A program made the position numbers and the translations under genes. From contig NZ_DYHZ01000004.1 of assembly GCF_020723905.1 (NCBI RefSeq), positions 179,199-243,198 on the forward strand: DNA of 64,000 bases. The letters are read 5' to 3'. The notes under the pieces were generated by a model. The model saw only the letters and a list, made by a program, of their open reading frames with translations. It made no database searches and was not told the origin of the DNA. The DNA is from Anaerolinea thermophila (GTDB lineage: Bacteria > Chloroflexota > Anaerolineae > Anaerolineales > Anaerolineaceae). How positions within the stretch are numbered: position 1 is the stretch's first letter; every line of letters starts with the position of its first letter. Below are positions 1 to 64,000 of the stretch, in pieces.

Positions 1-4
1 GCAG

Positions 5-290
5 TAACCCCCCTCTTTCTTCGCGCTCTTTGCACCTTTGCGGTAAACACCCCTCTTTCTTCGCGTCCTCCGCGCCTTGGCGTTTAACACCCCTCCTTCT
101 TCGCGTCCTCTGCGCCTTTGCGGTAAAAACCCTCTTTCTTCGCATCCTCTGCGCCTCAGCAGTAACCCCCCTCTTTCTTCGCGCTCTTTGCACCTTTGCG
201 GTAAACACCCCTCCTTCTTTGCGCCCTCCGCGCCTCAGCAGTACCCCCCTCCTTCTTTGCGCTCTTTGCCCCTTGGCGGTAAAAATCCCC
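5..290. repeat. Degenerate ~39-bp tandem repeat block
   Basis: About seven imperfect copies of a pyrimidine-rich unit containing TTCTTCGCG, a CTCTTTGC/CTCTGCGC core and a CCTTTGCGGTAAA-type end, starting near 11, 51, 91, 130, 169, 209 and 247. The copy at about 5-54 recurs nearly unchanged about 158 bp later, so a four-unit block was probably duplicated. All frames across it give low-complexity peptides, so it is not coding. The spacing is too close for CRISPR spacers. It fills the space upstream of the esterase gene and may continue beyond the left edge. Confidence 0.8.
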
Positions 291-342
291 AAAGACACAG
301 AACCCCGGTCTGGTGTACAATACTCTCACAAGGAGGTTCACC

Positions 343-1122
343 ATGCCACTCATTCATGCCGACTTCTTCTCTCAAGCCTTGCAACTGTGCGTGGAAGTGG
401 ATGTCATCCTGCCCCTGCGCCCGTGGAAAGGCGCGGGCGTGCGCGACGACTCCCTTCACCCCACCCTGTATCTGCTCCACGGGCTTTCGGATGACCACAC
501 CATCTGGCAGCGGCGCACGTCCATCGAGCGCTACGTCGAAGACTACGACCTTGCCGTCGTCATGCCAGCGGTACACCGCAGTTTCTACACAGATATGAAA
601 GCCGGTTACCGCTACTGGACCTACGTCTCCGAGGAACTGCCTTACGTGATGCGCTCGCTCTTCCCCCTCTCCGATCGGCGCGAGGATACCTTTGTTGCCG
701 GGCTGTCCATGGGCGGGTACGGCGCCTTCAAGTTAGCCCTCTCCCACCCCGAGCGCTTTGCCGCCGCCGCCAGTTTTTCCGGCGCCCTCCACATGGCGCT
801 GGCATATCAGGATCCCACCCCCGAATGGCAGGCGGAACTCAACCGCATCTTCGGCTCGCTGGACGAGTACCGCGGCAGTGCCAACGACCTCTTTGCCCTG
901 GCAGAGCAAGCCAGAGCCTCCGGCAAACCCCTGCCTGACATGTACGCCTGGTGCGGCACCGAGGATTTCCTCCTCCCCGCCAACCGCGCCTTCCGCGACC
1001 ACGCCACTCAACTGGGTCTACCGCTGACCTACCGGGAAGGACCGGGCGACCACTCGTGGAAATACTGGGACGAGCAGATTCAGGTCTTCCTGCAAAGGCT
1101 TCCGCTGAAGAAAATCGCCTGA
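343..1122 (+). CDS. Esterase of the esterase D / putative esterase family
   Basis: A 259-residue cytoplasmic alpha/beta hydrolase. The start is the ATG preceded by an AGGAGG site 6 bases upstream; an in-frame start 30 bases earlier has no ribosome binding site. The nucleophile elbow is GLSMGGYGA with Ser122. The likely triad partners are Asp208 (in CGTEDF) and His237 (in GDHSWKYW). The spacing and the '[10 protein letters not shown]' oxyanion region match the family of S-formylglutathione hydrolase and antigen-85-like acyl hydrolases, so it probably hydrolyses small carboxylic or thio-esters. The physiological substrate cannot be read from the sequence. It is a single gene, convergent with the operon to its right. 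Confidence 0.85.
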
Positions 1123-1126
1123 AGGC

Positions 1127-2518
1127 TTAAGGCATCAGGATGGCAGGCACCAGCCCCAGCATGGCGGGGAAGAGCAGGCGCGGGAAAAATCCCAGAAGGA
1201 TGAGCGCCGCCACGCCCACACCAATCAGAAGGGCTTGAAAAGGCGTCTCCCGCGGCTCACGTGGACCGAAGTACCCGCCGGTGAGCACTGCCAGCACCCG
1301 GAAACCGCTCAGGAGCAAACCACCCATGCCCGCCAGCGCCAGCACGGCGCTGAGCGGGCTCTGGCTTGCCAGCGCCTCCAGCAGAAGGAATCGCGTCGGG
1401 AAACCTGCCAGCAAAGGCAAACCCGCCAGCGAAAGATACGCCACCGCCAGCCCTGCCGAGGCAAAGGGAGATGTTTCGGCGGCGCGTTCCAGATCCTCAA
1501 AGCGCAAACTCCTGTGCAATCCCTGCAGAACCGAAGCCGAAAGCGCCCACAGCGCCAGCGCCAGCACCCGCGGCAGGAACAGCATGGCGAAGATTTCCAT
1601 GCTTTCGGGGGTGTTCAGGCTCAACGCCAGCAGGGAGATGCCGGTTTCGATGATCACCGCGTAGGCAAACAGCCGCCCCAGATGCCGCTGGAACACTGCC
1701 CAGCCTCCCGCCGTGACAATCATCACCACCCCGCTCAGGCGCAGAACCTCCCACAGTTCGGGCAGATTCTTCAACCACGTCACCGCGTTGATGTACTTGA
1801 CCCCCAGCAGCAGGAAGGTCGTGGGCAAAAGCATCAGCAGATACCCCAGCGGATACGGATCGGCTTCCTCTGCCACCAGCGGCATCCACGTGTAAAAGGG
1901 AAAGACCGCCAGCCACAGCGCAAACCCCAGCCCGAGAAAAACCTCCGCCAGCAGGGGAAAAAAGGTGTTGACCGGGTTGGCTTCCACCGCGCTCAACGCC
2001 CAGCCTGCCAGCAAAACAAACGGCATGGCAAAGGTCTGGAAGATGAGATAACGCAGCGCCCCCGTTCCCACCGGTTTTCCCGGCGGCGACACCAGCGGGA
2101 TACTCAACAGCACCGCCAGTTCCACCAGCAGGGCGGCGTAGAGGAAAGGCTGAACCGAGAGCGCCGCCAGCAGGAGCGCCGCCACCGCCAGCCCGTAAGG
2201 CACCATGAAGCGGTGAGCGCGCGCCTCACGCGAGCCGCCAAACCAGAAAGCCGCAATCAGGTAAAAGAAAACCAGCAGGGGACGGTCATTGTTCCCCACC
2301 ACCAGTTGACGCCCCGCCAGCGCCAGAGCAGACTCAATTTCCCAGCGCCTGCCAAACAGGCGGAAGCCTGCATCAATGGGCACAAGCCACGCCAGAAGCG
2401 CCAGCAGAAGGCACAGCCCCACCCCCAGGCGCGTCACCCAGCCCTCGCGCCAGCGCAACAGCCACAGGATGACGGCAAAAACCAGCGGCAGCACCACCCA
2501 GATCAGCGGAGCGTTCAT
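1127..2518 (-). CDS. Antiporter-type membrane subunit (NuoM/MrpD/HyfF-like)
   Basis: A 463-residue protein made almost entirely of hydrophobic helices (about 13-14). It resembles the proton-translocating antiporter domain of complex I, Mrp and group 4 hydrogenase subunits, in particular the stretch around residues 190-300 containing 'FPFYTWMP' and the following helix. A Glu is kept in an early helix ('LLVELAVLL'), but the Lys normally found just before the PFHTWLP-like motif is not visible ('ALWLAVFPFYTW'). It is the last gene of a tightly coupled operon: its ATG overlaps the glycosyltransferase stop by 4 bases. No hydrogenase or quinone-binding subunit is nearby, so the complex it belongs to is unknown. 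Confidence 0.7.
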   Translation of the reverse strand: MNAPLIWVVLPLVFAVILWLLRWREGWVTRLGVGLCLLLALLAWLVPIDAGFRLFGRRWEIESALALAGRQLVVGNNDRPLLVFFYLIAAFWFGGSREARAHRFMVPYGLAVAALLLAALSVQPFLYAALLVELAVLLSIPLVSPPGKPVGTGALRYLIFQTFAMPFVLLAGWALSAVEANPVNTFFPLLAEVFLGLGFALWLAVFPFYTWMPLVAEEADPYPLGYLLMLLPTTFLLLGVKYINAVTWLKNLPELWEVLRLSGVVMIVTAGGWAVFQRHLGRLFAYAVIIETGISLLALSLNTPESMEIFAMLFLPRVLALALWALSASVLQGLHRSLRFEDLERAAETSPFASAGLAVAYLSLAGLPLLAGFPTRFLLLEALASQSPLSAVLALAGMGGLLLSGFRVLAVLTGGYFGPREPRETPFQALLIGVGVAALILLGFFPRLLFPAMLGLVPAILMP

Positions 2519-3702
2519 CGGCGCACCTCTTCGGTCATGGCTTTGCCATAGATCTGCATCAACCCCTCCAGATGATGGCTGGCGGTGAAGCGCTCTTCCA
2601 CCAGGCGCCTGCCCGCCTGCCCCATGTGATGTGCACCGGCGGGGTCGCCAAGCACATCCCGGATGCGCTCCGCCAGTTCAGCGGCACTGCCGGGGGTGAA
2701 CAGGTGTCCCTGCACCCCATCCTGAACCAGATACGGCAGTCCCCCCAGACGCGCGGCAATCACCGGCACCCCGCACACCATGGCTTCCAGCGCGGCAAGC
2801 GAAAACGGCTCGTACACCGTAGACGGAATGACCACCAGCGCCGCCCCGCACAGGAACTCCCAGCGCCGGTCGGGAGAAATTTTGCCCGTCAGTTCCACAT
2901 TTGGCAATCCGCGTGCCATGCGCTCCAGCGCCTCCCGCTGAGGTCCATCCCCGGCAAGACGGAAAGGCACATCCGGCAGGCGTCTTGCCGCTTCGATGAG
3001 CAGGTGCGCTCCCTTTTCCTCAGACAGACGCCCCAGAAACGCCACGTATCCGTGCACGGGCGGGGCGGGGCGCGCTTCTGGCAGAGGATCGGGAATGAAA
3101 TTGCCCAGCACGTCCAGTTGATCCGCGCGGAACAGGCGGCTTTCCACCATTTTCTGCGCGGTGAAAGGCGTCAGCGCAATGGCTCGGGTAATGCCCGCAA
3201 ACGTTCCCCGGCGGCGGTGCACCCCGATGGAGAGCGCATACAGCGCGCTGGCGGTCACGCTGTTGCGGTAACAGCGCCAGCGCACCGCGTGCAGCGTATT
3301 GCCCCATTTACAGCGCTCGCAGATAGCCCCGCGGGTGTAGAACAATCCATTCGGGCAGAGAAAACGCACGTTGTGCAGCGTCTGTACCACAGGCACGCCC
3401 TCCTCTGCCAGCACGCGGTACACCGCCGGAGAAATCAGCGGGAAAACGTTGTGAACATGGGCAACTTCGGGTCGGGTATTGCGAATCAAACGGCGCACCT
3501 CGCGTACCGCGCGCGGAGCATGCACCGCGCTCAGCCCCAGCGCCAGTTTCTTCAAAGGCGCGGCACGGCGCAGTTCCTCGTTGGTGCGGCGGTAGAAGAT
3601 GACCTCATGCCCTGCCCGCTGAAGCAGACTGGCTTCGGCTTCGAACGCCAGCGTTTCGCCGCCCAGTTGCTGATAATCGTTGTGAATCAGCAAGACCCTC
3701 AT
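2515..3702 (-). CDS. Family 4 glycosyltransferase
   Basis: A 395-residue GT-B fold enzyme. The N-terminal acceptor domain begins MRVLLIHNDYQQLGGE and contains 'HVHNVFPLISPAVY'. The C-terminal donor domain has 'AFLGRLSEEKGAHLLIEA' and 'VIPSTVYEPFSLAALEAM', the E-x7-E-type nucleotide-sugar site of GT4 enzymes. A Cys-rich insert near residues 115-140 (CPNGLFYTRGAICERCKWG) is common in a GT4 subgroup. It overlaps its neighbours by ATGA junctions on both sides, between two antiporter-like membrane genes, which is an unexpected place for a glycosyltransferase. It probably transfers a sugar to an envelope lipid or polysaccharide at the cytoplasmic face of the membrane. Confidence 0.85.
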   Translation of the reverse strand: MRVLLIHNDYQQLGGETLAFEAEASLLQRAGHEVIFYRRTNEELRRAAPLKKLALGLSAVHAPRAVREVRRLIRNTRPEVAHVHNVFPLISPAVYRVLAEEGVPVVQTLHNVRFLCPNGLFYTRGAICERCKWGNTLHAVRWRCYRNSVTASALYALSIGVHRRRGTFAGITRAIALTPFTAQKMVESRLFRADQLDVLGNFIPDPLPEARPAPPVHGYVAFLGRLSEEKGAHLLIEAARRLPDVPFRLAGDGPQREALERMARGLPNVELTGKISPDRRWEFLCGAALVVIPSTVYEPFSLAALEAMVCGVPVIAARLGGLPYLVQDGVQGHLFTPGSAAELAERIRDVLGDPAGAHHMGQAGRRLVEERFTASHHLEGLMQIYGKAMTEEVRR

Positions 3703-4298
3703 CCCTGTTCTTCCTCTCCCGGGCGCATGGATGGCGCCGAGACCACATAAGACCCCACCAGCGCCAGCCCCAGGGTGATAAAAGCCTGCACCCCCGCCAC
3801 CAGAACAGACTGCTCCACGCTGGTGTACAACAGGTCGAAACCCGCCAGCGCCGTCAACAGCGCCACCACCTCACGGAAAGGTCGCGTGGACATCCCCAGG
3901 TGCAACATGCCCATCCCGATGAGAATCAGCCCGCCCCGCATGGCAGGCGCAGGCACGGGAAAGTAAGCCACCGCCAGCGGTGCAACCGAGTACACCAGCA
4001 AAATCACCAGCCCGGAAGCAATCAGATAAAAGGTTGTACCCACCCATCCCGGCGGGGGCAATTCGCGCCAGTCGCCGGCAGGTTGCGCCGCACCCAGCAC
4101 CGCCACTGCCATCCAGCCGGTCACCAGTTTGACCGCCGCCAGCCCCGGCGACCACACCCACAGGATATACGCGGCGGCAACGGCATACACCACCGCCAGC
4201 GCCATCAGCCCGCGCCGCCATTCCTGCCCCACCAGAAGATAAATGGCGGCCATCAGCGCCACCAGTTCCACCCCGCGGAAGACCCACTCCAGCGTCAT
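3699..4298 (-). CDS. Small polytopic membrane protein, HyfE-like
   Basis: A 199-residue protein with about six transmembrane helices, starting at the ATG whose last bases overlap the preceding gene's stop (ATGA). A longer in-frame extension upstream lies inside the neighbouring gene and is low-complexity, so it was not used. The C-terminal half (around 'GFDLLYTSVEQSVLVAGVQ') resembles the small HyfE/MrpC/NuoK-type subunits that accompany antiporter-type proteins, but similarity by eye is modest. It sits between the first antiporter-like gene and the glycosyltransferase, a hyfB-hyfE-like order. The function is inferred from context only. Confidence 0.6.
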   Translation of the reverse strand: MTLEWVFRGVELVALMAAIYLLVGQEWRRGLMALAVVYAVAAAYILWVWSPGLAAVKLVTGWMAVAVLGAAQPAGDWRELPPPGWVGTTFYLIASGLVILLVYSVAPLAVAYFPVPAPAMRGGLILIGMGMLHLGMSTRPFREVVALLTALAGFDLLYTSVEQSVLVAGVQAFITLGLALVGSYVVSAPSMRPGEEEQG

Positions 4299-5893
4299 CG
4301 CGTCACCTCCGCGCGCACCAGCGAGACGAACAGCGCCAGCAACACGAACACCCACAGCATGCCGCCGCTCCCCTCCAGCAAAGAGGACAGCAGGTCGAAC
4401 ACGCCCGCCACCCGCTGATACAGCCAGCCGATCAGGCGGTACAGCCATGTCAGCCCGAAAAAGTCGGAGAGGAACGCCCCGATCCGCTCACCGGAGCGCC
4501 GCACCGCTTCCGACTCGAACCACGCTGGAAATCGGCGGCGCGCCAGAATGGCAGCCCCCCATCCCAAAGCCACCAGCCCCAGCGTTGCCCCGCCGCCGAT
4601 GAGGCTTTCGCGCGCAGGGTAAAGCGACATGCCCAGCACCCCCACCAGCCAGTAACCCAGAATCAGCACCATCAGCCCCAGCGGATAGACCACCTGAATC
4701 CAGCGCTCCATCTGACGCAGGGAATCTCCCTCCACAAAGGCAAAGCGCAGTGCCCCCAGCAGGAGCAAAGGCAGGGGCAGCAGGAACGCCCATTCCAGCG
4801 GCGAAAAGGCGCGCGGTAGAACCCCGCTCCAGCCCGCCGAAAGTGGCGTAAACGGCAGACCCGACATGCCCGCCAGCGCAATCAGCGGGAAGACCACCGT
4901 CCCCGGCTGCGTGGCAGAATACAGGAAAAACACCGATCCGGGCAGAATCAGCAAAATGCCCCACGCCAGACTGGCAGACGGTTGACCATGCACCACGCAG
5001 ACCACTGCCATGCTTGCTGTGGCAATCAGCCAGAAGGGGCGCGCGGTGAGCACATCCGGCGCGGTCAGCCACGCCGCCGCGCTGTAGAGCGCCGCCAGTG
5101 CAAGAAGCGCCAGCAGACCTGTCTGCCACTCCGTCGGAATGGCTTCGGCGGGCAGGCGCGCCAGCACTGGCAGAACCGAAGCGGCAGACGCCATCCGCAG
5201 GGCGGTGCTCAATCCGCGTCGCGCCACAGGGCTTTGAACCGCGGTCAGGTGCAGAGGAAGCACCCCCAGACGCAATCCGCTGGCAAAGAGCAGGAGAAGC
5301 GCCTCACGCGGCGGGAGCGAGGCAAAAGTGGGGGGTAAATTTTGCCCGCGCACCAGCAGGATGGCGGTCAGAACCAGAAAACTGCCGCTCACCCGCACGG
5401 CAAAAGCGGTGACGGTTTGCAGTCCAATGCGGCGTTCGCGGCTGTTGGCTTGCAGGATGACCAGTTCGATCAGATCCATCAACGTCCAGGACAGCACCAG
5501 GCTGAGCAGATTGACGGCATACACCGCCAGCATGGCAACCGCCAGAATGCTGAGAATGCCCGCCCATGCCGGCGGGCTGACATCGCGCTGAAGCCGCGCC
5601 GAAGCGGTCAAAAGCGCTCCCAGCGCCAGCAGACTCAAACTCATCGTATACAGCCACGAAATGCTGTCCAGCCCCCAGATGGGGGAATCGGTGAACCGGG
5701 AGAGGGGCAGCCAGTTCTGCGCCACCACCTGTTGAGGCAGATGCCAGCGCAGGAAGAGCAAAAAGGCGCTCGCCAGCAGAGCGCTCAACACACCGCTCAG
5801 CCAGGCGTAGCCCACGCCGGGACGGGTACGCCGCAGGATGAAAATGACCAGCGTACCCAGCAGAAGCAAAGACGGAGGAATCAGCGCCAGCAA
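4295..5893 (-). CDS. Antiporter-type membrane subunit (NuoL/HyfB-like)
   Basis: A 532-residue integral membrane protein with about 14 helices, related to the NuoL/NuoM/NuoN/HyfB antiporter family. It probably starts at TTG 5893, 3 bases after the stop of the upstream gene, with GGAGAGGTG about 10 bases before. Positions that carry proton-pathway charges in the family look altered: the helix-5 region reads 'SWTLMDLIE' where a WE-L/M motif is usual, and the helix-7/8 region has Arg ('SGLRLGVLPLH', 'LRMASAAS') where Lys is usual. It may therefore be structural or work by another coupling. A 4-base overlap joins it to the next gene. Confidence 0.7.
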   Translation of the reverse strand: MLALIPPSLLLLGTLVIFILRRTRPGVGYAWLSGVLSALLASAFLLFLRWHLPQQVVAQNWLPLSRFTDSPIWGLDSISWLYTMSLSLLALGALLTASARLQRDVSPPAWAGILSILAVAMLAVYAVNLLSLVLSWTLMDLIELVILQANSRERRIGLQTVTAFAVRVSGSFLVLTAILLVRGQNLPPTFASLPPREALLLLFASGLRLGVLPLHLTAVQSPVARRGLSTALRMASAASVLPVLARLPAEAIPTEWQTGLLALLALAALYSAAAWLTAPDVLTARPFWLIATASMAVVCVVHGQPSASLAWGILLILPGSVFFLYSATQPGTVVFPLIALAGMSGLPFTPLSAGWSGVLPRAFSPLEWAFLLPLPLLLLGALRFAFVEGDSLRQMERWIQVVYPLGLMVLILGYWLVGVLGMSLYPARESLIGGGATLGLVALGWGAAILARRRFPAWFESEAVRRSGERIGAFLSDFFGLTWLYRLIGWLYQRVAGVFDLLSSLLEGSGGMLWVFVLLALFVSLVRAEVTR

Positions 5894-5896
5894 GGG

Positions 5897-7312
5897 TTAA
5901 ATCACCTCTCCGGTCGTTCGTCTCAGGAAGCGTCCCATGCCGGGACGTCCGCGCCACTCCCCGCGCTGTACAATTATCTGTCCGCGCAACAGCACCGTTT
6001 CGGGAAAACCCTGCAACTCCCAGCCTTCGTAAAGATTGTAATCGGTGCGGTGATGAGCGTACTGCACCCCGTAGGTCACCTGCCGGGATGGATCCCAGAG
6101 GACGATATCGGCATCCGCGCCGGGGAGCAGGGCGCCCTTCTGCGGATACAGCCCGAAGATGCGCGCCGGTTGGGTGGCAGTGAGAGCGACAAATTGATTG
6201 GGGGTGAGCCGTCCCGCGCCCACGCCGTACGTCCACAGAATGGGCAGACGATCGCCCACCCCGGGCAAGCCGTTGGGAATGCGGGTAAAGTCGTCTTTGC
6301 CCAGTTCCTTGCCGGGGATGGCAACCCGTTTGCCCTCGTACTCAATGGGTTGTGTGCCGTCGTAAAAGAAAGGACAGTGATCTGTGGCAATGGCTTGCAG
6401 CGTGCCCTGCGCCAGCCCCTGCCACAGGCGTTCCTGATCGGCAGGCGTGCGCACCGGCGGAGAGCAAATCCACTTGGCGCCGTCGGGACGCTGCAGGTCT
6501 TCCTCGCTGAAGAAGAGGTACTGCGGGCAGGTCTCCCCCATCACCGGAACACCCTGATCGCGGGCATACGCCAGCATATCCACCTCGCCCGCGGCGTTCA
6601 TATGCACCACGTAGAGCGGCGCTTCCGCCATGCCCGCCAGCGCCGCGCCGCGCAGAACGGCTTCCACCGCGCTCCATGCCGGACGGGTACGCGCATGCCA
6701 GATCGGCTCGGTGTGTCCCTGCGCCAGCGCTTCGGCAACCAGCAATTCGATGACATCGCCGTTCTCGGCGTGCATCAGCGTGAGAATGCCGTGCTTTCCC
6801 GCCACACGCATCACCCGCAGAATGTCGTCATCGGGCAGGCGCAGGCGGTTGTTGTAAGCGGTGAACACTTTGATCGAAGAAATGCCCTCTTCCAGCAAAG
6901 TGGGCAGTTCCGCCAGCGTGTCGGGGTAGATCCGGGTAATGTTCATGTGAAACGAGTAATCCACCGCCGCTTTGCCGCCCACCCGGGCATGCCAGGCTTC
7001 CACGCACTGACGCAGGGCAGGCATATCCTGGCTGACAAAATCAATCACCGTGGTGGTGCCGCCGAACGCCGCCGCCTTGTGACCGGTGTAGTGATCGTCC
7101 GAAGAAACCGTGCCGAACATGGGCAGGTCGAAGTGGGTATGCACATCCACCCCGCCGGGGAGCACCAGTTTGCCCTCCGCATCCAGCACTTCGGCATCGG
7201 GGGCGCTCAGGCTGGCGCCTATGGCGGCAATTTTCTCCCCCTCAATCAGGATATCGGCGCGGAAGGTCTCCGCGGCGGTAATCAGTGTGCCATTTCGAAT
7301 CAACAGACTCAT
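5897..7312 (-). CDS. Dihydropyrimidinase / D-hydantoinase family amidohydrolase
   Basis: A 471-residue cytoplasmic metal-dependent amidohydrolase. The start is the ATG preceded by GGAGG 6 bases upstream; an upstream in-frame extension covers the promoter region. All binuclear-centre ligands are visible: His58 and His60 (DVHTHFD), Lys148 (SSIKVFTAYNN, carboxylated in the family), His181 (MHAENG), His237 (VVHMNA) and Asp311 (ATDHCPFF). The family opens cyclic ureides such as dihydrouracil, hydantoin or allantoin; a phenylhydantoinase-type role is also possible. It is the first gene of the operon that continues into antiporter-like membrane genes. No other pyrimidine-catabolic gene is in the window. 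Confidence 0.85.
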   Translation of the reverse strand: MSLLIRNGTLITAAETFRADILIEGEKIAAIGASLSAPDAEVLDAEGKLVLPGGVDVHTHFDLPMFGTVSSDDHYTGHKAAAFGGTTTVIDFVSQDMPALRQCVEAWHARVGGKAAVDYSFHMNITRIYPDTLAELPTLLEEGISSIKVFTAYNNRLRLPDDDILRVMRVAGKHGILTLMHAENGDVIELLVAEALAQGHTEPIWHARTRPAWSAVEAVLRGAALAGMAEAPLYVVHMNAAGEVDMLAYARDQGVPVMGETCPQYLFFSEEDLQRPDGAKWICSPPVRTPADQERLWQGLAQGTLQAIATDHCPFFYDGTQPIEYEGKRVAIPGKELGKDDFTRIPNGLPGVGDRLPILWTYGVGAGRLTPNQFVALTATQPARIFGLYPQKGALLPGADADIVLWDPSRQVTYGVQYAHHRTDYNLYEGWELQGFPETVLLRGQIIVQRGEWRGRPGMGRFLRRTTGEVI

Positions 7313-7343
7313 AGTGTCCTCCAGTCTCCGGCTGGCATTGCCA

Positions 7344-7416
7344 TTGCAACTTTTTTGGATGATTTCAAGTATAAACCAAACCACAATTCGTGATATAAAC
7401 ATTAAAATAGTTGCAA
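7344..7416. promoter_or_regulatory. Divergent promoter region with 8-bp inverted repeat
   Basis: The 129-bp AT-rich region between two divergently transcribed genes carries TTGCAACT at 7344-7351 and its exact reverse complement AGTTGCAA at 7409-7416, 57 bases apart. The arms sit just upstream of the two start codons, as expected for paired operator half-sites or a looping regulator. No regulator gene is adjacent. Confidence 0.4.
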
Positions 7417-7441
7417 CACTCGAACTGCGCGGGAGAGTCCC

Positions 7442-8371
7442 ATGAAGCCTCTGCAAATTTCCCCTTCGGGAAAGTGGCTGTTTCACGCCACCCCTCAGGG
7501 CAAAGTGATGGTGTGGGATATTTCCAGCGGCAATCTGCATGCCGTCTGTGATGGGCACTGGATTGGTCTTTCTCAGAATGAAGACACCCTCCTCACCCAG
7601 ACACCCGAAGGCGTGAAAGCATGGGCGCTCCAGACCGGTCAGGAAATGGCGCTCACCGCGCTAAACCCGGACACATTTCCCCTGCACCAGCGGGTGCTGG
7701 TGCACAAACAGCCCTACACCCTGCAACTCGACCTTCAAGATGCTTTCACCGGCGAAACGGTCTGGAATTTCCGCTTTGCACAGGACCCCCGCTACCATGC
7801 CCGTCTGGAAGCCTGCACGCTGGCGCCCGACGACCGCTCCCTGCTGATCACTCTGGCTGGCGAGTTCACCGGTCAGGCATGGGCGCACGGCTATGTGCTG
7901 GACATTTCCAGCGGCGGAAGGCGGCTGAAATTCAAGGTCAACCGCCACCAGCCCCCCTCGTTTTTCTCCTTCTCTCCTCCCCCGCTTCAGGTGCTTGTGC
8001 CGGATGAGATGTACCACCTCACCCTGATCAATCTGGAAAGCGCTCACATCGAACAGGATGTATGGGTCAGCGGATTTTCGGGTGTAGCGGCGTTCTTCCC
8101 CCTGTTGCCCGCCGTGCTGGCGGTAAGCGTGTGGGAGCCGGTAGTGGATCCAGCCATCTCACCGTTTTCGGTACAGTTTCTCGACCTGCGCCGCACCAGC
8201 GGCGATCGCATGCGCCGCGCCGCGGTGATTGCCGAGTTTCGAGAAAGCCATCCGGTGTACGACATGGTCTTCACCCCCGACGGGCAGACGCTGGCAGTGC
8301 TGGTCAGCACCGGCGCCATCCACCTGTGGAATCTGGCACAGGGACGCATCGAGCGCACGCTGGAACTTTAA
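7442..8371 (+). CDS. WD40-like beta-propeller protein
   Basis: A 309-residue protein with no signal peptide or membrane helix, starting at an ATG with GGGAGAG 7 bases upstream. It has WD-repeat-like blades: 'KVMVWDISSGNLHAV' near residue 22, 'VKAWALQTGQEM' near 60, and 'GAIHLWNLAQGRIERTL' at the C-terminus, preceded by 'VYDMVFTPDGQTLAVL'. The middle blades are degenerate. Such proteins act as protein-protein scaffolds; no enzymatic motif is present. It is transcribed away from the hydantoinase operon and converges on the ADP-ribosylglycohydrolase gene. Its partner is unknown. Confidence 0.65.
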   Translation: MKPLQISPSGKWLFHATPQGKVMVWDISSGNLHAVCDGHWIGLSQNEDTLLTQTPEGVKAWALQTGQEMALTALNPDTFPLHQRVLVHKQPYTLQLDLQDAFTGETVWNFRFAQDPRYHARLEACTLAPDDRSLLITLAGEFTGQAWAHGYVLDISSGGRRLKFKVNRHQPPSFFSFSPPPLQVLVPDEMYHLTLINLESAHIEQDVWVSGFSGVAAFFPLLPAVLAVSVWEPVVDPAISPFSVQFLDLRRTSGDRMRRAAVIAEFRESHPVYDMVFTPDGQTLAVLVSTGAIHLWNLAQGRIERTLEL

Positions 8372-8380
8372 AGCGTGGAT

Positions 8381-9286
8381 TCAGCCCGGCTTTCCCTGCG
8401 CCAGCCGATCTGCCAGCGCGCGGATTTCCTCCCGCAGGGCAATCTTCTCCAGCCAGTGGGCGGGAATGCCCGCCTCCCCATAAAAAGCACCTGCAAATTG
8501 CCCGCACACTGCCGCCGTGGTGTCGGCATCCTCGCCCAGATGGGCGGCGCGCAGGACGGCATCGGCAAAACTCTGGCTGTGCCAGAAGCACCACAGCGCC
8601 GCCTCCAGCGTATGCACCACATACCCCGAACTGCGAATTTTCGCCTCCGGTCTGTCCATGTACTTGCCGCGCGCAATGGCGGTTATGCGTGGACTGCCGC
8701 GGAAGGTCTCGGAATCGCCCAGCAGGACCTGTTCTTTCGGTTGACCAGCCAGCGCCCGCACCAGCATGCGCGCCATCAAACGGCAGGCATCCACGCACTC
8801 CGCCGCGCCGTGCGTGGTTCGCGAACTCTCGGCGCTGTAGTGCTCAGCCGCATCGAGATCGGGGTAATAAAACAGGGGCACCGGCGCCAGGCGCATGATA
8901 CAGCCATTCCCGGCAGAATACGGGTCGGTCGAACCGGCAAACGGCTCTCCCGTCAGCCGGTAGCGTTCCAGCGCCGCCGCCACCGTCCCGCCAATGTCGA
9001 AACAGTACCCCGTACTGCTCCAGTACCCCTCATCCCGCCACCGGCAGTAGCGTTCCATCTGATCGCGAGCATCGAAACCGTTGCACTCCACCAGGCTGGA
9101 CGCCAGACACAGCGCCATTGAGGTGTCATCCGTCCACTGCCCGGGTTTCAGGTAAAACACTCCCCCGCCCACGATATCGGTCAGAGGTTCAAAACTGCCG
9201 CGCGCCCGAAATTCGAGCGTCGTCCCCAGGGCATCGCCCACCGCCAGTCCCAGCAGGCAACCGCGAAAACGGTTCAACAAATCCAT
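8381..9286 (-). CDS. ADP-ribosylglycohydrolase (DraG family)
   Basis: A 301-residue all-helical cytoplasmic enzyme predicted to remove ADP-ribose from proteins or small molecules. The family signatures are present: 'GCLLGLAVGDALGTTLE' at residues 9-25, the Mg ligands T52-D53-D54 in 'WTDDTSMALCLA', and the C-terminal 'GEDADTTAAVCGQFAGA' that supplies the second metal site. An ATG with AGGAGG 7 bases upstream sets the start. It lies 11 bases after the multihaem cytochrome gene and is probably co-transcribed with it. No nitrogenase or DraT gene is visible, so a nitrogenase role is unlikely. Confidence 0.85.
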   Translation of the reverse strand: MDLLNRFRGCLLGLAVGDALGTTLEFRARGSFEPLTDIVGGGVFYLKPGQWTDDTSMALCLASSLVECNGFDARDQMERYCRWRDEGYWSSTGYCFDIGGTVAAALERYRLTGEPFAGSTDPYSAGNGCIMRLAPVPLFYYPDLDAAEHYSAESSRTTHGAAECVDACRLMARMLVRALAGQPKEQVLLGDSETFRGSPRITAIARGKYMDRPEAKIRSSGYVVHTLEAALWCFWHSQSFADAVLRAAHLGEDADTTAAVCGQFAGAFYGEAGIPAHWLEKIALREEIRALADRLAQGKPG

Positions 9287-9297
9287 ACAGCCACCTC

Positions 9298-10962
9298 CTA
9301 CCGGGTCTGCGCGCTTGCCGAGGCAACCATGACCGGCACATTCCCCGTCTGCGCCAGCATGCCGCCAAAGGTCTGGGCTTCTGCGCTTTGCGTGTCGAGC
9401 ACATTCTTTGCCCAGCGGTAACTCACCGACTGGTAAAGCAGTTCCGCCTCAATGGTAAAAGGCGCGCCAGCCGGGTTCACGGGAATGCGGTACTGCACGG
9501 TATCGCCCCCGCCGGTAAAATCGGGGTCGTTCAGGGCATCGCCAACCACTGCCGAAACACGGGGCGGCTGGGACTTGTTAAAGCCGCGCGGTAGCAGTCG
9601 GTTATCCTTGATGTACGAGGCGGCAAGCAACTGGTAGGTGGTCACCTTACCGGTTTCGGTCTGCATCACCGGCTCGTAAATCTGCACCTGATCTGCCGCG
9701 GTGATGAGGGTGTAATGCGGTTCATAAGTTTCGGGGTTTTCATCGCTGGCATTGCCGTAAATCTTCCCGTCGCGCTCGTACCCGCCCGACTCAAACACCA
9801 CCCTGCCGGACGCATCCTTCACGGTGACATGAAGCCAGGCCCGCCGCGAGGGGAATGAAGTGGGGAACTTATGTCCGGTGAGCAGGTCCACGCGCACGGC
9901 AAACTCCAGGTTATCGCCCTCCTGCCGGGGTGAGGTGATGGCAAGAGTGGCAGTACGGGTTTGCAGGTACTCGGTGGTCCGGGCAATGTGAGCATCCAGC
10001 CCTGTGCCGCCGGGGTTGCGCACGCCCTCCACCTTGCCGTCCTTCAGCAGGGTGAGCAGGAAGACATTGCCGCCGGTAAAGGTGTGGCGGTAAAAGGGCT
10101 GATAGGTATTCTGCGGGGTGATGTTGGAAACAGGCGCAGAGCCTGCCGCGGCGGGCATATGGCAGTCCTGACAGGACGATTGCTGCGCAAAGTCCGAAGC
10201 CAGCCACTCGCTGAAGGGCGTCTGCTCGTAAAAGAGGGCATCCTCTCCGCTCAACGAGCCATCGGCGGTGATGTAGTTCAGGTACAGTTCGTGGCAGGTG
10301 GCGCACAACTGCGACTGGCGCACATGCTCGCTCTGCACGGCAAGGTATCCTGAAGCGGCTTGCATGGTCTGGCGGTTCTGCTCGCTGATGGGAAGCGCCC
10401 CGTACAGCAGACGCTCTCCCATTGCAGTGACCGTGTCAATTGCCATATTACCGCTGTGGCGCAGTTCACCGGCAGGCGGCTGAGGAATCTGGTGGCAGAC
10501 CGTGCAGGACACGCCATCCAGCGCCAGTTTTCCCAGCACATGTCCCTCCGCCAGCACCCCCTCCTCGCCCAGAAGCGCGGTAGATTCACCCTGCGCCTCC
10601 TGAGTGACGCGCGCCATGGGCGTGTGGCAGGTGGCGCACTTGGACTGGATGGCATCGGCGTACTGCGGCGCGTTGAGCAGTTCCATGCGCACGCTGGCGC
10701 GGAAATACGGGTCGAGGGCGGCGTTGCCCATCACGCTGGTCTGCCACTCAGGGACAATGGAAACGTCCGCACCGGTGCTGTCTTTCAAGCCCTGATGACA
10801 GGCGGCGCAGTTACCGGACGGCTTGAAAAAGGCTTCTCCGGGCGCGGTGGCAGGAGCAGGAGTCGGGGTGGCAGGCGCACTGCAGGCGCTCAACAGGAAC
10901 AGCACGATGAGGGGCAAACCCCACAAAACGACACTTCGTCTGGAAATCACTGAAGGTGCCAT
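9298..10962 (-). CDS. Five-haem c-type cytochrome lipoprotein
   Basis: A 554-residue exported lipoprotein. The signal sequence ends in a lipobox (LLSAC, Cys27), followed by an Ala-Pro-Thr linker. Five CxxCH haem sites follow: CAACH, CATCH, CTVCH, CATCH and CQDCH, all in the first ~300 residues. The C-terminal ~250 residues have no haem site and look beta-rich ('FAVRVDLLTGHKFPTSFPSRRAWLHVTV'). This layout resembles cytochrome c-554-like and multihaem electron-transfer proteins at the outer face of the membrane. The start is the ATG with AGGGAGA 8 bases before it; an ATG 18 bases earlier lacks a site. It is first in a two-gene operon. Confidence 0.8.
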   Translation of the reverse strand: MAPSVISRRSVVLWGLPLIVLFLLSACSAPATPTPAPATAPGEAFFKPSGNCAACHQGLKDSTGADVSIVPEWQTSVMGNAALDPYFRASVRMELLNAPQYADAIQSKCATCHTPMARVTQEAQGESTALLGEEGVLAEGHVLGKLALDGVSCTVCHQIPQPPAGELRHSGNMAIDTVTAMGERLLYGALPISEQNRQTMQAASGYLAVQSEHVRQSQLCATCHELYLNYITADGSLSGEDALFYEQTPFSEWLASDFAQQSSCQDCHMPAAAGSAPVSNITPQNTYQPFYRHTFTGGNVFLLTLLKDGKVEGVRNPGGTGLDAHIARTTEYLQTRTATLAITSPRQEGDNLEFAVRVDLLTGHKFPTSFPSRRAWLHVTVKDASGRVVFESGGYERDGKIYGNASDENPETYEPHYTLITAADQVQIYEPVMQTETGKVTTYQLLAASYIKDNRLLPRGFNKSQPPRVSAVVGDALNDPDFTGGGDTVQYRIPVNPAGAPFTIEAELLYQSVSYRWAKNVLDTQSAEAQTFGGMLAQTGNVPVMVASASAQTR

Positions 10963-11114
10963 GGCATTCTCCCTGTACATGTATTGTAGCGCGAGTCGGA
11001 AAGAGGGAGAGCCTCAGGAATGAAAAAAATTCATTCTTGACACAACTGATTAAATACTGTATTATTCAATTGTAAATACAAAAATTTTCGAATTTTTCAC
11101 AAAAAAGGCTAATT

Positions 11115-12449
11115 ATGTTAATAGAATTTAGCGTTTCCAATTTTCGATCTTTTTCTCAACCGGTTATCCTGAGCCTGCTTGCCACTCCTTTGAAAGAAAA
11201 AGATTCTCGATTAAACACGGACAATCTGTTCGAGGTTAATCGTCTTAAACTCCTGCGCAGCGCGGCAATTTACGGCGCCAACGCAAGTGGAAAGAGCAAT
11301 CTGGTGAAAGCAATCGGATTTATGCGCCGGTTTGTTCTCGATTCGGCGACAGAATTTCAATCCGGAGAAAAGATCCCGGTTGATCGCTTTCGACTGAGCA
11401 GGGAAGCACGCCAGAAACCTGCCTTCTTTCAGATCATTTTTTCTCTAAACGGTAAACGTTATCGCTACGGTTTTGAACTGGATGAAGAACAAGTCCACGG
11501 CGAATGGCTATACCAGACCGTACAGCGTGAAAGTCTTTTATTTATCCGGGAAAAGGATCAATACGAAGTTTCTACCTCCTTCAGGCGGGAAGCCCCGGTA
11601 AAACTTCAGGAAATGACCCGCACAAATGCCCTGTTTCTCTCCGTGATGGCGCAGTTCAACAGTCCGCGGGCAGTTGAATTGCTGAACTGGTTCCGCAAGA
11701 GCCTTCGGGTAGTTTCAGGGCTTAAGGATGAGTTCTACGCGCCCTATACAATGGAACAAATGGAAAAGGATGAAACCTTCCGCCGGTTTGCCCGGGAAAT
11801 GGTGCGCATGGCTGATACCGGTATAACCGATCTATCAGTTAAAAGTGAAGTGCTGGATAGTGCTTCATTTCCAGCCGAACTACGCAAACTCATTCAGGAA
11901 ATTGCGGAAAAAGAAGGCAAAACACCTGATGAGTTATCCATTCAAACCGTGGAAACAAGGCACCCCGTTTATGAAGGGGAAACATTTGTCGGGAGCGAGA
12001 ACTTCGATATTGACGAAGAATCAGACGGAACCCAGAAGTTTTTCTTTTTACTGGGACCGCTTTTCTATACATTAAAGAAAGGCAATGTGCTGGTCATTGA
12101 TGAACTGGATGCTCGCCTGCACCCCAGCCTCACCCGCGAAATTGTACGCATGTTCAACTCTCCCGAAACCAATCCTTACAACGCGCAGTTAATTTTCGCC
12201 ACACACGACGCCGGTCTGCTGGGCGAATGTCTGTTACGACGAGATCAGGTGTGGTTTACTCAGAAGAATCGCTTTGGTGCCTCAGAACTGTATTCACTGG
12301 CTGAGATGAAAGAGCGTAAAGATGCTTCTTACCTGAAAAATTACCTTGCCGGACGTTATGGAGGTATTCCCTTGCTGGGAGGATTACGCCCATTTGTCGA
12401 GGAGATGCTGAAGCATGACACGAACACCGAAGCCGAGCGGTCGCAATAA
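11115..12449 (+). CDS. RloA/AbiL-like AAA ATPase (defence)
   Basis: A 444-residue ABC/SMC-type ATPase of the AAA_21 group. It begins with 'LIEFSVSNFRSF', typical of OLD/RloA/RecF-like ATPases. Walker A is GANASGKSN (residues 54-62). Walker B is VLVIDELDARLHP with D329/E330, followed by FATHD with H364. The 3' end overlaps the RloB-type gene by 35 bases, so the two are one unit. In other bacteria such ATPase plus RloB pairs occur in R-M loci and as the AbiL abortive-infection system; here the pair stands alone. An AT-rich upstream region and lower G+C than neighbouring genes suggest horizontal acquisition. No clear Shine-Dalgarno is seen. Confidence 0.8.
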   Translation: MLIEFSVSNFRSFSQPVILSLLATPLKEKDSRLNTDNLFEVNRLKLLRSAAIYGANASGKSNLVKAIGFMRRFVLDSATEFQSGEKIPVDRFRLSREARQKPAFFQIIFSLNGKRYRYGFELDEEQVHGEWLYQTVQRESLLFIREKDQYEVSTSFRREAPVKLQEMTRTNALFLSVMAQFNSPRAVELLNWFRKSLRVVSGLKDEFYAPYTMEQMEKDETFRRFAREMVRMADTGITDLSVKSEVLDSASFPAELRKLIQEIAEKEGKTPDELSIQTVETRHPVYEGETFVGSENFDIDEESDGTQKFFFLLGPLFYTLKKGNVLVIDELDARLHPSLTREIVRMFNSPETNPYNAQLIFATHDAGLLGECLLRRDQVWFTQKNRFGASELYSLAEMKERKDASYLKNYLAGRYGGIPLLGGLRPFVEEMLKHDTNTEAERSQ

Positions 12450-13038
12450 ACTCTCCCCCAAAGGACAACCACTTCGCCAGCGTTCGACCGCAACGCGTAA
12501 CCTCAGAGAACGCATCTTGATTGTGTGCGAAGGCAAACAAACTGAGCCTAATTATTTTAATCGGTTTCGAGTGAATATTGTTGTGGAAGTGTGTGGACTG
12601 GGAAAAAGTCCTCTGGACATTGTCAAGCACGCTCAGAACTGCCAGAAAAATGGGGATTATGACCAGATATGGGTTGTGTTTGACTACGACAATGTTCCTG
12701 TAAATCAGTTCAATCAAGCCATTCAAGTGGCACAGCAATCAGGGATAAAAGTGGCTTATTCCAATCAGTGTTTTGAATTATGGTATCTTTTGCATTTTGC
12801 CTACCATAATACACCAATAGATCGGCAACAATATATCTCCAAACTAAGCCAGTATCTGGGAAAACCATACGAGAAAAACAGTTCTTCGGTATATGATGAT
12901 TTGTACCCCTATCAACAAACAGCCATCAGAAACGCCCGGAATTTGTTAGCCTCCTACAATCATCATAATCCTGCAAAGAACGACCCCAGCACGACCGTAC
13001 ATCTTCTGGTGGAAGAATTGAACAGGCATATCCTATAG
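12415..13038 (+). CDS. RloB-family protein, effector partner of the ATPase
   Basis: A 207-residue protein of the RloB family, which has a TOPRIM-like fold. The first acidic motif is ILIVCEGKQTEPNYF (Glu39, Glu44) and the second is IWVVFDYDN (Asp90, Asp92); 'SNQCFELWYLLHF' near residue 116 is also typical. This arrangement of acidic residues suggests metal-dependent nucleic-acid cleavage, by analogy with OLD and AriB-type effectors. It overlaps the ATPase gene by 35 bases. The basic N-terminus (residues 1-33) may bind nucleic acid. A strong hairpin follows the stop codon. The defence role is inferred from family and pairing. Confidence 0.8.
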   Translation: MTRTPKPSGRNKLSPKGQPLRQRSTATRNLRERILIVCEGKQTEPNYFNRFRVNIVVEVCGLGKSPLDIVKHAQNCQKNGDYDQIWVVFDYDNVPVNQFNQAIQVAQQSGIKVAYSNQCFELWYLLHFAYHNTPIDRQQYISKLSQYLGKPYEKNSSSVYDDLYPYQQTAIRNARNLLASYNHHNPAKNDPSTTVHLLVEELNRHIL

Positions 13039-13069
13039 GAAATCCTGTTTTCCCCACTACAAAACCACA

Positions 13070-13097
13070 CACGGGGGCAGATAACTCTGCCCCCGTG
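13070..13097. terminator. Bidirectional terminator hairpin
   Basis: A perfect 11-bp stem (CACGGGGGCAG / CTGCCCCCGTG) with a 6-base loop lies between the convergent RloB-like gene and the 82-codon gene. The reverse strand continues into a moderately T-rich stretch. Confidence 0.75.
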
Positions 13098-13116
13098 GAG
13101 ATGATCAGGGATCTAT

Positions 13117-13365
13117 TTACTTTTCTGGCGGGGTATCCGGCTTTTCGGCAAACGGATCCACGTCCGGGTTGGTGCCCGCCCACACGCACGCCGCCTCGCT
13201 CATCAAGCCGCACTCGGCGCCGCGCGAACAGCGGTGCGCCACAATCCGCGGCTTTTGATCGGGCAGATGCTCGTCAGGGTAAATCACCTCCGCTTCCAGC
13301 GAGACTTCCCGTCCCACATGCCGGCAGTACTGCACCTTAATGGTTTGCCACACTCGTTTAGCCAT
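13117..13365 (-). CDS. Small Cys-containing protein of unknown function
   Basis: An 82-residue protein with an excellent start (AGGAGGT, 5 bases, ATG). Four cysteines (near residues 14, 47, 53 and 61) and two histidines could bind a metal; the C-terminus is acidic and Pro-rich. No family was recognised. It lies 17 bases after the sugar dehydrogenase-like gene on the same strand, so it is probably the last gene of that operon. It has no signal peptide, so it should be cytoplasmic although its upstream neighbour is exported. Confidence 0.6.
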   Translation of the reverse strand: MAKRVWQTIKVQYCRHVGREVSLEAEVIYPDEHLPDQKPRIVAHRCSRGAECGLMSEAACVWAGTNPDVDPFAEKPDTPPEK

Positions 13366-13382
13366 GCATCACCTCCTGTAAA

Positions 13383-14729
13383 CTACTGCGATTGACGAAC
13401 CAGTTTGAGCACCGCCCCGTTCTGGTGATCGGTGATGTACACCTCGCCCAGGGCATCCTGCCCAAACGAACTGACCGAAACCCCGCCCAACTGGAAGAGC
13501 AGTTGCGATTTCCACGTGCCATCCGCCTGACGGAGCAAACCCCACACCTTGCCGTTGCAGTAATCGGCGTACAGGTACACCCCCTGGAACTCCGGAAGCG
13601 CCGCGCCGCGATAGACAAACCCGCCCGTCACCGAACAGCCTTCGGGGTGCGGGTACTCCGCCACCGGGTCAATCAGCACGGCATCGGCGGGAGGCGTCCC
13701 CTCATAGGGATGCAGCCCCTCGCGGTAATCCCAGCCGAAGTTGGCACCGCCCGGCGAACCGGCGGGTAGAAAATCAATTTCCTCGTACAGGTTCTGCCCC
13801 ACATCGCCAATGTACAGGTCGCCGGTCAGGCGGTCAAAGGAAAAGCGCCAGGGATTGCGCAACCCGTACGCCCAGATCTCCGCCAGCCCCTTCTGACCAT
13901 CTGCAAAGGGATTGTCGGCTGGAATGGCGTAAGGTTCACCGCCATCCACGCTGATGCGCAGCAGTTTGCCCAGATGCGTCTTCAAACTCTGCGCATTCCC
14001 CCATGGATCGCCGCCCTGACCGCCATCGCCCAGCCCGATGTACAGATAGCCATCGGGACCGAACGCCAGTCCACCGCCATTATGGTTTGCCGCCGGTTGA
14101 TCCACCCACAGCAGAACCTTCTCGCTGGCAGGATCGGCGCTGGAACGGTCGGGAAGGGCAGTAAAGCGGGCAATGACGGTATCGCCTTTGCGGTCGGTGT
14201 AGTTGACGTAAAAGAAACCATTTTCGGCAAAACGCGGATGCAGGGCAATACCCAGCAAACCCTGCTCGTTGCCAGAAGATCCCACCCGTTCCACAATATT
14301 GAGGAAGGGCGTCTCCCGCCGCGCGCCGTTTTCGATGAGCGAGATGACCCCGCGCTGTTCCAGCACCAGCAGACGCGAACCATCCCCGCTGAGGTCTGCC
14401 ACATCCAGGGGACGTTCAAAGCCCGCTGCCACCTGCACCCAGCCGAACTGAGCCACTTCAGGGAACTGGCTCACCCCGGCCGCAGGCGCCTCGCCGGGAG
14501 CGGGATAGGACACCTGCGTGGGCGCGGGAGGATTGTCCGCGGGGGGCTGGTAGCCCTCCGGGGCAGGCGCCGTCCCACCCGGGACATCGCCAGCGGGCGG
14601 AGCGTAAGCCGTCGGCGCGGCGGGCGCCGGAGCAGTGGTCGTGGGGGGTTGCACAGAGGGCGTCGCCTGCGGCGAACAGGCAGATAACAGCACCCCGAAA
14701 AGAACGCACACAGCAAACAAACGACGCAT
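13383..14729 (-). CDS. Soluble aldose sugar dehydrogenase-like (PQQ) lipoprotein
   Basis: A lipoprotein of about 448 residues: a lipobox (LLSAC) follows a short hydrophobic segment, then a ~90-residue Pro/Thr/Ala linker, then a six-bladed propeller of the glucose/sorbosone dehydrogenase family. Typical stretches are 'RPLDVADLSGDGSRLLVLEQ', 'GLLGIALHPRFAENGFFYV', 'NHNGGGLAFGPDGYLYIGLGDGG' and 'EIWAYGLRNPWRFSFD'. The family oxidises aldoses using pyrroloquinoline quinone outside the membrane. The start is ATG 14729, but TTG codons 3 and 9 bases earlier fit the GGAGG site about as well. Downstream of a DUF1232 gene by 28 bases. Confidence 0.8.
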   Translation of the reverse strand: MRRLFAVCVLFGVLLSACSPQATPSVQPPTTTAPAPAAPTAYAPPAGDVPGGTAPAPEGYQPPADNPPAPTQVSYPAPGEAPAAGVSQFPEVAQFGWVQVAAGFERPLDVADLSGDGSRLLVLEQRGVISLIENGARRETPFLNIVERVGSSGNEQGLLGIALHPRFAENGFFYVNYTDRKGDTVIARFTALPDRSSADPASEKVLLWVDQPAANHNGGGLAFGPDGYLYIGLGDGGQGGDPWGNAQSLKTHLGKLLRISVDGGEPYAIPADNPFADGQKGLAEIWAYGLRNPWRFSFDRLTGDLYIGDVGQNLYEEIDFLPAGSPGGANFGWDYREGLHPYEGTPPADAVLIDPVAEYPHPEGCSVTGGFVYRGAALPEFQGVYLYADYCNGKVWGLLRQADGTWKSQLLFQLGGVSVSSFGQDALGEVYITDHQNGAVLKLVRQSQ

Positions 14730-14757
14730 CAAACCCAAATCAGCCTCCTTGCCACCA

Positions 14758-15132
14758 TTAAGAATTGAGCGGACCTTCATCGCGGAATTCCGCGTCTATA
14801 ATGTTCTCGTCCTCAGGTTTTGGCGTTTCCGAAACCACCTGAATGTCTACCTCGCCCTCGATGGCGCGGCGGTGTTCTTCCACCACATCCTGCGGGCACA
14901 TCTCGATGAAGAGGGAGTTTGCCAGCCAGATGACCGCCGCATCATCAAAGGGCAGCAGAGGCAAGGCATCGGCAGGGATGAACATGTACACCACCGAGGC
15001 GATGGGGAGAATCTTCACCAGCGGCGAGACGCGGCGATCCGCTACCAGTCGGGCAATCAAACGCACCTGATTGGAAAGCGTGCGAAAAAATCCCCCACCC
15101 CCCACAACGATTTGGCGCGATTTTTCGGGCAT
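14758..15132 (-). CDS. DUF1232 (YkvA-like) membrane protein
   Basis: A 124-residue protein starting at an ATG with GGAGG 6 bases upstream. Residues ~20-80 match the DUF1232/YkvA pattern: an amphipathic start, then 'VKILPIASVVYMFIPADALP', a hydrophobic hairpin with a conserved acidic residue, then 'FDDAAVIWLANSLFIEM'. The acidic C-terminal tail (residues 85-124) is predicted to be disordered. The family function is unknown. It heads a three-gene operon with the sugar dehydrogenase-like lipoprotein and the 82-residue protein. Confidence 0.75.
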   Translation of the reverse strand: MPEKSRQIVVGGGGFFRTLSNQVRLIARLVADRRVSPLVKILPIASVVYMFIPADALPLLPFDDAAVIWLANSLFIEMCPQDVVEEHRRAIEGEVDIQVVSETPKPEDENIIDAEFRDEGPLNS

Positions 15133-15220
15133 CGCAGACCTCCGTTAGAAAGATTATACCAGCCCCGAGGGGTTTGACAAGCAGGGGTGTACACGATTCC
15201 GGCAGGCGATGCTCTTTTGA

Positions 15221-15235
15221 TATACTTATCTTCAA
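15221..15235 (+). promoter_or_regulatory. -10 element, probable leaderless start of the kinase gene
   Basis: TATACT at 15221-15226 is only 8 bases before the ATG at 15235, and no Shine-Dalgarno is present. Transcription would start at or next to the first base of the codon. Confidence 0.5.
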
Positions 15236-16758
15236 TGGCATCTTACTTCCTCGGACTGGATGCAGGCACCTCTTCGTGTAAAGCGGCGCTTGTGGACGCC
15301 TGCGGCAACCTGATTGCGGAAGGCACCGGGGCTTACCGCCTGCCTCCCCATCAGTCCACCACCGATCAGGATCCCGAAGCCCTGCTGGCGGGGATAGCCC
15401 AGGCAGGACGGGACGTCCTCGAGCGGGCAGGCATTTCCCCCGCAGATGTGGCGGGACTCTCGCTGGGCGCGGCAATGCACTCCCTGCTGGCAGTGGATGC
15501 CCGCAACCAGCCCCTCACCGGCGTGATGACCTGGGCGGACAACCGCGCCCAACTGCAGGCAGACCGACTGCGCGGCACAGCAGAAGGCGAGACGCTCTAC
15601 CGCCGGACGGGCTGTCCCATCCACCCCATGTACCCGCTCTACAAAGCCCGCTGGCTGAGAGAAAACCACCCCGAAATAGTCCGGCGCACCGCGCGCTTTG
15701 TCACCCTGCGAGATTACGCCCTTTACCGCCTGTGCGGCGTCTGGGTTACCGATCCCTCCATGGCATCCAGCACCGGCTGGCTCAACCTGCACACGCTGAC
15801 GTGGGACGCCGGGTCGCTGGCATTCTCAGGAATCGGAACGGCGCAGTTGCCGGAGATTCACCCCCCCGATGCCGTCTTTCCCCTGCGTCCCTCTCCGCTG
15901 ACGAAGGCTCTGGGTTTGCTCCCCGGCACACCGGTGGCACCGGGATGCAGTGACGGGGTCAACTCCAATCTCGGCGCCGGAGCCGTGCGCCCGGGACAAT
16001 CTGTGCTGATGATCGGCACCAGCGGCGCCCTGCGTCTGTTCTCTGACCAGCCGCGCTTCCACCCCGCGCAGGGGTCCTGGTGCTACGCCGTGGAAGCGGG
16101 GCGCTTTCTGGTGGGCGGTGCCATCAACAACGGCGGGCTGGCGCTGAGCGTGCTGCGCAACCTGCTGACATCCTTCCCCGGCGCCCCCGCGTTGAGCGTG
16201 GAAGACCTGCTGAGGCTGGCGGAGCAGGTTCCCCCCGGCGCAGAGGGATTGATTGCCCTGCCCTTCTTCAACGGCGAGCGCAGTCCCGACTGGAATGCGC
16301 AGGTGCGCGGGGCATTTCTCGGCTTAACCCCTGCCCATCGTCCGGCGCATCTGGCGCGGGCGGTGCTGGAAGGGGTTGCCTTCCGCCTGCGCGCCGTGCT
16401 GGAGATGCTGGAAGAAACCGGCTTGAGCCTGTCCGAAATCCGCGCCTCGGGCGGGTTCGTGCGCTCGCGTCTGTGGCTCTCCATTGTGGCTTCGGCACTC
16501 GAACATCCCCTCAGCCTGCCCGCCAGCGGCGAGACTTCCAGCCGTGGGGCGGCGTTCTGGGCAATGCGCGCCGCCGGCGCGCTCAGCAATTTCGAAAGCC
16601 TGCCTGAGCGCATCACCATCGTCGAGACGGTGCCCCCCCAACCAGCCGCGCAGGAAGCCTACCGGCGCCTCTATCCGCTGGCGCAGTCAGGCTACCGCGC
16701 CCTGCTCCCCCTGTACGATGCGCTTGCCGACCTTAACTCATCCCCACTGGAAAGGTGA
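15235..16758 (+). CDS. gntK: Gluconokinase (FGGY carbohydrate kinase)
   Basis: A 507-residue FGGY kinase that would phosphorylate gluconate (or a related polyol/ketose) with ATP in the cytoplasm. The N-terminal ATP/phosphate motif is 'FLGLDAGTSSCKAALVD'. The substrate region 'GVMTWADNRA' and 'YRRTGCPIHPMYPLYKARWL' match bacterial FGGY gluconokinases rather than xylulokinases. The C-terminal domain has 'GVAFRLRAVLEMLEETG' and 'ASGGFVRSRLW'. The start is the ATG just after a -10 box; upstream in-frame codons are less likely. It lies next to an exported sugar dehydrogenase-like gene, which fits oxidation of glucose to gluconate followed by phosphorylation. An FGGY xylulokinase remains an alternative. 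Confidence 0.75.
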   Translation: MASYFLGLDAGTSSCKAALVDACGNLIAEGTGAYRLPPHQSTTDQDPEALLAGIAQAGRDVLERAGISPADVAGLSLGAAMHSLLAVDARNQPLTGVMTWADNRAQLQADRLRGTAEGETLYRRTGCPIHPMYPLYKARWLRENHPEIVRRTARFVTLRDYALYRLCGVWVTDPSMASSTGWLNLHTLTWDAGSLAFSGIGTAQLPEIHPPDAVFPLRPSPLTKALGLLPGTPVAPGCSDGVNSNLGAGAVRPGQSVLMIGTSGALRLFSDQPRFHPAQGSWCYAVEAGRFLVGGAINNGGLALSVLRNLLTSFPGAPALSVEDLLRLAEQVPPGAEGLIALPFFNGERSPDWNAQVRGAFLGLTPAHRPAHLARAVLEGVAFRLRAVLEMLEETGLSLSEIRASGGFVRSRLWLSIVASALEHPLSLPASGETSSRGAAFWAMRAAGALSNFESLPERITIVETVPPQPAAQEAYRRLYPLAQSGYRALLPLYDALADLNSSPLER

Positions 16759-16764
16759 CCCGTG

Positions 16765-17478
16765 ATGACCCCCTCGCCTGACCCCCTGCACATCCAGCGC
16801 GCTCAGACGGTGTACCGCATTCTGGAAGCGGTGTACGGCATACCCGAATGGCGCAATCCCCTGCCGCCGCTGGATGAACTGGTCTCCACGATTCTCTCGC
16901 AGAACACCAACGACCGCAACCGCGATCTCGCCTATCAGCGCCTGCGGGAGCGCTTCCCCACCTGGGAAGCCGTGCGCGACGCGCCCACCGCCGAGGTCAT
17001 CGAAGCCATCCGCCCGGCGGGGCTAGCCAATCAGAAAGGGGCGCGCCTTCAGGAAGTCCTGCGGCAGATCACCGCCGAGCGCGGCTCGCTGGATTTAAGT
17101 TTCCTGCAGGAGTTGCCCGCCGATGAAGCCCGCCAGTGGCTCCTGCGCTTTAAAGGCGTGGGGGTAAAGACAGCCGCCATCGTCCTGCTCTTCTCGCTGA
17201 ACAAGCCTGCCTTTCCGGTGGATACGCACGTGCACCGCGTCAGCGGACGCATCGGTTTGCGCCCGCCGCAGATGAGCGCCGAAGACGCCCACGAGTACCT
17301 TGCCCGCGTGTTCACCCCCGAACAGTACGCCGCCGGTCACCTCAACCTGATTCGCCTCGGGCGGGAAGTGTGTCACGCCCGCAAGCCCGACTGTCCCCGT
17401 TGCCCCCTGCGTGCGGTGTGCGCATACGTCAGGCAGGAGGACGGCGGTCGCGCATCCACAGAGCAAACTGCCCCATAA
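16765..17478 (+). CDS. nth: Endonuclease III-type DNA glycosylase
   Basis: A 237-residue base-excision repair enzyme. The HhH motif 'RFKGVGVKTAAIVLL' and the catalytic Asp in 'FPVDTHVHRVSGRIGL' are present. A C-terminal 4Fe-4S site, C-x6-C-x2-C-x5-C (CHARKPDCPRCPLRAVC), completes the Nth/MutY fold. The catalytic Lys of classical Nth is replaced, in 'GVGVKTA', by the family's usual K at the end of the hairpin. ATG 16765 is preferred to GTG 16762 because of the GAAAGGTGA spacing. It follows the kinase by 6 bases, and its 3' end overlaps the convergent CcmC-like gene by 50 bases. Confidence 0.85.
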   Translation: MTPSPDPLHIQRAQTVYRILEAVYGIPEWRNPLPPLDELVSTILSQNTNDRNRDLAYQRLRERFPTWEAVRDAPTAEVIEAIRPAGLANQKGARLQEVLRQITAERGSLDLSFLQELPADEARQWLLRFKGVGVKTAAIVLLFSLNKPAFPVDTHVHRVSGRIGLRPPQMSAEDAHEYLARVFTPEQYAAGHLNLIRLGREVCHARKPDCPRCPLRAVCAYVRQEDGGRASTEQTAP

Positions 17479-18067
17479 AAAGGAGACTGAGCGCCAGCAG
17501 GACGAGGAAAATCCCTGCCATGTTCGCCGAACCGGAATTGAAGATGGGCGAATCGGGGTGCAGAACGTTCTCCGCCCTCCCCAGCGCCATCCACAGCGCC
17601 GCGCCGAAGAGGGCGTTGATCAGTCCGGTCAGCCAGGGCAGGTCGAAGAGCGCCAGCGCCACCTGCACCAGCACCGCCGCCACCCCAAACGCGGCAGGGA
17701 TGCGCCAGCGCGGCTCGTCCCAGAAGATGCCGCCCCAGTTGATCTGCTGAACCAGCAGGGAGACCGGCAGATAGGTGAGCCAGAAGAACAGTCCGGTGCG
17801 TCCCAGCGCCAGCGAGGCTTCTGCCCAGCCAGAAGCGCGCCCGGAACGCGTCAGCGACAACGCCACTGCGGCGATGCCGCTCAACCCGGCAAGGGCAAAG
17901 GCAATCTTCCCCATCCACACCCACGCGCCATGAAAGTACACCAGGCGAATGCGTTCGCCCAGCGTTTTCTCCAGCGGGGCAAAAGCCGCCACCAGGGCAA
18001 TCAAAGCCAGGCTGGCAAGCATGCACTGCCAGCGGTAACGTCTCAATGCGTGCAACAGGGTTGACAT
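17429..18067 (-). CDS. CcmC/CcsA-like cytochrome c biogenesis membrane protein
   Basis: A 212-residue protein with six predicted transmembrane helices, starting at an ATG with GGAGGAG 6 bases before. It has 'RLVYFHGAWVWMGKIAFALAG' and a Trp-rich loop 'NWGGIFWDEPRWR', which corresponds to the WGxxWxxDxR haem-handling loop of CcmC. The family binds and delivers haem for c-type cytochrome maturation, which fits the five-haem lipoprotein encoded 7 kb away. No other ccm/ccs gene is nearby. A general CcsA-superfamily assignment is safer than CcmC itself. Confidence 0.65.
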   Translation of the reverse strand: MSTLLHALRRYRWQCMLASLALIALVAAFAPLEKTLGERIRLVYFHGAWVWMGKIAFALAGLSGIAAVALSLTRSGRASGWAEASLALGRTGLFFWLTYLPVSLLVQQINWGGIFWDEPRWRIPAAFGVAAVLVQVALALFDLPWLTGLINALFGAALWMALGRAENVLHPDSPIFNSGSANMAGIFLVLLALSLLFMGQFALWMRDRRPPA

Positions 18068-18091
18068 TCTTCTCCTCCAGAGGCACAGCAA

Positions 18092-18117
18092 TGCCCTCTG
18101 CATCCCTGCAGAGGGCA
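18092..18117. terminator. Hairpin between two leftward genes
   Basis: A perfect 10-bp stem TGCCCTCTGC / GCAGAGGGCA with a 6-base loop. It lies between the 85-codon gene and the CcmC-like gene. No T-run follows on the minus strand, so it may be an attenuator or RNA-stability element rather than a simple terminator. Confidence 0.5.
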
Positions 18118-18138
18118 ATGGGAAACCTGCAAAAAAAA

Positions 18139-18396
18139 TTACGGCGTCTCCGCTTCGTGAGGCGGTTCAGGCAGGTGGCTCAGGTACACATTCAGCCGGT
18201 CGTAGCCTTCAATGCACCCCAGACGCACCAGCCAGTCCAGGTCGGCGTCGCTGGCGCGATGGCTGACCTCCTGTTCGCTGGCAGTGAAGAACTGCCCGCG
18301 CACCAGATCCAGGTACAGACCATTGCCCCAGTCCAGCGCCGCAAAACCGGCACGCATCATCACCACCCAACTGCGGGCAACCGGTGTAGTGCGCAT
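18139..18396 (-). CDS. Small protein of unknown function
   Basis: An 85-residue protein starting 9 bases after the Rrf2-type regulator gene, with GAGAG before the ATG. It is rich in Asp, Leu and Trp ('DADLDWLVRLGCIEGYDRL') and has one Cys. No signal peptide or membrane segment is seen and no family was recognised. Co-transcription with the Fe-S-type regulator suggests a stress- or cofactor-related role, but this is context only. Confidence 0.5.
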   Translation of the reverse strand: MRTTPVARSWVVMMRAGFAALDWGNGLYLDLVRGQFFTASEQEVSHRASDADLDWLVRLGCIEGYDRLNVYLSHLPEPPHEAETP

Positions 18397-18404
18397 CTCT
18401 CAAA

Positions 18405-18815
18405 TCAGCGCGGTTGAGATGCCAGTGCCGCTGCAAAGGTGGTTCGGCGCAGTTTTTCAATCAATTCCTTCTGCGCATCGCACCAGATGGGTTTCATCGG
18501 GCAATTTTCGCCAAACTCACACGCCCCGGAGGGTGAGGTGCACTCGTTCATAGCGATGGGACCGTCAATGGCTTCCACCACCTCCAGAACGCTGATCTCT
18601 TCGGGCGGACGCGCCAGCGACACGCCGCCGCGCGCACCCCGGGACGTGTGAATCAACCCGGCAATGGAAAGTTGGGAGATAATTTTCGCTAAAAAAGAAG
18701 GCGGGATGTGCTGTTCCTCGGCAATCTGACTGGTTGCCGCCCGCTGATTGGGAGATAATCGTGCCAGATAAACCATCGCGCGGAGCGCATAATCAGCCTG
18801 TCGGGTAATCTGCAT
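18405..18815 (-). CDS. Rrf2-family regulator with Fe-S-type cysteines
   Basis: A 136-residue winged-helix transcription factor. It starts at MQITRQADYALRAMVYLA, the standard Rrf2 N-terminus, with AAGGGG before the ATG; the longer upstream frame is non-coding. The DNA-binding helix region is 'TSQIAEEQHIPPSFLAKII', followed by the wing 'SRGARGGVSLARP'. Three cysteines in a C-x6-C-x5-C pattern (CTSPSGACEFGENC), plus one at WCD, match cluster-binding members such as IscR and NsrR. It probably senses Fe-S status, NO or redox state. No isc/suf gene is in the window. Confidence 0.85.
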   Translation of the reverse strand: MQITRQADYALRAMVYLARLSPNQRAATSQIAEEQHIPPSFLAKIISQLSIAGLIHTSRGARGGVSLARPPEEISVLEVVEAIDGPIAMNECTSPSGACEFGENCPMKPIWCDAQKELIEKLRRTTFAAALASQPR

Positions 18816-18854
18816 ATCAACCCCTTTTCGGAAATAAAGATAGAAATTCTCAAG

Positions 18855-18907
18855 ATTATAAATAAGTTTATTTAACTCTATTTTATCCGACAAGTGATAG
18901 ATATCAC
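18855..18907 (-). promoter_or_regulatory. Promoter and FNR/CRP-type palindrome upstream of the Rrf2 gene
   Basis: On the minus strand a TATAAT box lies at 18860-18855. Upstream is GTGATAGATATCAC (18894-18907), whose arms GTGATA/TATCAC are perfect inverted repeats around a 2-base centre. It fits the TGAT-N4-ATCA pattern bound by Crp/Fnr-family activators, centred about 52 bases before the predicted start of transcription. Confidence 0.45.
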
Positions 18908-18973
18908 ATCCTCTTGTGATGAAAAGCGTCAGCGTCAAAAATAATGGGACACGCAACCCCTTCAGGGCACTGG

Positions 18974-19012
18974 TGCAAAAAAACAGGGCAGTGCCCTGTT
19001 TTTTTTTTTTTG
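18974..19012. terminator. Bidirectional Rho-independent terminator
   Basis: AACAGGG / CCCTGTT stem (18982-19000) followed by 12 or more T on the plus strand, and by 7 T on the minus strand when read the other way. It ends the leftward ABC exporter operon. Confidence 0.85.
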
Positions 19013-19044
19013 CATTATATACTATTAAGGTAAATAATACTTTA

Positions 19045-19872
19045 TTACAAACCTGCCAGCAGACGCTGACGGTTGAAACCGCGCACCGCAAGGCGGGTCA
19101 GCGCCAGGGCAACTGCCCAGATTGCCCCACCCACCAGCAAGCCTGCCTCCACCGTCAGGTACACCACCCCTGCAATCTGCCCGAAGAGCAAAGGAAGCAC
19201 CAGCACCACCAGCACCCCGCTCAACTGATACGCCCCCATGAAAGTGGGATTGCGCGCCGAAATCAGCACGGTGAATGCTGTCCCCAGCAGAGAAAGGGCG
19301 GGAGAAATCCAGAAAATCAGCGGGTACCACGTGGGAATCGGGAACCACACCCACCCCATCGTCCAGTACGACGCCAGATTGACCACCAGCGTATACACCA
19401 AAAAACTGCCCCACGTCAGCCCCAGCGCAGGCAGGAACGCCGCCAGCACCTTGCCGAAGAACAGCTCCACATCGCTGGCGGGGGTGTACAGCAGGGCTTC
19501 GATGGTCTTGCGCTCGCGCTCACCGGCGAAGGAATCGGCGGCGATGACGGTCGAGGTCATCAGCGGCAGGATGAGGAACATGGGCGCCAGCATCATTCCC
19601 AGCATGAGGACGATGACGGTGCGCTGGACGTCCAGCCCCTGCGTGTAGGGCGTCAGGAAGGCGGGCAGGTTGTTCAGCAACGGCTGGATGTCGGGATCAC
19701 TGACGAACGCCTGCGACATTTGCGGCGAGAGCGACGGAACGATGATGAACAGGACGGGCATCAGCACCACGAAAATCAACGGCAGCACGATCATGGGCAC
19801 CACCACCGCGGTGTTCTTGAAAGCATCCGCCCAGTCTTTCCGGGCAAGCGTCCAGAGTCTTTGCAGATTCAT
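19045..19872 (-). CDS. ABC-2 type transporter permease
   Basis: A 275-residue membrane protein with six predicted helices and the large extracytoplasmic loop typical of ABC-2/NatB-like permeases. It starts MNLQRLWTLARKDWADAFKN, with GGAGG before the ATG; the ATG overlaps the ATPase stop by 4 bases. 'SFAGERERKTIEALLYTPASD' near residue 130 is the conserved cytoplasmic coupling region of this permease family. It forms an exporter with the ATPase; the cargo (Na+, drug, peptide or lipid) cannot be told. Confidence 0.85.
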   Translation of the reverse strand: MNLQRLWTLARKDWADAFKNTAVVVPMIVLPLIFVVLMPVLFIIVPSLSPQMSQAFVSDPDIQPLLNNLPAFLTPYTQGLDVQRTVIVLMLGMMLAPMFLILPLMTSTVIAADSFAGERERKTIEALLYTPASDVELFFGKVLAAFLPALGLTWGSFLVYTLVVNLASYWTMGWVWFPIPTWYPLIFWISPALSLLGTAFTVLISARNPTFMGAYQLSGVLVVLVLPLLFGQIAGVVYLTVEAGLLVGGAIWAVALALTRLAVRGFNRQRLLAGL

Positions 19873-20801
19873 AGGGTTTCCTCCTCCGCCTGCGCCTGCA
19901 GGGTAAAGTAAATATCCTCCAGTGAGGGACGCGCAGGTTCGACGCGCACAATGGGCGCCCCCAGACCTGCCAGACGGCTTACCAGCGCGGGTATGTCCTC
20001 CACGCGGGAGACCTGCACCCGCAGAAGCGCGTCCTGCGCCTGCACCTGCAGGGCAAAAGGCAGTTCCCCCGCCGGGATGAGATGCGGTTCGAGCAGTTGC
20101 ACCTCCACCCACACACCGGGGTTGAAGCGGCGCTGGAGTTCTTCCAGCGAGCCCATCGCCAGGGCGCGCCCGCGGTTGAGAATGAGCACCCGGTCGCACA
20201 GGCGTTCGGCTTCCGTCAAAATGTGCGTGCACAGGAAGACCGCCTGCCCGTTTTCGCGGCGTAGAGAGGCAATCAGTTCGCGCACCTGCCGCGAGGCTTC
20301 CGGGTCAAGCCCTGCGGTCGGCTCATCCAGAAAGAGGATTTTGGGACGGTTGAGCAGCGCCCGCGCCAGCGCCAGGCGCTGTTTCATCCCCTTGGAGAAG
20401 GTCGCCACGCGCTCATCGGCGCGGTCGGCAAGGTCAAAAAAGCCCAGCAGGTCGTCCATGCGCCGCCTGAGGTCCGCGGCGGGCATTCCCATCATCTCGC
20501 CGAAAAAGCGCAGGTTCTGGCGGGCGGTGAGGCGTTCGTACAGCGCAGGCGATTCGGTCAACACGCCCGTTTGAGCGCGCACCTGCCCACCCTGCACAGA
20601 TGGATCCAGCCCCAGCACGCGAATCGTACCTGCAGTGGGACGGTACAGCCCGTTGAGCAGGCGCACTGTGGTGGTCTTGCCCGCCCCATTCGGACCCAGC
20701 AGGGCAAACACCTCGCCTTCGCCGACGGTGAAGGACAGGTCATCCAGAGCGCGGCGCTCGCCAAAGGCATGCACCAGATGTTGAACGGCAATGGTTTCCA
20801 T
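19869..20801 (-). CDS. ABC transporter ATPase (ABC-2 exporter type)
   Basis: A 310-residue ATPase. Walker A is GPNGAGKTT near residue 36, the signature region 'FSKGMKQRLALARAL' near 133, and Walker B 'ILFLDEPTAGLD' follows. The last ~90 residues form the accessory domain seen in NatA/DrrA-type exporters, ending in 'ARPSLEDIYFTL'. The first gene of the exporter operon, it starts directly next to the parS-like cluster, so ParB loading could influence its promoter. Confidence 0.9.
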   Translation of the reverse strand: METIAVQHLVHAFGERRALDDLSFTVGEGEVFALLGPNGAGKTTTVRLLNGLYRPTAGTIRVLGLDPSVQGGQVRAQTGVLTESPALYERLTARQNLRFFGEMMGMPAADLRRRMDDLLGFFDLADRADERVATFSKGMKQRLALARALLNRPKILFLDEPTAGLDPEASRQVRELIASLRRENGQAVFLCTHILTEAERLCDRVLILNRGRALAMGSLEELQRRFNPGVWVEVQLLEPHLIPAGELPFALQVQAQDALLRVQVSRVEDIPALVSRLAGLGAPIVRVEPARPSLEDIYFTLQAQAEEETL

Positions 20802-20815
20802 AACGATTTCTCCAG

Positions 20816-20907
20816 CGTCTCACGTGAAGCCTTCAGCCATAAGGTTCCAGAGATGTTTCACGTGAAACAGGGATCTCACACCCTTGAAAAATGTTTCACG
20901 TGAAACA
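20816..20907. other. parS-type centromere cluster (three sites, 38-bp spacing)
   Basis: Two perfect 16-bp palindromes TGTTTCACGTGAAACA lie at 20854-20869 and 20892-20907. A degenerate third (12 of 16 matches, same CACGTG core) lies at about 20816-20831. The centres fall at 20823.5, 20861.5 and 20899.5, exactly 38 bp apart. The sequence agrees with the widely conserved chromosomal parS site bound by ParB. The cluster fills the gap between the ABC ATPase start and the SdpI-like gene stop. parA and parB are not in the window. Confidence 0.85.
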
Positions 20908-20908
20908 T

Positions 20909-21559
20909 TTACTCCTTCTGATTCAACCGGCGATAGACGAAGTACGAATACACCACCGTACCCAGCGCCGCGCCCAGCAACGCCGCCAGAATGACCCAGA
21001 TGGAGATGATCGGCGGGAGAAACGCCGCCAGCACGCACAGCACCCCCGCGGCGCGGAACACCCACGCCCCCACCCGGTGCGTCTCCACCCACACCGCTTC
21101 ACTGCTCAACGTCCACGGCGTGCGAATGCCGATAAACCAGTTCGGGCGGGCATGCTCCAGCAGACTGCCAATGCCGATGAACAGCAACCCCATGGCGGGT
21201 AAAAGCATCAGGGTCATGTTGAAGGCCACCCCCAGCCCCGCCAGCAGGGTCAACACGTGGATGTACGCCATGTACACGCAGAACCCCGCAATAAAGCCGT
21301 GATACACCCTGCGGAAGGACTCCACGTTCTTTCCCAGCGGGTCAATAGCGGGGATGTACACCAGCAGGTAGCCGATCCCCAGCGTCATCAGCGGTATCAG
21401 CAGAACCGCCCACAGGCGCGGCAGGGTGTCATCCACCTCGCCCTGTGCGTTCCAGTGCGAGGGCGTCTGTTCGGGCAGGCGCGGGTACGCCCACGCCCCA
21501 AACGCCAGCATCGCCAGCACCATCAACAGAATCGTCAGGTTAATCGCTTTTCGAGTCAT
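20909..21559 (-). CDS. SdpI/DUF1648-family membrane protein
   Basis: A 216-residue protein with six predicted helices. The N-terminal part 'FGAWAYPRLPEQTPSHWNAQGE' is the DUF1648 signature, and 'NWFIGIRTPWTLSSEAVWVETHRVGAW' is the SdpI signature. In Bacillus, SdpI gives immunity to the SdpC toxin and titrates its repressor. Here no sdpC- or sdpR-like gene is adjacent, so only the family can be claimed. The gene ends 2 bases from the parS cluster. Confidence 0.85.
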   Translation of the reverse strand: MTRKAINLTILLMVLAMLAFGAWAYPRLPEQTPSHWNAQGEVDDTLPRLWAVLLIPLMTLGIGYLLVYIPAIDPLGKNVESFRRVYHGFIAGFCVYMAYIHVLTLLAGLGVAFNMTLMLLPAMGLLFIGIGSLLEHARPNWFIGIRTPWTLSSEAVWVETHRVGAWVFRAAGVLCVLAAFLPPIISIWVILAALLGAALGTVVYSYFVYRRLNQKE

Positions 21560-21630
21560 CGTTTTCCTCCATGACAGTACGAATACACCCCTTCTAACCG
21601 CAGTTTCCTTTTTCTCCGATTTTTAACGTT

Positions 21631-21681
21631 CGGCAGGCTCGCCTTGCAGAACAGCGCTCCCTGCGCTGGCTGAGCCTGCCG
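21631..21681. terminator. Compound hairpin downstream of the SPFH gene
   Basis: CGGCAGGCTC (21631-21640) pairs with GAGCCTGCCG (21672-21681), and the loop contains a second stem CAGCG/CGCTG. Reading leftward it follows the restored SPFH stop and is succeeded by AACGTTAAAA and then A-rich sequence, so the terminator call is tentative. Confidence 0.45.
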
Positions 21682-21687
21682 GGCACC

Positions 21688-22666
21688 TTATTCTTCTTTC
21701 GGTAATTGCTGCTGACTCAGCGAGACCATCCCGCTCAGCCCGCCCAGATTCATCGTGTCCACCGCGCTGGAAGGCACGATGACCAGCGCACCTTTTTCCT
21801 TCAACCCTTCAGAGCATGTTCATGGCGCGCAGATGCAGAGCGGTGGGATTGTTCTGGTATGCCCGCGAGGCTTCGGCAAAACTCTCGGCGATTTGCTTCT
21901 CGCTTTCGCCCAGGATGACGCGCGCCTGACGTTCGCGCTCAGCCTGCGCCTGACGGCTCATGGCATCTTCCAGCCCCTGTGGAATGATGATGTCGCGTAT
22001 CTCCACCGACTGCACCGTCACTCCCCACGGAGTGGTGCGCTCATCAATGATCTTCTGCAGGTCGGCATCCATCTTTGCCCGTCCCACCAGAATATCCGCC
22101 AGTGGCATCTGCCCGATGACCTCCCGCAGGGCAGTCTGCGCCGCCCAGGTGATGGCGGCACGGTAGTCTTCCACCTCCAGAGCGGCTTTTTCGGCGTCCC
22201 ACACCACCCAGAAAAGCACGGCGTCCACGTCCACAGGAACGGTATCTTTGGTGAGGGTCTTTTCGGCGCTGAAAGGCGTCACCATCACACGGTGATCAAT
22301 CCATGTGGCAATGGAGTCGATAATGGGCAGTATCCAGAACACACCCGGACCGCGCAAGCCGTGGAACCTGCCCAGCCGCAGGATGACGGCTTTCTCCCAC
22401 TGCCGCGCCATCCGGAAGGCAAACAAAATGTACAGCCCGATCAGCGTCGGCGGCAGGACCACAGCCAGAATCGCGCCATCGCTGGCGCCGCGTTCATCCA
22501 TCACCGCCGCCAGCACCACCCCAACGGTGATGAAGAGGATAAACAACGCTACTGCCAGCGGATTGACATGGGCATCCTGCGCGGAGCGCGTTCGCTGGGT
22601 GAGTGCCTCTTCCTTTCCTTCGCGGTGGCTCTTGCTTTCTTCTTTTGTGTGAACAGTCTGACTCAT
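21688..22666 (-). pseudogene. SPFH/Band 7 (slipin-type) protein, frame interrupted near the C-terminus
   Basis: The main frame (22666-21809, 285 residues) has an acidic/basic N-terminus, two close hydrophobic segments (residues ~38-85), then the Band 7 domain beginning 'KAVILRLGRFHGLRGPGVFWILP' and the helical 'SRQAQAERERQARVILGESEKQ'. It stops at ...RAMNML-TGA. In the shifted frame the sequence continues with SEGLKEKGALVIVP and MNLGGLSGMVSLSQ to a TAA at 21690-21688, which is the expected family C-terminus. Restoring it needs one base skipped (CTC-T-GAA) or two bases added. It could be a mutation, a sequencing error or programmed +1 shifting. It follows the GntR gene by 15 bases. Confidence 0.75.
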
Positions 22667-22681
22667 TTTTACACTCTCCTT

Positions 22682-23107
22682 TTAACCTTGTTCTCTTTCA
22701 GACCCTTTTTCTCTTTCCCGGCGGCGTTGCACCGCCTGATGAAAGACCCGTTCGATTTCCTCAAGATCGTACCCGCGGCGCAGGGCGCTCAGCAGGTAAT
22801 CCTCGGTCATCTCTTCCAGCGCCATTTGACGCAGTCGTTCGGCGTGTTCTGGCGGGGGCTGTTCCAGAATGTAGGTGCCGCGCCCCTGCTGGGTGGAGAT
22901 CAGCCCCGCCTCGTCCAGCAGACGGTACGCCCGCGCCACCGTATTGAAATTGACCCGCAGTTCCAGCGCCAGTTGCCGTACCGTAGGCAGTTGATCGCCC
23001 GGCTTGAGTGCGCCACTCTCAATCTGCCGCCGCACATGAGTAACAATCTGCTCATAAATGGGCACGCCAGAACGAAAATCGAGTTGAAAACCGCGAAATC
23101 CGTTCAA
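22682..23107 (-). CDS. GntR-family regulator, YtrA type
   Basis: A 141-residue regulator. The winged helix (residues ~12-80) contains 'PIYEQIVTHVRRQIESGALKPGDQLPTVRQLA', 'VNFNTVARAYRLLDEAGLI' and 'QQGRGTYIL'. The short ~50-residue helical tail is typical of the YtrA subfamily rather than larger effector-binding GntR proteins. A TTG start at 23107 with GGGAGAA 7 bases before fits best. It probably controls its own operon, which continues into the SPFH gene. Confidence 0.85.
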   Translation of the reverse strand: MNGFRGFQLDFRSGVPIYEQIVTHVRRQIESGALKPGDQLPTVRQLALELRVNFNTVARAYRLLDEAGLISTQQGRGTYILEQPPPEHAERLRQMALEEMTEDYLLSALRRGYDLEEIERVFHQAVQRRREREKGSEREQG

Positions 23108-23123
23108 TCCTTTGTTCTCCCAT

Positions 23124-23147
23124 ATTGTATCATTGTATCATTGATTG
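23124..23147. promoter_or_regulatory. Tandem operator-like repeats at the GntR promoter
   Basis: ATTGTATC occurs at 23124-23131 and again at 23132-23139, followed by a partial copy. On the minus strand these read as GATACAAT repeats that double as -10-like boxes just before the GntR start. An autoregulatory site is likely. Confidence 0.5.
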
Positions 23148-23281
23148 AATTGTATATTTATTGGAGCAAAAAGTCAAGGGGAATCTGAAGGGAAAGCAAA
23201 AAAAATCGTCCCCCGCAGGGCAATCCGGCGGGGGACGGCAAACGTTCTCTTTCTTGAGTCGCAGGCTGGCTCTCCTGCTGT

Positions 23282-24298
23282 TTAACCCAGGGTGGCGCCG
23301 TGGGCATCTCCCCAGCGGTCCAGGGTCTCCTCCACCCGATCGAGGAAGGCGTCCATTTGCTCGAGACGGGCGGCAAAACGGCTTTTATCCAGCCCCACCT
23401 GCCGGGTCATCTCCTGCCAGGTTTGCAGATCAGGCGAGCCGGCGGGTAAATGCGCCGCCGCCAGCGTCCACACCCGCAGTAACAGCCAGTACGCCGCCGA
23501 AGGAGCACTGTCCCACAGGGCACCTGCCGCCTTCAGGTAGTAAGCACGGCGGGCAGGGTGCAGACGCGGGGGCAAGGATTCCTGATTCGCGCTCTGATCC
23601 CAGGCCTGGGTGGCAGAGTTTATCCATGCCTGCCACTGGGCATCGTTGACCTCGATTTCTTCGGACAGCAGGGCAACCATTTGAGCGTACAGGTCGCTCC
23701 AGCCCGCCTGCTGAAGATGACGCTCCAGGTGCATCAGAAAGCGCCGCTCTGCCAGCGGCAGGGCGTGCAAACTCACCAGGGCGTTGCCGGCGTTTTCGAT
23801 GGCTTTGAGATAGGCATACAGCCTTCGGGCGTGGCTGGGTTCGCTCTGCAGGGTCAGGTTCATCCAGGTACGGCGCGCCTGTTCGGCAAAGGCGCGGGCG
23901 CGCGCCAGGGTGTAATCAGCCTGCCAGAACTGCGCGCCGGTGGCGGCTTGAATGTAATCGAACCAGTGTTGAGGGTCGAACAGCACCAGCGGCTTGGCGT
24001 AGATGAACGGTCCCAGCCAGGGATCGGTGCGCAAATGGCGCGGCTGTCGGAAGGTCTCCTGAGCGAAACAGGCAATATCCAGATGCACCTCATCGGTCAC
24101 CGGCACAATTTCGCGGGAAGCGTTGGGTTCGGTGTCGTAAATGATTACCAGGTCCACATCGGCGGTGCCGCCCAGCAGAGGTTCCTCCTCCATCAGTGAG
24201 CCGGTGAGGTAAATACAGCGAATGCGGCGGCTGACCCGCGTGCGCTCATCGGCGGCGCTGCGGGCAATGCGCATCAGAGTCTCGCGAGTGATTCGCAT
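23282..24298 (-). CDS. Nucleotidyltransferase-fold protein
   Basis: A 338-residue protein starting at MRITRETLMRIARSAA, with GGGAGG 6 bases before the ATG. Near residue 32 'IYLTGSLMEEEPLLGGTADVDLVIIYD' fits the pol-beta/nucleotidyltransferase motif (G-S ... D-x-D), and a third acidic residue lies in 'EVHLDIACFA'. The C-terminal ~200 residues are helical, as in HEPN-like or substrate-binding extensions of NT proteins. The substrate is unknown; related proteins include antibiotic adenylyltransferases and MNT-type antitoxins. It lies 43 bases after the deoxynucleoside kinase gene and may be co-transcribed with it. Confidence 0.65.
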   Translation of the reverse strand: MRITRETLMRIARSAADERTRVSRRIRCIYLTGSLMEEEPLLGGTADVDLVIIYDTEPNASREIVPVTDEVHLDIACFAQETFRQPRHLRTDPWLGPFIYAKPLVLFDPQHWFDYIQAATGAQFWQADYTLARARAFAEQARRTWMNLTLQSEPSHARRLYAYLKAIENAGNALVSLHALPLAERRFLMHLERHLQQAGWSDLYAQMVALLSEEIEVNDAQWQAWINSATQAWDQSANQESLPPRLHPARRAYYLKAAGALWDSAPSAAYWLLLRVWTLAAAHLPAGSPDLQTWQEMTRQVGLDKSRFAARLEQMDAFLDRVEETLDRWGDAHGATLG

Positions 24299-24341
24299 GG
24301 TTTCCTCCCTTTCTCTCTCACCGCACCGTCTGATGCCCGAA

Positions 24342-24992
24342 TCAATCGCCGTGCAAAGGCAGAGGAAGTTCGGGCTGGTAGGGGGGCAGTTCCAGCGCCT
24401 GGCGGATGCGGTTCTCAATCCAGCGCAGGTCTTCAGGATAGCGCACAAAGTCCAGCACGTTGGCGTCCAGCGTCAGCACGGGCGAGGAAAGCCTGTCGGG
24501 GGAGAGGAAAAATTCATCATAGGCATGGTTGAGTTCGTCAATGTACGCCCGCTCCATGTTGCGCTCATAGACGCGGTCACGGCGGGTAATGCGCTCCATC
24601 AGCAGGTCGGTGGAGGCGCGCAGATAGACAATCAAATCGGGGGGCTGGATTTTCTCCGCCAGGGCTTCGTGAACGCGGTAGTACATCTCCAGTTCATCCC
24701 CCTCCAGGTTGATGCGCGCAAACAGGGCATCCTTGTCGAAGGTGTAATCGGAGATGAGGTTGCGCCCGCCCGCCGTCAGTTCGGGAATGCCGCGCCGCTG
24801 TTGATGATACCGGCTGAGCAGGAAGAAAATCTGAGTTTGAAAGGCATAGCGGGCGCGGTCTTCGTAAAACTTGCTGAGGAAGGGGTTTTCTTCAAAGACT
24901 TCCAGAAGAAGGTTGGCTTGAAAGGCAGGCTGCAGCATACGCGCCAGCGTGGTTTTGCCAACACCGATGACACCTTCAATTGCCAGATACAT
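24342..24992 (-). CDS. Deoxynucleoside kinase (dGK/dAK type)
   Basis: A 216-residue kinase that would phosphorylate deoxynucleosides for salvage. The P-loop is GVIGVGKTT (residues 7-15). 'EVFEENPFLSKFYEDRARYAFQTQIFFL' contains the conserved substrate-binding Glu and Gln of the family, and 'LISDYTFDKDALFA' corresponds to the (D/E)RS-like motif. 'RITRRDRVYERNM' forms the Arg-rich lid. All match bacterial dGK/dAK enzymes. It lies just left of the DnaA-box region and is read away from it. Confidence 0.85.
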   Translation of the reverse strand: MYLAIEGVIGVGKTTLARMLQPAFQANLLLEVFEENPFLSKFYEDRARYAFQTQIFFLLSRYHQQRRGIPELTAGGRNLISDYTFDKDALFARINLEGDELEMYYRVHEALAEKIQPPDLIVYLRASTDLLMERITRRDRVYERNMERAYIDELNHAYDEFFLSPDRLSSPVLTLDANVLDFVRYPEDLRWIENRIRQALELPPYQPELPLPLHGD

Positions 24993-25081
24993 GAGAATCG
25001 CTCCAGAGTGAGGGTGATGGCGTTAATATACCATATTTCCAACCTTAAGAATGGGCGGGGAGACGGGCGAAGAGATCTCCC

Positions 25082-25472
25082 TGTGGAGAAAAACGGCAGT
25101 GCGAATCGAACAAATGGTCCCCTAAATACGGATTGGCATTTTTCCTCAATTTCCACAAAAACTGTGGATAACCTGCGAAAAACTGTGGATAACCCCCTCT
25201 GTTTGTGGATAATTATCGAAAATTTGTCCAATGAGTCTTTTCTGCCCTGTAGCGCCACCCCCCATATATGGGGGTGGTTTTGCGAATCCTGCGTTATTTC
25301 GGCGTGTGGATAACTTTGCCCGATCTGTGGAGAAATTCTCCACGGGTTCTCCACCACTCACCTGTGGATAACTTTTCCGCGATTCAGCCGAAGATGCGAG
25401 GGAACCAATATCCGCTCCCCCCATATCTGGGGTTAAACAGGCTTCTCAAACCTTAAAATCCACATATCCACA
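25082..25472. other. Candidate replication origin (oriC): DnaA-box cluster
   Basis: A 587-bp gene-free region. Five perfect DnaA boxes, written TGTGGATAA on the plus strand, start at 25163, 25184, 25204, 25305 and 25363, all in the same direction. Near matches occur at 25082 and 25326 (TGTGGAGAA), 25336 (TTCTCCACG) and 25464 (ATATCCACA). The two at 25326 and 25336 form the palindrome GTGGAGAA-A-TTCTCCAC. AT-rich stretches that could unwind lie at both ends. A parS cluster lies 4.2 kb to the left. No dnaA or dnaN gene is adjacent, so the call rests on box number, orientation and parS proximity. Confidence 0.7.
25255..25281. repeat. Hairpin with CATATATG centre inside the DnaA-box region
   Basis: CCACCCCC and GGGGGTGG flank a CATATATG core, giving a near-perfect palindrome followed by TTTT. 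Related CCATATNTGGGG motifs recur near 25420 and 25521. It separates the left three perfect DnaA boxes from the right two and may be a structural element or terminator. Confidence 0.55.
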
Positions 25473-25529
25473 CCCTCTACGATTACGACGATTCCTGATT
25501 CATTCCTGTGGGGAAAAGAATATATGGGG

Positions 25530-25572
25530 AAAAAAGAAACTCCCCCCTTCCACAAAGTTTGGAAGGGGGAGT
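25530..25572 (-). terminator. Terminator of the restriction gene
   Basis: Reading leftward, ACTCCCCCTTCC pairs with GGAAGGGGGGAGT and is followed by TTTCTTTTTT, a classic Rho-independent terminator just after the restriction endonuclease stop codon. It isolates the DnaA-box region from leftward transcription. Confidence 0.85.
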
Positions 25573-25579
25573 ACAAAAG

Positions 25580-26332
25580 TTATTGTTGTTTCTTGCTCGA
25601 TTGTTGTTTACCTGAATTAAATTCAACCAGTTTTTCCCAATCAATATATCCATCACGACAAAAATCTTTTGTAAATTCCTCTGTAAACAGATTTACAATG
25701 CGGGCATATTCTTTCTGAAAATCTTCATTACGCTCTTTTGCCCGGTGTCCCAGGGGCTCAATGATGTCTAGATAAAGACGTTCATCTCCGGAAATAAATG
25801 TCCAGAATTCCTGCCCGCAGATTTTGATGTAGTCGCCATATTCGTGGGATTCTTTACCATAACAACACCCGTTAACTGCACGGACGTTGATGTTTGGCTG
25901 ATTGGTACGCAGAGTCCTGATGGCTTTCTGGAAGGCTAAACGCATTTTTTTAATTTGTTCAGAGTTTCCCCAGTTAGGACCGGATTTGACTGAAACCAGA
26001 TAGATCACTCCATCCTTTTCAAATTCAAGGTCTATACCTTCTGAAGATGATTTTCTTCCCCCGTAAACCTGATTACACACAAAAATGGCTAACTGTTCCA
26101 TAAACTCGCCGAATATGGTTTCTTCATGGGAAGAAAGGAAAGCATCCAGCAACATCTTAACCAGATCATGAGCAACATGCAGGTTTTTGGCTTTGAAAAG
26201 GTAAGGATTTTTCCGTTTGAGGACTTCGTTTAATTTCAAATTTTTCAAACGTTCCAGACGGCGCTTATGAAACCCGTCAATATTCTTTTCCACAAATTGA
26301 TAGATATGATCACTCAGAGTGGGGGGCATCAT
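25580..26332 (-). CDS. Type II restriction endonuclease, probably EcoO109I-like
   Basis: A 250-residue protein starting at the first of two adjacent ATGs (AAGGA 6 bases before), overlapping the end of the methyltransferase gene by 23 bases. Residues ~115-150, 'GIDLEFEKDGVIYLVSVKSG', form a PD-(D/E)XK-type core (D-x12-S-x-K; the usual second acidic residue is Ser). The following 'PNWGNSEQIKKMRLAFQKAI' resembles the EcoO109I/GGNCC-cutter group. It is low in G+C and Lys-rich compared with its neighbours, as expected for a transferred R-M cassette. The specificity assignment is tentative; the restriction role follows from the pairing. Confidence 0.7.
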   Translation of the reverse strand: MMPPTLSDHIYQFVEKNIDGFHKRRLERLKNLKLNEVLKRKNPYLFKAKNLHVAHDLVKMLLDAFLSSHEETIFGEFMEQLAIFVCNQVYGGRKSSSEGIDLEFEKDGVIYLVSVKSGPNWGNSEQIKKMRLAFQKAIRTLRTNQPNINVRAVNGCCYGKESHEYGDYIKICGQEFWTFISGDERLYLDIIEPLGHRAKERNEDFQKEYARIVNLFTEEFTKDFCRDGYIDWEKLVEFNSGKQQSSKKQQ

Positions 26333-27185
26333 AAGATCCTTTTTCCTCCAGTAATACCATTTGTTTGGGGATTTCCAGTACAGGTTGAAGACTTTGCTGA
26401 GACAATGCAAAGTACTCAGGCAAGATTTCAATGCCAATGGAATTGCGTCCCATCCTTTGGGCTACCCGGTTGGTTGTTCCAGATCCCATAAACGGATCGA
26501 GTACCCAGTCTCCCTCACGAGTGAAAAGTTTAATAAACCACTCGGGCAGATCTTCAGGAAATACTGCACTGTGATTTCGGTTTTTCGTTTCTGTTGCCAG
26601 ATGCAAAACATTGGTTGGATATACTTTGTTTCTGCCAATCCAGTTGGCTACCCGTTTGCCAAAGCCGCTTCCCACTCGTGAGTTATCGCGAACAAGATCG
26701 GTGTGGCTCAAATTTTTCAGGCGTTTTTCTGCCCAGCTCCCCATTGGTACCATCACTTCTTCCTGATACATGTGAAAATGCTTTTGCTTATTAAACTGAA
26801 GCAGTCTTTCCCATGCATCGCGGAAGCGATTGGGCCATTTACCGGGGTAGGAGTTTTTTTTGTGCCAGATGAACTCTTCTGTCCATAACCAGCCCTGTTT
26901 GCGCATTTCCAGAATTAATTCAATGACATAAGTGTGGCGTTCGCCATTGACGACTTTCTCTTTGATGTTCAGAATAAAAGTACCTGTAGGTTTCAGCACC
27001 CGAAGAAGTTCTCTGGAAATGGGTAAGAACCATTCCACATATTCATCAGGCTTTATCCCACCGTAGGTGTTGGAGCGACTATCTGCGTAAGGTGGTGACG
27101 TAAAAATTAAATCAATAAAGTTATCAGGAATTTCTTTCAATTTTTCCCGGCAATCACCCAGAATTAAACGCGTTTCTACTTTCAT
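26310..27185 (-). CDS. Type II DNA methyltransferase (N4-cytosine/N6-adenine class)
   Basis: A 291-residue beta-class enzyme. The catalytic motif IV is TSPPYADS near residue 29, and the AdoMet motif I is 'VLDPFMGSGTTNRVA' near residue 244; this order is the beta class. S in SPPY favours N4-cytosine methylation, but N6-adenine is possible. The N-terminal 'LILGDCREKLKEIPDNFIDLIF' is typical. It lies upstream of and overlaps the restriction gene, so protection is made first. A TATAAT box lies 6 bases before the ATG with no Shine-Dalgarno, so the mRNA is probably leaderless. Confidence 0.85.
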   Translation of the reverse strand: MKVETRLILGDCREKLKEIPDNFIDLIFTSPPYADSRSNTYGGIKPDEYVEWFLPISRELLRVLKPTGTFILNIKEKVVNGERHTYVIELILEMRKQGWLWTEEFIWHKKNSYPGKWPNRFRDAWERLLQFNKQKHFHMYQEEVMVPMGSWAEKRLKNLSHTDLVRDNSRVGSGFGKRVANWIGRNKVYPTNVLHLATETKNRNHSAVFPEDLPEWFIKLFTREGDWVLDPFMGSGTTNRVAQRMGRNSIGIEILPEYFALSQQSLQPVLEIPKQMVLLEEKGSYDAPHSE

Positions 27186-27191
27186 ATTTTT

Positions 27192-27197
27192 ATTATA
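27192..27197 (-). promoter_or_regulatory. -10 box of the methyltransferase gene (leaderless)
   Basis: TATAAT, AAAAAT, then the ATG on the minus strand: the -10 element is 6 bases from the start codon. Confidence 0.5.
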
Positions 27198-27248
27198 ATC
27201 CTTCTGAACAGAAGTTCTATCTTTTTAACGGGTAGGAGAAGAAAGAAG

Positions 27249-27273
27249 AAGCGGAGCCTGTACTGCTCCGCTT
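27249..27273 (-). terminator. Terminator of the dihydrolipoyl dehydrogenase gene
   Basis: AAGCGGAGC / GCTCCGCTT stem with a 7-base loop; on the minus strand it is followed by TTCTTTCTTCT. Confidence 0.75.
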
Positions 27274-27294
27274 CCCGTAGGGCTTGAAGAGACC

Positions 27295-28692
27295 TTATAT
27301 ATGAATTGCGTGTCCCAGAACGGCTTCTGCGGCTTCCATGATGACCTCGCTCAGGGTGGGGTGCGCATGAATGTTGCGCGCCACATCTTCAATGGTCAAC
27401 TCACTGCGCTGAGCCAGGGTGAGTTCGGGCAGAAGTTCGGTCACTTCCGGTCCAATCATGTGCGCGCCCAGAATCTCGCCGTGCTTCTCGTCCACAATGA
27501 TTTTGACAAAGCCGGTGTAATCGCCCAGTCCCAGGGCTTTGCCGTTGGGCTGGAAGGGGAAGCGCCCCACCTTGACGGCGTACCCGGCTTCCTTTGCCTG
27601 CGCTTCGGTAAGCCCAAACGAAGCCACCTGCGGCTGGCAGTAGGTGGCGCGGGGCACCATGCGGTAATCAATGGGCTGTACCGGCAGACCGGCAATGGCT
27701 TCGGCGCAGGCGATGCCCTGTGCGGATGCCACATGCGCCAGCAGAAGTTTGCCGGTCACATCGCCAATTGCCCAGATGCCCGGCACGCTGGTTGCCATGC
27801 GCTCATCCACTTCAATGAAGCCGCGCTCGTTCATCTTCACGCCCACCTCTTCCAGTCCCAGATCGCGGGAATTGGGCTTGAAGCCAATCGCCAGCAGAGC
27901 CTGTTCGGCTTCCAGGGTCTTCTCGCCGCCTTCGCCGCTCACCACCACCCGCACGCCGGTTTCGGTGGTTTCCACCGATTGCACGCGGTGACCCGCCAGT
28001 ACATTGATGCCGCGCTTCTGGAAGGCTTTGGTCAGTTCGGCGCTGATTTCTTCGTCTTCCAGCGGCGCAATGCGCGGCAGCATTTCCACAAGGGTCACTT
28101 CGCTCCCGTAGGCGTTCCACACGGTGGAGAACTCCAGCCCGATGGCGCCGCCGCCGATGACGATGACCGATCCGGGCAGGCGGGTCTGCAGGATGGCTTC
28201 CCAGTAGGTCAGCACTTTCTCGCCGTCCACCTTTACCCCGGGGATGACCGCCGCCGAAGCACCGGTGGCGATGATGATGTTGCGCCCCTTCAACTGGCTC
28301 ACCTTGCCGTCGCGATCGGTCACCTGGACGGTGTCGCGGGCGGTCAGCCGGGCGGTGCCCATGTGCACGTCAATGCCGTTCTTTTTCATCAGGAACCCCA
28401 CCCCTTTCGTCAGGCGGTCCGATACCTGACGACTGCGCTTGACCGCCACGGAAAAATCGAGGGTGAGGTTTTCAAAGGAAAAGCCGAACTCGCGCCCGCG
28501 TTCGCGCAGGGTGTGAGCCACTTCGGCGTTCTTCAACAGGGCTTTGGATGGGATACAGCCCACATTCAGGCAGACGCCGCCCAGCCACTGTCTGTCCACA
28601 ATGGCGGTTTTCAGTCCCAACTGCGCCGAGCGGATGGCGCTGACGTACCCGCCGGGTCCCGCTCCAATGACGATGACATCGTACTCGTTCAT
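27295..28692 (-). CDS. lpdA: Dihydrolipoyl dehydrogenase (E3)
   Basis: A 465-residue FAD/NAD disulphide oxidoreductase that reoxidises lipoamide in 2-oxoacid dehydrogenase or glycine cleavage complexes. The N-terminal FAD motif is 'DVIVIGAGPGGYVSAIRSAQLG'. The redox-active pair is Cys41/Cys46 in GGVCLNVGCIPSK, and 'VIVIGGGAIGLEFSTVW' binds NAD. The C-terminal His-Glu of the catalytic dyad is in 'NIHAHPTLSEVIMEAA'. GGGAG lies before the ATG. It stands alone, with no E1 or E2 genes nearby, so its complex must be encoded elsewhere. Confidence 0.95.
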   Translation of the reverse strand: MNEYDVIVIGAGPGGYVSAIRSAQLGLKTAIVDRQWLGGVCLNVGCIPSKALLKNAEVAHTLRERGREFGFSFENLTLDFSVAVKRSRQVSDRLTKGVGFLMKKNGIDVHMGTARLTARDTVQVTDRDGKVSQLKGRNIIIATGASAAVIPGVKVDGEKVLTYWEAILQTRLPGSVIVIGGGAIGLEFSTVWNAYGSEVTLVEMLPRIAPLEDEEISAELTKAFQKRGINVLAGHRVQSVETTETGVRVVVSGEGGEKTLEAEQALLAIGFKPNSRDLGLEEVGVKMNERGFIEVDERMATSVPGIWAIGDVTGKLLLAHVASAQGIACAEAIAGLPVQPIDYRMVPRATYCQPQVASFGLTEAQAKEAGYAVKVGRFPFQPNGKALGLGDYTGFVKIIVDEKHGEILGAHMIGPEVTELLPELTLAQRSELTIEDVARNIHAHPTLSEVIMEAAEAVLGHAIHI

Positions 28693-28868
28693 GGTTTAAC
28701 TCCCTGATAGGATGCGGGCAGGGTGATCCTACCCGTTTTTTGTTTCAAGCATACCATAATTGGATGATTTTTTCCGCTGGCGGTTACACCTTCCGGCGTT
28801 CTTTTTTTCTAAAGCCGTTCGAAAGGCACATGTCCGGTGCCGGAAAGAGGACAGTCTGCCTGAATGCC

Positions 28869-31130
28869 TTATCCATTTGAAGAAGAGCGCTCTTGCTCTT
28901 CCCGAATGACCTGCAAAAACACTTCCACGACGCGCGGATCGAAGTGGGTGCCGGCATGTTCCTGAATGAACGCCAGGGTTCTCTCCACGCTCCACGCCGG
29001 ACGGTAGGGACGATCGGAGCGCAGGGCGTCCCACACGTCCACCACGGCAAAGATGCGCGCCGCCAGTGGAATCTGCTCGCCCTTCAAGCCGCGGGGATAG
29101 CCGGTGCCGTCCCACTTCTCATGGTGGCAGTAGGGAATGTCCAGGGCGGGACGCAGGTACTGAATGGGCAGGAGCATCTGGAACGCCAGGGTGGGATGCT
29201 GGCGCATGATGCGCCATTCTTCGTCGGTGAGTGCGCCGGGCTTGAGCAGAATGGCATCGGGGACGCCCATCTTGCCGATGTCGTGGAGCAGGGCGCCGCG
29301 GCGTACGTGAACCAGTTGCTCTTCAGACATGCCCATGGCGCGGGCAATTTTCAGGGTGAGTTCAGTGACCCGCCGGGAGTGTCCCTCGGTCTCGCGGTCG
29401 CGCAGGTCGAGAGCGCGGGACCAGCCCTCAATGGTCTCATCATAGGCGAGGATGAGGTCGGTGTTGGAACGCTGGAGTTCCTGGAAGAGGGTGGCATTGT
29501 CCACGGCAATGGCAATCTGACCGGCGAGGGTCTGGAAGAAGTCAAACCATTCCCTGTCGAGCGAGCGGGGCTGGCGCAGGAAGACTTCGAGAACTCCCTT
29601 TACCTGTCCTTTGGCGATGAGCGGGACGGCGGCATATCGGTTAAACCCTTCGCTTTGCAGCAGGTCGGCGCAGGGAAACGCATGGATTTCCTTCTGGATG
29701 TCGGCAATGAAGATCGGGCGTCTTTCCTTTGCCGCGTGCCCTGCCGGAGCCTCTCCCACCCGCAGTTTGACCCGATCGGGCAGCGATGAGGCAAACCCCA
29801 GACTGGCGAGGCTCTCCAGTTGCTGGGTGCGCGGGTCGAGCAAAAGCACGTTTGCCGCGTCCACCTTCAACTGGGTGGTGACCTGCTTGAGCGCCACCCG
29901 CAGGGTCAGCGCAAGGTCCAGACTGTTGCTGATTGCCTGATCAATCTCCCGCAGGGCGGAGATTTGCTCCAGACGTTGATGGGTCTGCTCGAAGAGGCGG
30001 GCGTTTTCCAGCGCGGCGGCGGCAAGGTACGCCAGGGTCTGGAAGGTATGCAGACGTTCTTCGTCGAAGAAGCCGGTCTGATCGCTGTACACGGTGAGCG
30101 CGCCAAACACCCGCCCGCGGCTGGTCAGCGGAAAGGCGGCGTTGGTGTACAGTTCGTGACGAATCAACAGTTCCCGCCATTCCGGTATGGCGGGTTGAGA
30201 GAGCAGGTCGGGAATGACCTGTGCGGTTTTAGTGCGGATGGCTCTGCCGGTGGGACCGTTGCCATATGGGCTGTCATCCCAGCGCACCCCGATTTGATGG
30301 GGGTAGGGATGATCTGGCGGGTAAACTGTCAGCACGGTGATGTTCCCGTCGGGTTCGGCTCTGCCCAGCCAGGCCAGTCTGGCACCCAGCACCTCGCAGG
30401 CAAGCCGCACGGTTTCCTGAGCGGCGTTTTGGATTTCCAGGCTCTCCGCCAGCGCGCGGGCTTGATCGGTCAGGGCGGAGAGCATCTCAAACTGGCGGCG
30501 AATGCGCTGTTGATCTTCCACCCGTTCGGTGATGTTAGACCAGGTGCCGATGATTTCCGGCAGGCTGTGTTCACTTCTGTGAATCAGGCGCAGTTGCTGA
30601 CGAATCCACAACAGCGAGCCGTCTTTGTGGAAAAAGCGGTAGGTCAGGTCGGCGCAACCGGTTTCCAGCACCCGGTTGCTCTGTTCAATGGCTTTCTGGC
30701 GGTCTTCGGGGTGAACATGGCGAAGCCACCAGTCGTAACTCAGGGCTTCTTCTGCGGTAAACCCCAGCAGAGCGTGCACATTCTCGCTCACCCAGACGGG
30801 GGAAACCCTCCCGTCCTGTTCAACCCGCAGAACAAAATTGACCACCGGACTGACCGAAAGATACGACTCCAGCCGTTGAGCGGTTTCCAGGCGGGCTTCG
30901 CGTTCGCTTTCCAGGGTTTCCAGGCGCATCCGCAGGGTCAGGTAAAGCAGCAGGGCGGTGACAAGGACGAATCCCCAGCCTTTGTAGGTCTGAAACAGGG
31001 CAAGACGGTCTGGGTCGGGAACCAGCCACTCCAGCAGGCGGTCGGAAAAAAGAATCCACAGACCCGCAAACAGCAGGTACAAACCGCTGATGCGCAGGGC
31101 TTCTTTTTGAAAGCGCACAGGCAATTTCAT
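28869..31130 (-). CDS. Membrane-anchored PAS-GAF-GAF-HD-GYP cyclic-di-GMP phosphodiesterase
   Basis: A 753-residue signalling protein. Two N-terminal membrane helices (residues ~14-32 and 48-66) lead to a PAS domain with a PAC motif (~85-205; 'HVHPEDRQKAIEQ', 'YRFFHKDGSLLWIRQQLRL'). Two GAF domains follow (~215-375 and ~395-545), then a C-terminal HD-GYP domain (~575-745) with 'LLHDIGKMGVPD' and 'HHEKWDGTGYPRGL', i.e. the intact HD and GYP residues needed for c-di-GMP hydrolysis. No GGDEF domain is present. No strong Shine-Dalgarno was seen. It is a single gene; its input signal is unknown. Confidence 0.9.
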   Translation of the reverse strand: MKLPVRFQKEALRISGLYLLFAGLWILFSDRLLEWLVPDPDRLALFQTYKGWGFVLVTALLLYLTLRMRLETLESEREARLETAQRLESYLSVSPVVNFVLRVEQDGRVSPVWVSENVHALLGFTAEEALSYDWWLRHVHPEDRQKAIEQSNRVLETGCADLTYRFFHKDGSLLWIRQQLRLIHRSEHSLPEIIGTWSNITERVEDQQRIRRQFEMLSALTDQARALAESLEIQNAAQETVRLACEVLGARLAWLGRAEPDGNITVLTVYPPDHPYPHQIGVRWDDSPYGNGPTGRAIRTKTAQVIPDLLSQPAIPEWRELLIRHELYTNAAFPLTSRGRVFGALTVYSDQTGFFDEERLHTFQTLAYLAAAALENARLFEQTHQRLEQISALREIDQAISNSLDLALTLRVALKQVTTQLKVDAANVLLLDPRTQQLESLASLGFASSLPDRVKLRVGEAPAGHAAKERRPIFIADIQKEIHAFPCADLLQSEGFNRYAAVPLIAKGQVKGVLEVFLRQPRSLDREWFDFFQTLAGQIAIAVDNATLFQELQRSNTDLILAYDETIEGWSRALDLRDRETEGHSRRVTELTLKIARAMGMSEEQLVHVRRGALLHDIGKMGVPDAILLKPGALTDEEWRIMRQHPTLAFQMLLPIQYLRPALDIPYCHHEKWDGTGYPRGLKGEQIPLAARIFAVVDVWDALRSDRPYRPAWSVERTLAFIQEHAGTHFDPRVVEVFLQVIREEQERSSSNG

Positions 31131-31256
31131 GGTATTCAGTTCTTGAGCAGATCTCCGGCTTCTGTGAGAAAGGACGCGACCGCTGGAAAGGAGATTTATT
31201 TACGTTCTAAGTATACAGTTTTTCAGGGATGAGGAATATCCGATTTGTACAATCCT

Positions 31257-31673
31257 TTATTCCCTTGAGGCGGACGATTGCCCGGCTTCCCGGATGAGAT
31301 CTTGCAGGACCCGCAGGGCAGACTCACGGCGTTCCCACGGCACAAACAGATGATCGTGATGCACAGCCGAAACCACGTTGAGAGGAATGCCCGCTTCTGC
31401 CAGAGGGCGGGCAATTGCCGCCAGAAAGCCCACCGCGGTCAGCGCCGAATGCACGGTCAGGGTAATGCATGCCCATTCTTCCGCTCCGGGCGGGGCAGGT
31501 AGAATGAGGGAAACGCCTTCCGCCTCGCGGAACCAGCCCAGGGCTTGATTCTGCCGGTTCTGGGCTTCCGCTTCGGGCAGGGAACGGAAGAGAAACCCCT
31601 GCGGGTGCAGGGCGGGCGCCATGTGGGCGAGCAGAAAAGTCAGATCTTCAGAAGCAATCAGGGCACACCTCAC
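31257..31673 (-). CDS. ACT domain-containing protein
   Basis: A 138-residue protein with a GTG start that is uncertain because no clear Shine-Dalgarno is present. The C-terminal half is ACT-like: 'CITLTVHSALTAVGFLAAIARPLAEAGIPLNVVS', then 'HHDHLFVPWERRESALRVL', as in stand-alone ACT proteins (COG3603-like) thought to bind amino acids. It lies 44 bases downstream of the DtxR gene on the same strand and may share its transcript. Confidence 0.75.
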   Translation of the reverse strand: MRCALIASEDLTFLLAHMAPALHPQGFLFRSLPEAEAQNRQNQALGWFREAEGVSLILPAPPGAEEWACITLTVHSALTAVGFLAAIARPLAEAGIPLNVVSAVHHDHLFVPWERRESALRVLQDLIREAGQSSASRE

Positions 31674-31717
31674 AGCGGTTGGGTAAATCTTCCGGTGGCG
31701 CGGCGCCTGTGCAGGGA

Positions 31718-32407
31718 TCAGGTGCGCTCCACGAAGAGGTAGCGCGCCACGGCAAAGCCCAGCGTCAGGGCATTTTCCTGAACTTCAACGGTCAATGTCT
31801 GGTTAAAGGGCAGGACTTCCTGCACCCGCAGGGACGCGCCGGGGGTCAAGCCGCGCGCATACAGAAAGGTAATCACCTGCGGGTCGTCTTCGGCAAACTC
31901 GTGGATGCGCCGCAGGACGCCGCCCTCTCCGGCGCGCAGATCGGTGAGGGCAGTCCATGCCTGTACCACACTCTCACAGCCAGGGAAGGGGTTGCCGTGC
32001 GGACACACCTGCCGGTCTCCCAGCGCTTCGCGCAGGCGTGCTTCCAGTTGCGGCGAAATGGCGTGTTCGATGCCGTGGGCTTCCTCGTGCACCTGCTCCA
32101 GCGGCACTTTGAGCATCTCGACCAGCAGCCACTCTGCCAGCATGTGCCGGCGGATGACCGAGTGCGCCGCGGCGCGCCCGGTCTCGGTGAGGCGCACGGC
32201 TTTGCGCCCGGTGCCGGTGATCCAGCCGTCGCGCTCCATGCGCTTGAGCGTCATCGTCACTGTGGGTGGGGCGACCCCCATGCGCTCCGCCAGACGCGCG
32301 GCAACGATTTCGCCCTGATCGCGCTCCATGACGGACATGGTCATCAGGTAATCCTCGATGGTGCGGGTAGGGCGGGAGTCATGAGAAGGGAATATGGCTC
32401 GGGTCAT
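31718..32407 (-). CDS. DtxR/MntR-family metal-dependent repressor
   Basis: A 229-residue regulator with the three DtxR parts: winged helix ('TRTIEDYLMTMSVMERDQGEIVAARLAERMGVAPPTVT' region, residues 15-52), dimerisation and metal-binding domain ('HMLAEWLLVEMLKVPLEQVHEEAHGIEHAIS', 'CPHGNPFPG'), and a C-terminal FeoA/SH3-like domain ('LTPGASLRVQEVLPFNQTLTVEV'). Fe2+ or Mn2+ would act as corepressor. It is divergent from an iron-type ABC operon, with a TTAGTATATACTAA palindrome between them. No Shine-Dalgarno precedes the ATG. Confidence 0.9.
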   Translation of the reverse strand: MTRAIFPSHDSRPTRTIEDYLMTMSVMERDQGEIVAARLAERMGVAPPTVTMTLKRMERDGWITGTGRKAVRLTETGRAAAHSVIRRHMLAEWLLVEMLKVPLEQVHEEAHGIEHAISPQLEARLREALGDRQVCPHGNPFPGCESVVQAWTALTDLRAGEGGVLRRIHEFAEDDPQVITFLYARGLTPGASLRVQEVLPFNQTLTVEVQENALTLGFAVARYLFVERT

Positions 32408-32457
32408 AGAATATTTAAGAAAAATATGACAAAAATCATCTTTACTATCTGATAATA

Positions 32458-32471
32458 TTAGTATATACTAA
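32458..32471. promoter_or_regulatory. DtxR-type operator palindrome
   Basis: TTAGTATATACTAA is a perfect 14-bp palindrome in the 142-bp gap between the DtxR-family gene and the iron-type ABC operon. It shares the TTAG...CTAA ends of DtxR/IdeR operators, so it probably represses one or both directions when metal is abundant. Confidence 0.6.
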
Positions 32472-32549
32472 CATTCGCAGTTGACGCAGGCTAATTATAC
32501 CATTGCCTACCACTTTACTTGAATCAATCACAACGGAGAACTGCCTGTC

Positions 32550-33650
32550 ATGTTCAAAACCATTTCGTTCCTGTTTCTCACAACCACGCTTTTCCTGAGC
32601 GCCTGCGCGCCCGTTTCTACCCCGCAGGTCCGTCAGCCCGAAGCGCCCGCGCACACTCCCACCTCCCCTGAGCCGACAGCCGCGCTTGCGGAGACGCCTG
32701 CCGCCGCGCCGGTCAGCGGGCGGCTGGTGATTTACTCCGGGCGTTCCGAAGCCCTGATTCAACCCGTGCTGGACGCCTTCCGCGCCCTTTACCCGGATGT
32801 GGAGATTGCCCTGAAAGCCGGAAGCAACAGCGAGATTGCCAATGCGCTCCTCGAAGAGCAGGGCAACCCTCAGGCAGATGTGTTTCTCACCACCGAAATC
32901 TTCACCGCGCAGAAGTTGAGCGAGAGCGGCGTGCTGGCTCCTTATACCTCGCCACTGGTGGATCAACTTCCCGCCGATCTGCGCTCTCCCGACGGCACCT
33001 GGGTGGCTCTCACCCGCCGCGCCCGCGTCATCATGTACAACACCGATCTGGTTTCGCCCGATGAACTGCCCGCCTCGATTTTCGACCTGACCGACCCGAA
33101 GTGGAAGGGGCAGGTTGCCGCGGCAGGCTCCACCAACGGCTCTCTGCAGGCGCAGATTGCGGTGATGCGCCAGTTGTACGGTGAGGAAGTCACCGAAAAC
33201 TGGCTCAGCGGGTTGATTGCCAATCAGGTGACCTTCTTCGGCGGTCACACCGACGTGCGCAAAGCCGTTGCCGCGGGCGAGTTCAAACTGGGGCTGGTCA
33301 ACCATTACTACTACCACCTGCAACTTGCCGAGAGCAGTCCGGTGGGGGTGATTTACCCCGATCAGGGCGAGGGGCAGAAAGGCGTCATCACCAACGCCAC
33401 CGCCGCCGGTCTCATCCGGGGCGGTGCCAACCCCCGCGCGGCGCAAGCCTTTCTGGATTTCCTGCTCTCGCCGGAGGGACAGCGCCTCTTCGCCGAACAG
33501 AATTACGAGTATCCGGTCGTGCCGGGGATTCCGGTGCGCGAGGGCGTGCGTCCGCTGGATGAGGTGCGCCTGGCGGCATTCAATCTGGCAGAGGTGGTGA
33601 AGGATTTCGACGCCACCTTTGACCTGATCGAGAAGGTGGGTCTGCCCTGA
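32550..33650 (+). CDS. Iron(III)-type ABC transporter substrate-binding lipoprotein
   Basis: A 366-residue lipoprotein: lipobox FLSAC (Cys ~18), an Ala/Pro/Thr linker, then a class II periplasmic-binding fold of the FbpA/AfuA type. Diagnostic stretches are 'GRLVIYSGRSEALIQPVLDAF', 'YPDVEIALKAGSNSEIANAL', 'NPQADVFLTTEIF', and 'GLVNHYYYHLQLAE', which contains the Tyr pair that binds ferric iron in FbpA. CGGAG precedes the ATG. The first gene of the operon, 5 bases before the permease gene; the divergent DtxR gene supports an iron role. Confidence 0.85.
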   Translation: MFKTISFLFLTTTLFLSACAPVSTPQVRQPEAPAHTPTSPEPTAALAETPAAAPVSGRLVIYSGRSEALIQPVLDAFRALYPDVEIALKAGSNSEIANALLEEQGNPQADVFLTTEIFTAQKLSESGVLAPYTSPLVDQLPADLRSPDGTWVALTRRARVIMYNTDLVSPDELPASIFDLTDPKWKGQVAAAGSTNGSLQAQIAVMRQLYGEEVTENWLSGLIANQVTFFGGHTDVRKAVAAGEFKLGLVNHYYYHLQLAESSPVGVIYPDQGEGQKGVITNATAAGLIRGGANPRAAQAFLDFLLSPEGQRLFAEQNYEYPVVPGIPVREGVRPLDEVRLAAFNLAEVVKDFDATFDLIEKVGLP

Positions 33651-33655
33651 TTTCT

Positions 33656-35275
33656 ATGCAAGTTTCCCTGCGTCCATCTGCTCCTTCGTTCAGCCCCCGG
33701 CTGGCTTTTGCCGCGGGGCTGGTGGGGTTGTTCGTGGCGGTTCCGCTTATTTACATCTTTGTGCGCGCGCTGGGTGCCGACCCCGCCGACTGGCAGAGAC
33801 TGCTGCAAACCCGCCTGTGGACTCTGCTGGGCAACACCCTGCGGCTTGCCGCCGCGGTCACTGCGGGGACGCTGGTGCTGGGGGTGGGGCTGGCGTTCCT
33901 GACCGAGCGCACCGACCTGCCCGGCAGGGCGTTTTTCCGCTGGGCGCTGGCACTCCCGCTGGCAATCCCGCCGTACATTGGCGCCATCATCCATCTGGCG
34001 TTGATGCGTCCGCGCGGGGGGGTGCTTCCGCAGGCGCTGGAATCCTGGCTGGGATACGCCGTTCCCCTTCCCAGTCCGCTGGGGTTCTGGGGGGCGGCGT
34101 TTGTCCTGACCCTGTTCACCTATCCCTATGTGTATTTGCTCAGCGGAGCGGCATTCCGTTCACTGCACGCCTCGCTGGAAGAATCTGCGCGCACGCTGGG
34201 GCGCAGTCCTCTGCAGACCTTCTGGCAGGTCACCCTGCCGGTGTTGCGTCCGGGTTTGCTGGCAGGCGCCCTGCTGGTTTCGCTGGACATTCTGGCGGAG
34301 TACGGCACGGTGGCTCTCCTGCGCTACGAGACCTTTTCTTCGGCGATATTCGTGCAGTTGTCCGGGCGGTACGATCGCTCCGCCGCGGCGGTTTTGAGCG
34401 GGGTGCTGGTGACGCTCGCCATGCTCATGCTGTGGGGCGAGGTGCGCGCCCAGGGGCAGGCGCGCTTCACTCAGATGGAAGGCGGCTGGCGTCCTGCTGC
34501 CCCGGTTGCGCTGGGGCGCTGGCGCCTTCCCGCGCTGATGGGAGCGCTGGCGGTGAGCGCCGCCAGCCTGTTCGTCCCACTGGGGGTGCTGACGGCGTGG
34601 AGCGTGCAAGCCTTTGCCGATGCCGACATCACCGCGGCGGTGTTCCGCACCGGCTCGCAGGGCTTTGGAAACTTTGCCCTCAACAGTCTGTGGACGGCGC
34701 TTCTGGCGGCTGTCCTGGCGGTACTGCTCTCTCTGCCGGTGGCGTTGTTCGCGCGCCGCTCTCCGGGACGCTTTTCGCACTTTCTGGCGCGCCTGTGTCA
34801 GGTGGGCTACGCCATCCCCGGGGTGGTGATTGCCCTCAGTCTGGTTCTGCTGGTCAACCGGTTTCTGCCCTTTCTGTACGGCACGCCGCTGGTGGTGGTG
34901 ATGGCGTACGTCCTGCGGCACATGCCTCAGGCGGTGCGCGCCAGCCAGTCGGCGCTGAGTATACTTTCGCCCACGCTGGAAGAAGCCGCGCGCACCCTGG
35001 GACGCACTGGTGCGCAGACCGTGCTTCAGGTCACCCTGCCGCTCATCCTGCCGGGACTGCTGGCAGGGGGTGCGCTGGTGTTCCTCACCTCGCTCAAAGA
35101 ATTGCCTGCCACCCTGCTGTTGCGTCCGGCAGGTTTCGACACGCTGGCGGTGCGGGTGTGGATGTGGGCAACGGATGGGTTTTATCTTCAAGCCGCTCCA
35201 GCGGCGCTCTTTCTGGTGCTGATTTCGATTGCGCCGCTGGCATTCCTTCTTCGCAGGGAGCAAATGTTTCGATGA
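33656..35275 (+). CDS. Iron(III)-type ABC transporter permease (fused FbpB type)
   Basis: A 539-residue protein with about 12 membrane helices, consisting of two BPD_transp_1 modules. Each carries an EAA coupling loop: 'SLEESARTLGRSPLQTFWQVTLPVLRPG' (residues ~172-199) and 'TLEEAARTLGRTGAQTVLQVTLPLILPG' (~440-470). Two fused permease halves are usual for FbpB/AfuB-type iron importers. The 3' end overlaps the ATPase start by ATGA. Confidence 0.9.
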   Translation: MQVSLRPSAPSFSPRLAFAAGLVGLFVAVPLIYIFVRALGADPADWQRLLQTRLWTLLGNTLRLAAAVTAGTLVLGVGLAFLTERTDLPGRAFFRWALALPLAIPPYIGAIIHLALMRPRGGVLPQALESWLGYAVPLPSPLGFWGAAFVLTLFTYPYVYLLSGAAFRSLHASLEESARTLGRSPLQTFWQVTLPVLRPGLLAGALLVSLDILAEYGTVALLRYETFSSAIFVQLSGRYDRSAAAVLSGVLVTLAMLMLWGEVRAQGQARFTQMEGGWRPAAPVALGRWRLPALMGALAVSAASLFVPLGVLTAWSVQAFADADITAAVFRTGSQGFGNFALNSLWTALLAAVLAVLLSLPVALFARRSPGRFSHFLARLCQVGYAIPGVVIALSLVLLVNRFLPFLYGTPLVVVMAYVLRHMPQAVRASQSALSILSPTLEEAARTLGRTGAQTVLQVTLPLILPGLLAGGALVFLTSLKELPATLLLRPAGFDTLAVRVWMWATDGFYLQAAPAALFLVLISIAPLAFLLRREQMFR

Positions 35276-36321
35276 TTGCGCTTTCTCTTCGTCACGTCTC
35301 TAAACGGTTTGCCCGCAACGCTCAACCGGCGGTGAATGACCTTTCCTTTGACCTGCCCGCCGGGCAGATTCTCGCGCTGGTGGGACCCAGCGGGTGCGGA
35401 AAAACCACCACCCTGCGCCTGATTGCCGGGCTGGAGCGTCCCGACCGCGGGGAAATTTTTATCAACGGGCGGTTGATGGCTTCGCCGCAGGTCTTTGTCC
35501 CGCCGGAACGACGGGGGGTGGGGATGGTCTTTCAGGATCATGCCCTCTTTCCCCACCTGACGGTGTTTGAAAACGTGGCTTTTGGCTTGCGGGGCAAACC
35601 CCGTGCGCAGGTGCGCGAAACAGTCAACACCCTGCTGGAGATGGTGGGTCTGCAGGCACTGGCAGGGCGCTATCCCCATGCGCTTTCCGGCGGAGAGCGT
35701 CAGCGGGTGGCGCTGGCGCGGGCGCTGGCGCCCCGTCCCGTGCTGGTGCTGATGGATGAACCCTTCAGCAGTCTGGATGCGGATATGCGTCTGGAGATGC
35801 GCGAGCAGGTGCGCGGCATTTTGAAAGAGATGGGGGCAACGGTGGTGTTTGTCACCCACGATCAGGAAGAAGCCCTCTTCATGGGCGATTGTCTGGCAGT
35901 GTTCAACAGCGGGCGCATGGAGCAAATCGGCGCGCCGGAAGCCATTTTCCACACCTCAGCCACGCGCTTTGTGGCGGAATTTATGGGCGACAGCGATTTC
36001 CTGCCCGGTGTGGCGGTGGAGGGGGGCATCCATACCCCGCTGGGGGCACTTTTCCAGCGGCACCCTCTGCCTGCGGGGACACCGGTGGAAGTTGCCCTGC
36101 GCGCCGACGATGTGGATTTCGTCCCGGCGGCGGAGAACGCCAACGCGGTGATTGTGGAGCGGTTCTTCCGCGGGGCGTTCCATGTGTATCGTCTGCGGCT
36201 GGACAGCGGCGAGGTGATGCATGCGTTTAAGGCGCATACGCTGGTCCTGCCTGCCGGGGCGCGGGTGCAGGCGCGCATCAGCGCCGAACATCCGCTGATG
36301 GTCTTCCCAAAGGGGCAGTGA
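35272..36321 (+). CDS. Iron(III)-type ABC transporter ATPase (FbpC type)
   Basis: A 349-residue ATPase starting at the ATG that overlaps the permease stop by 4 bases. Walker A is GPSGCGKTTT (near residue 38), the signature 'LSGGERQRVALARAL', Walker B 'VLVLMDEPFSSLD', and the H-loop is in FVTHDQEEA. A C-terminal regulatory TOBE/OB-like domain spans residues ~240-349. It closes the three-gene operon controlled from the DtxR-type operator. Confidence 0.9.
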   Translation: MIALSLRHVSKRFARNAQPAVNDLSFDLPAGQILALVGPSGCGKTTTLRLIAGLERPDRGEIFINGRLMASPQVFVPPERRGVGMVFQDHALFPHLTVFENVAFGLRGKPRAQVRETVNTLLEMVGLQALAGRYPHALSGGERQRVALARALAPRPVLVLMDEPFSSLDADMRLEMREQVRGILKEMGATVVFVTHDQEEALFMGDCLAVFNSGRMEQIGAPEAIFHTSATRFVAEFMGDSDFLPGVAVEGGIHTPLGALFQRHPLPAGTPVEVALRADDVDFVPAAENANAVIVERFFRGAFHVYRLRLDSGEVMHAFKAHTLVLPAGARVQARISAEHPLMVFPKGQ

Positions 36322-36425
36322 GGGCTTTTGCGCGCGCTTTTTTGGGTTCTGTCCGGTAGCCCGGGGGATGTGTTGGAGAGAATTGCCGCGCGCTCAAAAA
36401 AAATGCCCCCAATGATCAAAAAGAT

Positions 36426-36453
36426 CCAGCCCTCGAAGACATTCGAGGGCTGG
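36426..36453. terminator. Bidirectional terminator between two ABC operons
   Basis: A perfect 12-bp stem CCAGCCCTCGAA / TTCGAGGGCTGG with a 4-base loop; TTTCTCTCTCT follows on the plus strand and ATCTTTTTGATC on the minus strand. Confidence 0.85.
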
Positions 36454-36475
36454 GTGGTTTCTCTCTCTCAGGGGA

Positions 36476-37531
36476 TTACTCGTGGATGATCCAGCAGGCG
36501 TGCGGGGGGAAGTTGAGGGTCACCTCTTCGCCTACGCGGGGCAGGCTCATCTGACGTTCGTTGAACAGGTCTGCCAGGGCTTCGTGTCCCTGCAGATCCA
36601 CGCGCACGCGCACAATGGCGCCGAGGAACATCACATCCAGCACCTTACCGCGCAGGTGATTGCGCCCCGGCACCTCGCCCAGATTGAGTTCTTCCGGGCG
36701 CAGCGCCAGGGTGGCTTCGCTCACGCCTGCCAGCGGCGCGGTCAGTTCCACCTGAATCGGGGTATTCTTGAACAGCACCACCCCGCGGGCAGGGTCGCTC
36801 ACCTGTACCGGCAGAAGGTTCAACTGCCCGATGAAGGACGCCACAAAGCGCGTTTTGGGGTAGTTGTACACCTCGAAAGGCGTGCCTGCCTGCTCGATGT
36901 GCCCGGCGTTCATCACCACCACGCGGTCGGAGAGCGAGAGGGCTTCTTCCTGATCGTGGGTGACGTACACCGCGGTAATCCCCAGGGTCTGCTGGATGCG
37001 GCGGATTTCCTCGCGCAGTTCCACGCGAATTTTGGCGTCCAGCGCCGAGAGGGGTTCATCCAGCAAAAGCACGCGCGGGTGAATTGCCAGCGCGCGCGCC
37101 AGTGCCACGCGCTGTTGCTGTCCGCCGGATAACTGGTAGGGGTAGCGGTTGCCATAATCGCTCAAATGAATCAAATCGAGCATTTCCTGCACCGTTTTGC
37201 GGATTTCCTCGAGGGGGCGTCTGGCGATCTTCAGCCCAAAGGCAATGTTTTCCGCCACGGTCAGGTTGGGGAACAGGGCGTATGACTGGAACACCATGCC
37301 GATGTGGCGGCGGTTGGGCGGCAGATGGGTGATATCCACCCCGTCCAGCACAATTTGACCGGTGGTGGGGTACTCGAACCCGGCAATCATGCGCAGGGTG
37401 GTGGTTTTTCCGCATCCGCTGGGACCAAGAAACGAGACCAGTTCCCCCCGTTCGATTTCGAGATTGAAATGCTCCACGGCAATGGTCTGTCCAAACTGTT
37501 TGGAAAGCCCTGTCAAACTCAAATACGCCAT
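36476..37531 (-). CDS. ABC importer ATPase (PotA/FbpC-like)
   Basis: A 351-residue ATPase starting MAYLSLTGLSKQF, with AGGTGAGG before the ATG. Walker A is GPSGCGKTTT (residues ~36-45), signature 'LSGGQQQRVALARAL', Walker B 'VLLLDEPLSALD', H-loop 'VTHDQEEAL'. The C-terminal TOBE domain (~240-351) is typical of MalK/PotA-type importers. It ends the four-gene operon binding protein, permease, permease, ATPase. The substrate could be polyamine, 2-aminoethylphosphonate, thiamine or ferric iron. Confidence 0.9.
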   Translation of the reverse strand: MAYLSLTGLSKQFGQTIAVEHFNLEIERGELVSFLGPSGCGKTTTLRMIAGFEYPTTGQIVLDGVDITHLPPNRRHIGMVFQSYALFPNLTVAENIAFGLKIARRPLEEIRKTVQEMLDLIHLSDYGNRYPYQLSGGQQQRVALARALAIHPRVLLLDEPLSALDAKIRVELREEIRRIQQTLGITAVYVTHDQEEALSLSDRVVVMNAGHIEQAGTPFEVYNYPKTRFVASFIGQLNLLPVQVSDPARGVVLFKNTPIQVELTAPLAGVSEATLALRPEELNLGEVPGRNHLRGKVLDVMFLGAIVRVRVDLQGHEALADLFNERQMSLPRVGEEVTLNFPPHACWIIHE

Positions 37532-37554
37532 AATCCTCACCTGAAATGCAAGGT

Positions 37555-38373
37555 TTAACGAGCCACAAAGGTCTGATCGCCGCCCAGTGCGCGTCTGCCG
37601 ACGAACTGGAACAGCGTGGTAAATGCCCACGTGAGCATGAAACTGATCACCGCCAGCGCGGCACCCTCGTAGGCGCGGTTTTGTCCCACCTGAGACATGT
37701 AGGGACCGAAGGCGCGCAACCCCACCAGGAAGGACGCCATGGTCAATTCGCCCATGACGATGGTGATGGTGAGGAAAGCGCCGCTCAGAATGGCGCTGCG
37801 CAGGTTGGGGAAGATGATGCGGGTGATGATCGTCCACCAGTCTGCGCCGAGGCTCTGGGCGGCTTCGGTGAGGGTGCGGATATCCAGTGCCTGCAAGCCG
37901 GTATCCACCGCCCGGTACAGGTAGGGCAAAACCAGCACCACATACCCGGCGACGAGCAAAATCTGCGTGCCGGTTTCGGAGTTGGTCAGCAACAGGGGCG
38001 GGCGGCTGAAGACGCGAATCAGTCCGAAGACCAGCACGATGGCGGGTACAACAAAGGGGATGAGGGTGATGAACTCGACAATGGGGCGCAGTTGCGGCAG
38101 GCGCAGGCGAATCCAGTACGCCGTCGGCACGACCAGAATCACCCCCACGATGACGGTCAACAGCGCCATTTCAAGGGAAAAAGTGAACGCCTGCACGAAT
38201 TTGGGATCGCGGAGGACGCGCTCATACGCCAGGAAACTCAGCACCCCCTTCTTCGCCCGTAGAGAGAACTCCAGCGTGGCGATGAGGGGCAGGAAGAAGT
38301 ACAGCGCGCCCAGGAACAGGAAAAACCACGAGAGCAGGCGCTGACGGAGTGGAATGGATGGTCCTTGAGACAC
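37555..38373 (-). CDS. ABC importer permease (PotC-like)
   Basis: A 272-residue protein with six predicted helices, starting at GTG with AAAGGAG 8 bases before. The EAA loop 'TLTEAAQSLGADWWTIITRIIFPNLRSAI' lies near residue 165. It pairs with the upstream permease to make the membrane channel and couples to the ATPase encoded 23 bases downstream. Confidence 0.9.
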   Translation of the reverse strand: MSQGPSIPLRQRLLSWFFLFLGALYFFLPLIATLEFSLRAKKGVLSFLAYERVLRDPKFVQAFTFSLEMALLTVIVGVILVVPTAYWIRLRLPQLRPIVEFITLIPFVVPAIVLVFGLIRVFSRPPLLLTNSETGTQILLVAGYVVLVLPYLYRAVDTGLQALDIRTLTEAAQSLGADWWTIITRIIFPNLRSAILSGAFLTITIVMGELTMASFLVGLRAFGPYMSQVGQNRAYEGAALAVISFMLTWAFTTLFQFVGRRALGGDQTFVAR

Positions 38374-38392
38374 AGGCTTGCTCCTTTCCCCT

Positions 38393-39328
38393 TTACCGCT
38401 TCAGCCAGCGTTCACTGCGTTTGCGCAGGAAGTAATACACCACCATATTGATTGCCATGACCACAATCATGCCAAACGAGAGCGCGTAGCCCAGCCCGGG
38501 GTTGTAAAGCACATCGCCCATGATCTGCGCGCCGATGAGGATGGTGATGAGGTTGATCAGCCCGCCGGTGAGCGAGAGGGCGGTGGCGTAAGCGCCAAAG
38601 GCGTTGCCAAACAGCAGGATGATGGCGCCGAGGATGGAGGGGGTCAGAATGGGCAGGGCGACCATGCGCCAGTACTGCCAGGTGGTGGCGCCAAGATTTT
38701 CGGCGGCTTCGCGCCATTCGCGCCTCAATCCTTCCAGTGCCGGGGCGATGATCAGCACCATCAGAGGAAACTGGAAGTACATGTAGGTAAAACTCAACCC
38801 CCAGAAACTGTACAGGTTAAAGCCCGCGCCGTACAGGTCAATGCCGAGGGCTTTGAGAAACACGGTGAGCATGCCCAGCCGTCCCAGAGTGGCGACAAAG
38901 GCAAACGCCAGCGGCACACCGGCAAAGTTAGATGCCACCCCCGAAAAGGTCAGCAGGGCATCGCGCGCCCAGCGCGGCAGTCCGCCCAGAATGACGGCGT
39001 ACGCCAGCAGGAAGCCAAACACGGCGCCGCCCAGGGCAGTCACCAGGCTGACGCGGATGCTGATGGAGTAGGCGCTCAAAATGGAGGGAGTGAAGAGACT
39101 GCGGAGATTTTCCAGGGTGAAGTTGCCCTGCGGATCGCGAAAACTGCCCACCAGCAGAGACAGGGAAGGCAGAAGCATGAAGAGCAGGGCAAAAACGAAG
39201 AAGGGCATCACCCCTGCCCATGCCCAGAGCCCGCTTGGCTTGGGGAGGCGGGCAGGGGAAGAAGGGGAGGCGGGATGCCGTCCCAGCCCCCCCTCATTGC
39301 CCGATTGGCGAAGCAATTCGGGACTCAT
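38393..39328 (-). CDS. ABC importer permease (PotB-like)
   Basis: A 311-residue protein with six helices after a ~35-residue polar, Pro/Ser-rich N-terminal tail, which is longer than in PotB. The EAA loop is 'REWREAAENLGATTWQYWRMVALPILTPSIL'. ATG 39328 was chosen; TTG 39334 is an alternative, and neither has a clear ribosome binding site, which suggests translational coupling to the binding-protein gene 11 bases upstream. Confidence 0.85.
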   Translation of the reverse strand: MSPELLRQSGNEGGLGRHPASPSSPARLPKPSGLWAWAGVMPFFVFALLFMLLPSLSLLVGSFRDPQGNFTLENLRSLFTPSILSAYSISIRVSLVTALGGAVFGFLLAYAVILGGLPRWARDALLTFSGVASNFAGVPLAFAFVATLGRLGMLTVFLKALGIDLYGAGFNLYSFWGLSFTYMYFQFPLMVLIIAPALEGLRREWREAAENLGATTWQYWRMVALPILTPSILGAIILLFGNAFGAYATALSLTGGLINLITILIGAQIMGDVLYNPGLGYALSFGMIVVMAINMVVYYFLRKRSERWLKR

Positions 39329-39339
39329 GCGCAAACGGG

Positions 39340-40482
39340 TTATTTGACGTCGGCGCCGACCACTTTATCCCAGTTCTCAGCAATTGCCGCGCGCGCCGCA
39401 TTCAACTGCTCGATGGTGGGGAAGACGGCTTTGGCGTACAGTTCGGCAGGGGGCAGTTCCGCCAGCACATCCTGCGGGATGGCGTTGCGCTTGAGCATGT
39501 CATCGAAGCGCACCGGGCGGCATCCGCCTTTGAGCCAGATCAACTGTCCTTCGTCCGAGTAGAGGAATTCCATCCACAGTTTGGCGGCGTTGGGGTGTGG
39601 GGCATAGGCGCTGATGGCTTGAATGTACACGCCGGCAATCACACCGCTCTTGGGAATGACCACTTCGATTTCAGGGTTGCCTTCGAGGGCTCTCTTGTCT
39701 GCCAGGGCGTTGTAATCCCAGCGCAGGACGACCGGGGTTTCGCCTTTGGCGATGGTGGATTGTTTGGCAATCACCGGCACAAAGTTGCCCACTTCATTGA
39801 GTTTCTTGAAGAATTCCAGACCGGGCTGGACGTTATCCAGCGAGCCGCCGTTTGCCAGCGCTGCGGCATAGACGCTCATCTGAGCCTGTGCGGAGATGCG
39901 CGGATCTCCCGCCAGCGCGACCTGATTCTTGTACTCGGGCTTGAGCAGGTCTGCCCAGTCCTGTGGGACGTTCTGGACGACGTCTTTGTTGACCTCAAAT
40001 GCCATCACGCCGTAGTAGTCGCCGTACCAGTAGCCGTCGGGGTGCTTCAGGTTGGCGGGGATGCTGTCCCAGGTGGAGACTTTGTAGGGCATGACCAGCC
40101 CTTCCTCAATTAACTGTGGACCAAAAGCGTAGCCCACATCAATCACGTCGGGAGCCTGGGGACCCTTGCTCTCTTTGTTGGCTTTAATGGCTTCGATTTC
40201 CTCAGCGGAACTGGCGTCGGGGTTCAATTCGTTGACCTTGATGCCGTACTTGGCTTTGAAGGTCTCGATGGCTTCGCCGTAGTTGCACCAGTCGTGCGGC
40301 AGAGCGATGGTGGTAAGAGTGCCTTCCTGTTTGGCGGCGTCCACCAGTTCTTTGAGGGCGCCGGTCTCGGCGCCGGGTTCAGCCGGTTTGGCGGTGGGCG
40401 CGGCGGTGCAGGATACCAGCATTGCCACCAGCAAAACGAGGCTCAGCAGGCGTACCCACTTGGATTTTCCAGAAAAGAACAT
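39340..40482 (-). CDS. ABC importer substrate-binding lipoprotein
   Basis: A 380-residue lipoprotein starting MFFSGKSKW, with AAGGAGGAGG before the ATG and a lipobox LVSC near residue 25. The class II binding fold shows 'APDVIDVGYAFGPQLIEEG', 'GDYYGVMAFEVNKD', 'PQDWADLLKPEYKNQVALAG' and 'GETPVVLRWDYNALADKRAL', as in COG1840-type proteins for iron, AEP or thiamine. The Tyr pair of FbpA is not evident, so iron is less likely than for the first operon. It heads the operon; a TACAAT box lies about 47 bases upstream. Confidence 0.85.
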   Translation of the reverse strand: MFFSGKSKWVRLLSLVLLVAMLVSCTAAPTAKPAEPGAETGALKELVDAAKQEGTLTTIALPHDWCNYGEAIETFKAKYGIKVNELNPDASSAEEIEAIKANKESKGPQAPDVIDVGYAFGPQLIEEGLVMPYKVSTWDSIPANLKHPDGYWYGDYYGVMAFEVNKDVVQNVPQDWADLLKPEYKNQVALAGDPRISAQAQMSVYAAALANGGSLDNVQPGLEFFKKLNEVGNFVPVIAKQSTIAKGETPVVLRWDYNALADKRALEGNPEIEVVIPKSGVIAGVYIQAISAYAPHPNAAKLWMEFLYSDEGQLIWLKGGCRPVRFDDMLKRNAIPQDVLAELPPAELYAKAVFPTIEQLNAARAAIAENWDKVVGADVK

Positions 40483-40528
40483 AAATTTTTCCTCCTCCTT
40501 GGGTAGAAAAAAGATTGGAAACATCATC

Positions 40529-40556
40529 ATTGTACAATGAAATCGTTTTCGCGCAA
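40529..40556 (-). promoter_or_regulatory. Promoter of the second ABC import operon
   Basis: On the minus strand TTGCGC (40556-40551), a 16-base spacer, and TACAAT (40534-40529). The -10 lies within the palindrome TTGTACAA. Confidence 0.5.
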
Positions 40557-40608
40557 CATTCTACGGGGTAAGATTGGGTTAAGGCTGCGTTAAGGAGCGT
40601 TAAAAAGC

Positions 40609-40634
40609 AACACAGCGGGAGGTCCCGCTGTGTT
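40609..40634 (-). terminator. Terminator of the RRM gene
   Basis: A perfect 12-bp stem AACACAGCGGGA / TCCCGCTGTGTT; on the minus strand it is followed by GCTTTTTAACG. Confidence 0.8.
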
Positions 40635-40657
40635 CAGTATTAAAGTTTGAAAAAGAC

Positions 40658-40981
40658 TTACCAGCCGCGGCGGTCGTTGCGGCGGTCTCCACCACCACCG
40701 GTGCGGCGCGGGCGGTCTCCGCCACCGGGGCGGCGCTCTTCGCGCGGGCGGGCTTCGTTGACACGCAGGGCTCGACCCTTGAGTTCCTTACCGTTGAGCC
40801 CCTGGATGGCGGCTTCTGCCTCAGCCTGATTGGGCATTTCTACGAAGCCGAACCCCCGGGACTGACCGGAGAACTGGTCTTTGATGACGGCGGCGGACGT
40901 GACGGTTCCGTAGGCGGCGAAAGCGGTGCGCAGATCGTCTTCGCTGGCTGAGAACGGCAGGTTTCCTACATAGATATTCAT
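40658..40981 (-). CDS. RRM-type RNA-binding protein
   Basis: A 107-residue protein with one RNA recognition motif (residues 1-80): RNP2 is IYVGNL (3-8) and RNP1 is RGFGFVEM (near residue 42). A Gly/Arg-rich tail (81-107) follows. This is the layout of cyanobacterial cold-inducible Rbp proteins, which bind mRNA. AGGAG precedes the ATG. It is transcribed from a promoter about 230 bases upstream, leaving an unusually long untranslated leader. Confidence 0.9.
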   Translation of the reverse strand: MNIYVGNLPFSASEDDLRTAFAAYGTVTSAAVIKDQFSGQSRGFGFVEMPNQAEAEAAIQGLNGKELKGRALRVNEARPREERRPGGGDRPRRTGGGGDRRNDRRGW

Positions 40982-41240
40982 ACGATTGACTCCTCTTGAT
41001 ACAAAAAGAAATGGCTCTCCCGAATGTTCAGAAGGAAGCGTTATTTCGGCTACAGATTCGGGGTGGAGCCAGCAAGAGGGTCAAAATCAACTCTGACCGA
41101 AAACTGCACGGAAACCATCACACCAACCGGGTGCTCTGCGAACGCATCGCTTTTGAAAACTGCAAGCCCCCAAACGGACAACCTCTGCAAACTTCGGGCG
41201 ACTACGTTCATCATTGTAGCACCTTTTCCAAAAAAGTCAA
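40982..41240 (-). promoter_or_regulatory. RRM-gene promoter and ~225-nt 5' leader
   Basis: On the minus strand TTGACT (41240-41235), a 16-base spacer, and TACAAT (41218-41213) predict transcription from about 41206. The leader down to the ATG at 40981 is about 225 bases, with no convincing ORF on either strand. Such leaders in cold-inducible RNA-binding protein genes regulate translation or stability; that role here is inferred. Confidence 0.55.
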
Positions 41241-41414
41241 TCAAAATCGAGGATGTGTTCCACGGCTTTCCTGACTCTGGAAAAACAGTGCCTTCCCCTT
41301 CTCTCCGGGATAAGAGGAGAATACACATGCCTTTCAGCAAACGACGTTGCGGCTGGCATGCGAACACGTCCGCTGGATGGGGTGTTGACGGGGTCGGGCA
41401 ACCCGAAAGCGGAT

Positions 41415-41443
41415 TTTACAGTTTTTTTACAGGCGGATAAAAT
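41415..41443 (+). promoter_or_regulatory. Promoter of the small exported-protein operon
   Basis: TTTACA (41415-41420), a 17-base spacer, and TAAAAT (41438-41443), 56 bases before the start codon. The remaining sequence 41241-41414 shows no gene. Confidence 0.6.
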
Positions 41444-41499
41444 CTGCCTTACGACCAGGCGGTATCCTTGGGATGAGAAATCCTTGATGGAGGTGAAAG

Positions 41500-42060
41500 A
41501 TGAAATTCAAATGCTGGTCGTTTCTTTCGGTTGTGCTGGCGCTTCTGCTGGCGTTTGGCGGGCTGATGGTGCAAACCCTGCCCGCGGCGGCGCAGTCTTC
41601 CGGTCCGGAGGGCAGCGCGCGGGAGAGGATTAAGCAAATGCGTGAAGGGGCGCTGGAACGCACCTATCAGCGTGAACTCAACTGGCTGGCGGCACAGGAA
41701 GATCACCTGAACAACGCCCGCACCTTAGCCGGCAAGACCCGCGAATGGCTCAAAAAAGCCAGTGAGAAGGGGCTGGATGTCAGTGCGCTGGAATCGGCGC
41801 TGGATGCCCTCGATGCCGCCATTGCCGCGGCACAGGGACACCATGATCAGGCGGCGGCAGTGCTGAATGCGCATGCCGGTTTTGACGATGCCGGAAAGGT
41901 GACCGATCCGGCGGCGGCACGGGAGACGGTGGCAAACGCCCACCGCGCGCTGAGCGATGCGCACATGACTCTGAAAAAGGGCATCATTGACTTCCGGCAG
42001 GCGCTGCGCGCCTGGCGCGACGCCCATCGTCCCACCCCTGGAACTCAACCCCAGCCCTGA
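41500..42060 (+). CDS. Exported helical protein of unknown function
   Basis: A 186-residue protein with a cleavable signal peptide (residues 1-31, ending near PAAAQ) and an otherwise almost wholly helical, charged mature part: 'ERTYQRELNWLAAQEDHLNNA', 'DALDAAIAAAQGHHDQAAAV'. The Pro-rich C-terminus looks disordered. GGAGGTGAAAG before the ATG gives a strong start. No family was recognised; coiled-coil or helical-bundle proteins of this kind are found outside the membrane. It is followed 13 bases later by a small lipoprotein gene. Confidence 0.7.
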   Translation: MKFKCWSFLSVVLALLLAFGGLMVQTLPAAAQSSGPEGSARERIKQMREGALERTYQRELNWLAAQEDHLNNARTLAGKTREWLKKASEKGLDVSALESALDALDAAIAAAQGHHDQAAAVLNAHAGFDDAGKVTDPAAARETVANAHRALSDAHMTLKKGIIDFRQALRAWRDAHRPTPGTQPQP

Positions 42061-42073
42061 TGGAGGATGAAGC

Positions 42074-42328
42074 ATGCGCCGTGACCTGTGGATGAAGGCA
42101 ATTCTGGTGGTGCTGGTTCTGGTGATGATCGGGGTGAGTGCCTGTGCCCGTCCGAAACGCCTGCAACAGTCAGCGGACGCTCAGGCTCCTGCGGCGGCAG
42201 GGCAGGTTGTCCTCCCGTCCGAGGGCGGAGAACAGGACTACGTCTCGGTCGCCGATGAAATGGATAAACTCTTTCAGGAACTGGAAGAAGAACTCAACAA
42301 CACCGATACCCTTGCGGATCTTCAGTGA
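42074..42328 (+). CDS. Small lipoprotein
   Basis: An 84-residue protein with a hydrophobic signal and lipobox GVSAC (Cys24). The mature part has an Ala/Pro/Gln linker and a short acidic amphipathic helix ('EMDKLFQELEEELNNTDTL'). GGAGG lies before the ATG. Co-transcribed with the exported helical protein; its acidic helix could dock on it. Function unknown. Confidence 0.65.
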   Translation: MRRDLWMKAILVVLVLVMIGVSACARPKRLQQSADAQAPAAAGQVVLPSEGGEQDYVSVADEMDKLFQELEEELNNTDTLADLQ

Positions 42329-42341
42329 GCCAGTGAGAGAA

Positions 42342-42383
42342 GCAAAACGTCCCCGGCGGAGTAACCTCCCGGGGGCGTTTTGC
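42342..42383. terminator. Convergent terminator hairpin
   Basis: GCAAAACGtCCCCGG pairs with CCGGGGGCGTTTTGC (one bulge/mismatch), with a GC-rich core, between the small lipoprotein and the phosphohexomutase genes. Confidence 0.75.
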
Positions 42384-42469
42384 TTTCCATGGAGAACGGT
42401 TCGATGGGTTTGCCAGTCTGCCTCAAAAAAACATCCCGCAGGATTTCTGCGGGATGGCAGGGTGTCTCT

Positions 42470-43930
42470 TTAGACCACGCTGGCGGCGATTTCTTCGCCA
42501 TAGCCCAGCAGGGCTTTGACCATCTCCGGAGTGCGCCCTTCGGCGTACACCCGCAGAACCGGTTCGGTGCCGGAAGGACGGATGAGCAGCCAGGAATCGT
42601 CCGCCAGGATGTACTTGACCCCGTCCAGCGTGCTGATGTCCACGATGCGCTCGCCGCCGATTCCGGCGGGGGCGTCGTTGACCAGCCGGGCGGTCATCTG
42701 AGATTTGGCAACCGGGCGGCGCAGGCGCAGGTCGGTGCGCTCGTAGTACGCCGGTCCCACCTCTTCCAGCAGTTGACGCACCAGATCGCGCAGGGGGGTG
42801 CGGTACGCCGCCACCATCTCGACGATGAGCAAGCCCATCAGGATGCCATCGCCTTCGGGGATGTGTCCTTTGAAGGAAATGCCGCCCGATTCCTCGCCGC
42901 CGATGAGCACGTCGTCTTTCATCATGTAATCGGCAATGTGGTTGAAGCCCACCGGTGTCTCGTAGAGCGGCAGACCGTATTTCTGGCACAGGCGGTCAAT
43001 CATGCGGGTGGTGGAAACGGTGCGCACCACCGCGCCGCGCAAACCGCGCTTTTCCACCAGATAGCGCAGGCTGAGCGCCATGATCTTGTGCGGATCGACA
43101 AAGTTGCCGTGCTCGTCCATGGCGCCGGTGCGGTCGGCGTCGCCATCGGTGGCGATGCCAAACCCGCCCACGCCGCTGCCGATGGCGCCTGCCAGCGCGC
43201 CCAGGTAACGGGCAATGGGTTCAGGATGCACGCCGCCAAAACCGGGGTTCATCTCGCCGCGGATTTCGATGACTTCACAGCCGGTGCCCTGCAGGATGCC
43301 GCGAATGACTCCGCGACCGGAGCCGTACATGGAATCCACTACAAAGCGGGGCGGGTTGCTGGCGATGACGTCGAAGTCAATCAGGCGGCGCAGGTGGTCG
43401 TAGTACTCGGGGATGGGGTTGAAGCGGATGATGCGCCTTTCTTCCAGAGCGTGCTCGTACTCCATCAGGTTGGGACCGCGGGCTTTGGCTTCGTTGTCGT
43501 TCAGGAAGACTTCCACCTCGCGGCACTGTTCGGGCAGGGCAGAGCCGCCGTAGTAGGATTTGAGTTTCACGCCGTTGTAGCGCGGGGCATTGTGCGAGGC
43601 GGTAATCATCACCCCGCCGATGGCGTTGCGGTTGTACACGGCGTAGGAAATGGCAGGCGTGGGGGCGTCTGCCTGCGCCAGATAGACGGTGAAATCGTTG
43701 GCGGCAAGCACGCGAGCCACTTCCTGCGCAAACCGGTCGGAGAGGAAGCGGGTATCGAAGCCGACAATCATGCGCCGGGGGTCAATCGGGCGGTCGGTGG
43801 GCAGGTTTTCTGTCCATGAACCGCTGGCGATGGAATCGGCAATGGCTTGCGCCACCATGCGCAGGTTGGTAAAGGTGAAGGTATCTGAGATGACGGCACG
43901 CCAGCCGTCGGTACCAAAATGAATGGGCAT
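42470..43930 (-). CDS. Phosphoglucomutase/phosphomannomutase
   Basis: A 486-residue alpha-D-phosphohexomutase with the four domains of the family. The phosphoserine loop is 'GVMITASHNAPRYNG' with Ser112. The Mg loop 'GIATDGDADRTGAMDEHG' has the DGDAD ligands. The sugar-binding loop is 'GGEESGGISFKGHIPEGDG', and the phosphate-binding loop 'LLIRPSGTEPVLRVYAEG' is near the C-terminus. It interconverts hexose 1- and 6-phosphates for glycan and storage metabolism. AAGGAG precedes the ATG. Glucose versus mannose specificity is not decided by these motifs. Confidence 0.9.
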   Translation of the reverse strand: MPIHFGTDGWRAVISDTFTFTNLRMVAQAIADSIASGSWTENLPTDRPIDPRRMIVGFDTRFLSDRFAQEVARVLAANDFTVYLAQADAPTPAISYAVYNRNAIGGVMITASHNAPRYNGVKLKSYYGGSALPEQCREVEVFLNDNEAKARGPNLMEYEHALEERRIIRFNPIPEYYDHLRRLIDFDVIASNPPRFVVDSMYGSGRGVIRGILQGTGCEVIEIRGEMNPGFGGVHPEPIARYLGALAGAIGSGVGGFGIATDGDADRTGAMDEHGNFVDPHKIMALSLRYLVEKRGLRGAVVRTVSTTRMIDRLCQKYGLPLYETPVGFNHIADYMMKDDVLIGGEESGGISFKGHIPEGDGILMGLLIVEMVAAYRTPLRDLVRQLLEEVGPAYYERTDLRLRRPVAKSQMTARLVNDAPAGIGGERIVDISTLDGVKYILADDSWLLIRPSGTEPVLRVYAEGRTPEMVKALLGYGEEIAASVV

Positions 43931-43996
43931 GCAGGGTTTCTCCTTGTTAAGATAAAAAGTTCAATTTAACCGTTTCCCGGGGATGTTCATGGAATG

Positions 43997-45220
43997 TCAC
44001 CATCCGGGGGCGGGGGTGGCGGTTGCCAGCAGGGCGCGCACAATCCAGCCTTCCACGCCGTCGGCGGTGCGGATTTTCACCCAGGTGGCGCCGTCGGCAG
44101 TGGCGACATCGTTCAGCACTTCGACGATGATGCCGTTGAGCAGGCTCTTGACGATGGCGGCGTTGTAGCCCGGTTCGGCGCGAATCACCGCGCCGTTACT
44201 GCCCTTGACGTTGATACGCGCCCACACCGGCGTAGGCTGTGGGGTGACGGTCATGGTGGGGGTGTTGGTGGGGATGAGGGTGCGCGTGGGGGTGGCGGTA
44301 CCGGTGACGGTTGCCGTGGCGGTGAGCGTGGGGGTTGCCAGAGCCCCGGCGGGGGTGGAAGTGACCTGTTCATTCACGGAAGGCGGGGCAGATGCCTGCG
44401 GTGCCTGCGGGGCGGTCATCTCCGGCAACTGGATGACCGGGATGCCGCCGCTGAGCCAGATGACCAGCGCGGCAACCACCACGGTCATGTAGGCGCCGGT
44501 GAAGAGGTAACTCCACCCGTTGAGGGGGCGCAGACCCTGAATCACCAGGGTGACGGCGCCCAGCAGGGCGGCAACCGCCAGACCGATGAAGAACACCACC
44601 ATGCCGTTGTACCACGGTAGAGGGGCGCCGGAGGTAAGCCCGTAGCCCGCCGCGCCCAATGGCAGGAACAGCGCATACGCCATGGCGACACTGCTGACCA
44701 GCGGACGCTGCTGTGTGGAGCGCACCAGCAGGACGGTGGACAGAATTGTCCCGAGGCTGAGCAGAAGCAGGCTGTAGCCGTCCAGACGCAGGAGGTAAGA
44801 TAACTGCACCCAGCCGTTCAGGGCAAGCAACCGGGCGGGAATGCCCGTCAGTGTGCCGGTGAGGAAGAAAATCAACCCGCCGATGAGCGTACTGACCAGC
44901 GAGCGCAGGAGGAAGCCGGTGGAACCAGCCACGCCTGCCACCCCCATGCCCAGCACCGGCGCCATGAAGGGCGCCAGCAATGCGGCAAGCACCACCAGCG
45001 CGGGTGAATCCAGCAAAAGGGCGATGCCGGTCACCAGCCCTGCCAGCAGGGCAGAGAGGAAGAACTCCGCGCCGGGGGTGGTGCGCTCGCCCAGAGCATC
45101 CAGAAACGCCGATTGTTCATCGTGACGCTCGGGGATGACCATGCGGCGCAATCGCCGCCGCCGGGCGGGCGGAAGTTCTTCTTCCGGCAGAGGGATGGGT
45201 TCACTGGCAGGCAGGGTCAT
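43997..45220 (-). CDS. DUF389 membrane protein fused to an SH3-like domain
   Basis: A 407-residue protein starting at the ATG that overlaps the HAD gene stop by 4 bases. A charged cytoplasmic N-terminus leads to a DUF389-type membrane region ('ALLAPFMAPVLGMGVAGVAGS', about 9-10 helices, residues ~50-285). A Thr/Pro linker (~285-335) and a C-terminal bacterial SH3 (SH3b) domain follow ('GAVIRAEPGYNAAIVKSLLNG', 'TWVKIRTADGVEGWIVRALL'). The SH3 part is predicted to lie outside the membrane and bind cell wall or protein. The linker fusion is unusual for DUF389. Confidence 0.75.
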   Translation of the reverse strand: MTLPASEPIPLPEEELPPARRRRLRRMVIPERHDEQSAFLDALGERTTPGAEFFLSALLAGLVTGIALLLDSPALVVLAALLAPFMAPVLGMGVAGVAGSTGFLLRSLVSTLIGGLIFFLTGTLTGIPARLLALNGWVQLSYLLRLDGYSLLLLSLGTILSTVLLVRSTQQRPLVSSVAMAYALFLPLGAAGYGLTSGAPLPWYNGMVVFFIGLAVAALLGAVTLVIQGLRPLNGWSYLFTGAYMTVVVAALVIWLSGGIPVIQLPEMTAPQAPQASAPPSVNEQVTSTPAGALATPTLTATATVTGTATPTRTLIPTNTPTMTVTPQPTPVWARINVKGSNGAVIRAEPGYNAAIVKSLLNGIIVEVLNDVATADGATWVKIRTADGVEGWIVRALLATATPAPGW

Positions 45221-45687
45221 CTTCGCAACGTTGCCACCAATCGTGTGGGTTTTAAGAGCAACTCCAGTGCAGGAAGGATGCCAGGCGCGCAGAGATCTGC
45301 CGATTGCAGGGTGGAAAGGGCGGTGCCTTCCGGCGAGAGCACGCAAATGCCGATGCGGGCTTCGCGGAGCATCAGGGCGTCGTTGGCGCCCTGTCCAATG
45401 GCAACCACCTGCTCTGCGCCCAGCGAGCGCACAAAGGCGGCTTTTTGTTCGGCTTCATCCCCTGCCTGCAGGCGGTGTGCCTGAACTCCCAGTTGACGGT
45501 CGAGCGCCGCCTGCCCGCCGTGCGTATCGGCAGTGATGAGATGAATCTCCAGCCGATCGCGGATCTGGTCGAGCAGAGGGCGCACCCCTTCGATGAGATG
45601 TCCATCTACGGCAAGGGTGCCGTTGACATCCAGCACCAGATGGCTCAGGCGAATCACCCCCTGACCGGGAACGGTCAATTCAATCAT
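45217..45687 (-). CDS. HAD-family phosphatase-like protein (COG4087-type)
   Basis: A 156-residue HAD protein. Motif I is 'LVLDVNGTLAVDG' (Asp20, with Asn22 in place of the second Asp, as in P-type-ATPase-like soluble HADs). Motif II is 'HLITADTHG', and motif IV 'VVAIGQGANDALML'. There is no cap domain. It starts 6 bases after a TATAAT box and has no Shine-Dalgarno, so it is probably leaderless. Its stop overlaps the DUF389-SH3 start by ATGA, so the two are co-transcribed. Confidence 0.8.
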   Translation of the reverse strand: MIELTVPGQGVIRLSHLVLDVNGTLAVDGHLIEGVRPLLDQIRDRLEIHLITADTHGGQAALDRQLGVQAHRLQAGDEAEQKAAFVRSLGAEQVVAIGQGANDALMLREARIGICVLSPEGTALSTLQSADLCAPGILPALELLLKPTRLVATLRR

Positions 45688-45693
45688 ACCGCA

Positions 45694-45699
45694 ATTATA
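45694..45699 (-). promoter_or_regulatory. -10 box of the HAD gene (leaderless)
   Basis: On the minus strand TATAAT, TGCGGT, then ATG; the -10 element ends 6 bases before the codon. Confidence 0.55.
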
Positions 45700-45784
45700 A
45701 TACACTCCGCAGGGGGCTGTTGCCGGCGCTGGAGATGCCCGCGGCAGGGCGAGGGCGGATGCCGGTAAAGAATCGGTTAGAGGG

Positions 45785-45900
45785 TTATCCCCCGCTCATC
45801 CCCGATTCGTCCACCGATTCTCCACAGTTTTCCACAATTTTGTGGGGGTTTTCCACAGATTTTCTGGGAGTTATCCACAGGAAAGGAGAGTCTATCCACA
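45785..45900. other. Second DnaA-box cluster
   Basis: Within 116 bp: one perfect TTATCCACA (45871-45879) and near matches TTATCCCCC (45785), TTCTCCACA (45818), TTTTCCACA (45828 and 45849) and CTATCCACA (45892), all on the plus strand. That is opposite to the main cluster at 25163-25371. It lies in the 277-bp gap before a glycosyltransferase gene and could be part of a bipartite origin, a DnaA-titration site or a DnaA-regulated promoter. Confidence 0.6.
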
Positions 45901-45946
45901 GAGAGGTTGTCCTGGTGGGGGAAATCCTGCCGGAAAGGCTCTGTGG

Positions 45947-45952
45947 TATACT
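45947..45952 (+). promoter_or_regulatory. -10 box of the GT2 gene
   Basis: TATACT 12 bases before the start codon, next to the last DnaA box of the cluster; the predicted leader is only about 5 bases. Confidence 0.45.
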
Positions 45953-45964
45953 ATCGGCGTTGCT

Positions 45965-46939
45965 ATGAAATTGATCATTCAAATTCCCTGTTATAACGAA
46001 GCCGAGGTTCTGCCGCACACGCTGAGCCTGTTGCCGCGTCAAATGGAGGGCTTTGATGCTGTTGAGGTGCTGGTTGTGGATGACGGCAGTCAGGACAACA
46101 CTGCTGAGGTTGCCCGGGCGGCGGGTGCCGATCATGTGGTGCGTCTGCGCAAACACAGCGGGCTGGCAAAAGCCTTTGCCGCCGGGCTGGATGCCAGTCT
46201 GCGCGCCGGGGCGGATGTCATCCTGAATACCGATGCCGATAATCAATACAGCGCCGAGGACATCCCCACCCTTCTGCGCCCGATTCTGGAAGGCAAAGCC
46301 GATCTGGTGATTGGCGACCGCGGGGTGGCAACGCTGGAGCATTTTGCGCCGTTGAAGCGGCGTTTGCAGGTGTGGGGCAGTCACGTGGTCTCTCGCGCGG
46401 CGGGGTTGAGCATTCCCGATGCCACCAGTGGTTTCCGCGCGCTGACGCGCGAAGCCGCCCTGCGCACGCTGGTGCTCTCCGATTATTCCTACACGCTGGA
46501 GACGCTCATCCAGGCGGGCAACAGTCCCATTGCGGTGATGTCGGTGCCCATTCGTACCAATCCGCCCACCCGTCCTTCGCGGCTCATCCGCAGTATCGGC
46601 GATTACCTGCGCAATTCGAGCATCACCATTGTGCGTTCGTACTCCATGCACCGTCCCCTGCGGGTGTTCAGTGTCGTCGGGGGGATTCTTCTGCTGGTGG
46701 CGTTCGGGCTGGGTATGCGCTTTGTCATCCTGCGCTATGTGCTGGGACAGGATGTGGCGCAGGTGCAGGCACTCATCCTTGCCGCGATTCTTGCCATCAT
46801 CGGCTTCCAGACGCTGATGATCGGGCTGGTGGCAGATTTGATTGCCTTCAACCGCAAGATCTTGGAGGAAGTGCTCTACCGCGTGCGCCAGCAGGATTAC
46901 GAGAGAGGGGAGAGCAACGCCTCTCTTAAGGAACGATAA
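45965..46939 (+). CDS. Family 2 glycosyltransferase with two C-terminal membrane helices
   Basis: A 324-residue protein starting [14 protein letters not shown]. The GT-A domain (residues 1-~230) has '[12 protein letters not shown]' and the metal-binding DxD in '[14 protein letters not shown]'. '[10 protein letters not shown]' and '[14 protein letters not shown]' match the dolichol-phosphate-mannose synthase/GtrB-type family. Two helices follow (~238-300). The product is probably a polyprenyl-phosphate sugar. The upstream region holds the DnaA-box cluster. Confidence 0.85.
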
Positions 46940-47465
46940 CCGCCCCCAGAGATAGTTGTTGATTCGGGGTCAGTTGAATCAGCATGGGCGTCATATCGTC
47001 CATGGACTTGACCGCAAGTTCATAATCGTATCCCAGATTGACCACCAGGAAATAATTCCCCGGTGTCAGATTGTTAAACGTAAACTCACCCTTTTCATTG
47101 GTTTTCGCGGCAATATCCCCTTTATCTGCCAGCGGACCTGCCAGAATGGGTGGGGGTTGATCGCGGTTATCTCCCTGAGCAGGGGTGAGGTAAATGAAGA
47201 AGTTGGTCAGCACCGCAGAATGGGATTTCTGATAGAGGATTCCGCTCAAAGAGGCTTTTCCTTCATCGGGAACCGGCGCCGGTACGCTCCCGGAAGGGAC
47301 TTCGGAAGAGGAGTTTTGAGGGGCGGCGTACCCTTCCATGCCCTGAGACCCCATGGTGGGATATCCTGCAACAGAGGGAGTTGCGGAGGGACTGGCTGCC
47401 GGAGCGCATGCGGACAATGCCATCACGAGAACGACCAAAACCACAAAAGAGATGCGAAATTTCAT
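46926..47465 (-). CDS. Lipoprotein with carboxypeptidase-regulatory-like domain
   Basis: A 179-residue lipoprotein: signal peptide with lipobox ALSAC, a Ser/Pro-rich linker (~22-75), then a small beta-sandwich resembling CarboxypepD_reg ('[27 protein letters not shown]' near residue 115). Such domains bind carbohydrate or protein at the cell surface. AAGGAACAGGT precedes the ATG. Its 3' end overlaps the convergent GT2 gene by 14 bases, and it is divergent from the surface-protein gene. Confidence 0.75.
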
Positions 47466-47629
47466 ACCTGTTCCTTTGCAAGGTTTTTTTCGAGCGTTGT
47501 TTCAGGGTTGATTTTACATGATTCTTTCCCATCTGGCATACCCCTCTGAATAATACCAATGGATTATTGAAAATGCCGGGTTGAAACGCTATGCTTATCT
47601 TAGCCTTTAAATCCCAAAGGAGGATTGGT

Positions 47630-49060
47630 ATGCTGAAAAAATCACTCATTTCTTTGCTCTCGGCGGTCATGATTCTGACTCTGGTGTTTGCCACGAGCGC
47701 CTCAGCCGCCGCAACCACCAAATCGCTTTCCACGAACTTCACCCTGGTGAATCTGGGAAGCAGTTCCGCCGATGTGGTGGTGGACTATGTCAAACCCGAT
47801 GGAACCCCCTGGACGGGTTCTTCCTATACCAGCGCCACCATCCCGGCAGATGGCGGTCAGTGGATTGTCCGGCAGTATTTCGACACCCTGACCCCCGGAC
47901 AGGGCTCGGTGGTGATCTCCGCCACCCAGCCTCTTGGTGCGCTGGTGCAGTTGATCAACCGCAGTGGCGTTCCCACTTCCGGTGCGTATAAGGGCTTCAA
48001 TGCTGGCACCGCCAAAGCCTACGTGCCGCTGGTGGCTCGCCAGGGAACCTCGGCAACCGGAACTGCCAATTCTCAAATCATGATTCAAAATATTGGTTCT
48101 GCGGCAATTGATGTGACCGTTGCGCTGACTCAGGTTGGGGATACCACCCCCGATTACACCAAGACCATCACGGGCATTGCCCCCAAAGCCACCTACACCT
48201 ACGATATTTCGGATGAGACCAACCTCCCCACCAACTGGTTTGGCTCGGCTGAGGTTTCGGTGACCACTTCCGGCGGGCAGGTTGCGGTGGTTTCCAACCT
48301 CTTCTTTGGCGCCGACAGCCTGATGACCTTCAGCGGCTTCCCGCAGGAATCGGTTGACTCGGTCTGGTTCGTCCCCTTGCTGTACTCTCGTCTGACCAAC
48401 TCCCTCAACACCTCTCTGGCGGTTCAAAACCTCGATACCACCGATATTGCAGCGGGCGATCTGGTCCTGAACTGCACCAAGGATCCTGCTTACACCGGGC
48501 CGGCCACACTGACCATTTCGAACGCCACCGCCATTCCGGTGAAAGGCTCTTACACCTTCAACACGCTGGTAGATACCACCAACTTCCCCACCAACTGGCA
48601 GGGCTCCTGCAAAGTCTCCGTGACCTCCGGGAAGAAGGTTGTGACGCTGGTGATGTACCGCTGGGTAAACACCAAAGATCAGGCGGCTTATGAAGCCATC
48701 CCCGGCTCCTCGACGGGCACCACCGCTTACGTCCCGCTGATTGCCAAGCGGCTCAGCAACGGCTTCTCCACCACCGTCACCATTCAGAATCTCTCCACCA
48801 ATCCTGCCACGGTCACGTTGACCTACACGCCTTCGGGTGGCGGCACGCCGATTGTCCGCACGGGCATCACCATTCCGGCAGAGTCCAGCATTGTGCGCAA
48901 CTTCCGCCTCTCCGGGACTGAATTGCCCGAAATCACCGATGGCTGGCAGGGTTCTCTGAAGATCGTTTCTGACCAACCCGTTCACGCCTACATTGCCAAC
49001 ACCTACATCACCCCGCCCAACGGCGATCAGTTCATGGCTTACACCGCTCTGGTGCCATAA
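47630..49060 (+). CDS. Secreted surface protein with four tandem beta-repeats
   Basis: A 476-residue protein with a cleavable signal peptide (residues 1-~30, ending SASAA) and AAAGGAGG before the ATG. The mature part is about four ~110-residue repeats, each with an N-Q/N-L/I-G-type strand: 'FTLVNLGSSSADVVVDYV', 'IMIQNIGSAAIDVTVALT', 'LAVQNLDTTDIAAGDLVL' and 'VTIQNLSTNPATVTLTYT'. The linkers contain a 'AYVPL(V/I)A' motif. It is Ser/Thr-rich with few Lys and no anchor. The composition and strong ribosome binding site suggest an abundant S-layer-like or extracellular protein; the family was not recognised. Confidence 0.7.
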   Translation: MLKKSLISLLSAVMILTLVFATSASAAATTKSLSTNFTLVNLGSSSADVVVDYVKPDGTPWTGSSYTSATIPADGGQWIVRQYFDTLTPGQGSVVISATQPLGALVQLINRSGVPTSGAYKGFNAGTAKAYVPLVARQGTSATGTANSQIMIQNIGSAAIDVTVALTQVGDTTPDYTKTITGIAPKATYTYDISDETNLPTNWFGSAEVSVTTSGGQVAVVSNLFFGADSLMTFSGFPQESVDSVWFVPLLYSRLTNSLNTSLAVQNLDTTDIAAGDLVLNCTKDPAYTGPATLTISNATAIPVKGSYTFNTLVDTTNFPTNWQGSCKVSVTSGKKVVTLVMYRWVNTKDQAAYEAIPGSSTGTTAYVPLIAKRLSNGFSTTVTIQNLSTNPATVTLTYTPSGGGTPIVRTGITIPAESSIVRNFRLSGTELPEITDGWQGSLKIVSDQPVHAYIANTYITPPNGDQFMAYTALVP

Positions 49061-49083
49061 CACTGGCTGAGTTCATTCAATCG

Positions 49084-49113
49084 AAAGGGCTGACCCCACG
49101 GGGTCAGCCCTTT
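49084..49113. terminator. Strong bidirectional terminator
   Basis: A 14-bp perfect stem AAAGGGCTGACCCC / GGGGTCAGCCCTTT with a minimal loop, between the convergent surface-protein gene and the membrane-protein gene, overlapping the latter's stop region. Confidence 0.85.
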
Positions 49114-50033
49114 CTGGTTTGTCCCTCTCCGGCGCGGGTGCCGCTTCCCAGGATCAGGGCAATCAGAATCCAGAGCAGTTCTGCCAGCGAATACAGAAGG
49201 CGCGAAAGCACGGCAATCCATGCAGATTGTCCTGCCGGAACATTCACCAGTTGAGTCAGCAAGAAAGAAAGGGAAACTTCCCGGATGCCCATTCCGCCGG
49301 GAATGAAGAGCACAAAGAAGCCCGCCAGCCACGAAAAGGTGTAGCAGAAGGCAATCAGTGCGCTCTTTTGCAGGGTGATGAAATCAAAAACAGACCCGCT
49401 CTGTACCCCAAAGAGCAGGAAAATGGTGCTGATCCCTAGAAGCACCCATTGAATCACTCCGGAATACCCCGCAATGAGCCAGTCTGGCAGGTGAATCTGA
49501 AAAGGCAGCCATTGATTCTGTTGAATGACGGGAAGTGAGAGTATTTTCCAGACCAGGAAGGGGAGCAGAAGGGTGAGGAAAACCACCATCAGGAACCCCG
49601 GGAGAGGCAGGTTCGAAAACAGCCCGGCGAACAGGAACAGCGCCATGAATGCCGTGAGAATAATCTGAAGCACTTCCAGTACAGACGAGAGGTTTCCCTG
49701 AGAAGCAGGGATTTGATAAGCCTCTTTCAGCCACTCACTCCGGTTCAGATACCCCCACACGCCGCCGGGAATGTAACGGGGGATTAACGACAGGCTGTAT
49801 CCTCTGGCGATTTGAAGATACCGCAACGGAATGCCCATGGCGTTCAGAATCTGCTTCCAGATGAAAATCTGGAGCGCAATGAGCAGAAACATGGTGAGAA
49901 ACGCCAGAAAAATCCATCCCCACACCATGCGCAAAGGCGATGAGGAGATGGAGAGAATTGCCTGAACGATCTGGGAAAGGAAAAGCCCAAAGCCGATTGC
50001 CAGTCCCAGACGACGAGCCCATTTTCTGATCAT
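49104..50033 (-). CDS. Lysylphosphatidylglycerol-synthase-TM-like membrane protein (UPF0104)
   Basis: A 309-residue protein with about eight helices. 'FSWLAGFFVLFIPGGMGIREVSLSFLL' is the conserved signature of the LPG_synthase_TM/UPF0104 family, and 'SLIPRYIPGGVWGYLNR' is the second. It lacks the cytosolic aminoacyl-transferase domain of MprF, so it may act as a flippase-like or envelope-glycolipid protein. ATGA coupling to the upstream methyltransferase gene places it in a GT4, methyltransferase, membrane-protein operon. Confidence 0.85.
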   Translation of the reverse strand: MIRKWARRLGLAIGFGLFLSQIVQAILSISSSPLRMVWGWIFLAFLTMFLLIALQIFIWKQILNAMGIPLRYLQIARGYSLSLIPRYIPGGVWGYLNRSEWLKEAYQIPASQGNLSSVLEVLQIILTAFMALFLFAGLFSNLPLPGFLMVVFLTLLLPFLVWKILSLPVIQQNQWLPFQIHLPDWLIAGYSGVIQWVLLGISTIFLLFGVQSGSVFDFITLQKSALIAFCYTFSWLAGFFVLFIPGGMGIREVSLSFLLTQLVNVPAGQSAWIAVLSRLLYSLAELLWILIALILGSGTRAGEGQTRKG

Positions 50034-50827
50034 TCTTCAAAGAATTCAACGAGGGTATAACGGCTGGGGAGGTGAGGGTCGGTTTTTTTGACCAGCACCC
50101 AGTTGAAATTGGGGGTCAGCCATGCCACCAGATGCTTCACCCAGCGGGGAGCCTTTGAAAAAGCCCGGTATACCTGCCGCTTGAAGCCCTGCCTTTCATG
50201 GGCGAAGAACCTCAGCACCGGTACGGTGACATCATAAATATCAAAGCCTTTCAGCACTTTGCGCAGGTCTCCCAGCGTGCGGGAGTATTCGTAAAACTCG
50301 TTGCCTTTTCCCAGCAACTGGACATACCGGTTTGCCCACCGGGGGGGAAGCCACTGCAAAAACGGCAGGTTGTGATGCAGTTCGATGGGAAACAATTTAT
50401 TGGGTCCACTGAAGAATACAATCCCGCCCGGTCTCAGAACGCGTTCAATTTCCTGAAACAGCCGTTCGTCATCGGGAACATGTTCATATACCTGGGCGCA
50501 AATGACCACATCCACACTTTCGTCTTCCAGCGGCAGATTCATGGCATCGCCGCGCATGAAACCCACTTCCTGTTTTTGTTCGGGCGTGATCAGTCCCAGT
50601 CCTACGGGGTCATAATCCAGACCGATCATCTTATGGAATAACGGGCGCAAATAACTGGTAATCACACCCGCAGAACAGCCTACATCCAGACAGGTTCTGG
50701 TTTTTAAGTCTTCTTTGCAAAACTGGGTCAGGGTAAAGTGGATTTTTCGTCCCTTTTCCAGCCTGCGGTCGTGGCTTTGAAACGAGGTGTATAACGTAAA
50801 AAAGTTTTCCTGATAATTCCTCTTCAT
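50030..50827 (-). CDS. Class I SAM-dependent methyltransferase
   Basis: A 265-residue enzyme starting MKRNYQENFFTLY, with GGAG about 10 bases before the ATG. AdoMet motif I is 'TCLDVGCSAGVITSYL' near residue 46, and 'DVVICAQVYEHVPDDERLFQEIERVLRPGG' carries the post-motif region of Methyltransf_11. The C-terminal ~90 residues include a hydrophobic, basic segment that may contact the membrane. It lies between a GT4 gene (5 bases upstream) and the UPF0104 gene, so a lipid-linked sugar or lipid headgroup is a plausible acceptor. Confidence 0.8.
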   Translation of the reverse strand: MKRNYQENFFTLYTSFQSHDRRLEKGRKIHFTLTQFCKEDLKTRTCLDVGCSAGVITSYLRPLFHKMIGLDYDPVGLGLITPEQKQEVGFMRGDAMNLPLEDESVDVVICAQVYEHVPDDERLFQEIERVLRPGGIVFFSGPNKLFPIELHHNLPFLQWLPPRWANRYVQLLGKGNEFYEYSRTLGDLRKVLKGFDIYDVTVPVLRFFAHERQGFKRQVYRAFSKAPRWVKHLVAWLTPNFNWVLVKKTDPHLPSRYTLVEFFEE

Positions 50828-50831
50828 GTTT

Positions 50832-52016
50832 CTATGCTCCGTGCGCCTGATCATAATAGGCAACAATGGAAGAAGCGATTTTGTCCCAGTCGTAAAGGCT
50901 TTCCACGCGCTTCTGGCTGTTGCGGCTTTTCTCCTCCCATGCCTCATTTTGAACGAGAATCTGTCTGAGGGTGTCTGCCAGTTCTTCCACACGTTCGGCT
51001 TCAAAGAGGAAGCCGCAGTCGGGGGTCACAATATCTGGAATGCCGCCGACCTTCGATCCGATGCAGGGCGTGCCGCAAGCCATGGCTTCCAGCAAGACCA
51101 CGCCCTGTCCTTCTTCAACGGAAGGTAAAACGAACACCTTTGCCCGGCGCATCCAGCGAATCACATCATCGTGGGGGAGGTTGCCGGTGAAGACCACTCG
51201 CTCTTCCAGTCCCGCTTCGCGCACCCGTTTTTCCAGCAGTTCCCGCTGATCTCCTTCTCCCACAAATACCAGCCGGTATGCAGGAATTTCATAGGCGATG
51301 TTCTTAAAGGCTTCCAGCAGGTGGGTTACCCCCTTTCGCCAGAACAGCGAACCGACAAACAGGATCACCGCTTCGCGGGGTATTTCTTCTTTCAGAAGGA
51401 TTCGAATGGACGCAAGATTGACCCCGTTGGGCACAATTTTCACTTTTTCTGCGGCAACGCCAATTGCCTGCACTTCTTGAGCCAGCGCCCGGCTCAACGC
51501 AAAGACGAAGTGAGCGCGCTGGAGCGCCCATGCGGAGACCTGCCTGACCAGCGGGATTTTCAACCCCTGAAACACATCGCTTCCCTGTACCGTCACCACG
51601 TAGGGCTTGCGGTGAACCCCCTGCGTGAGCCACGCCACCATGCCCGAAAGCGTCCAGTTGGCGTGCAGGATATCTGCCTGGCGGGCATAGCGCAGGACGG
51701 CGAGGGTGTGCCGGATCAGGAAAGGGATCAGCGCCAGTTTTGCCCATGGATTGGTGCGCCATGCCTGCGGCAGTCCGGCGCTGTCTTTTGCCAGGATCTC
51801 CCAGCGCTCCGGCAGGTAGCGCGGACGGACCACCTCGATGCCGTCCATCCATTCGTGGGTCTTTGCTCCCGGGGTGTGCATGGCAATCACCCGCACCTGC
51901 CAGCCCTGCCGCCGGACCGCCTGCGCGGCTTCGTAGACAAAATTGCCCCTGCCGTCCCCCATCCAGCGTGGGAATGCGGTGGTGATGATCAGGACCTTTC
52001 TGGTTCTCTGTTCCAT
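50832..52016 (-). CDS. Family 4 glycosyltransferase
   Basis: A 394-residue GT-B enzyme: 'PRWMGDGRGNFVYEAAQAVRRQGWQVRVIA' at the N-terminus, 'ILHANWTLSGMVAWL' and 'VTVQGSDVFQGLKIPLV' in the acceptor domain, 'LFVGSLFWRKGVTHLLEAF' opening the donor domain, and 'VFVLPSVEEGQGVVLLEAMACGTPCIGSK' as the E-x7-E-type nucleotide-sugar site. First gene of an envelope-glycan operon; 133 bases separate it from the divergent menA gene. Confidence 0.9.
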   Translation of the reverse strand: MEQRTRKVLIITTAFPRWMGDGRGNFVYEAAQAVRRQGWQVRVIAMHTPGAKTHEWMDGIEVVRPRYLPERWEILAKDSAGLPQAWRTNPWAKLALIPFLIRHTLAVLRYARQADILHANWTLSGMVAWLTQGVHRKPYVVTVQGSDVFQGLKIPLVRQVSAWALQRAHFVFALSRALAQEVQAIGVAAEKVKIVPNGVNLASIRILLKEEIPREAVILFVGSLFWRKGVTHLLEAFKNIAYEIPAYRLVFVGEGDQRELLEKRVREAGLEERVVFTGNLPHDDVIRWMRRAKVFVLPSVEEGQGVVLLEAMACGTPCIGSKVGGIPDIVTPDCGFLFEAERVEELADTLRQILVQNEAWEEKSRNSQKRVESLYDWDKIASSIVAYYDQAHGA

Positions 52017-52113
52017 GGTTGTCTTTACCTGATGGGCTGATTTTACCCGAGAATTGCCCGACTGTCCGGCAGATTTTTGCCCCCCGCGCTCCCTTTCCTG
52101 ACGCTGGACGGAG

Positions 52114-52119
52114 TATAAT
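52114..52119 (+). promoter_or_regulatory. -10 box of menA
   Basis: TATAAT about 30 bases before the menA start codon; the -35 is weak. Confidence 0.5.
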
Positions 52120-52149
52120 CACCTCAATTCAACCACAAGCGGGAGGCAC

Positions 52150-53064
52150 ATGACTCAAGCGCACCTTTCCCCCTCTTCCCCTCTGCGCGTCTGGTGGATG
52201 GCGGCGCGACCGCGCACCCTGCCCGCCGCCGTTGCCCCGGTGATTGCCGCCAGCGCGCTGGCGTTTTACGATGGCGCTTTCCGCTGGGATGCCGCGCTTG
52301 CCGCCCTGCTGGGCGCGCTCTTCCTGCAGATCGGCGCCAACTTTGCCAATGACGTGTACGATTTCCAGAAGGGCGCCGATACCAGCCAGCGCGTCGGTCC
52401 CACCCGCGTGACCCAGGCGGGCTTGCTCACCCCCGCGCAGGTCAAGATGGGCATGGCGGTGGTATTCGGGCTGGCGGCGCTGTGCGGTGTGTACCTCACC
52501 CTCATCTCCGGCTGGCTGGTCATCCTCATCGGTGTGCTCGCCATCATCTCCGCCATCCTCTACACGGCTGGACCCTACCCGCTGGGCTACAACGGGCTGG
52601 GCGAGGTTTTTGTGTACCTCTTCTTCGGGCTGGCGGCGGTGGCGGGCACGTACTATGTGCACACCCGCACGGTCACCCTGACGGCGGTGGCGCTTTCGGT
52701 GCCCATCGGGGCGCTGGTGGTCAACATCCTTGTGGTCAACAACCTGCGCGACATCCCCACCGACACGCTCAGCGGCAAACGCACCCTGGCGGTGCGCTTC
52801 GGTGCCGACTGGACCCGCAAGGAGTACCTCTCCCTGCTGGTGCTGGCGTACCTCGCCCCCCTGCTGATGACCCTTTCCGGGCTGGTCTCGCCGTGGATTT
52901 TGCTGTGCTGGCTGTCCATCCCCCGGGCAGTGCCGCTGATGCGGGAGATTGCCACCCGGAGCGGACGCGCCCTCAACCACACCCTGGCGGGCACCGGTCA
53001 ACTGGAACTGCTCTACTGCCTGCTGATGGCCGTCGGGCTGACCCTGGCGAAATTCCTCGCCTGA
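52150..53064 (+). CDS. menA: 1,4-dihydroxy-2-naphthoate polyprenyltransferase
   Basis: A 304-residue UbiA-superfamily enzyme with about nine helices that prenylates DHNA in menaquinone biosynthesis at the membrane. The first Asp-rich motif is 'NFANDVYDFQKGADT' (residues ~74-88), followed by 'RVGPTRVTQAGLLTP', which is diagnostic of MenA. The second is 'VNNLRDIPTDTLSGKRTLAVRFG' (~198-220). GGGAGG lies before the ATG. It is co-oriented with gatB but has its own promoter. It implies menaquinone-based respiration, consistent with the multihaem cytochrome. Confidence 0.9.
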   Translation: MTQAHLSPSSPLRVWWMAARPRTLPAAVAPVIAASALAFYDGAFRWDAALAALLGALFLQIGANFANDVYDFQKGADTSQRVGPTRVTQAGLLTPAQVKMGMAVVFGLAALCGVYLTLISGWLVILIGVLAIISAILYTAGPYPLGYNGLGEVFVYLFFGLAAVAGTYYVHTRTVTLTAVALSVPIGALVVNILVVNNLRDIPTDTLSGKRTLAVRFGADWTRKEYLSLLVLAYLAPLLMTLSGLVSPWILLCWLSIPRAVPLMREIATRSGRALNHTLAGTGQLELLYCLLMAVGLTLAKFLA

Positions 53065-53075
53065 CCGGCTGATGA

Positions 53076-53081
53076 TATAAT
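53076..53081 (+). promoter_or_regulatory. -10 box of gatB
   Basis: TATAAT 24 bases before the gatB start; AGAGAGG provides the ribosome binding site. Confidence 0.55.
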
Positions 53082-53105
53082 CTCCCCAGAGAGGATGCGA
53101 GTCTT

Positions 53106-54542
53106 ATGAGCGAATACGAAGCCGTCATCGGGCTGGAAACCCACATTCAACTGAACACCACCACCAAAATCTTCTGTTCGTGCAAAGCCGATTCATGGAA
53201 TGAGCCGCCCAACACCAACATCTGTCCGGTGTGCACCGGTTTGCCGGGCGTTTTGCCGGTGCTGAACAAGGCGGTGGTGGAAAAAGCCGTTTTGCTGGCG
53301 CACGCCATGCACGCCCACATCCGCCCGATTTCCTACTTCGACCGCAAGAACTACTTCTACCCCGACCTGCCCAAGGGCTATCAGATTTCGCAGTACGATA
53401 TGGCGCTGGCGCACGGCGGCTACTTTGACCTGCCCATGCCGCAGGGCTACGTGCGCCGGGTGACCATCCACAAACTGCACATCGAGGAAGATGCCGGCAA
53501 GACCAGAAACGTCAACGGACAGCGCTACATTGACTTCAACCGCTGTGGCGTCCCGCTCATCGAAATGGTCACCGGTCCTGACCTGCGCAGTGCCGACGAA
53601 GCCGCCCAGTACCTCATCCGTCTGCGCCAGTTACTGCGCTGGCTGGGCATTTCCGAAGCCGACATGGAAAAAGCCCACCTGCGCTGTGATGCCAACGTCT
53701 CCATCCGCCCGAAAGGCTCCACCATCCTCAACCCCAAGACCGAGATCAAGAACGTCAACTCCATTGACGCCGTGCGCAATGCCATCCAGAACGAAATCGA
53801 GCGCCAGATCCGCGAGGTGGAAGCCGGGCGGCGGGTGGAAGCCTGGACGCTGGACTGGGACGACGAAACCCAGACCCTGCGCAAGATGCGCTCCAAAGAA
53901 ACCGAAGCCGATTACCGCTACTTCCGCGAGCCCGACCTGCTCCCCGTGCGTCTGGATGACGCCTGGAAGGAGCGCATTCTGGCAGATTTCCCCGAACTGC
54001 CGCTGGCGCGCCGCGCCCGCTTTGTGGATCAGTACGGCTTGCCCGAATACGATGCCGAAATCCTCACCGCCGAGCGCAAACTGTCCGATTACTTCGAAAA
54101 CGCCGTGCGCGCCTACGGCGGCGACCCCAAGAAGATCTCCAACTGGATGATGAACGACGTCCTGCGCCTGATTAACGAGCGCGGACTGGACCCCGCCGCC
54201 ATGCGCCTCACCCCCGCTTATCTGGCGGAGATTCAGGGCCTGGTGGATGCCGGCACCATCAACCTGACCACCGCCAAAGCCCTGCTGGTGAAGGTGGAAG
54301 AGAGCGGCAGCAGTCCATCTGCCATTGTGGAAGCCGAAGGGCTGGCAAAGGTGAGCGACGACAGTGCCATCCGCGCGGTGGCGCAGGAAGTGCTGGCAGA
54401 GAACCCCCGCGAGGTGGACTCGTACCGCAAGGGCAAGACCACCCTGATGGGCTGGTTTGTCGGGCAGGTGATGCGCAAGATGCGCGGCAAAGCCGACCCC
54501 AACGTGGCGCGTCAGGTGCTGGAAGACCTGCTGAAAGAATAA
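53106..54542 (+). CDS. gatB: Asp/Glu-tRNA amidotransferase subunit B
   Basis: A 478-residue GatB of usual length. The N-terminal 'YEAVIGLETHIQLNTTTKIFC' and the zinc site CSC...CPVC (residues ~22-43) are intact. 'FDRKNYFYPDLPKGYQISQYD' and 'IHKLHIEEDAGKTRN' mark the kinase-like active site. The C-terminal GatB/YqeY helical domain starts near 330. With GatA and GatC (not here) it converts mischarged Glu-tRNAGln or Asp-tRNAAsn. It is not in an operon with gatCA, as is common outside the Firmicutes. Confidence 0.95.
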   Translation: MSEYEAVIGLETHIQLNTTTKIFCSCKADSWNEPPNTNICPVCTGLPGVLPVLNKAVVEKAVLLAHAMHAHIRPISYFDRKNYFYPDLPKGYQISQYDMALAHGGYFDLPMPQGYVRRVTIHKLHIEEDAGKTRNVNGQRYIDFNRCGVPLIEMVTGPDLRSADEAAQYLIRLRQLLRWLGISEADMEKAHLRCDANVSIRPKGSTILNPKTEIKNVNSIDAVRNAIQNEIERQIREVEAGRRVEAWTLDWDDETQTLRKMRSKETEADYRYFREPDLLPVRLDDAWKERILADFPELPLARRARFVDQYGLPEYDAEILTAERKLSDYFENAVRAYGGDPKKISNWMMNDVLRLINERGLDPAAMRLTPAYLAEIQGLVDAGTINLTTAKALLVKVEESGSSPSAIVEAEGLAKVSDDSAIRAVAQEVLAENPREVDSYRKGKTTLMGWFVGQVMRKMRGKADPNVARQVLEDLLKE

Positions 54543-54563
54543 CCCCCCGCAACCCTGCATTTT

Positions 54564-54590
54564 ACGGCGGAGCGCCCACGGCTCCGCCGT
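54564..54590. terminator. Convergent terminator between gatB and degV
   Basis: A 10-bp stem ACGGCGGAGC / GCTCCGCCGT with a 7-base loop, followed by TGCCTTTT on the plus strand. Confidence 0.75.
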
Positions 54591-54611
54591 TGCCTTTTCA
54601 TCTTGCCCGCT

Positions 54612-55472
54612 TCACTCGCGGTAACCACCCAGTGCCAGCGCGCCCGGACCGGTGTTCAACCCCAGCACCGGACCGGTGATGTGCACGTACACCTCGGCGC
54701 CGGGATGTTCCTGCCGGATGCGTTCGGCGATCAGCCGGGCTTCTTCTTCCGCCATGCCGTGCATGACCGCCACGTGCAGGGCGCCTTCGCCTGCCACCTC
54801 GCTGAAGAAGCGTTTGATCATGGCTTCAACCGCCCGCTGATGGGTGCGCTCCATTCCGTAGGCTTCGACGATGCCCGTTTCGCGGTTGACGCGCACCAGC
54901 GGCTTGATGCGCATGATCGAGCCCGCCAGCCACGCCGCCCTGCCGATGCGTCCGCCGCGGTGCAGGTACTCCAGCGTATCCAGGGCAATCACCAGGCTCA
55001 ACCTGCGGCGCACGGCGTCTGCCGCGGCAATCATCTCCTGCGCCGATGCGCCCTGCTCGCGGGCGCGCGCCGCCGCCAGCACCTGCCAGGCAAGCCCCGC
55101 CGTCACCGAGCGCGAGTCGTACACATGCACGGGAATGGGCGACTGCTCCGCCGCCTGCTGAGCCGAGAGAATCGCCCCGCTGAGTTGCCCGCTGAGCAGA
55201 ATCAAAACCACCTCGCGGTAGCCCTGATCCTTCAGGGACTGAAACAGGGTCAGAAAGTCGTGCACGCTGGCTTGCGCGGTGGTGGGCAGGGAGCCCTGAG
55301 TCTGGATGCGGCGGTAAAATTCCTCCGAGGAGAGGGTCACGCGGTCGCGGTACTCCACGCCGTTCCAGATGAGGACATGCGGCTGGACGAGGATGCCGTA
55401 GCGCTGAAGATATTCGGGGGGGATATCACAGGTGGAATCGGTCACCAGAGCAATGGAAGTCGTGTTGTTCAT
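54612..55472 (-). CDS. DegV-family fatty-acid-binding protein
   Basis: A 286-residue two-domain protein starting MNNTTSIALVTDSTCDIPPE, the standard DegV N-terminus. Other family signatures are 'TTAQASVHDFLTLFQSL', 'ILLSGQLSGAILSAQQAAE' (fatty-acid carboxylate site) and 'GGRIGRAAWLAGSIMRIKPLV'. DegV/FakB proteins present fatty acids to the FakA kinase; no fakA is nearby. A TATAAT box ends 6 bases before the ATG without a Shine-Dalgarno, and divergent radA uses an equally close -10. Confidence 0.9.
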   Translation of the reverse strand: MNNTTSIALVTDSTCDIPPEYLQRYGILVQPHVLIWNGVEYRDRVTLSSEEFYRRIQTQGSLPTTAQASVHDFLTLFQSLKDQGYREVVLILLSGQLSGAILSAQQAAEQSPIPVHVYDSRSVTAGLAWQVLAAARAREQGASAQEMIAAADAVRRRLSLVIALDTLEYLHRGGRIGRAAWLAGSIMRIKPLVRVNRETGIVEAYGMERTHQRAVEAMIKRFFSEVAGEGALHVAVMHGMAEEEARLIAERIRQEHPGAEVYVHITGPVLGLNTGPGALALGGYRE

Positions 55473-55478
55473 GCTTTT

Positions 55479-55508
55479 ATTATACGTCGGTTCATTCGGG
55501 ACTATAAT
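55479..55508. promoter_or_regulatory. Divergent leaderless promoter pair degV/radA
   Basis: TATAAT on the minus strand (55484-55479) ends 6 bases before the degV ATG. TATAAT on the plus strand (55503-55508) ends 7 bases before the radA ATG. Only 43 bases separate the two start codons, so the -35 regions must overlap. Confidence 0.65.
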
Positions 55509-55515
55509 GATGGAC

Positions 55516-56922
55516 ATGGCAAAAGTGCAAACCCGTTATGTGTGTCAGAACTGCGGGCGGGTTGCGGCGCGCGCCATGGGGCGCTGTCCGCAGTGTGGGG
55601 CGTGGAACAGCATGGTCGAAGAGATCATCGCCCCCTCCGCCGCGCCCGCCAGAAGCACCAGCGCCTCCTCCTCGCCGGGCGGGACTGCCTCTCAACCGCG
55701 CCGGCTGAATGAGATTGAGGGCGATCATGAAGCCCGCCTGCCCGTGCCCATTGGCGAGTTTGCCCGCGTGCTGGGCGGCGGCGTTGTCCCCGGCTCGATC
55801 ACGCTGGTGGGCGGCGACCCCGGCATTGGTAAATCGACCCTGATGCTTCAGGTGGCGCTGGAAATGGCGCAGGAACGCCGCGTGCTGTACATCTCCGGAG
55901 AAGAGTCGGAGCGGCAGGTGAAGATGCGCGCCCTGCGCCTGCTCAACCACCGCCCCGTACCCGAAAACCTCTTCCTGCTCACCGAAACCAGCCTGGATGC
56001 CATGCTGGAGCATGTGCGCGGGCTGAATCCCGCGGTGCTGGTGGTGGATTCCATTCAAACGGTCTATTTGCCCGCGCTGGAGTCGCCGGCGGGATCGGTC
56101 TCTCAGGTGCGCGAGTGCGCCAGCCGTCTGCGCGACCTTGCCAAATCGGCGGGAATTTCCATTTTTGTCATCGGGCATGTCACCAAAGAGGGCATCATTG
56201 CCGGTCCGCGTGTGCTGGAGCACATTGTGGATACGGTGCTGTATCTGGAGGGCGACCGCTACCAGTCTTACCGGCTGCTGCGCTCGGTGAAGAACCGCTT
56301 TGGTGCCACCTCGGAAGTGGGGGTGTTCGAGATGCTCGAACGCGGCATGAGCGAGGTGCTCAACCCCTCCGAAGCCTTCCTGGCCGAGCGCCTGGTGAAC
56401 GTGCCCGGCTCTGCCATTGCCGTGACCATGGAGGGGACGCGCCCCCTGCTGGTGGAGATTCAGGGGCTGACCAGCCCCAGCCCGCTGACCCTGCCGCGCC
56501 GCACCGCTAACGGCATTGACGGCAACCGCCTTCTGCTCATCACCGCCGTGCTCACCCGCCGTATGGGCTTGCGCCTTGCCGAGCAGGATGTCTTCGTCAA
56601 CGTGATCGGGGGGCTGCGCATCAGCGAGCCTGCCGCTGACCTTGCGGTGGCGGCGGCGATTGCCTCTTCCATGAAGGACGTGCCGGTGCGCGCCAGCGCG
56701 GTGCTGATCGGCGAGGTGGGGCTTTCGGGTGAACTGCGCATGCCCTCTCAGATGAGCGCGCGCCTGCGCGAAGCCGCCCGCCTGGGTTTTGATACCGCGG
56801 TGGTGCCGCGGCGCATCCGCCGCGGGGGCGAAGCCTACCCCGAAGCCATGCAGGTGCTGGAGGCGCGCTCTCTGCGCGAAGCCCTGACCATGGCGCTGGT
56901 GGAAGCCCCTGCGCGGGAGTAG
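55516..56922 (+). CDS. radA: DNA repair protein RadA
   Basis: A 468-residue RecA-like branch-migration protein. It has an N-terminal C4 zinc finger (CQNCG...CPQCG, residues ~9-26) and a RecA core with Walker A 'GGDPGIGKST' near residue 98. The RadA-specific 'KNRFGATSEVGVFEM' motif lies near residue 257, and a Lon-protease-like C-terminal domain spans ~300-450. ATG 55516 was chosen over two nearby ATGs because TATAAT ends 7 bases earlier. It is followed by a long inverted repeat and then the CRISPR array. Confidence 0.95.
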   Translation: MAKVQTRYVCQNCGRVAARAMGRCPQCGAWNSMVEEIIAPSAAPARSTSASSSPGGTASQPRRLNEIEGDHEARLPVPIGEFARVLGGGVVPGSITLVGGDPGIGKSTLMLQVALEMAQERRVLYISGEESERQVKMRALRLLNHRPVPENLFLLTETSLDAMLEHVRGLNPAVLVVDSIQTVYLPALESPAGSVSQVRECASRLRDLAKSAGISIFVIGHVTKEGIIAGPRVLEHIVDTVLYLEGDRYQSYRLLRSVKNRFGATSEVGVFEMLERGMSEVLNPSEAFLAERLVNVPGSAIAVTMEGTRPLLVEIQGLTSPSPLTLPRRTANGIDGNRLLLITAVLTRRMGLRLAEQDVFVNVIGGLRISEPAADLAVAAAIASSMKDVPVRASAVLIGEVGLSGELRMPSQMSARLREAARLGFDTAVVPRRIRRGGEAYPEAMQVLEARSLREALTMALVEAPARE

Positions 56923-56940
56923 AGCGGGCGGGAGAAGTAA

Positions 56941-57002
56941 TTTGCGTACCCCCCCTCTATTTCAGGGCATTTCGGGGCATTTTTTCAGGGGGGGTACGCA
57001 AA
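56941..57002. repeat. 16-bp perfect inverted repeat with a 30-bp loop
   Basis: TTTGCGTACCCCCCCT (56941-56956) and AGGGGGGGTACGCAAA (56987-57002) are exact reverse complements. The 30-bp loop holds two short direct repeats (GGGCATTTC / GGGCATTTT). It lies between radA and the CRISPR leader. It may be the radA terminator, although no T-run follows on the plus strand; a small mobile element end pair or a structured RNA are alternatives. Confidence 0.75.
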
Positions 57003-57059
57003 AATCGGGCAGGTGGAAGACGAAACCACTCTGCCGGAGAGAAAGACATGGAAAAAGAC

Positions 57060-57088
57060 TTGATTTTTGAAAAAAGATGTGCTATTCT
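57060..57088 (+). promoter_or_regulatory. Putative CRISPR leader promoter
   Basis: TTGATT (57060-57065), a 17-base spacer, and TATTCT (57083-57088) read into the array, whose first repeat starts 60 bases later. This agrees with a leader at the left end. Confidence 0.5.
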
Positions 57089-57148
57089 GGAAACAGTTCA
57101 CCCTGCGGGGGCACTTCTACCGGCAGGCAGTGGATGGGCAAAAGTACA

Positions 57149-58533
57149 GTCTGAATCAAAGAAGACCCGAAAGGGTATTAAGACACAAGCAAGACCTTTT
57201 GTGGAGTATAAAGCAGTCACCAGTCTGAATCAAAGAAGACCCGAAAGGGTATTAAGACCGAGTACGGGTGCGGATGCAAGGGGTGCGAAGTGGTATACGT
57301 CTGAATCAAAGAAGACCCGAAAGGGTATTAAGACTTTTTCAGCCTTGTTTCCCTGTCTGCCTTCTCTTCAGTCTGAATCAAAGAAGACCCGAAAGGGTAT
57401 TAAGACATTCTATGAGGGTGGCCGGCTCACCCTCGAGTTCGATTGTCTGAATCAAAGAAGACCCGAAAGGGTATTAAGACGTTAGAGGGCAGGAACTGTA
57501 CCCTGCCCACCACTTTGAGAGTCTGAATCAAAGAAGACCCGAAAGGGTATTAAGACAGCACAATGATCAGTGACGACCAAAGTGCGGCAGCGATGAGTCT
57601 GAATCAAAGAAGACCCGAAAGGGTATTAAGACCCATAGTTATCCTCCAATAGAGACAAACCATGAAGGTTTAGTCTGAATCAAAGAAGACCCGAAAGGGT
57701 ATTAAGACAGGCTGAAGAGGGAAAGAGGGGGGGGAAAAGGTCTTAAGTCTGAATCAAAGAAGACCCGAAAGGGTATTAAGACTCACTGGCTTGTTTTTAT
57801 CCGATACTTTCTTGGGCTGTTTGTCTGAATCAAAGAAGACCCGAAAGGGTATTAAGACTCTAGCATAAATGCAACGGTTGCATTTGCAGGTGAAACGTCT
57901 GAATCAAAGAAGACCCGAAAGGGTATTAAGACTCTAGCATAAATGCAACGGTTGCATTTGCAGGTGAAACGTCTGAATCAAAGAAGACCCGAAAGGGTAT
58001 TAAGACATCTGCGAGCCATGTCTGTCGCGTCCATGCCTTTCAAGATTGTCTGAATCAAAGAAGACCCGAAAGGGTATTAAGACCAATACAGGATGCTCAA
58101 TGCCCGTGGAGGTAAGGTTGAAGAGTCTGAATCAAAGAAGACCCGAAAGGGTATTAAGACTGCGCCCTGAATGGGGCGCCCGCGCCACTTTCTCTCGTGG
58201 GTCTGAATCAAAGAAGACCCGAAAGGGTATTAAGACGCCCCTCCCGTCTGGAAGGGGCACAGCCACTGGCAGGTGCGTCTGAATCAAAGAAGACCCGAAA
58301 GGGTATTAAGACACGTCTACGGCCTTTTGGCCGTACGATATTTCCAACGCTAAGTCTGAATCAAAGAAGACCCGAAAGGGTATTAAGACAGAACCGCGGA
58401 CAAATCATACCGACCGTTTATCTTAAGTGTCTGAATCAAAGAAGACCCGAAAGGGTATTAAGACTCAGTTTTCATTTCTCCCTCCGTTGTATTTTCCGTC
58501 TGAATCAAAGAAGACCCGAAAGGGTATTAAGAC
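57149..58533 (+). CRISPR. CRISPR array: 19 perfect 36-bp repeats, 18 spacers
   Basis: The repeat begins GTCTGAATCAAAGAAGACCC and ends GAAAGGGTATTAAGAC; ACCC-GAAA-GGGT can form a small stem-loop, and GTCT/AGAC pair at the ends. Repeats start at 57149, 57223, 57299, 57371, 57445, 57521, 57597, 57673, 57747, 57823, 57897, 57971, 58048, 58125, 58201, 58277, 58354, 58429 and 58498. Spacers are 33-41 bp, mostly 38-41. Spacers 10 and 11 (57859-57896, 57933-57970) are identical. No cas gene is in the window, so the type is not assigned. Orientation is set by the degenerate copy at 59551 and the left-hand promoter. Two further repeats follow beyond gene-sized segments. Confidence 0.97.
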
Positions 58534-58841
58534 TCAACGAGATTGTGGATGCTCTTTCGGGATTTCTGTTCTACGCAACTCAGAGGGGGATTGACCAGAA
58601 CGTGGCTCTGTACGTGGATAATGTTCTGGTTTTCGGAGACCCATACGACGAAGAGATGTACAACGAGTTGTTTGTCAAAGGGTTGCTGAAAGGCAAACTG
58701 AAGAACCTGTTTGACGAATATATTGGTCTCCTAAAACTCAGCCAGAAACTGAAAAAGGCTGGCGTGGATATCTTCAATGCTGAATTTTGCTCAAAAGCAC
58801 TGGATGATTACGTCTGGGAGATTACCTTTCAGGGAGGTTAA
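58534..58841 (+). pseudogene. C-terminal gene fragment abutting a CRISPR repeat
   Basis: An open frame of about 102 codons that begins exactly at the end of repeat 19 and ends with TAA at 58841. It is rich in Leu, Lys, Asp and aromatic residues ('VALYVDNVLVFGDPYDEEMY', 'LLKGKLKNLFDEYIGLLKL', 'ALDDYVWEITFQGG') and looks like a genuine soluble protein. No start codon with a ribosome binding site exists inside it (GTG 58545 is possible but unsupported), so the 5' part of the gene has probably been lost. No family was recognised. Confidence 0.5.
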
Positions 58842-58942
58842 AGGCTGGGAGAGCGAAAATTGTTTTGCGTTGTTTGGGCACAGCCCTGTTCGATTTCAAC
58901 CCCCTGACAACAGCGGGAATTTCTAATTACTGAGGAGGTTGT

Positions 58943-59161
58943 ATGTTGAAGAAAGCCGTTTGTGTGTTCTGCAAGAAAGAAATGATGACGGACGCCTGGG
59001 AATATGCCGATGAACCCGTCGAGATTATCTGCGATGACTGCGACACCCGCAAAGTCATTACCGTCAAATGCCCTGTGTGCGGTAAGACCCACCAGACCCT
59101 GTGGTTCGAGGGCACGGAAACAGAAATCTGTGATGAGTGTGAAAAGAACCTGATTGCGTAA
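58943..59161 (+). CDS. Small zinc-ribbon protein
   Basis: A 72-residue protein with GAGGAGGTTGT before the ATG. Four CxxC pairs (CVFC 7-10, CDDC 30-33, CPVC 43-46, CDEC 63-66) make two tandem zinc ribbons. The rest is acidic ('DAWEYADEPVEII'). Tandem ribbons of this size occur as phage or plasmid proteins and as transcription or RNA-associated small proteins. It lies between two CRISPR repeats, about 400 bp after repeat 19, so its promoter may be the array transcript. Confidence 0.75.
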   Translation: MLKKAVCVFCKKEMMTDAWEYADEPVEIICDDCDTRKVITVKCPVCGKTHQTLWFEGTETEICDECEKNLIA

Positions 59162-59166
59162 GGCAG

Positions 59167-59186
59167 GGGAGGGCGCCAGCCCTCCC
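59167..59186. terminator. Hairpin after the zinc-ribbon gene
   Basis: A perfect 8-bp stem GGGAGGGC / GCCCTCCC with a GCCA loop. No T-run follows, so termination is uncertain. Confidence 0.45.
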
Positions 59187-59202
59187 TTAGAAAGGAGTTG
59201 CC

Positions 59203-59238
59203 ATGAAACTATTCGTGCAGAAAGGGAAGGTCGTCTGA
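59203..59238 (+). pseudogene. Small ORF cut by CRISPR repeat 20
   Basis: AAAGGAG and an ATG at 59203 start a frame (MKLFVQKGKV) that meets the repeat after 10 codons and stops at the TGA inside it. If the 36-bp repeat is removed, the frame continues VSTFEAPRGD to a TAG at 59301. That would make a 20-codon ORF. Confidence 0.35.
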
Positions 59239-59268
59239 ATCAAAGAAGACCCGAAAGGGTATTAAGAC
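59233..59268 (+). repeat. CRISPR repeat 20 (isolated, perfect)
   Basis: An exact 36-bp copy of the array repeat, 699 bp after repeat 19, in the same orientation. Confidence 0.95.
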
Positions 59269-59550
59269 GTATCAACGTTCGAAGCACCGCGAGGTGACTA
59301 GAAGCACTAAACGGTTACAATCAATTGAGGAGGTTATATGAGCGACGAAGAACCTGTTGTTATTCGCGAATCGGAACTTAACAGCGACGAGACCCAAGAC
59401 CGGAACGCCGACTGGATTAAGTACGCGAACCCGAAATCACAGGAGGCGGATTTGCGGGCGTCAATCTGGGCGCAGTATCATCATTTGGGCATCCCGTGTC
59501 CTTTCGAGGACGAGTGGGTAGAGGATCAAGAACCGCCCAAACGCAAGTAA
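59269..59550 (+). other. 282-bp gene-bearing segment between CRISPR repeats 20 and 21
   Basis: This interval contains one complete small ORF with its own ribosome binding site. The ORF's TAA stop (59548-59550) directly abuts repeat 21. Confidence 0.8.
59338..59550 (+). CDS. Small acidic protein of unknown function
   Basis: A 70-residue, strongly acidic protein with GAGGAGGTTAT before the ATG. It has 'EEPVVIRESELNSDETQDRNA', a hydrophobic/aromatic central part ('DLRASIWAQYHHLGIPCPF') and a basic end (PPKRK). Small acidic proteins of this size include anti-CRISPRs and other phage inhibitors, but there is no sequence evidence for that here. Its stop codon touches CRISPR repeat 21. Confidence 0.65.
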   Translation: MSDEEPVVIRESELNSDETQDRNADWIKYANPKSQEADLRASIWAQYHHLGIPCPFEDEWVEDQEPPKRK

Positions 59551-59586
59551 GTCTGAATCAAAGAAGACCCGAAAGGGGATTAAGAC
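59551..59586 (+). repeat. CRISPR repeat 21 (terminal, one mismatch)
   Basis: A 36-bp copy of the array repeat with one T-to-G change at position 28 (GGGGAT for GGGTAT). Degenerate last repeats mark the trailer end of arrays, so this supports all 21 repeats having once been one array. Confidence 0.9.
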
Positions 59587-59606
59587 CGAAAGGCGGCAGA
59601 GGTTCC

Positions 59607-59634
59607 CCTCTCCCTGCACTTGCGCAGGGAGAGG
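59607..59634 (+). terminator. Terminator after the last CRISPR repeat
   Basis: An 11-bp stem CCTCTCCCTGC / GCAGGGAGAGG with a 6-base loop, followed by CTGTTTTGGG; it would end the array and cassette transcript. Confidence 0.8.
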
Positions 59635-59706
59635 CTGTTTTGGGTCACCCGCTCGGACAAAATTCAGATATACTTAAACCATCCACACCCTTGAGGGGGA
59701 AGCCCT

Positions 59707-60372
59707 ATGCCTCGAACGATTGTGCTTCTGTTGCTGGTTTTATCCCTGACCGCCGCGGGACTGGGGGCCTGTCAGTCCACGCCCACCCCCGCTCCCACCA
59801 TGGACCCTGCCGTGCTGACGCAGACCGCCGCCGCCGCCCGGACGCAGGAGCGCGGCACGCAGGAAGCCCTGCAGACCTCGCAGGCGCTTCTGAACATCAC
59901 CCCCACCATCACCCCCACGCAGACGACCGCACCTACCCGCACGGCAACCCCCACCGTCACCCCCACCATCACCCTGGTGCCCACCCGCACGGCAACGCCC
60001 CTGCCCAGCGCCACCATCACCAACACTCCCTCGCCCTACACCTGCCGGCTGGTCTCGCAGGTGCCGCGCGACGGCTCGACCATCAAGCCCAACACCACCT
60101 TCACCGTCACCTGGACGGTGCAGAACGTGGGCAAGGCGGTCTGGGAGGATATTGGCATTGACCTGGTGCAGTTGGGCGGCGATAAAATCGCCGTGCAGAC
60201 CATTTACGACCTGCCGCGCACGGTCAAGCCCGGCGAGACGGTGGATCTGCAGGTGGAGTTGAAAGCCCCCGAAACCTCCGGCTATTACCGCACCGACTGG
60301 AAACTGGCCATTGTGGATCAGGGGTTCACCTTCTGCCCGCTGTACGTGGATTTCTGGGTGAGCGACCGCTAG
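59707..60372 (+). CDS. Lipoprotein with NBR1-type Ig-like domain
   Basis: A 221-residue lipoprotein: lipobox GLGAC (Cys ~22), a long Thr/Pro linker (~25-108), then an Ig-like domain resembling the 'next to BRCA1' domain: 'IKPNTTFTVTWTVQNVGKAVWED', 'TVKPGETVDLQVELKAPETSGYYRTDWKL', 'PLYVDFWV'. Such domains are common in exported Chloroflexota proteins and probably bind other surface proteins. A terminator separates it from the CRISPR region. Confidence 0.8.
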   Translation: MPRTIVLLLLVLSLTAAGLGACQSTPTPAPTMDPAVLTQTAAAARTQERGTQEALQTSQALLNITPTITPTQTTAPTRTATPTVTPTITLVPTRTATPLPSATITNTPSPYTCRLVSQVPRDGSTIKPNTTFTVTWTVQNVGKAVWEDIGIDLVQLGGDKIAVQTIYDLPRTVKPGETVDLQVELKAPETSGYYRTDWKLAIVDQGFTFCPLYVDFWVSDR

Positions 60373-60393
60373 ACTGGATCCAGGTCTTTTAGA

Positions 60394-60399
60394 TATAAT
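60394..60399 (+). promoter_or_regulatory. -10 box of the second R-M operon
   Basis: TATAAT 23 bases before the nuclease ATG, with AAAGGAAA as ribosome binding site. Confidence 0.5.
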
Positions 60400-60422
60400 G
60401 TTCTATAGAAAGGAAACCGGGT

Positions 60423-60812
60423 ATGCCGGGAAGAGGAACTGCCCCGCGAAGTGGGAACGAACTGAAACAACGAGTTGTGGATCTTGCCCGCGAACTGGGT
60501 CTGGAAGTCAAGACAGAAGTCAGGGCGGCAAGGAGGCTCTGGGGACAAAAAAGACATATTGATGTCGTTCTTACCGAGCCTAAAACGGGAAAGCGTCTGG
60601 GGATCGAGTGTAAATTCCAGTCCACTCCGGGAACGGCGGAAGAAAAAGTGCCTTCCACCATTCAGGATATTGAGCACTGGCCCATTCCCGGAATTGTCGT
60701 GATTGACGGGGAAGGTTTTTCGGAAAATATGAGCGGTTACTTGATGTCAACCGGAAAAGTGGTCTGGTTTGAAGATCTGGAAGACTGGTTGCGCCTTTAT
60801 TTTGGACTGTGA
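60423..60812 (+). CDS. PD-(D/E)XK nuclease, probable restriction enzyme
   Basis: A 129-residue protein. A helical start '[23 protein letters not shown]' leads to the nuclease core '[22 protein letters not shown]': Asp46 as motif D, then the E-x-K at 'IECK'. The C-terminal part continues the fold ('[12 protein letters not shown]', '[13 protein letters not shown]'). The size and core resemble the small PD-(D/E)XK proteins paired with Dam-type methylases. It lies 1 base before the methylase gene, so it is the probable R subunit of a type II system. Confidence 0.75.
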
Positions 60813-60813
60813 T

Positions 60814-61710
60814 ATGGGAAACCCGGTTCCACGACCTTTTCTGAAATGGGCTGGCGGAAAGACACAACTGGCAGATGCAATTCTTGAACGCATGCCGGTT
60901 TCTTTCAACACCTATCACGAGCCTTTTGTGGGGAGTGGAGCCATATTCTTTCGCCTTTACCGCGATCGCAAAATCCGGCATGCGATTCTCTCTGATATTA
61001 ACGCCGAACTGATAGATACCTACCTTGCCATCCGTGACCATGTGCTGGAAGTTATCTCCATCCTGGAGCAGTACCCTCACGATAAAGCCTTTTATTATGA
61101 GATTCGCGAAAAAGATCCGTGGACAATGAGTTTACCGGAGCGGGCTGCTCGCATGATTTACCTGAATAAGACCGGATACAACGGCCTGTACCGCGTCAAT
61201 CGTCAGGGAAAATTTAATGTGCCTTTTGGCAAATACAAATCTCCAAAATATCTGGACAGGGAAAACTTAATCGCCGTTTCGCAAGCCTTGCAGGATGTAG
61301 ATCTTCTATGTGTTTCTTTTGAGACGGTTGTTGAACGGGCAAAGATGGGAGACTGGGTATATTTTGATCCTCCCTACGTGCCGCTTTCTCAGACAGCGAA
61401 TTTCACTTCCTACCAGCCAAACGGTTTTGGCGTACAAGAACAGGCAAAGTTAAGGGATGTTTGTGTTGAATTAACTCGTAACGGGGTCTTTGTGACCCTC
61501 TCAAACTCAGACACCCGGTTGATTCGCGATCTCTATTTCCCTGAATACTTTTTAACGGATGAGGTCTTAGCCAATCGTGCCATCAACTGCAATGGTGCAA
61601 AGCGAGGCAAGATTACCGAACTGTTAATTACAAATTATCCTGTTGAAAGAGCCATTCAACTGCAACTGCTGGAGACGAGAGGAACGTACCTGATTCATTC
61701 TGCCTCTTAA
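60814..61710 (+). CDS. Dam-family DNA adenine methyltransferase
   Basis: A 298-residue D12-class N6-adenine methylase. It begins with the AdoMet motif '[16 protein letters not shown]' (residues ~7-22), has '[13 protein letters not shown]' near residue 33, and the catalytic DPPY in '[20 protein letters not shown]' near residue 185. The usual target is GATC; that is inferred from family. It starts at an ATG 1 base after the nuclease stop with no clear Shine-Dalgarno, suggesting translational coupling. Unlike chromosomal dam it is paired with a nuclease gene. Confidence 0.9.
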
Positions 61711-61750
61711 CTTCGATGGGGTTTTTGTATGGAACGGGTGGGAAGACAAA

Positions 61751-61786
61751 AAAGGGCTGTCGGGTACAGTGACCGGACAGCCCTTT
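61751..61786. terminator. Convergent terminator
   Basis: An 11-bp stem AAAGGGCTGTC / GACAGCCCTTT, between the Dam-like gene and the alpha/beta hydrolase gene. Confidence 0.75.
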
Positions 61787-61814
61787 GCAATGGCGCGCTC
61801 AGCGCTTCAGTGCG

Positions 61815-63575
61815 TCACAGCGGGAAGTGGGTGGCTGTGCCCGCCACCACAATCCAGGTGAAGAGCAGGGCATTGAGGAACGCGCCGGTGTAGATGCGTC
61901 CCGTCTTGCGGTAGAAGAAGGTGGTCAGCGCGCCTGCCAGCCCGAGGATGGGGATGAACTGAATGCCGATGATCGTCCACAGCGGCTGGGTGGGATCCAG
62001 CAGCATCCCGTTTGTCCACATGGGGATGTACTGCACCAGTTGCAGGGCGGTGTAGCCGACGATGAAGAACAGTGCGTTCACCGCCACTTCCTTCCACAGC
62101 CCGAAGTCGGCGCGGCGCATCTGCGCAAACAGGGCAAGGCTGGCGAGGAAGAAGTACACAAACAGCGGAATGAGGTAGCGCAGGGCGATGGCGAAGTGCG
62201 TCGGGCTCATCAGTTTGACTGCGAACACCCAGAAGCGGTAATCGGTCTTGAAGAGGAAGTCGGTGACCAGCAGGGTGGCGTAACCCAGCAGGACAATGGA
62301 CAGTGCCAGCACGAAGGCGCGCCCGATCTTCATCCAGTTGAGTTTGCCGTTCCAGGTCAGTCCGTATTCATCCCCGCCGCCGCGCTGGCTTTTCTTGACC
62401 AGCAGGAAGTGCCAGATCAACAGCAGGGCGAGGGAAATCAGTCCGTTCAGCACCGCCCAGAAGGTGACCTGGGTGGTGATGTTCTGGGGGAAGAACCACG
62501 AGGCTTTGAAGAGTTTGCCTGCCCAGGTGGTGAAGGTGAAGAGGGTCAGCGGACCGATGGCGGCGGTGAGCAGAGCCCCCAGCCACCAGCCCCAGCCGCT
62601 CAAGCCTCTGGCGGCAGGCAGAGGATCCACAATGGCTTTGAAGTAGGGCACTTCTACCAGCAGACCGCCCACGGCGAAGAGGAACAGGAAGAAGCCCAGC
62701 AGGGCAATCAGCGTGCCAATTTCCTTCCAGTACCAGATTTGATTGCTGGCGGGCAGGGGTGTGCCGCCCTGCAGGGTCTTCTGGAACCAGTCAATGGCGT
62801 GACCGATGGCTTGCTGGCTCAGGTGATCGCCGGGGTGGGAGATGCGCGGCTGGTAAAGCACCCGCGCCGTGCCGGCGTTGATATCGCCGTACACTTTGCC
62901 CACCTGGATGTCTTCCTGCGTGTTGAAGAGGGCTTTCATCTTGTCGGTCTTGCCGGCATCCACGGCGCGCGGTGTCAGCCACATCAGCCCGGAGAACTCA
63001 TCCCACTGGCTGAAGACTACTGCCACGTTGCGGGGGAACTCGGGGGTGCCGTCGGGTGCGCCGTAAGTGCCGGTGGATGAGCCTTCCAGCACCACCGATT
63101 TGTAGCCATCGGGGAACACCGAGGCGGCAATCAATACTGCCCAGCCGCCCATGGAGTGCCCTTCCAGACCGATGTTGTTCTTGTCCACAATGTCCAGCGA
63201 GCGCAGGTAGCGCAGTCCTTCAATGCCGCCGAAGCCGTCGGCAAAGGCGGGACCTTCGCTGTAGCCGTGCCCGGACTGGTCAAGCGCCAGCACCACATAG
63301 CCGCGGCGGGCAAATTCAATGGCAAAGCCGCTCTGCGTCTCACGCGAGTTGATGTAGCCGTGGATGGCGAGGATGCCCGGCGCGGGCTTTTCCACCGACA
63401 CCCCTTTGGGAATGTAGAGCAGGGCGGAGTAGAGACGTCCGTTGGGTGCGGCAAAGCGCACATCTTTAACGATCACCTGTCCAAAGTTGGTTTGCACGGC
63501 ACTGGCAAGCAATCCCCCGATCAAAATCATTGCCAGCGCAACGATTAAGAGATTGCGATACAGTTTCTGATTCAT
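61815..63575 (-). CDS. Membrane protein with N-terminal alpha/beta hydrolase domain
   Basis: A 586-residue protein. One N-terminal membrane helix (residues ~8-27) is followed by an extracytoplasmic alpha/beta hydrolase domain (~40-290) with 'GILAIHGYINSRETQSGF', 'VVLALDQSGHGYSEG' and the nucleophile elbow 'IGLEGHSMGGWAVLIA' (Ser near residue 145). The last ~270 residues contain seven or more helices of an unknown family ('FFLFLFAVGGLLVEVPYF', 'GMLLDPTQPLWTIIGIQFIP'). The fusion of an exported dienelactone-hydrolase-like domain to a polytopic module is unusual. The start has GGGAGG before the ATG. Confidence 0.8.
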   Translation of the reverse strand: MNQKLYRNLLIVALAMILIGGLLASAVQTNFGQVIVKDVRFAAPNGRLYSALLYIPKGVSVEKPAPGILAIHGYINSRETQSGFAIEFARRGYVVLALDQSGHGYSEGPAFADGFGGIEGLRYLRSLDIVDKNNIGLEGHSMGGWAVLIAASVFPDGYKSVVLEGSSTGTYGAPDGTPEFPRNVAVVFSQWDEFSGLMWLTPRAVDAGKTDKMKALFNTQEDIQVGKVYGDINAGTARVLYQPRISHPGDHLSQQAIGHAIDWFQKTLQGGTPLPASNQIWYWKEIGTLIALLGFFLFLFAVGGLLVEVPYFKAIVDPLPAARGLSGWGWWLGALLTAAIGPLTLFTFTTWAGKLFKASWFFPQNITTQVTFWAVLNGLISLALLLIWHFLLVKKSQRGGGDEYGLTWNGKLNWMKIGRAFVLALSIVLLGYATLLVTDFLFKTDYRFWVFAVKLMSPTHFAIALRYLIPLFVYFFLASLALFAQMRRADFGLWKEVAVNALFFIVGYTALQLVQYIPMWTNGMLLDPTQPLWTIIGIQFIPILGLAGALTTFFYRKTGRIYTGAFLNALLFTWIVVAGTATHFPL

Positions 63576-63685
63576 GGTTGTCCTCCCGAGAAAAAAAACA
63601 AACAGCGTTGAAAGCGATGAAGTCAGGCGTCAGGTGCGTACTCCCAACAAACCACCCCCTTTCGTGTGAAGGTTCAACCCGATTC

Positions 63686-63715
63686 ATTGTATATTCATTT
63701 TGATTAAAAAATCAA
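63686..63715 (-). promoter_or_regulatory. Promoter of the hydrolase gene
   Basis: On the minus strand TTGATT (63715-63710), an 18-base spacer, and TACAAT (63691-63686), giving a leader of about 100 bases. Confidence 0.5.
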
Positions 63716-63719
63716 GTTT

Positions 63720-64000
63720 CTAGCGCATGGAATTTCTCGAAGGTCCTGCTCCGTTGTGATGGTGTTCGTGCTTGTTCCGGTACATCTCCCGGTCGGCGCG
63801 GGGGGCTTTCTCGGGCGGGGGCGTCAGGTTCAACCCGTCCACGTGGTTGATGTGCGGCACGTGCACCTCGCCGTCCTCACCGAACACCACCACGCTGAGC
63901 GAGGCGGGCGCCACTGCAAGGCGGTGCAGGGCGTGCAGGGGCATCAACAGGTAATGCGCCACCGCCAGACGCACCACATCGGCATGGGTAAAGCAGGCGA
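63720..64000 (-). CDS. Histidine phosphatase (phosphoglycerate mutase-like), partial
   Basis: Only the last ~93 residues are inside the window; the gene continues beyond the right edge. Reading inward it shows 'FTHADVVRLAVAHYLLMPLHALHRLAVAPASLSVVVF', in which H-A-D-V is the second catalytic-histidine motif of the histidine phosphatase superfamily. A short acidic/His-rich tail follows ('KHEHHHNGAG'). Substrate class (phosphoglycerate mutase, cobalamin or sugar phosphatase) cannot be told. Confidence 0.75.
   Translation of the reverse strand, partial: ACFTHADVVRLAVAHYLLMPLHALHRLAVAPASLSVVVFGEDGEVHVPHINHVDGLNLTPPPEKAPRADREMYRNKHEHHHNGAGPSRNSMR

Follow-up and report, generated by a model that had tools for sequence, protein, structure and literature searches.

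CRISPR arrays are generally held to store short spacers only. Virus-borne mini-CRISPR arrays reportedly carry short spacers too, not genes; repeats common to virus and host would be expected to allow exchange between them. Two other systems come close to the locus described here: CreTA modules, which have ectopic CRISPR repeats outside ordinary arrays and use RNAs, and integron gene cassettes, which are small genes in one orientation with a repeat-type boundary. Solitary repeat units (RNA anti-CRISPRs, Racrs), repeat copies in phages that are often found near anti-CRISPR genes and are expressed as small RNAs inhibiting Cas proteins, are described in the main text of PMC10651486, where the term "type III" does not occur. 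Conservation of the trailer end of arrays and acquisition at the leader end are treated in parts of PMC11472070. The accessible portion of PMC5576922 has no bearing on gene-bearing array intervals. A search of the literature, most subscription journals being outside its scope, found no earlier account of cassettes that code for proteins and lie between the repeats of an array.

The window (the whole stretch of DNA that was analysed, 64 kb) contains a CRISPR array of 21 copies of a 36-bp repeat at positions 57149-59586 of the plus strand. The features of this region are as follows.

56935-57148, plus strand: leader, with a hairpin from 56944 (GCGTACCCCCC...GGGGGGTACGC), 3' of a gene with its stop at 56922 that we take to be RadA-like
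57149-58533, plus strand: canonical array, with the 36-bp repeats R1-R19 (all perfect) alternating with 18 spacers, each 33-41 bp long
58534-59232, plus strand: insert 1 (interval 19), 699 bp, from R19 to R20, GC 0.48
58534-58841, plus strand: 3' part of an orphan ORF (about 101 aa) whose frame is already open at the repeat boundary
58943-59161, plus strand: double zinc-ribbon ORF, 72 aa, SD TGAGGAGGTT, Pfam zinc-ribbon matches below the cut-off
59203-59232, plus strand: start of an ORF (first 30 nt) with a strong SD, cut by R20
59233-59268, plus strand: R20, perfect repeat separating the two inserts
59269-59550, plus strand: insert 2 (interval 20), 282 bp, from R20 to R21, GC 0.51
59338-59550, plus strand: acidic ORF, 70 aa, net charge -9, SD TGAGGAGGTT, its TAA abutting R21
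59551-59586, plus strand: R21, terminal repeat
59607-59634, plus strand: terminator-like hairpin with a perfect 11-bp stem, directly 3' of the array

Repeats R1-R20 are identical, and R21 differs from them by one mismatch (GGGTATT to GGGGATT). The intervals do not form a single narrow length class, as 18 of the 20 measure 33-41 bp and the others 699 and 282 bp. The first-pass annotation had given 19 canonical repeats followed by these two segments, and had set the cassettes inside the array, before a degenerate terminal repeat; both points are confirmed, the inserts being flush with the repeats. It had counted two further perfect repeats, which is true of R20 but not of R21. The two complete small ORFs with strong ribosome binding sites, the stop codon directly at the last repeat and the ORF fragment beginning where a repeat ends were all found as it had described them. 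The third ORF start, at 59203, is absent from that annotation.

The locus differs from each of the systems above. Unlike in integrons, the boundary of the small genes is a CRISPR repeat. Unlike in CreTA modules, protein genes lie between the repeats of an array. The repeats do not stand singly, as in the Racrs of the main text of PMC10651486, but in line with a chromosomal 21-repeat array, and they bound cassettes.

The repeat has 37 matches in the genome, 16 of them on contig C5 beside a type III-A cas operon (csm1 to csm5, a TIGR02221 protein, cas6, cas1 and cas2). Thus the array of the window is a second, cas-less array away from the operon. Its leader and first repeat are identical at 245 of 253 bases to those of the cas-adjacent array. 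Direct repeats, a leader, spacers unique but for one, and a matching cas operon in the genome make it a type III-A (Csm) array, unusual in its two gene-bearing intervals. Chance is excluded as the source of the repeats. At 57823-57970, two neighbouring repeat-spacer units are identical, an internal duplication of the array by which one spacer is doubled. The hairpin of the leader is not a genome-wide repeat, its exact pattern being present at two places only, the leaders of the window and of C5. Leaders with a long GC hairpin shortly after a gene stop were seen at 56935-57148, at 10962-11175 of the C5 region (L032) and 5' of the first repeat of L234. Such leaders are found both next to cas2 and, in two species, at a second array, as if leader and array had been copied as a unit.

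The C5 array also has a degenerate terminal repeat with low-GC DNA beyond it. Right after this repeat (L032, 12320-12770) lies an apparent frame-broken remnant of a small zinc-ribbon gene with the SD string GAAAGGAGTT, which is also present in insert 1. The remnant is weakly similar to the zinc ribbon of the window (P 0.018 by shuffling), and the low-GC stretch may be a further captured cassette, one that lacks a closing repeat. One spacer of the C5 array (12153-12208) is only 20 bp long, the rest being 36-41 bp. Elsewhere in the genome (L088, contig C10), an array of a different repeat with at least 111 copies lies beside a second cas1. Just past the array of the window, at 60423-61710, a gene for a PD-(D/E)XK nuclease adjoins one for a D12-class adenine methyltransferase; they are likely to form a restriction-modification pair.

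ORFs of at least 50 aa were listed over 46-64 kb of the window. The SD string TGAGGAGGTT occurs just twice in the 64 kb, both strands counted together, once in each insert, which suggests that both inserts come from one source. Their GC content (0.489) is close to that of the pooled short spacers of both arrays (0.493) and below that of the upstream host DNA (0.597); of 281 stretches of this host DNA, each 981 bp long, 18 have a GC content of 0.49 or less. Thus the inserts apparently are foreign, with a base composition like that of spacers and unlike that of the host. No match was found between the insert sequences and the spacers of both arrays. Joining the two inserts across R20 gives a frame of 20 codons only.

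The insert proteins have no close relatives in IMG/VR or in phage and plasmid records. The best match of the zinc ribbon in IMG/VR is a weak one, to a contig (L017, 34%, E 3e-5 in that scan) which has many small ORFs and lacks the repeat of the window. Among 147 genomes of the family the zinc ribbon matches four, its own genome and three with weak matches inside long frames; among 400 genomes of the order it matches 15, the 14 besides its own genome weakly (E 8.5e-4 or worse). The truncated ORF of about 101 aa has no relative in IMG/VR, in phage and plasmid records or in the 400 genomes, and the acidic protein has no family match in Pfam, PHROGs or PADLOC. Predicted structures had a mean pLDDT of 64.0 for the 70-aa protein (two sequences) and 51.7 for the zinc ribbon alone, both too low to be of use.

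A clear homologue of the acidic gene was found in a sister species of the same genus (locus L181 of genome G004), whose RadA-like protein is 76% identical. The last interval of the L181 array is 196 bp long and encodes the protein MSKTVNG...EEQEPPEELQQE; its TAA touches the degenerate terminal repeat, as in the window. The two proteins align over ADWxxYAxPK and QEPP, with a Smith-Waterman score of 64, none of 20,000 shuffles scoring above 61, and a BLAST E-value of 4e-5. Counted by eye, eight codons of the 11 identical residues (ADW-YA-PK, QEPP) differ at the third position and three are the same. These differences therefore point to selection on the protein, in the host or in an element. As the two species have clearly different repeats, common descent from one ancestral array would need a joint change of the repeats. 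No further clear members were found in the 147 family genomes, GTDB contigs, IMG/VR or phages: at E 0.5, 22 of the 147 genomes have a match, the best beyond the window and L181 being 0.026, and a weak match in G144 was rejected by eye as unrelated. The same genes in relatives lacking CRISPR repeats, which the first-pass annotation had named as contrary to its reading, were not seen; the sole clear homologue of the acidic gene itself lies inside an array.

One could assume that the inserts arose by illegitimate insertion into ordinary spacers or by decay of the array, the repeats otherwise being old neighbours. Such events do occur, as one array among the relatives surveyed below has a transposase-like insertion and several contain decayed repeats. 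However, no leftover spacer is discernible at the edges of the inserts of the window. In agreement with the first-pass annotation, no inverted repeats were found at these edges, and neither a match to a transposase family nor a transposase-like ORF was found in the inserts. The long intervals have no regularly spaced degenerate repeats: the best local score for a decayed repeat is 16 in each insert, and the 95th percentiles of shuffles are 21 and 20. Moreover, two serial inserts are flush with repeats, and the same joint of stop codon and repeat is seen in G004. We consider this origin very unlikely.

Cas1 matches are present in 97 of 400 genomes of the order, and the survey of arrays drew on part of their loci. 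It covered 122 loci, nearly all around cas1, including the window, the C5 region and L207 (chosen for its repeat), and yielded 74 arrays with 2940 gaps, 16 of them longer than 70 bp. Four of the 16 bear ORFs: the two of the window, one in L165 and one in L181. The others were rejected as parallel cases: three are runs of N (L089, L114, L125), seven contain decayed repeats (L115, three gaps of L122, L130, L176, L195), one holds a transposase-like insertion (L173) and one cas genes between two arrays (L168). No plain oversized spacers are among these 12, the three runs of N not being judgeable. The ORF of L173 (11919-13521), presumably of IS3 type, is flanked by perfect repeats within a type III-like array. 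In L168 (8488-11087), an ORF that we take to be reverse-transcriptase-like and cas1-cas2-like genes stand between two arrays of near-identical repeat.

A scan for weaker repeats, controlled with reversed and shuffled repeats, gave a second cassette in L165, with 9 mismatches where the controls have no fewer than 15. It also gave three degenerate copies 3' of the array in L141, whose mismatches number 9, 10 and 11 (at least 14 in the controls). At the level of the class, csm5 is present in 76 of 396 genomes. Twenty csm5 regions were examined and six contain arrays; one of these, L268, has a trailer interval of 566 bp with a 117-aa ORF and perfect repeats on both sides. L281 was rejected, its repeats being blurred by many small indels. 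Thus gene-bearing, repeat-bounded inserts at the trailer, i.e. the side of the array away from cas1 (or csm5), were found in five arrays of five separate assemblies: the window, L181, L165, L141 and L268. L141 is kept with reservations, as there are 9-11 mismatches in its far repeats, a direct repeat particular to the first gap flanks that gap, and no convincing ORF is present in the second. In L165 an RNase HI gene is cut at profile position 59 and its remnant is frame-shifted. The main ORF, chosen by eye, is in sense with the array in all eight inserts holding one (two each in the window, L165 and L141, one each in L181 and L268). The eight insert events are not all independent, since they are confined to five arrays. 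Isolated weak copies of the repeat were also seen 2.6-8.7 kb from the arrays of L096, L125 and L201.

An artefact of assembly at the CRISPR repeats is extremely improbable. Repeats of 36 bases can mislead assemblers, and the genome is in 13 contigs; on the other hand, the same architecture recurs in the five assemblies, with the same gene joint in G004.

The inserts were also compared between types of repeat. Among uncut arrays (at least 300 bp on both sides) with repeats of the GGG(C/T)ATTAAGAC group, four of 11 have gene inserts at the trailer (the 11 are the window, L032, L141, L142, L147, L155, L165, L168, L172, L173 and L181). Among the 17 uncut arrays with other repeats (12 of type I-C and five others) there are none. 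A one-sided Fisher test, done by hand, gives about 0.016, and 0.04 without the window (3/10 vs 0/17). In L089, L112, L142 and L161 the flanks fall short of the length of the longest insert, and a run of N is present in L089 as well, so the absence of inserts there carries little weight. The grouping of repeats includes manual corrections for L096 and L131; grouping by the ending of the repeat was rejected, as type I-C repeats then fell into the type III group. No cassette was found in the second array of G004 or at the end of the G001 array, both with repeats of the same group. The type III-like arrays of L142, L159, L174 and L207 end near contig edges, so their trailers are poorly judgeable; by eye, transposase-like sequence is present at L159, L174 and L207. 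In L172, small ORFs with strong SDs follow position 8983, between the degenerate end of the array and a cas1-like gene.

One possibility is that Cas1-Cas2 integrated gene-length fragments in place of prespacers of about 38 bp and duplicated the repeat, the events being early or the repeats downstream being lost later. We know of no process other than Cas1-Cas2 integration that leaves a duplicated repeat directly at the edge of inserted DNA. It would account for perfect repeats that lie flush with gene fragments cut at random, as with the 5'-truncated ORF and the cut ORF start of the window and the RNase HI gene of L165, and for the equal GC content of inserts and spacers. However, Cas1-Cas2 measures length. 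Not one plain oversized spacer is among the 12 gaps over 70 bp other than the trailer ORF gaps (2940 gaps in all; three runs of N not judgeable), and gene inserts occur in 0 of 12 uncut I-C arrays, some with short flanks. Gene-bearing gaps were seen at trailer ends only, save those of L173 and L168, the three N-filled gaps not being judgeable; this placement argues against random oversized capture. Nor would the same gene and boundary in two species, or the sense orientation in eight of eight inserts, be expected. Capture of this kind is somewhat unlikely.

Exchange between the array and mobile elements, suggested by the first-pass annotation as recombination between repeats, is supported in part: it fits the foreign-like GC content, the recurrence of the inserts and the viral remnants described below. 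In three relatives the radA-like gene is followed by another gene than here, so that no exact empty site could be identified. Neither a source element of the inserts nor any mobile element with both the repeat and the genes was found in IMG/VR or in phage and plasmid records. The repeat of the window has no match in IMG/VR with a 27-mer or with a 20-base core. A pattern search of genome contigs, possibly leaving out records of the genome itself, was also without a match, and phages and plasmids gave only weak matches, with E of 1 or more.

The pattern ATGCCCNNNAGGGCATTAAGAC, however, occurs once each in two IMG/VR stretches, L283 and L284, on two contigs of one metagenome. They carry solitary, partial remnants of a hairpin plus handle, 1-5 bp from the stops of small genes. 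The remnant of L284 is in sense, 5 bp past the TGA of a 63-aa ORF and 2 bp past an adjoining TAA. L283 has one remnant at 3614-3635, where the stop of a 111-aa ORF is 2 bp away, and a second GGGCATTAAGAC site at 2742-2753, at a distance of 1 bp from that of a 145-aa ORF; both are antisense to their genes. When 68 repeats are fitted to L283 at full length without gaps, the best has 10 mismatches, equal to the control with reversed repeats; with gaps allowed, one L283 site aligns to the G004 repeat over its length. L283 and L284 have few Pfam or PHROG matches, one being a recombination-directionality-like protein in L284, so their viral nature is taken from their membership in IMG/VR and from this protein. 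They resemble the Racrs of the main text of PMC10651486 and differ in sequence from the repeats of the window.

Judged from sequence, the trailer of a cas-less second type III-A array may have taken up pieces of a mobile element's small-gene region by recombination at repeats. We regard this as a real possibility, if short of probable, and favour it because of the placement at the trailer, the serial inserts, their uniform orientation, the shared gene boundary and the solitary viral repeats. Firstly, elements infecting these bacteria would carry copies of host CRISPR repeats next to the stops of small genes. Secondly, these copies would recombine with repeats at the old end of an array. The outcome would be gene cassettes bounded by repeats, several in a row, and read with the array. 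Finally, the cassettes would be part of the array transcript, from which Cas6 could cut them out at R19, R20 and R21. Since R20 is perfect and the inserts are shorter than any element, the donor would need at least two near-perfect repeats, or later trimming. Against exchange are the partial state of the L283 and L284 remnants, the antisense position of both L283 remnants, and the seven of 11 uncut arrays of the group that have no cassette.

The first-pass annotation had also suggested an integron-like accumulation of genes driven by the array promoter. This fits the uniform sense orientation and the hairpin after R21, although such hairpins are no commoner than in shuffles: the consensus scan of 56900-59800 found one terminator-like site, after R21, while shuffles have 4.3 on average, and the hairpin is thus to be read as a consensus match. 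Promoter-like sites in the same interval are at the level of chance (3 vs 2.6 in shuffles).

Whatever their origin, the small proteins may have been kept as products of leader-expressed mRNAs cut by Cas6, for example as regulators or inhibitors of type III systems. All are in sense and have strong SDs, the consensus scan has no terminator-like site before the end of R21, Cas6 is present in the genome, and G004 has the acidic ORF conserved in the corresponding place, eight of 11 identical residues having codons that differ at the third position. However, the truncated ORFs of insert 1 and the frame-shifted RNase HI remnant of L165 look like junk, the acidic gene is common to two species only among the 147 family genomes, and any selection may have taken place while the gene was part of the mobile element. 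By the sequence evidence, such co-option is quite unlikely as the explanation of the locus; it is a functional layer that exchange or Cas1-Cas2 capture could each feed. The small orphan ORFs suggest themselves as candidate inhibitors of type III systems.

A broader, rather unlikely idea is that, in this group of bacteria, small genes of mobile elements land in type III arrays and are expressed from there, with repeats as the boundaries of the cassettes and Cas6 freeing the small mRNAs from the precursor that also gives rise to crRNAs. If true, this would mean array-coupled expression of small proteins, some of them possibly CRISPR inhibitors or regulators. Repeat-bounded gene cassettes that recur at the trailer would mean that CRISPR repeats are also places where mobile elements and arrays recombine, and that protein genes can be carried, and perhaps expressed, by arrays. 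The window, L181, L165, L141 and L268, together with the solitary viral repeats, make this directly testable.
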